A stretch of DNA of 16,174 nucleotides from Campylobacterales bacterium. Lineage in GTDB: Bacteria > Campylobacterota > Campylobacteria > Campylobacterales > Nitratiruptoraceae. Under the pieces are notes generated by a model. The model made no database searches. It saw only the letters and a program-made list of their open reading frames with translations, and was not told the DNA's origin. Within the stretch, counting starts at the first letter, position 1. Each line of letters begins with the position of its first letter. Shown here in pieces: positions 1-16,174 of this stretch. The DNA lies in NCBI GenBank assembly GCA_027068245.1, contig JAMOUF010000034.1, positions 1 to 16,174 on the forward strand. Direction: 5' to 3'. Position numbers and translations under genes: made by a program.

Positions 1-228
1 ATCATCCGGATTGAATAAAATCTCTTTAATCTTTTGGGGATTGATGATTGTGTAGCAACCCTTTTGATAAAATTCAAACTTCACTCCAAGCCTTTTTTCA
101 AGGTCTTTTTTATACCGTTGGACCGTTTTTGTGCTTACATCCAGCAGATAGCTGAGTTCGTTTATGCAAAACTTGCCGTTTTTTGCCAAAAAATCCAAAA
201 AATCCAAAAATTTATCCGTTTTAGACAT
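1..228 (-). CDS. Helix-turn-helix transcriptional regulator, N-terminal part (WYL/DeoR-type), runs off the window
   Basis: An open frame of 76 codons begins at an ATG at 226-228 and stays open to base 1, so only the N-terminus is present. Seen: an amphipathic start (MSKTDKFLDFLDFLAKNGKF), then a helix-turn-helix with the pattern INELSYLLDVSTKTVQRYKKDLE at residues 22-44, then a wing-like stretch ending GCYTI near residue 62. The 'VS-x-x-T-hQR' recognition helix followed by a strand with G-x-Y is the usual opening of DeoR-like and WYL-domain regulators. The WYL ligand-sensing domain, if present, would lie outside the window. The purine-rich AAAGAGAG upstream is a usable ribosome site. The gene lies 82 bp downstream of the CARF-nuclease gene on the same strand. 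WYL regulators are often found beside CRISPR-Cas and other defence genes, so control of that locus is a reasonable inference, but not shown. The start of the gene contains a 9-bp in-frame repeat. Confidence 0.72.
   Translation of the reverse strand, partial: MSKTDKFLDFLDFLAKNGKFCINELSYLLDVSTKTVQRYKKDLEKRLGVKFEFYQKGCYTIINPQKIKEILFNPDD
190..207. repeat. Short 9-bp tandem repeat inside the HTH gene
   Basis: On the plus strand the unit AAAAAATCC occurs at least twice in a row, with a partial further copy. On the coding strand it encodes repeated Leu-Asp-Phe. The unit length is a multiple of three, so copy-number change would lengthen or shorten the N-terminal helix without a frameshift. Confidence 0.5.
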
Positions 229-259
229 TTTTTTCTCTCTTTAAATTTATCTTTTTGAG

Positions 260-265
260 ATTATC
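260..265 (-). promoter_or_regulatory. Possible -10 box for the HTH regulator gene
   Basis: The minus strand reads TGTGATAATCT here. GATAAT is one base from TATAAT and is preceded by an extended-10-like TG. It lies about 32 bases upstream of the ATG. No good -35 hexamer is visible, which is common in Campylobacterota promoters. It would allow the regulator to be transcribed separately from the CARF gene. Confidence 0.35.
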
Positions 266-310
266 ACATATTTTTTTATTTTTGCGTCTGTTTCTGTCTT
301 TTTGAATATT

Positions 311-1558
311 TTACAACTCCAGTTTTGTAAGTTTGTCTATTTTGAAATTTGTCAGAAGCTGCTGATAGTTTTTTGGGCCAAGGATATTTTCCTCAAGCCT
401 TATTGGCAGGTTCAGATAGTAAAACTCAGGTTCGATACCGTAAGATTTTATATCTCTTTTGAATTTTTTCAGATTTTTGTAATCCGCGTTTTTCGTATCG
501 AACTCAAGGCCGTAAAAAATCACCACATATTTGGAGAGTCTCTTTTTATATCTTCTTATCGCATTAAGCTGTTTTTTGAAAAACTGCCCTTTCAAAGGGG
601 CGAGTTTATAAAAATAACTTAATGGTTTCACCTCTATCCACAAATATTCATCTTTGTTTTCCAGCATTATGTCTATATCGCTGATTTTCTTACCATTAGA
701 GGAGATGATATCTTTTCCCCTCTCTACCCTCTCATAAGTGAAATTCAAAAAGTTTTTGTTCTTTTTGTTCCAGAAATACTCAAACAGAATGTATTCCATA
801 AAATATCCCAAAATCGAGCGGTTAAGCATCTTCTTTTCTACGGCGTATTTGGCGATTTTGCCTAATGGTGTGAGAGTATTGTCTTTTAAAAGCCCCTCTT
901 TTTCCAGGTAGCTATTTATTTTGGGATTGCCAAACCCGTTTTGGAAGGCCAGATATGGATACAAAAGTTCCAAAAGGCCCCTGTCGAACTCCACCGGTAG
1001 AGGTTTTATCCTAATGAGGCGGTTATCTTCTCCTTCAAAGTCATATACAATCTCACAGTCGAAAATCTGGGCTATGGTGGAGAAATATGGTATTACGCCT
1101 TTATATCCGCCGGTTATATTGAAACTGATTTGGCTTTTGTCATCTTTTATTATCTCAAACAGCAAATCCAGAAGATTGGATATGCCGGACTGGAAAATTT
1201 GGGAGTTTTTCATAGAGAGGTTTTTCGCCACCTTTATAGAGGTTTTTTTGGCGTTGTCCGGAAATCTCTTTTTGAAAAATCTTTCCAACACTCTCCCTAC
1301 AAGATAAGTGGAAAGGGAGTCCGAGGCTAAAAAAAAGAGCTCGTAATCTCCTTTTTTCAGCATTTGGCACAAAGTGGCGCTCTCCGCACTCTTTTCGCAG
1401 TTATCGAACCAGTTGGATATTTCCTTTTCCAACTTTATCAGCTCATCTTTGTAATCTTCTTTATCCGAATAGGGCAGATTCAAAAAAACCGGCCATTGCC
1501 GGGGTCCGAAATAGTGTCTTAGAAGCGATGTGCCAAGTGTCGTGATAACTTTATCCAT
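311..1558 (-). CDS. CARF-domain / PD-(D/E)XK nuclease, CRISPR-associated (APE2256-type CARF; Card1/Can2-like layout)
   Basis: A 415-residue protein predicted to be a nuclease switched on by cyclic oligoadenylate from a type III CRISPR system. Domains in order: an N-terminal CARF fold, with the opening strand and loop ITTLGTSLL at residues 5-13 and the second ligand-pocket motif NITGGYKGVIPY at 147-158, both typical of the APE2256/Csm6 CARF group; a winged-helix-like segment around 205-245 (EKEGLLKDNTLTPLGK); then a C-terminal restriction-endonuclease fold with E255 or E260, D294/D296 in SDIDIML and E309-V-K311 in WIEVK, giving the D-x12-ExK signature of PD-(D/E)XK enzymes. No HEPN R-x4-6-H motif was found, so a Csm6-type RNase is unlikely. 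The start is set at ATG 1558 because GGAAGGCGGAG precedes it and the conserved CARF strand follows at once. An in-frame ATG at 1648 lacks a ribosome site and would overlap promoter elements. No cas genes or array are visible nearby. It could instead be a ring nuclease-like regulator. Confidence 0.82.
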   Translation of the reverse strand: MDKVITTLGTSLLRHYFGPRQWPVFLNLPYSDKEDYKDELIKLEKEISNWFDNCEKSAESATLCQMLKKGDYELFFLASDSLSTYLVGRVLERFFKKRFPDNAKKTSIKVAKNLSMKNSQIFQSGISNLLDLLFEIIKDDKSQISFNITGGYKGVIPYFSTIAQIFDCEIVYDFEGEDNRLIRIKPLPVEFDRGLLELLYPYLAFQNGFGNPKINSYLEKEGLLKDNTLTPLGKIAKYAVEKKMLNRSILGYFMEYILFEYFWNKKNKNFLNFTYERVERGKDIISSNGKKISDIDIMLENKDEYLWIEVKPLSYFYKLAPLKGQFFKKQLNAIRRYKKRLSKYVVIFYGLEFDTKNADYKNLKKFKRDIKSYGIEPEFYYLNLPIRLEENILGPKNYQQLLTNFKIDKLTKLEL

Positions 1559-1582
1559 ACTCCGCCTTCCCGGTTTTTCATA

Positions 1583-1588
1583 ATTATA
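1583..1588 (-). promoter_or_regulatory. -10 box of the CARF-nuclease promoter
   Basis: The minus strand reads TTTACATATAATTATG, with a perfect TATAAT at 1588-1583, about 25 bases upstream of the chosen ATG at 1558. The predicted RNA would have a leader of under 20 bases carrying the GGCGGAG ribosome site. No clear -35 is seen. The match supports the downstream start choice. Confidence 0.55.
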
Positions 1589-1636
1589 TGTAAATAGTTT
1601 TAATTTTGCTTTACGCCCTCTTATGCGGGTTGATGG

Positions 1637-1642
1637 TATAAT
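1637..1642 (+). promoter_or_regulatory. -10 box of the DUF389 gene promoter
   Basis: A perfect TATAAT lies 22 bases upstream of the ATG at 1665. TTACGC about 20 bases further upstream is only a weak -35. It faces away from the promoter of the CARF gene in the same 106-bp spacer, so the two genes are divergently transcribed and could share control. Confidence 0.5.
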
Positions 1643-1664
1643 TGGCATTTAAAAAGGCTTTTGT

Positions 1665-3461
1665 ATGTTATATCTTTTGTATGACAGCGATCTGATAACC
1701 CCTCAAAGCCTTAAAAGCTATGCCCTGCTTATACGCCAAAAGTTTGGCAAAGTTCCGATAAAAAAGGAGTTTAGAAAAAACTTCACCGATTTTGAGGATG
1801 AGGCGATTATATTTATCTACGCCAAAGAGAGTGATATCAAAAGGTGGATAGAGGCTGCGAGGCAGAAGAAATTCACCATATTTTTCATTCCAAACGACAA
1901 ATCGAAAAATCTGCAAAAAATTTTTAAAATCCCCTCCTCATTTGAAAAATATCTAAATGAACACACTTTCGTCTCCCACCTGACTTTCTTTAACGACACT
2001 CTTATTTTAAATAGAGCCGTCATAGCCAAAGAGAGCTGGATAGAGAGCCAAAACCTTTTAAAATCATTTATGAAAAACATCTTCAACATCAAACTTTTCA
2101 AACTCAACATATCAGTCAACGACAAACAGATAAAGAGCGCGGCTTTGATGATAGAGGCCTCGAACGAATATGTATTCAAAGTAATGGGATATCCTTTTTT
2201 CCAGGACACCGGCAGCTGTGACCGTTCGGCTGTCATCGTGTATGCGCCCACCTCTATCATAGAGGCTTTTAAACTGAAGTTTCATCTGATGAAAAAACCC
2301 GTCTTGCCAAAGGGAGTGGGCGTAATAAAAAGCAAAACGGTTACATTGCAAAGCGAGGATGAACTGAGCGTTGTTTTGGACGGGGAGAAGTTTCCATTTG
2401 AAAAAAGAGCGGTTATTAAGACCCAAAACACAAACCTTCATATAGCATCCGGATGGGAGGGGTGCCAGCCAAGCCAAAAGGACTCCATCCGGATAGATAC
2501 CCTGCCAAAAGACGAGGAGCTGATAGAGTTCTATACCAAAAAGAGCCTGCCGCTGCTGCCAATAGCCAGCGAGGAACAGTTTGCCGCGCTTTTTAAAAAG
2601 ATAAGAGAAAACGCCAAAATCAACCCCGTCTATATGACGCTGCTTATAATAAGCGTGCTTATGGCAACCATCGGGCTTTTTCAAAACTCCGCCCCAACCA
2701 TAATAGGCGCTATGATTTTGGCTCCTTTGATGGCTCCGATAATCTCCTTTTCCATGGGAGTTGTCAGGTTTGAGAAATCTCTTATGGCACGGAGCCTCAA
2801 AACCATATCCGTATCGGTATTTACGGGCCTTTCTTTATCGACCATGTTCGCCTTTTTGCTCCCATACAGACACGTAACCGAGCAGATGGCTTTGAGGATG
2901 AATCCCACGCTTTTGGATCTGGCGGTGGCTATTTTGGCGGGTATCGCCGGCGGATACGGATACGCCAACTCTAAAGTGGGCGAATCCTTGGCAGGAGTAG
3001 CTATTGCCGTGGCACTGGTGCCGCCTCTGTGCGTTGCTGGAATCGGGCTTGGATGGATGGATATGGATATGTTCTGGCAGGCTTTTTTGCTGTTTTTCGC
3101 CAACATCGTAGGTATCGCATTTGCCGCCGGGACGGTATTTTATCTTTTAGGATTCGCCTCCAGCCGCTATGTGGCCGCGGCTTTCATACTTAAGATATCT
3201 ATGATACTCGTAATAATCTTTCCACTTTATATCTCAACCCAAAACTTCTTTTTATATGAGAGGATTTACGATGAGATAAGCCGGGTTAAATACCATCAGG
3301 TGGAGCTTAAAATCGATTCGGTATATACAAAAGAGGGGAAAATCTATGTAGAGATAGAGCTTGCGGCAAAGGATGAGGCCGCAGCCCGGAAGGCCGCGCA
3401 AACTTTGAAAAAGAGATTTCCGGATCTGAATTTCGTCGTAATTTATAAAAAAATAGTCTAA
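1665..3461 (+). CDS. DUF389 (TIGR00341-type) membrane protein fused to a degenerate lipid-kinase-like N-terminal domain
   Basis: 598 residues; the molecular function of the family is not established. The membrane half (about 318-525) carries the DUF389 hallmarks: NSAPTIIGAMILAPLMAPI at 341-359 and GVAIAVALVPPLCVAGI at 444-460, with roughly five to six hydrophobic segments. A small soluble C-terminal domain (about 535-598) follows. The N-terminal 265 residues resemble a diacylglycerol/sphingosine kinase (YegS-type) fold. IFFIPNDKSKNLQKIFKIP at 72-90 lines up with the family's 'IIPLGTGNDFARxLGIP' segment, and VVLDGE at 236-241 matches the C-terminal beta-sandwich. Where the catalytic GGDGT loop should be, the sequence reads IYAKES (51-56), so kinase activity is not expected. 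This alignment was done by eye. The ATG at 1665 has only a weak AAAAAGG ribosome site. It is the only plus-strand gene and is convergent with purL, with 8 bp between them. Confidence 0.8.
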   Translation: MLYLLYDSDLITPQSLKSYALLIRQKFGKVPIKKEFRKNFTDFEDEAIIFIYAKESDIKRWIEAARQKKFTIFFIPNDKSKNLQKIFKIPSSFEKYLNEHTFVSHLTFFNDTLILNRAVIAKESWIESQNLLKSFMKNIFNIKLFKLNISVNDKQIKSAALMIEASNEYVFKVMGYPFFQDTGSCDRSAVIVYAPTSIIEAFKLKFHLMKKPVLPKGVGVIKSKTVTLQSEDELSVVLDGEKFPFEKRAVIKTQNTNLHIASGWEGCQPSQKDSIRIDTLPKDEELIEFYTKKSLPLLPIASEEQFAALFKKIRENAKINPVYMTLLIISVLMATIGLFQNSAPTIIGAMILAPLMAPIISFSMGVVRFEKSLMARSLKTISVSVFTGLSLSTMFAFLLPYRHVTEQMALRMNPTLLDLAVAILAGIAGGYGYANSKVGESLAGVAIAVALVPPLCVAGIGLGWMDMDMFWQAFLLFFANIVGIAFAAGTVFYLLGFASSRYVAAAFILKISMILVIIFPLYISTQNFFLYERIYDEISRVKYHQVELKIDSVYTKEGKIYVEIELAAKDEAAARKAAQTLKKRFPDLNFVVIYKKIV

Positions 3462-3485
3462 AGAGAGGGTCAGATATCCCTCTCT
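3462..3485 (-). terminator. Intrinsic terminator of purL, enclosing its stop codon
   Basis: A perfect 8-bp inverted repeat, AGAGAGGG / CCCTCTCT, surrounds an 8-base loop. On the minus strand it is followed by TTTAGACTATTTTTTT, so it reads as a terminator for purL rather than for the convergent DUF389 gene, since the plus strand has no T-run after it. The purL TGA (3470-3472) lies in the loop and the 5' arm lies in the last codons. Confidence 0.6.
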
Positions 3486-5677
3486 ATCTCCTCTTTGAAC
3501 CTGTTGAAATATATACTTTTAAGCTTTTCAATATCCATATCTATATCGCAGAGTTTAAACTCCTTTCCGCCAACGGTGCCAAGCGGAACTACATGGATGC
3601 CTATCTCGTTTGCCAGCTCCTCCAAAGCGTGCATATTTTTTGGCTCTATCTCCACCAGCGCGCGGCTGAAGGTTTCGCTGAAAATCTCTCTGCTGTCTTC
3701 AAAACAGAAATTTCCCAAAAACCCTTTGCCAGAAACCGCCGCCATCTTTGCCAAAGCCATGGCTATACCGCCGCTTCCCACATCTTTGGCCGCTTTTAAA
3801 AGCCCTCTTTTGTTCGCCTCTATGACGAACTTCCAAAGTTTTAGCTCCTTTTCGTAGTCGATTTTGGGAAGCTCTCCGGCAACTTTGCCAAAAAGCTCTT
3901 TTAAGTAAAGACTTCCCCCAAACTCTTTTTGGGTATCGCCTACGATATAGACTATATCTTCCTCATCCTGAAAGACGCTTGGCAAAACTTTGTTCTCATC
4001 CTCGTTCACTCCCACCATGGCGATGGTTGGCGTGGGATAGACGCTTACGCCGTTGGTCTCGTTGTATAGGCTCACGTTTCCGCTAACCACAGGAGTGTTT
4101 AGGGCCTTACAGGCCTCTTTGATGCCTTCGGTGCCCTGGGCGAACTGCCACATAACCTCGGGATTTTCCGGATTGCCGTAGTTTAGGCAGTCCGTTATCG
4201 CAAGCGGCTGGGCCCCACTCATTGCCACGTTTCTGCCTGCGGCCATCACGGCCGCCGCCGCTCCGCCTTTTGGGTCGATGTAGCAGTATCTTGGGTTGCA
4301 CTTGCTGCTCATAGCCAAAGCCTTTTTGTTCTCTTTTACCCGTATGACGCTCGCATCCAGCGTTCCTGGATGTTTTACGGTGTTTGTCTGCACCATCGAG
4401 TCGTACTGCTCGTAAACCCAGGCCTTGTCCGCCACCTCCAGGCTTTTTAGAAGTTTCTCGAAAGCCTCCTGGTTATCCACATGGGGAACCGTGTCGATGG
4501 AGGTCTCTTTTATGTAGTCCAGATACTCGGGCCTTTTGGTTGGCCTGTCAAGCTCCGGGGCCTCTTCGCTTACGGGAGCCACCGGGATGTCGGCTACCTT
4601 CTGGCCATGCCAAAAAAGCTCCATCCGGCCCGTATCGGTAACCTCGCCTATAACAGCAGCGTCCAAATCCCATTTTCTAAATATCTCCATCAGTTTCTCT
4701 TCCGTTCCCTTTTTGGCGCATATAAGCATCCTCTCCTGGGATTCGCTAAGCATCAACTCATATGGGGTCATCCCCTCCTCTCTCATGGGAACCTTGTCAA
4801 GATACATCCTCATACCGCTTCCGGCCCGTCCTGCCATCTCGAAACTGCTGGATGTAAGGCCAGCTGCCCCCATATCCTGTATGCCTACCACATAGTCGGT
4901 CTTAAAAAGCTCCATACAGGCTTCAAGCAGCAGTTTTTCGGTAAAAGGGTCACCAACCTGCACCGTGGGCCTTAGGCTTTTGGATTCCTCCGTAAAGCTG
5001 TCGCTGCTCATCACCGCTCCGCCAAGGCCATCACGGCCCGTTTTGCTTCCCACATAGATAACAGGGTTTCCAACTCCCTCGGCCCTTCCGTAAAAAATCT
5101 CGTCCTTTTTACAAATCCCGAGGCTAAAAGCGTTTACCAGGATGTTTCCGTTGTAGCACTCCTCAAAGCTCATCTCGCCGCCAATGGTAGGAACCCCCAC
5201 GCAGTTGCCATATCCGCCAATTCCTGCAACCACGCCTCTTACCAGGTATCTTTGGTGAGCCCCCACTTCATCATCTCTTTTTACATCCCCAAATCTAAGG
5301 GCGTTAAGGTTGGCTACGGGCCTTGCGCCCATGGTAAAGACGTCTCTTAATATTCCGCCAACACCCGTGGCGGCTCCCTGGTATGGCTCTATGAAGCTTG
5401 GGTGGTTGTGGCTCTCCATCTTGAAAACAGCGGCCATCCCCTCCCCTATGTCTATGACGCCGGCGTTCTCTCCCGGGCCCTGGATAACCCAGGGAGCTTC
5501 TGTGGGAAAACCTTTTAGGTATTTTTTGCTCGATTTGTAGCTGCAGTGCTCGCTCCACATGGCGCTGAATATCCCTATCTCCACCAGGTTGGGCTCTCTT
5601 CCCAAAATCTTTTTTATATGTTCGTAATCTTCCATCGTCAGTTTATGGGCTTTTAAAATCTCCTGTAAATTCTCCAT
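3470..5677 (-). CDS. purL: Phosphoribosylformylglycinamidine synthase subunit PurL
   Basis: 735 residues, the length of the small PurL that works with separate PurS and PurQ. It converts FGAR to FGAM with ATP and ammonia channelled from PurQ, the fourth step of purine synthesis, in the cytosol. Seen: [19 protein letters not shown] at 36-54 with the conserved His44; [25 protein letters not shown] at about 88-112, the core AIRS-type ATP-binding signature; a second AIRS-like half containing [10 protein letters not shown]; and the glycine-rich [15 protein letters not shown] near the end. There is no glutaminase domain, as expected. The ATG at 5677 has AAAGG eight bases upstream. It is the last gene of a minus-strand run, 49 bp after the transporter gene; neither purS nor purQ is adjacent. 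Base composition is visibly richer in G+C than at the left end of the window. Confidence 0.97.
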
Positions 5678-5701
5678 AACAAGCCTTTATATTTTTTTAA
5701 T

Positions 5702-5707
5702 ATTGTA
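5702..5707 (-). promoter_or_regulatory. Possible -10 box for purL
   Basis: The minus strand reads CTATACAATATT in the 49-bp gap upstream of purL. TACAAT is one base from TATAAT and would give a leader of roughly 18 bases containing the AAAGG ribosome site. No -35 is evident. purL may equally be read from the upstream genes. Confidence 0.3.
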
Positions 5708-5726
5708 TAGAAAAAAAGATAAAAGT

Positions 5727-6788
5727 TTAATAGTAATATGCAGCTACTCCAACAAAGAGAGCCAGGAAGTTCAAAAGAAGAAATTTCGCCAAAAAACGGC
5801 CCCTATCCCCAAATTTACCGGTATAGAGCCTGTAGGCTATCAAAGAGGCCAAAGAGCCCCAAAGCAGACCGTATCCGCCCACATTTACGCCCCACAAAAG
5901 GGCTTTCCACTCCTGGGTAAACTCTGCCAGCAAAAGTGTGGCCGGAACGTTACTCATAAGCTGGCTTAAAAGCAGGGAGAGAAAGAAGATGTGATGGGGA
6001 TGGTTTAGAACCTGTGAAAAAATCGTTGAGAGGTTGTCGGCTATACCAAAAAAGAGTAAAAAGATTAAAAGAAGCATATAGTCTATCTTTAAAGCCTCCC
6101 TGTTTAGCAGCAAAGAGTAGAAAAAAACCACAAAAGCGGTATAAAGAGGGACAATTTTTATAATCGTCATCACAATCAAAATAAAAAAGAAGAGATATGG
6201 ATAAACCTCTCTTTTTTTTATATGGACGCTAAGGGTTCTTTTTTCATAAACTTTAAAAGGTATTATAGTTGCCGCCGTCATAACAAAAACGAACATAGCC
6301 GCCACGAATGGGGCCATCGTTTTTATAAATTCCAAAAATGACAGGTTGTAGTGCCAGTAGATATAGAGGTTTTGGGGAGAGCCAAAAGGGAAAAGCTCGG
6401 CTCCATTGGCGGTAATAGCCTCCAAAATCACCAGCAGGTCCTTGTTCTTTATATTCAATGCCAGCGTCAATGGCACGACGGTGACGAGCGCAACGTCGTT
6501 TGTAATGAAAGAGGAGATAAAAAAGGTAAGTAGAATCAGTTTGATATGCAAAAACGAGCCCCGCTCCATTTTTGCGGCCAGATATGTTAAAAACCCGCTG
6601 TTCTCAAGGCCTTTGATGGTTATGAAAAACATAGTTAGAATAAAGAGCACCTCCATCTCGTCTTTGGAGATTTGAGGAACCCTTTTTAGATATATCGATG
6701 TGGCAAAAAATATTATAAGGGATAAAAAAAAGAGCCACTCATTATATAAAAACTCCTTAGCTTTGAAGGCATACTTTTTTATATCCAT
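5727..6788 (-). CDS. ArsB/NhaD/SLC13 superfamily ion transporter
   Basis: A 353-residue inner-membrane protein with about ten hydrophobic segments, slightly shorter than most members (about 400-450). Two repeats typical of the ion-transporter superfamily are visible. In the first half, SSFITNDVALVTVVPLTLAL at 92-111 and NGAELFPFGSPQNLYIY at 128-144 match the 'TNDV...P' and 'GS-PQN' substrate-binding hairpins. In the second half, SQLMSNVPATLLL at 275-287 is the matching 'SN-P' motif, followed by GVNVGGYG. These motifs are shared by arsenite pumps, Na+/H+ antiporters of the NhaD type and dicarboxylate/sulfate carriers, so the substrate cannot be read from the sequence. No ars genes are nearby. 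Its ATG lies 15 bp after the small membrane protein gene, with a weak GGATAG ribosome site, so translational coupling is likely. Confidence 0.85.
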   Translation of the reverse strand: MDIKKYAFKAKEFLYNEWLFFLSLIIFFATSIYLKRVPQISKDEMEVLFILTMFFITIKGLENSGFLTYLAAKMERGSFLHIKLILLTFFISSFITNDVALVTVVPLTLALNIKNKDLLVILEAITANGAELFPFGSPQNLYIYWHYNLSFLEFIKTMAPFVAAMFVFVMTAATIIPFKVYEKRTLSVHIKKREVYPYLFFFILIVMTIIKIVPLYTAFVVFFYSLLLNREALKIDYMLLLIFLLFFGIADNLSTIFSQVLNHPHHIFFLSLLLSQLMSNVPATLLLAEFTQEWKALLWGVNVGGYGLLWGSLASLIAYRLYTGKFGDRGRFLAKFLLLNFLALFVGVAAYYY

Positions 6789-6803
6789 AATCTATCCGGA
6801 TAA

Positions 6804-7202
6804 TCAGGAGTTCCACTTTTTTCTAAGCTCTTTTTGCTTTTGAAGATACCTTTTTATCAGCTCATCTTTATCAAAACCGAGTTTTTTCAGACTCTCTTCC
6901 AGGTCCAGGTTCGCCGCTTTCAGGGCCCTTTTAGCGAGCTCTTTGTTTTCGAGTATAAGTGAAGGTTCGATGCCTGTTTTGTAAAGATAGCCAAACATCT
7001 TTTTCAACTCCTCTTCGCTAAAACCCCTGTTATGCATATGGCTTTTAAAAATCTTGTAACGCTCCTTTTTTTTGGTATAAGCAAGATATATAAACCCGGC
7101 TGCTACTGTAAGTATCAGTAGAGCCAGAAAGAGGCTCCCGAAAAATATATTTTGTTCAAAACCGCTTTGGGTGTTGAACCTGAAGTTTTTTAACAGATCC
7201 AT
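6804..7202 (-). CDS. Small membrane-anchored protein of unknown function (resembles the N-terminal part of PilZ-type membrane proteins)
   Basis: 132 residues, not recognised as a named family. A short extracytoplasmic N-terminus is followed by one membrane helix (about 18-42), a KKKER stop-transfer and a charged, helical cytosolic part of about 90 residues. The pattern GFSEEELKKMFGYLYKTGIEPSLILENK (60-87) and the helix ending KKLGFDKDEL (106-115) resemble, from memory, the linker that precedes the PilZ domain in membrane PilZ proteins of Campylobacterota. Here the chain stops before any PilZ barrel, so c-di-GMP binding is not predicted. The start is ATG 7202 with TAGGA seven bases upstream. 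It lies 23 bp downstream of htpX and 15 bp upstream of the transporter gene, so it is probably co-transcribed with both. A partner role for HtpX is possible but is only suggested by position. Confidence 0.72.
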   Translation of the reverse strand: MDLLKNFRFNTQSGFEQNIFFGSLFLALLILTVAAGFIYLAYTKKKERYKIFKSHMHNRGFSEEELKKMFGYLYKTGIEPSLILENKELAKRALKAANLDLEESLKKLGFDKDELIKRYLQKQKELRKKWNS

Positions 7203-7225
7203 TTTTTTCCTATCCGGGCCGACAT

Positions 7226-8104
7226 TTAGATTCTATATCCAAGTTTGATCGCCACCTCTTTGATATGTTGAAGCCTCTTTTCTATAGGCGGATGGGAGGA
7301 GAAAAGATCGAGCAGGCCCACGATACCAAATGCCTTCATCTCAGGAGGAAGGGCAACCTTCTCCTTTGGCAGCTGCCCAAGTTTCGCCAGGGCGTAGTAT
7401 ATGCCATGGGGCCCATCAAGCCTTACTGCACCCTCATCGGCTTTATACTCCCTGTATCTGCTAAACCACATGGCAAGCATGGTGGCAAACAGCGTCAAAA
7501 CTATTTCCAAAATAAAGCTTATAGCCATATAGGCCATCGGCGAGGGGTTGCCCTCCTCGTCTTTTGGCGCCAAAATATTTGCCAAAAGCCTCGAGAAGAA
7601 AAAGACGAAAGTGTTCAATACACCCTGCAGCAGCGTCATCGTAATCATATCGCCATGTTTTATGTGGCTTATCTCGTGGGCCAAAACCCCCTCTATCTCC
7701 TTTGGCTCCATCAGATCAAACAGCGAATAAGAAACTGCAACCAAAGCGTCGTTTCTGTTCCATCCCGTGGCAAAAGCGTTTGGCGGGCCGTTGAAAAGCC
7801 CAACTTCGGGCATGCCTATGCCAGCCTCGTTGGCAAGTTTTTCCACCGTTGAAACCAGCCAGGCCTCCATATCGTTCGAGGGATTTTCGATTACCTGGAC
7901 CCCCATATGCATCTTCGCCATCCATTTGGATAGAAAGAGGCTGATAATCGCACCGCTAAATCCAACTATAAATGACAGCACCAAAAGCCCGCTGACGGTG
8001 GACTGGTCTATCCGGATACCAAAAAATGCTTCCAGGATAAAAATGGTAAGATATATCGAGGCCATTACGGCCAGGTTCATCAAGATAAACAGTATTATTC
8101 CCAT
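7226..8104 (-). CDS. htpX: Membrane zinc metalloprotease HtpX (M48)
   Basis: 292 residues. An inner-membrane endopeptidase with its active site in the cytosol, which degrades misfolded membrane proteins together with FtsH in organisms where it has been studied. Seen: two N-terminal membrane helices (about 4-26 and 36-58), the zinc motif HEISH at 143-147, two further hydrophobic segments (about 155-175 and 190-212), then SRYREYKADEGA at 215-226, where E219 is the expected third zinc ligand. PNAFATGW at 108-115 is also family-typical. The start is taken as ATG 8104, with AAGGAG five bases upstream; an in-frame TTG directly before it is too close to that ribosome site. It lies 26 bp downstream of the aspartoacylase gene. 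All catalytic residues are intact. Confidence 0.95.
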   Translation of the reverse strand: MGIILFILMNLAVMASIYLTIFILEAFFGIRIDQSTVSGLLVLSFIVGFSGAIISLFLSKWMAKMHMGVQVIENPSNDMEAWLVSTVEKLANEAGIGMPEVGLFNGPPNAFATGWNRNDALVAVSYSLFDLMEPKEIEGVLAHEISHIKHGDMITMTLLQGVLNTFVFFFSRLLANILAPKDEEGNPSPMAYMAISFILEIVLTLFATMLAMWFSRYREYKADEGAVRLDGPHGIYYALAKLGQLPKEKVALPPEMKAFGIVGLLDLFSSHPPIEKRLQHIKEVAIKLGYRI

Positions 8105-8130
8105 CAAGACTCCTTTTTAAGAACTTTTTA

Positions 8131-8946
8131 TTATATTTTAGCCTTTTTTGTCAAGCAAAATGCTATATCTTTCTCATAATATGCCGCCTCGTTTATAAAT
8201 ACAGCGAACCCCTCATCTCCTTCATGAAAAATCTCCTTTTCATCAAAGGTTATAAACACCGGATCTCCTTTGTGAAGGTAGCTATAATCTTTAAACGCAA
8301 GTTCTGGATGGATCATCCCCTCAAGCTCCTGCCCTTTTCTTGGGAAACCGACTGTTTCGAATATATCGTAACACTCGACGCTTTCCTCGCACTTTTCGCC
8401 AAGTTCGAGTATCCTAAGAGCCGCTAATAAAACTTTTTTTGTCCTAAAAAAAAGATCCGCATCAAGCACTCCCTGGGGAACGGGCCCTACTTCTATGGTG
8501 ATGGAGGATGGAGTGATGGAGTTTATAAAATCCCCCTCGCTGTTGCCAAACCATCTTAGAATCCTCACATCATCATACTCAAGGGCCAAAATTTTAGCTA
8601 CGCTGTTTGAGAGTGGATCATCCTGGCTCAAAACTATAGTGATCCCCATATTTGCCGTAGTCGTATGCAGATCGATCAAAAAATCCGTCTCTTTGAGCCT
8701 CTCTTTTATAACCTTGGCCCGTTCATATTCATAAATATGACTATCCTTTTCCAAAGACTCTTTGCCAAAAGATCGGTTCAGGTCAAAATCTATATATCTT
8801 CTGCACTCCTTTATAGCCTTTGGGTTTGCCAAAAGAAAGTCCACATCTATATTTTCAAACTTCAACGGCTCATTTTGCACCGTTTTTACCAGATAGATAC
8901 CAAGGAGTTCATTACCATGCACCCCACCGCTTACAGTAACCCTCAC
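8131..8946 (-). CDS. Aspartoacylase-family zinc hydrolase (AspA/AstE, M14-like)
   Basis: 271 residues. The family removes the acyl group from N-acyl amino acids such as N-acetylaspartate. Seen: GGVHGNE at 7-13 gives zinc ligands H10 and E13; FDLNRSF at 54-60; DLHTTTANMG at 92-101 supplies H94, the third ligand; and IEVGPVPQG at 151-159 holds the catalytic glutamate E152. The 'DLHxTTxNMG' and 'GPxPQG' wording is closer to aspartoacylase than to succinylglutamate desuccinylase, but the true substrate is not shown. The start codon is GTG at 8946, preceded by AAAAAGGAG four bases upstream; no ATG is available nearby and the frame begins directly with the first conserved strand. It is the first gene after the metE terminator, with a TATAAT about 20 bases upstream, so it probably begins the transcript through htpX to purL. 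No arginine-degradation (ast) genes are in the window. Confidence 0.87.
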   Translation of the reverse strand: MRVTVSGGVHGNELLGIYLVKTVQNEPLKFENIDVDFLLANPKAIKECRRYIDFDLNRSFGKESLEKDSHIYEYERAKVIKERLKETDFLIDLHTTTANMGITIVLSQDDPLSNSVAKILALEYDDVRILRWFGNSEGDFINSITPSSITIEVGPVPQGVLDADLFFRTKKVLLAALRILELGEKCEESVECYDIFETVGFPRKGQELEGMIHPELAFKDYSYLHKGDPVFITFDEKEIFHEGDEGFAVFINEAAYYEKDIAFCLTKKAKI

Positions 8947-8964
8947 AGCACTCCTTTTTGATCT

Positions 8965-8970
8965 ATTATA
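8965..8970 (-). promoter_or_regulatory. -10 box for the aspartoacylase-htpX-purL gene run
   Basis: TATAAT on the minus strand (in TTTTTGTTATAATAG) lies directly after the T-run of the metE terminator and about 18 bases before the GTG start. The -35 region would fall inside the terminator stem and has no good match, so the call rests on the -10 alone. Confidence 0.4.
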
Positions 8971-8996
8971 ACAAAAAGCCGCAGAATGTGCGGCTT
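8971..8996 (-). terminator. Rho-independent terminator of metE
   Basis: The minus strand reads AAGCCGCA, loop CATTC, TGCGGCTT, then TTTGTT: a perfect 8-bp GC-rich stem followed by a T-run. The 5' arm begins within the metE stop codon (8995-8997), so termination is immediate and isolates metE from the aspartoacylase gene run. Confidence 0.85.
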
Positions 8997-11253
8997 AAAG
9001 TTTTACCATTCTGCTCCTTACATCCTTTGTGGCCTCGACCATATTTTTCAAAGCCGGTATCACCTCCTCCCACTTTCTGGTCTTAAGTCCGCAGTCCGGA
9101 TTGATCCAGAGTTTATCGGCAGGAAACACGGCAAGTCTTTTTTCTATCTCTTTTAAAATCTCCTCTTTTGAAGGGACTCTTGGAGAGTGTATATCGTAAA
9201 CTCCCACACCCACCTCTTTTTGGTAGTTGTATTTTTTGAAAGCCTCCAATATCCTATTTCCGTTTCTGGCGGTCTCTATCGATATAACGTCGGCGTCCAT
9301 GGCGTCTATAGTTTCCATTATATCGTTGAAGTCGCTGTAACACATATGGGTATGGATCTGGGTTTGAGGCCTTGCCGTGGCGGTGGAGATTTTGAAACTC
9401 TCAACGGCTACCCTCTCATATTCGCCTCTTTTTGCCTTTCTAAGCGGATAGCCCTCTTTAAAAGCCGCCTCATCCACCTGAATTATTTTAATTCCGGCAT
9501 CTTGCAAATCACTTACCTCGTCGGCAATTGCCAAAGCCATCTGCTTGTAAACCTCCTCTTTATCCAGATCATCTCTAACAAAGCTCCAGTTAAGCATAGT
9601 AACGGGGCCAGTCAGCATCCCTTTTACTATCTTTTTGGTTTTGCTTTGGGCATAGGTGATCCACTCCACGGTCATAGACTCAGGTCTGCTTACGTCTCCG
9701 AAGATGATTGGTGGTTTTACGCACCTGCTTCCATAGCTTTGAACCCAGCCGTTTTCGCTAAATGTCACGCCCTTTAGCATCTGAGAGAAATACTCAACCA
9801 TATCGTTTCTCTCAAACTCTCCGTGGACGAAGATATCCAGACCTACCTCTTCTTGAACCTCTATCGCGTAATCGATGAATTCGCGTATCTTTCTTTTATA
9901 TTCCTCCACGGATATAAGCCCCTCTTTATAGGCTTTTCTCGTTTTTCTTACCTCCTTTGTCTGTGGAAAACTGCCAATAGTGGTTGTAGGCAAAACGGGG
10001 TATTTCAGTATTTCGTGCTGAATCTTGAGCCTCCGTGTTGCCGGCATCTCTCTTGCTTTTAGGTTTTTAGGAAGGTTTTTCACTCTCTTTTGCACAGCCT
10101 GGTTGTGTATCTGGGTGGAGTTTTTTCTGCTTTCGTTGGCCCTTTTGTTCTTTTCGTAAAGCTCTTTATCGCTCTCGTTGAGCGGGGCGTTTGTGTAAAG
10201 CCTCTCTATGATTCTCAGCTCATCGAGTTTCTCGTTTGCAAAAGCGAGCCAGCTTTTGATGTTTTTATCCATCTTTTCCTCATATTTGAGCGTATATGGC
10301 ACATGGAGCAAAGAGCAGCTTGTAGAGACGATGACCTGCTCTTTATCAATCGGCAAAGAGTTTAAAAACTCCACTTTTTTATCTATATCGCTTATCCAGA
10401 TATTTCTGCCATCCACTACTCCGGCGATAAGCTTTTTGCCGCTTTTTGCAATCTTTTCGACACTCTCAACATTTTCCATCCCGTAGACAAAATCAAGCCC
10501 GATACCGGATATTTCCGTATCCACCAGTATATCTACCGCCTCGTTCGCCCTCTCAAAATATGTAACCACATAAATCTCTACACCTTCGGTTGGGATATTT
10601 GCGTAAGCCTTTTTAAGTGCTTCAAGCTGTTCGTTCGATACGTCCTTAACCAGTGCCGGCTCATCAAATTGAATATACTTTACTCCGGCTCTTTTTAGCT
10701 CTTCCACAAGCTCTTTATAAACCGGAACTATTTTGTCGATGAGCTTTAGGGGATCGATATCTTCGCTTCTTGCAAAGGATAAAAAAGTAACGGGGCCTAT
10801 GAGATTTACCTTCGTATCAATGCCAATCTCTTTTGCCTCTGTAAACTCTTTTAAAATTTTTTCCACATTTGGCTTGAAACTCTGATCTTTTTTTAGATAT
10901 GGCACAAAATAGTGGTAGTTTGTATTGAGCCATTTTGTCATAGGGAGTGCTTTGTGGTTTTTATCCCCTCTGGCCATTGCGAAATATCGCTCAACCCCTT
11001 CAAGGTCCCTGTACTCTTCCGGCTCGCAGCCGAGAGTAACTATCATATCTATCATCTGATCGTATAGACTAAAGTCGTTCGAGCTGATAAATTTGGCTTT
11101 GGCCTCTTTTTGGTAGAGCCAGTGCCTTTTTCTAAGCTCTTTTGCCACATTTTCCACTTCATCAAAACTACTCTCGCCCCTCCAAAATCTCTCCAGGGCA
11201 AACTTCAACTCTCTTTTTTCACCCACTCTTGGGTATCCGGTAACATACGGCAT
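8995..11253 (-). CDS. metE: Cobalamin-independent methionine synthase MetE
   Basis: 752 residues, full length for the family. Transfers a methyl group from 5-methyltetrahydropteroyl-triglutamate to homocysteine, the last step of methionine synthesis, without B12. Seen: the N-terminal barrel opening GYPRVGEKRELKFALERFW (6-24), a long charged linker near 365-400, then the catalytic C-terminal barrel starting LPTTTIGSFPQT (421-432). Expected zinc ligands are all present: H636 and C638 in THMCYSDF, E660 in ISIE, and C721 in INPDCGLKTR. The ATG at 11253 has AGGAGAG a few bases upstream. It is followed at once by a terminator. A TTGACA/AATAAT-like pair just upstream suggests its own promoter. No cobalamin riboswitch core was recognised in the 320-bp leader. 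Confidence 0.97.
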   Translation of the reverse strand: MPYVTGYPRVGEKRELKFALERFWRGESSFDEVENVAKELRKRHWLYQKEAKAKFISSNDFSLYDQMIDMIVTLGCEPEEYRDLEGVERYFAMARGDKNHKALPMTKWLNTNYHYFVPYLKKDQSFKPNVEKILKEFTEAKEIGIDTKVNLIGPVTFLSFARSEDIDPLKLIDKIVPVYKELVEELKRAGVKYIQFDEPALVKDVSNEQLEALKKAYANIPTEGVEIYVVTYFERANEAVDILVDTEISGIGLDFVYGMENVESVEKIAKSGKKLIAGVVDGRNIWISDIDKKVEFLNSLPIDKEQVIVSTSCSLLHVPYTLKYEEKMDKNIKSWLAFANEKLDELRIIERLYTNAPLNESDKELYEKNKRANESRKNSTQIHNQAVQKRVKNLPKNLKAREMPATRRLKIQHEILKYPVLPTTTIGSFPQTKEVRKTRKAYKEGLISVEEYKRKIREFIDYAIEVQEEVGLDIFVHGEFERNDMVEYFSQMLKGVTFSENGWVQSYGSRCVKPPIIFGDVSRPESMTVEWITYAQSKTKKIVKGMLTGPVTMLNWSFVRDDLDKEEVYKQMALAIADEVSDLQDAGIKIIQVDEAAFKEGYPLRKAKRGEYERVAVESFKISTATARPQTQIHTHMCYSDFNDIMETIDAMDADVISIETARNGNRILEAFKKYNYQKEVGVGVYDIHSPRVPSKEEILKEIEKRLAVFPADKLWINPDCGLKTRKWEEVIPALKNMVEATKDVRSRMVKL

Positions 11254-11278
11254 AACGCTCTCCTATGGTTTTGTTTTT

Positions 11279-11289
11279 ATTATTGTCAA
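11279..11289 (-). promoter_or_regulatory. Possible metE promoter elements
   Basis: The minus strand reads AACTTGACAATAATAAAAAC. TTGACA (11289-11284) matches a -35 and the overlapping AATAAT (11284-11279) a -10, so both cannot serve together. If AATAAT is the -10, the leader is about 20 bases and includes AGGAGAG. If TTGACA is the -35, the -10 would fall on the ribosome site. Confidence 0.3.
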
Positions 11290-11302
11290 GTTGTTTTGGA
11301 GG

Positions 11303-11584
11303 TTAATGGGGAGGCGCTATACCGCTTTTTGTTTTTCTACATCTACAAAGGGGGGCTTTTTTTATCTTTGCAAGTTTTAGTATCTTATGTGCCAAACATG
11401 CGAAGAATATGTTGCAGTAGCAGGGTTTGGGGCTATCCTGTGGTGGTGACTCCTCAGGTTCGATCTTTTGTGGTATGAAGTATTGGAAAATTCTATGTTT
11501 CGCTTTTTCAAGTTTTACAAGCGATACGGTAGCGGTAATTGCCTGCAGTGAAAAATACCTGCCTTTAAAACCTTTAGCCACCAT
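11303..11584 (-). CDS. Possible small Cys-containing protein filling the yqgF-metE gap
   Basis: A 93-codon open frame, not recognised as any family. It starts at ATG 11584, overlapping the last codons of yqgF by 11 bases, and ends 49 bp before metE, so it occupies nearly the whole gap. Seen: a basic N-terminus (MVAKGFKGRYFSLQ), a central acidic and proline-rich stretch (about 37-54), then five cysteines, C55, C57 and C63 in CYCNIFFAC and C80/C82 in CRC, in a Lys/Arg-rich tail. The paired CxC motifs could bind metal or form disulfides. Codon use looks like that of its neighbours (AAA, GAA, ATA, GCG). The nearest ribosome-like purines (GAGAGG) are 13 bases upstream, longer than ideal. Against it: no homologue known to me, and the region could instead be an untranslated leader of metE. 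Overlap with yqgF mirrors the mnmE-yqgF overlap. Confidence 0.42.
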   Translation of the reverse strand: MVAKGFKGRYFSLQAITATVSLVKLEKAKHRIFQYFIPQKIEPEESPPQDSPKPCYCNIFFACLAHKILKLAKIKKAPLCRCRKTKSGIAPPH

Positions 11585-11978
11585 TTTTTAAAAGCCACCT
11601 CTCAAGGATCTTCTGAGCGGCTATACTGTCGAGCCTGCCGTCTTTTTTATGTTTTAAAACCCCCTTTGTGGCCTCTTTTGCCTCATAGGAGGTAAAACCC
11701 TCGTCCATAAACTCGATCTCTCCGTCAAAATCGAGCAAAGAGACGAAGTGCTCTATCCGTTTTCTCATCTCCTCATGGCTGCTTCCCCCCTCAGGCACGC
11801 CCACTACCAGCGTATCTACCCCCCACTCTTTCAAAAAACCGTCAAGTTCCGCAGCGGCCTGGTTTCTGTTCTTTCTAAAGATAGGATTTTGCGGGATGGC
11901 GATAGTGCCGTCTGGAGATATGGCGAGGCCTATTCTTTTTAGCCCGATATCGGCTGCGGCTATTTTTTTATTTGCCAA
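11574..11978 (-). CDS. yqgF: YqgF/RuvX family RNase H-fold nuclease (pre-16S rRNA processing)
   Basis: 134 residues, the normal family length. YqgF/RuvX proteins have an RNase H fold; the E. coli member is linked to 16S rRNA 5'-end maturation. Seen: AAADIGLKRIGLAIS at 7-21 with catalytic D10, LVVGVPEGG at 57-65, FMDEGFTSYEA at 90-100 and the last catalytic D117 in DSIAAQKILE. In most members the third block reads D-E-R; here it is D-E-G (92-94). The open frame extends upstream inside mnmE, but those codons give non-family sequence. The start is set at TTG 11978, with GGGGAG seven bases before it, because the conserved beta strand begins right after. This overlaps the mnmE stop by 11 bases and suggests coupled translation. 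Confidence 0.9.
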   Translation of the reverse strand: MANKKIAAADIGLKRIGLAISPDGTIAIPQNPIFRKNRNQAAAELDGFLKEWGVDTLVVGVPEGGSSHEEMRKRIEHFVSLLDFDGEIEFMDEGFTSYEAKEATKGVLKHKKDGRLDSIAAQKILERWLLKNGG

Positions 11979-13314
11979 GGCAGAACTCCCCAAACATCTT
12001 ATCCAAAAGCTCGCCGCTTTGCATCGGCCTTGTAATGGAGCCGATCTCCTTGATGGCCTCGTTGAGGTGAAAGGCGAATATCTCAAGTTCCTCCATCTCA
12101 AGCGGACCAACACTCTCCTCTATCGCTTTTGAAGCCCTTTTTACCGCCTCTATCTGTCTATTTGATATGAGGATAATCTCTTCGGTATTGGAGAAGCTGT
12201 CAAGAAGATTTTTCAATCTCTCAACAAGAGGGCTGATATCTTTTTTTACGCTTAAACTTATCGTCTCAAATCCTGCGATATCTGTGATTTTTCTATCAAG
12301 GTCTATCTTGTTTAAAACGGCTATAATCTCTTTTTTGTCTTTGTATCTGTTTAAAAGCTCTATAATTTTCCTGTCTTCCTCATCCAAAGGTTTGCTGGCG
12401 TCGAACATGGCTATAACTATATCGCTCTCTTCTATAGCGTTTATGCTTCTGTCTATTCCTATCTTCTCTATCTCGTCTTTCGCCTCTCTGATGCCCGCAG
12501 TATCTATGAACCTTACTAGATGTGTTCCTATTTTGATGCTCTCTTCTATGGTGTCTCTGGTAGTTCCGGCTATATCGCTGACGATCGCCCTCTCATAATT
12601 TAACAAAGCGTTCAGCAAAGAGCTTTTGCCGGCGTTTGGTTTGCCTATGATGCTAATTTTGAAACCTTCTATCAGCCCGGCTCTTCTTATGGAGCTTTCC
12701 ACAACTTTTTGCAGCTCTTTTTTTATATCCATAAGCTGCTCTTTTATCTGGTTGTGAAGATCTATTGGCAGATCCTCTTCGGCGTAGTCGATGTTTACCT
12801 CCACAAAAGCGAGTATTCTTATGAGTTTTTCGCGGATATCTTCCACGAAACTCTTTAGCTCGCCTTTAAGCTGCCTTGCCAAAATCTTTGCGGCGTCTTC
12901 ACTTTTTGCCTCTATCAGCTTCGCTATGGCCTCGGCCTCGGTAAGGTCTAGCTTTTCGTTCAAAAAGGCCCGTTTGCTAAACTCCCCTGGCTCTGCCAGT
13001 CTTGCTCCAAGCTCTGTAAGGGTTTGTAAAATCCGGTTTGCCACAACGATCCCGCCGTGCACCTGAAACTCCACAATATCTTCGCCCGTAAAGGATTTTG
13101 GGGCTTTGAAGTAGATGACAATTCCCTGATCTATCAGTTTTTGCTCGGTATCGTAGATAGAGCTGAGCGTGGCTGTTCTTGGGGCAAAGTGGCGGCCCGT
13201 CATCTTTTTTGCCAGCTCCAAAGCCCTGGGGCCGCTCACTCTTACTATGGCTATGGAGCCTACACCGTGGGCGGTGGCGACGGCGGCGATGGTGTCAGTT
13301 GTTTCTGAAGTCAT
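11968..13314 (-). CDS. mnmE: tRNA uridine-5-carboxymethylaminomethyl modification GTPase MnmE
   Basis: 448 residues. With MnmG it installs the (carboxymethyl)aminomethyl group on wobble U34 of certain tRNAs; it is a cytosolic dimer. Seen: the tetrahydrofolate-binding N-terminal domain starting DTIAAVATAHGVGSIAIVRVSG; a helical domain holding a GTPase with Walker A GKPNAGKSS at 224-232, the G2 loop AGTTRDT, DTAG at 271-274 and NKID at 335-338; and the C-terminal FCLGK, with the conserved cysteine at 445 and GK end. The start is uncertain. ATG 13314 lies five residues before the conserved opening but has its GGAG about 16 bases upstream. An in-frame TTG at 13338 has AAAGAGA nearer and would add eight residues. 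Either start overlaps the end of jag (20 or 44 bases), so translational coupling is likely. yqgF overlaps its 3' end. Confidence 0.97.
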   Translation of the reverse strand: MTSETTDTIAAVATAHGVGSIAIVRVSGPRALELAKKMTGRHFAPRTATLSSIYDTEQKLIDQGIVIYFKAPKSFTGEDIVEFQVHGGIVVANRILQTLTELGARLAEPGEFSKRAFLNEKLDLTEAEAIAKLIEAKSEDAAKILARQLKGELKSFVEDIREKLIRILAFVEVNIDYAEEDLPIDLHNQIKEQLMDIKKELQKVVESSIRRAGLIEGFKISIIGKPNAGKSSLLNALLNYERAIVSDIAGTTRDTIEESIKIGTHLVRFIDTAGIREAKDEIEKIGIDRSINAIEESDIVIAMFDASKPLDEEDRKIIELLNRYKDKKEIIAVLNKIDLDRKITDIAGFETISLSVKKDISPLVERLKNLLDSFSNTEEIILISNRQIEAVKRASKAIEESVGPLEMEELEIFAFHLNEAIKEIGSITRPMQSGELLDKMFGEFCLGK

Positions 13315-14020
13315 TGACGAGTATGTATTTTTCTCCAAATCTGTTCTCTTTTATTGCTACATATTTGTTTGGGAAAACCTCCCTAAGCTCTTTTAAAGCG
13401 ATCTGAACCAGCACGCCGTCAAGCGGTTTCGTCTGGCCCCTGCCCTCTTTTTTCACCTTTTCGATAAATGGTTTGAGGTAGTTTTTTACCGACTCCTCCT
13501 GGGTTTTAAGAAACTGCGCTATCTCCAGCCTGATCTGCACTCCGTACTTTGAGTTCAGCCAATTAAAAAGCATATATGAAAGAGCTTTGTATCTGTATCC
13601 CTCCTTGCCTATAAGCAAGGCTGCGTCCTTGCCGTCGAACTCTATCAACAGAGTATTCTCGCCGTAAGGCTTTACCTCTATTTTATCCAGTTCGTAGCAA
13701 AGCTCCAAAAAGAGCCTTTTTATCTCATACTCCACATCTTTGGCAATCTGTTCAAGATCGCTTTTCTCCTTGTAGAAGTTGTCGAAAATCTCGCTCTTTT
13801 CCTCTTTGCTCTTGATTTTTGGAGCCGCTTTTTGCTCTTTTTTCTCATCAGTTTTGCAAGATACGAGTATGATGGCGTTTTTTTTGCCTATACCCAAAAT
13901 ACCTTTTGAAGGCGGCTGCAAAACTTTTATATCAAGTTCGGTTACGGAGCAGTTGAGTTCTGAAGAGGCTTTGTTGTAGGCCTCCTCAAGAGTAGGTGCT
14001 TCGATCTTTATCTGTTTCAT
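13295..14020 (-). CDS. jag: Jag/KhpB RNA-binding protein
   Basis: 241 residues. Seen: the Jag_N domain at about 1-52 (IEAPTLEEAYNKASSELN ... PSKGILGIGKK), a charged Lys/Glu-rich linker (55-90), then a type II KH domain (about 100-172) with the RNA-contacting IGKEG loop at 137-141 and YKALSYMLFNWLN. After it, where KhpB proteins normally carry an R3H domain, the chain VLVQIALKELREVFPNKYVAIKENR (203-227) lacks the R-x3-H pair, so R3H is degenerate or absent. KhpB partners with KhpA and binds many transcripts in Gram-positives; its role here is not established. The ATG at 14020 is three bases after the yidC stop, and its 3' end overlaps mnmE. The yidC-jag-mnmE order is widely conserved. Confidence 0.93.
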   Translation of the reverse strand: MKQIKIEAPTLEEAYNKASSELNCSVTELDIKVLQPPSKGILGIGKKNAIILVSCKTDEKKEQKAAPKIKSKEEKSEIFDNFYKEKSDLEQIAKDVEYEIKRLFLELCYELDKIEVKPYGENTLLIEFDGKDAALLIGKEGYRYKALSYMLFNWLNSKYGVQIRLEIAQFLKTQEESVKNYLKPFIEKVKKEGRGQTKPLDGVLVQIALKELREVFPNKYVAIKENRFGEKYILVNDFRNN

Positions 14021-14023
14021 AAC

Positions 14024-15607
14024 CTATTCCTTTTTCGCGGCAGCCGCTTTTTTGGACTCAAATATTTTGTTTACGATCAGCTGCTGGATAATTGAGAGAA
14101 TATTGTTTGTAAACCAGTATAGCGTAAGACCGGCTGGAAATGTAAGGAAAAAGAACGTAAATACGATCGGCAGCCATTCGAAAATCTTTTTCTGCATCGG
14201 ATCTGTGATGGTAGTAGGCGTGATTTTTTGATGTATATACATTGTAACTCCCATCAAAACAGGCAGCACATAGTAAGGATCCGGAGCGCTTAGGTCTTTG
14301 ATCCAAAGAATCCAAGGCGCGCCTTTTAACTCGATGGAGTTCAGTAAAACCCTATACATCGCAAAGAAAATCGGGATCTGGATCAGCATTGGCAGACATC
14401 CACCCATGGGATTGGCCCCATGCTTTTTATATAGCTGCATCATATGCATATTGAGTTTTTGCGGATCGCCTTTATATTTTTGCTGCAGCTCTTTTATCTT
14501 TGGAGCAAGATCTTTAAGCTTTTGCATAGAGAGCATCCCTTTTAGCGTCAAAGGAAACAGCAAAATTCTGATAATCACCGTCAAAAGCACAATGGCCCAT
14601 CCCCAATTGCCTACCAGATGATAAAGATACAGAAGGGCCAAAAACATAGGTTTTGCGATAAAGGTGAAAAAGCCGTATTCGATAATATCGGTAAGCTCTG
14701 GATGGATCGCTTTTAGAGTCTCATACTCTTTGGGCCCCACATATCCGCCCAATGAGAGGTTTGGACTCCCCTCAACAAAAAGAATCGGGTTGTCCTCCTC
14801 GTCTTTGCTGACAACAACGTTCATTCCATCCTTGAAGTTGTAAAAGGCTGTGGCGTAGTATCGGTCAAAGGCGGAGGCTATCCGGGCTTTGTTGAAAACC
14901 TCCGTCCCTTTTGCGTCTCCGTCTTCTATGATGGTGATAGTGCCATCGGCCTCTTTTATCAAAGCTCCGTGCACGGTATAGCCGTCAACCCTTACATCGG
15001 GTCTGTATCCGGGAGAGATGAAGTATTTGTGGCCGTTTTTCACATCCACCTTCACATCGTAATGCCCATCCGGATAGATAGTTATGCTTTTTGTAACTTC
15101 ATCTTTGGAGAGTTTTTGCTTCAATACCAGAGTTACGGGCTTATCACCTATCTCTACCTCTTTTTTATCTGTCGTATAAGGTGTTTTGAAAGCCTCCGTA
15201 TTCAGTGCGATGTCGCTGAATCTGATCTCCAGGGGTTTTGGGAGTTTGTTTTCGTTGAAAAGCTTTATCTGTTTTCCGCTCTCGTCGGTATATTTCTTCT
15301 CCTCAAGCACCACCTGGGAAATTCGTCCGAACCTGTCGATAAATATATCAAATCTCTCCCCTTTTACCGTAACCAGATTCTCAGCTTTTACGGGGCCGCT
15401 TTTTGGAGCCTGGGTAGTTTGGGAAGGTGCCTTCAAATTTTGGCTTGTCATACCGCTTTTTACGGGTGCTGCCGTTTTGGAAGCGTTTATCTCCTGTTTC
15501 GCCGCAGGCTTTTTAGGCATAAAAAAGTAGTCATAACCTAAAAAAACCACCAATGATATTATCGTCGCCAACAATACTCTCTTATTCATATCCATTTTTT
15601 CAAGCAT
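14024..15607 (-). CDS. yidC: Membrane protein insertase YidC
   Basis: 527 residues. Inserts and folds inner-membrane proteins, alone or with SecYEG. Gram-negative layout: one N-terminal membrane helix (about 9-28), a Pro/Ala/Lys-rich linker (31-75), a large periplasmic domain to about 330, then the conserved five-helix core, with WGWAIVLLTVIIRILLFPLTL (the Arg of the hydrophilic groove lies in this segment), the cytoplasmic hairpin KELQQKYKGDPQKLNMHMMQLYKKHGANPMGGCLPMLIQIPIFFAMY, and a final helix ending LYWFTNNILSIIQQ. The Lys-rich tail ESKKAAAAKKE is typical for ribosome contact. ATG 15607 has AAAGGG five to six bases upstream; internal ATGs five and seven codons on are alternative starts. 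It lies 9 bp after yidD and 3 bp before jag. Confidence 0.97.
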   Translation of the reverse strand: MLEKMDMNKRVLLATIISLVVFLGYDYFFMPKKPAAKQEINASKTAAPVKSGMTSQNLKAPSQTTQAPKSGPVKAENLVTVKGERFDIFIDRFGRISQVVLEEKKYTDESGKQIKLFNENKLPKPLEIRFSDIALNTEAFKTPYTTDKKEVEIGDKPVTLVLKQKLSKDEVTKSITIYPDGHYDVKVDVKNGHKYFISPGYRPDVRVDGYTVHGALIKEADGTITIIEDGDAKGTEVFNKARIASAFDRYYATAFYNFKDGMNVVVSKDEEDNPILFVEGSPNLSLGGYVGPKEYETLKAIHPELTDIIEYGFFTFIAKPMFLALLYLYHLVGNWGWAIVLLTVIIRILLFPLTLKGMLSMQKLKDLAPKIKELQQKYKGDPQKLNMHMMQLYKKHGANPMGGCLPMLIQIPIFFAMYRVLLNSIELKGAPWILWIKDLSAPDPYYVLPVLMGVTMYIHQKITPTTITDPMQKKIFEWLPIVFTFFFLTFPAGLTLYWFTNNILSIIQQLIVNKIFESKKAAAAKKE

Positions 15608-15616
15608 TCAAACCCT

Positions 15617-15925
15617 TTACAGTTTTTTTATAAGATAGTAAAAATTTTTACCCTTTGGCACAAGCCAGTATCTGATATCGCATTTTTTAAAATCGGCTTT
15701 TTTGATATTTTTATATATTACCGGATAGTCTATCCCGCCGGCAAAAAGCTGGTTGCATCTAAGAACCCTCAGAAGGGTCGCTATAAAAGCTACAAAGAGG
15801 TTGTCTTTTTCCAGTCTCCATTTTGCATATTCGGAACAGGTTGGGTAGTATCTGCAGCTGCCAAACGAAAGAAGTGTGAAAAACTTCTGATAGAGTTTTA
15901 GAAATAAAAGCAGAATTTTTCTCAT
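15617..15925 (-). CDS. yidD: Membrane protein insertion efficiency factor YidD
   Basis: 102 residues, slightly longer than many YidD proteins (about 70-90) because of a basic tail. A small amphipathic inner-membrane-associated protein that helps YidC-dependent insertion. Seen: an N-terminal helix RKILLLFLKLYQKFF, then the family signature SCRYYPTCSEYA with C24 and C30, and the later RVLRCNQLFAGGIDYPV with C57. Its ATG overlaps the rnpA stop as ATGA (15925-15922), so translation is probably coupled. yidC follows after 9 bp. Confidence 0.96.
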   Translation of the reverse strand: MRKILLLFLKLYQKFFTLLSFGSCRYYPTCSEYAKWRLEKDNLFVAFIATLLRVLRCNQLFAGGIDYPVIYKNIKKADFKKCDIRYWLVPKGKNFYYLIKKL

Positions 15926-16174
15926 ATCACCCTGGCTTTTTTTAAAGTCTGAAAAAAGATCTTTTCCACTTTCACAAATTCCGCCTCCAAAATAGCCGGT
16001 TTGGCTACAAAGATATAGTATCCGGTTTTCAACTCCATAATATATGGAATTACAAGGGCTTTAAGCAATCTTTTCGCCCTGTTCCTTTTAACCGCTTTGC
16101 CAACCTTTTTACTGGCTACAAAGCCCACCCTCTTTTGAGGCCCCTCTTTATAAAAAAGGACGAAAAAGGGAGTA
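15922..16174 (-). CDS. rnpA: Ribonuclease P protein component RnpA (5' end outside window)
   Basis: 83 residues of the C-terminal part are present; the frame remains open to the window edge, so the start is missing. It is the protein subunit of RNase P, which trims the 5' leader of pre-tRNAs. Seen: TPFFVLFYKEGPQKRVGFVASKKVGKAVKRNRAKRLLKAL in pieces, that is the FxVLFY strand, then GFVASKKVGKAV and the RNR signature KRNRAKRLL. A GTG at 16126-16128 lies inside the conserved core and is not a start. rpmH would be expected just upstream, beyond the edge. The stop overlaps yidD by four bases. Confidence 0.95.
   Translation of the reverse strand, partial: TPFFVLFYKEGPQKRVGFVASKKVGKAVKRNRAKRLLKALVIPYIMELKTGYYIFVAKPAILEAEFVKVEKIFFQTLKKARVI

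Follow-up and report, generated by a model that had tools for sequence, protein, structure and literature searches.

A CARF7 protein with a predicted PD-(D/E)XK nuclease domain at a contig end of a Campylobacterales genome: a probable type III CRISPR ancillary effector

Results

Gene and domain layout

A 415-residue protein combining a CARF7 sensor, a winged-helix-like linker and a C-terminal PD-(D/E)XK domain is encoded near the start of the window, the stretch of 16,174 nucleotides from a Campylobacterales bacterium (NCBI GenBank assembly GCA_027068245.1) that was analysed here as a whole. With a probability of roughly three in four, it is an ancillary effector of a type III CRISPR system, namely a PD-(D/E)XK nuclease switched by cyclic oligoadenylate, and its gene lies at the near edge of a type III locus that otherwise falls outside the assembly. 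Membership among these effectors is indicated by the nuclease-type relatives: all seven distinct ones placed in named genomes are encoded in type III loci.

Table 1 Features at the left end of the window
Feature	Coordinates	Strand	Basis
HTH gene fragment, N-terminal 76 residues, cut by the contig end	1..228	-	weak HTH matches, all below the Pfam cut-offs
CARF7 - winged-helix-like - PD-(D/E)XK protein, 415 residues	311..1558	-	ATG at 1558, stop codon 313-311; ORF list and translation
PD-(D/E)XK nuclease domain, residues 244-415	314..829	-	E255, D296, E309, K311, Q325; conservation and fold
Winged-helix-like linker, residues 190-243, containing LTPLGK	830..991	-	model secondary structure; structural match to Sis0811, SSO1393
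APE2256/CARF7 sensor, residues 1-189	992..1558	-	S11, K153 aligned to S12, K169 of Sis0811
DUF389 membrane protein, divergent neighbour	1665..3461	+	Pfam; adjoins purL in most genus-mates fetched

Frame 1 of the plus strand is interrupted by stops across the same positions 311-1558. The open reading frame as listed runs over 311..1648 (-), and translation from the in-frame ATG at 1648 would lengthen the protein by 30 residues. Since the alignment shows no extension upstream of the MDKVITT start in any of the other 22 relatives, 1558 rather than 1648 is the likely start codon.

Without naming a strand, the initial annotation had drawn attention to TLGTSLL and NITGGYKG as CARF motifs, to a linker of winged-helix-like type and to D-x12-ExK at the C-terminus. 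Both motifs are present in the minus-strand product, and D296-x12-E309-x-K311 lies exactly at the place given. The AlphaFold2 model of the 415-residue protein has a mean pLDDT of 87.3. Residues 1-243 match Cami1 and the CARF-wHTH ring nucleases Sis0811 and SSO1393 in structure comparison, and the match to the latter two continues through the linker to about residue 243, which supports its description as winged-helix-like. Beyond chance-level matches, a PDB sequence search found relatives for the CARF part only. The three-part layout CARF7 / winged-helix-like / PD-(D/E)XK is beyond chance.

The CARF7 sensor

By PADLOC names the sensor is CARF7; among solved structures, Cami1 and the ring nucleases SSO1393 and Sis0811 stand closest to it. 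It is matched by the Pfam profile Cas_APE2256 (PF09651), which scores 66.1 bits where 24.8 would suffice, while the NCBIfam profile TIGR02619, which belongs to the same group as PF09651, stays below its cut-off (17.9 against 37.45). The CARF had been described before as being of the APE2256/Csm6 kind, of which the APE2256 part stands, but "Csm6-like" is a loose term for a CARF7 sensor. Identity with Csm6 was rejected, because the sensor is CARF7 and Pfam matched no HEPN family in the protein; the profile of the Csm6 HEPN domain (PF09659) was silent everywhere, the control genomes included, and is thus uninformative. The Card1-type CARF profile (PF23400) remained sub-threshold with 12.6 bits against a cut-off of 24.6, in agreement with the earlier remark that the sensor is not of the usual Card1/Can2 type.

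Two residues, S11 after strand 1 and K153 after strand 4 of the Rossmann core, are invariant in all 14 diverse members aligned. They are located opposite S12 and K169 of Sis0811, which we take to be the ring-nuclease residues of that protein, judging from the titles of its mutant PDB entries. The mutants in question are PDB 7pq6 and 7pqa.

The PD-(D/E)XK domain

When folded alone, the C-terminal part matches SfsA, Can2, Card1 and restriction enzymes in structure comparison, and the PD-(D/E)XK core fold is present in the predicted structure. Residues E255, D296, E309 and K311, the catalytic E/D-ExK set, are invariant in the 14 deliberately diverse members, which is not the case for Q325; among 23 database relatives, one of which (P0022) carries a different C-terminus, conservation reaches at least 90% at D296, E309, K311 and Q325. 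The restriction-type nuclease first noticed behind the CARF is therefore borne out by both the fold and the residues of a predicted PD-(D/E)XK domain, for which cleavage is a prediction.

Relatives and the CARF tree

In the profile search, 7996 candidates were scored, namely those with the largest number of shared words; 125 proteins resulted, of which the best 120 were listed. The resulting alignment of 126 rows consists of the 14 diverse members and 112 rows from the matches listed, with a few near-duplicates included. Used as a filter on these rows, the nuclease signature D296-E309-K311 was found in 70 of the 126. Within these 70, K153 is kept throughout and S11 in 69, the exception being P0004, which lacks its start. 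In three placed examples from the remaining 56 rows (L008, L013 and L023) the RelE match extends nearly to the ends, although the 56 are not all demonstrated RelE proteins and seven of them resemble near variants of the nuclease form.

A tree was built from the CARF part of 125 rows, L011 having been dropped as a duplicate, and near variants were counted with the nuclease form. The effector label changes six times on this tree, two doubtful rows being omitted from the count (P0081, truncated, and P0120, on a long branch), and none of 500 shuffles was as low. At least three of the changes are forced by well-supported branches, which could equal one gain and two losses, single placements being unsure through long branches; counting the near variants and the doubtful rows separately inflates the figure to 12 changes, 7 of them forced. 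The nuclease and the other forms interleave on the CARF tree, so the effector domains appear, from these sequences, to have been swapped more than once. The window protein itself falls within a clade of 21 members, all nuclease-type (support 100/99).

The distribution of the nuclease form is patchy. Among 398 genomes of the window's order, some match was obtained in 21 and a full-length match only in the window's own genome. The C-terminal-only matches of this search are not relatives by architecture: L041 is SfsA according to Pfam, and by eye L042 and L047 resemble SfsA and L044 an ATPase with a nuclease-like end. In other members of the order, three loci (L034, L035 and L036) have CARF7-like genes beside csm-like genes, with a short end domain DGNDSRRxxCN that is perhaps, by eye, another RelE-like effector, and the CARF7-like gene L039:1033-2133 of genome G079 is broken by a stop codon. 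None of the 42 pattern matches in a single-protein scan of genome contigs and none of the 18 in viral contigs was confirmed.

Operon context of the relatives

The alignment scan of named genomes confirmed 24 of 49 pattern matches, giving 24 loci, or 23 with L011 being equal to L012 in sequence. Seven distinct loci carry the nuclease form, as defined by motif and length, and originate from seven phyla, one of them archaeal: Campylobacteraceae (L006), Thermotoga (L007), Hydrogenothermaceae (L011), the archaeon Candidatus Harpocratesius (L014), Caldisericales (L015), Saprospiraceae (L016) and Desulfofervidaceae (L022). For naming the neighbouring genes, phmmer was run with the proteins of L006, which was itself annotated by NCBIfam, with Cmr1 to Cmr6 all above cut-off.

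In all seven loci, which are type III-B operons, the nuclease-form gene directly follows cmr3, and in six it directly precedes cmr4, the order in L015 being cmr4-5-6-1-2-3-CARF. The Cmr2 (Cas10) proteins contain GGDD in six loci and GGED in L006. The ten Cas10 proteins scanned, seven of which are from nuclease-form loci, showed no recognisable HD domain; the Csm1 of L073 scored one, and a divergent HD domain could escape the search. The protein had been presented as a hybrid effector, which is right as far as the union of CARF7 with a restriction-type nuclease is concerned, but it is no one-off, given its share of the aligned rows and its recurrence in these operons.

Genes for cmr proteins also surround L008-L010, L013, L017-L021 and L023; L026 and L027 showed weak matches to such neighbours, and L024, L025, L028 and L029 showed none. 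In L023 (Desulfonauticus), a second weak Cmr1-like match (L023:18594-19817) lies past the Cmr operon at a distance of about 5 kb.

The contig end in the window's own genome

The window starts at base 1 of contig JAMOUF010000034.1, and the contig ends 310 bases beyond the CARF gene, inside an HTH gene, unmentioned in the initial annotation, that starts 82 bases after it on the same strand. In a phmmer search of a small ORF set, the 76-residue HTH fragment matched L073:4934-5902 with 4.3e-12; this ORF lies in the type III-A locus of a genus-mate and encodes 323 residues, among which WYL and WCX domains are recognised. This locus (L073:1-19501, genome G015) contains csm1 with an HD domain, cas1, a CARF7 gene according to Pfam and the WYL-WCX regulator, along with a Csx1-like CARF protein that narrowly misses the Pfam cut-off; genes for cas6, cas2 and further csm proteins are likely, as judged by eye.

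On the other side, the place of the CARF gene next to the DUF389 gene is taken by a phosphofructokinase gene (Pfam) in five of the six genus-mates fetched. Phosphofructokinase was not found in the window's own assembly by a search run without a positive control, nor was a WYL domain, which may have been missed, as that of the genus-mate scores only 22.6 against a cut-off of 21.8. In the genus-mate G011 the DUF389 gene and purL are separated by an insertion (L069:13661-17145), the first ORF of which codes for a KAP-family P-loop protein (Pfam); foreign genes thus seem to be acquired on either flank of the DUF389 gene in this genus.

In the window no cas gene was recognised by eye among the ORFs and no array-like repeat was detected in the first 4000 bases, in line with the earlier observation that neither an array nor Cas10 is in view. 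The own assembly, which comprises 371 contigs and is rated 98.58% complete, yielded no match to Csm1, Cmr2 (cas10), Cas1 or RAMP proteins; four matches to the Cas10 palm were rejected, two being GGDEF proteins according to Pfam and two GGDEF-like by eye. Because the contig ends inside the HTH gene and neither a WYL domain nor phosphofructokinase was found, a stretch of the genome is probably missing from the assembly exactly where the contig stops, which makes the failure to find cas genes weak evidence.

Discussion

Proposed mechanism and alternative explanations

The fold, the residues and the operon context of the relatives were computed here, and from this point on we infer how the protein may work. 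Cas10, on sensing target RNA, would produce cyclic oligoadenylate, most likely cA4, which would bind in the pocket between the two CARF7 domains of a dimer, as suggested by Cami1 and the ring nucleases. The winged-helix linker would relay the change and bring the two C-terminal PD-(D/E)XK domains together as an active pair, which, by analogy with Can2/Card1, may cut DNA, RNA or both with a divalent metal. Because S11 and K153 are kept, the CARF may also degrade its own activator and thereby limit the attack. In the window's own genome the gene would most likely lie at the near edge of a type III locus, the rest of which is absent from the assembly.

For that genome the initial annotation had left two options, the edge of a type III locus to the left or an orphan effector. 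In the latter case the type III module would have been lost, and the CARF nuclease with its WYL-type regulator would be a remnant, or else a sensor of cyclic oligoadenylates made by a plasmid-borne Cas10 or a CBASS-type cyclase. The housekeeping genes immediately upstream and the missing cas10, cas1 and RAMP genes in a nearly complete assembly speak for an orphan, which we nevertheless consider the less likely option: the contig ends inside the next gene, the WYL domain and the phosphofructokinase that would be expected there were not found under the reservations given above, and both sites have retained their residues, something not needed in a decaying remnant. The truncated regulator and the missing neighbour genes thus favour the edge of an unassembled type III locus, which is likelier than an orphan.

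The alternatives that concern the protein itself are weaker. The best PADLOC match is CARF_RelE (E 3.9e-42, residues 1-293), followed by CARF7--CARF_RelE (E 1.7e-36, residues 1-369), and one of these two was also best for each of ten nuclease-type relatives, which taken literally would make the protein a translation blocker of the Cami1 type. This is hardly credible, as the second profile gives 124.4 bits here compared to 426.7, 435.8 and 375.7 for the RelE-type members L008, L013 and L023, which it matches nearly to its end, and as the C-terminal fold and residues are those of PD-(D/E)XK. It is also improbable that the nuclease-like domain lacks catalytic activity or serves solely to bind nucleic acid, leaving a ring nuclease or a regulator: the invariance of the four catalytic residues over 14 members from several phyla would be unexpected for a pure binding domain, and position 255 is E in all 70 rows picked by the other three residues alone, although the filter did not require it.

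A wider reading, which we put forward tentatively and hold to be possible rather than probable, treats CARF7 as an interchangeable alarm socket, in which one sensor and one slot after cmr3 were refitted more than once with either RelE or PD-(D/E)XK. The nuclease form, the CARF of which keeps the counterparts of ring-nuclease residues and hence may time itself, would then be a cutter of DNA or RNA supplying nucleic-acid attack where Cas10 has no recognisable HD domain.

Comparison with known systems

Fusions of CARF with REase domains in general have been noted since at least 2014 (PMC4012209). In the cited texts, PD-(D/E)xK is associated with Crf4 or CARF4 (PMC12669027; PMC12825302), and CARF7 is named together with RelE (PMC9676260) and with Crn1 (PMC12409355). 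The PADLOC names seen for CARF7 include RelE, DUF2103, HD and CYTH_HD, with PDDEXK not among them. No description of CARF7 with PD-(D/E)XK was found in the searchable literature, which does not extend to the 2020 CARF classification, and within this range the suggestion that the architecture is under-described holds. The pairing is probably undescribed as such, being a variant and not a new kind of effector. With it, the likely cyclic-oligoadenylate-activated nucleases extend past the CARF4 branch, and the exchange of sensor and effector domains becomes visible within one operon slot, while the automatic label CARF_RelE would hide the nuclease form.

The C-terminal fold resembles that of SfsA, which presumably has no CARF domain, and L041 shows SfsA domains only. 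The ring nucleases SSO1393 and Sis0811 (CARF-wHTH) are represented by PDB chains of 268-275 residues that end after the winged helix and have no effector nuclease. Cami1 (CARF-RelE; PDB 8phb, 8phj) shares the CARF7-type sensor with the window protein, which has PD-(D/E)XK in place of RelE at the C-terminus; according to the PDB titles and PMC11229360, Cami1 targets mRNA in the ribosome, whereas the window protein would act on nucleic acid as such.

Can2/Card1/Cdn1 likewise carry PD-(D/E)XK after the CARF, but their sensor is CARF4, and alignment of whole Can2/Card1 chains over both domains gives an rmsd of 20-22, i.e. a different domain arrangement. The nearest functional model is Can2, described as cA4-activated, metal-dependent and cutting both DNA and RNA (PMC7969007), and tabulated in PMC9704534 without ring-nuclease activity. 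If the CARF of the window protein also cuts its own activator, the protein would be a compact, self-limiting switchable nuclease directly comparable with Can2 and Cami1. The counterparts of the ring-nuclease residues are kept in its CARF; ring-nuclease activity is reported to be absent from Can2/Card1.
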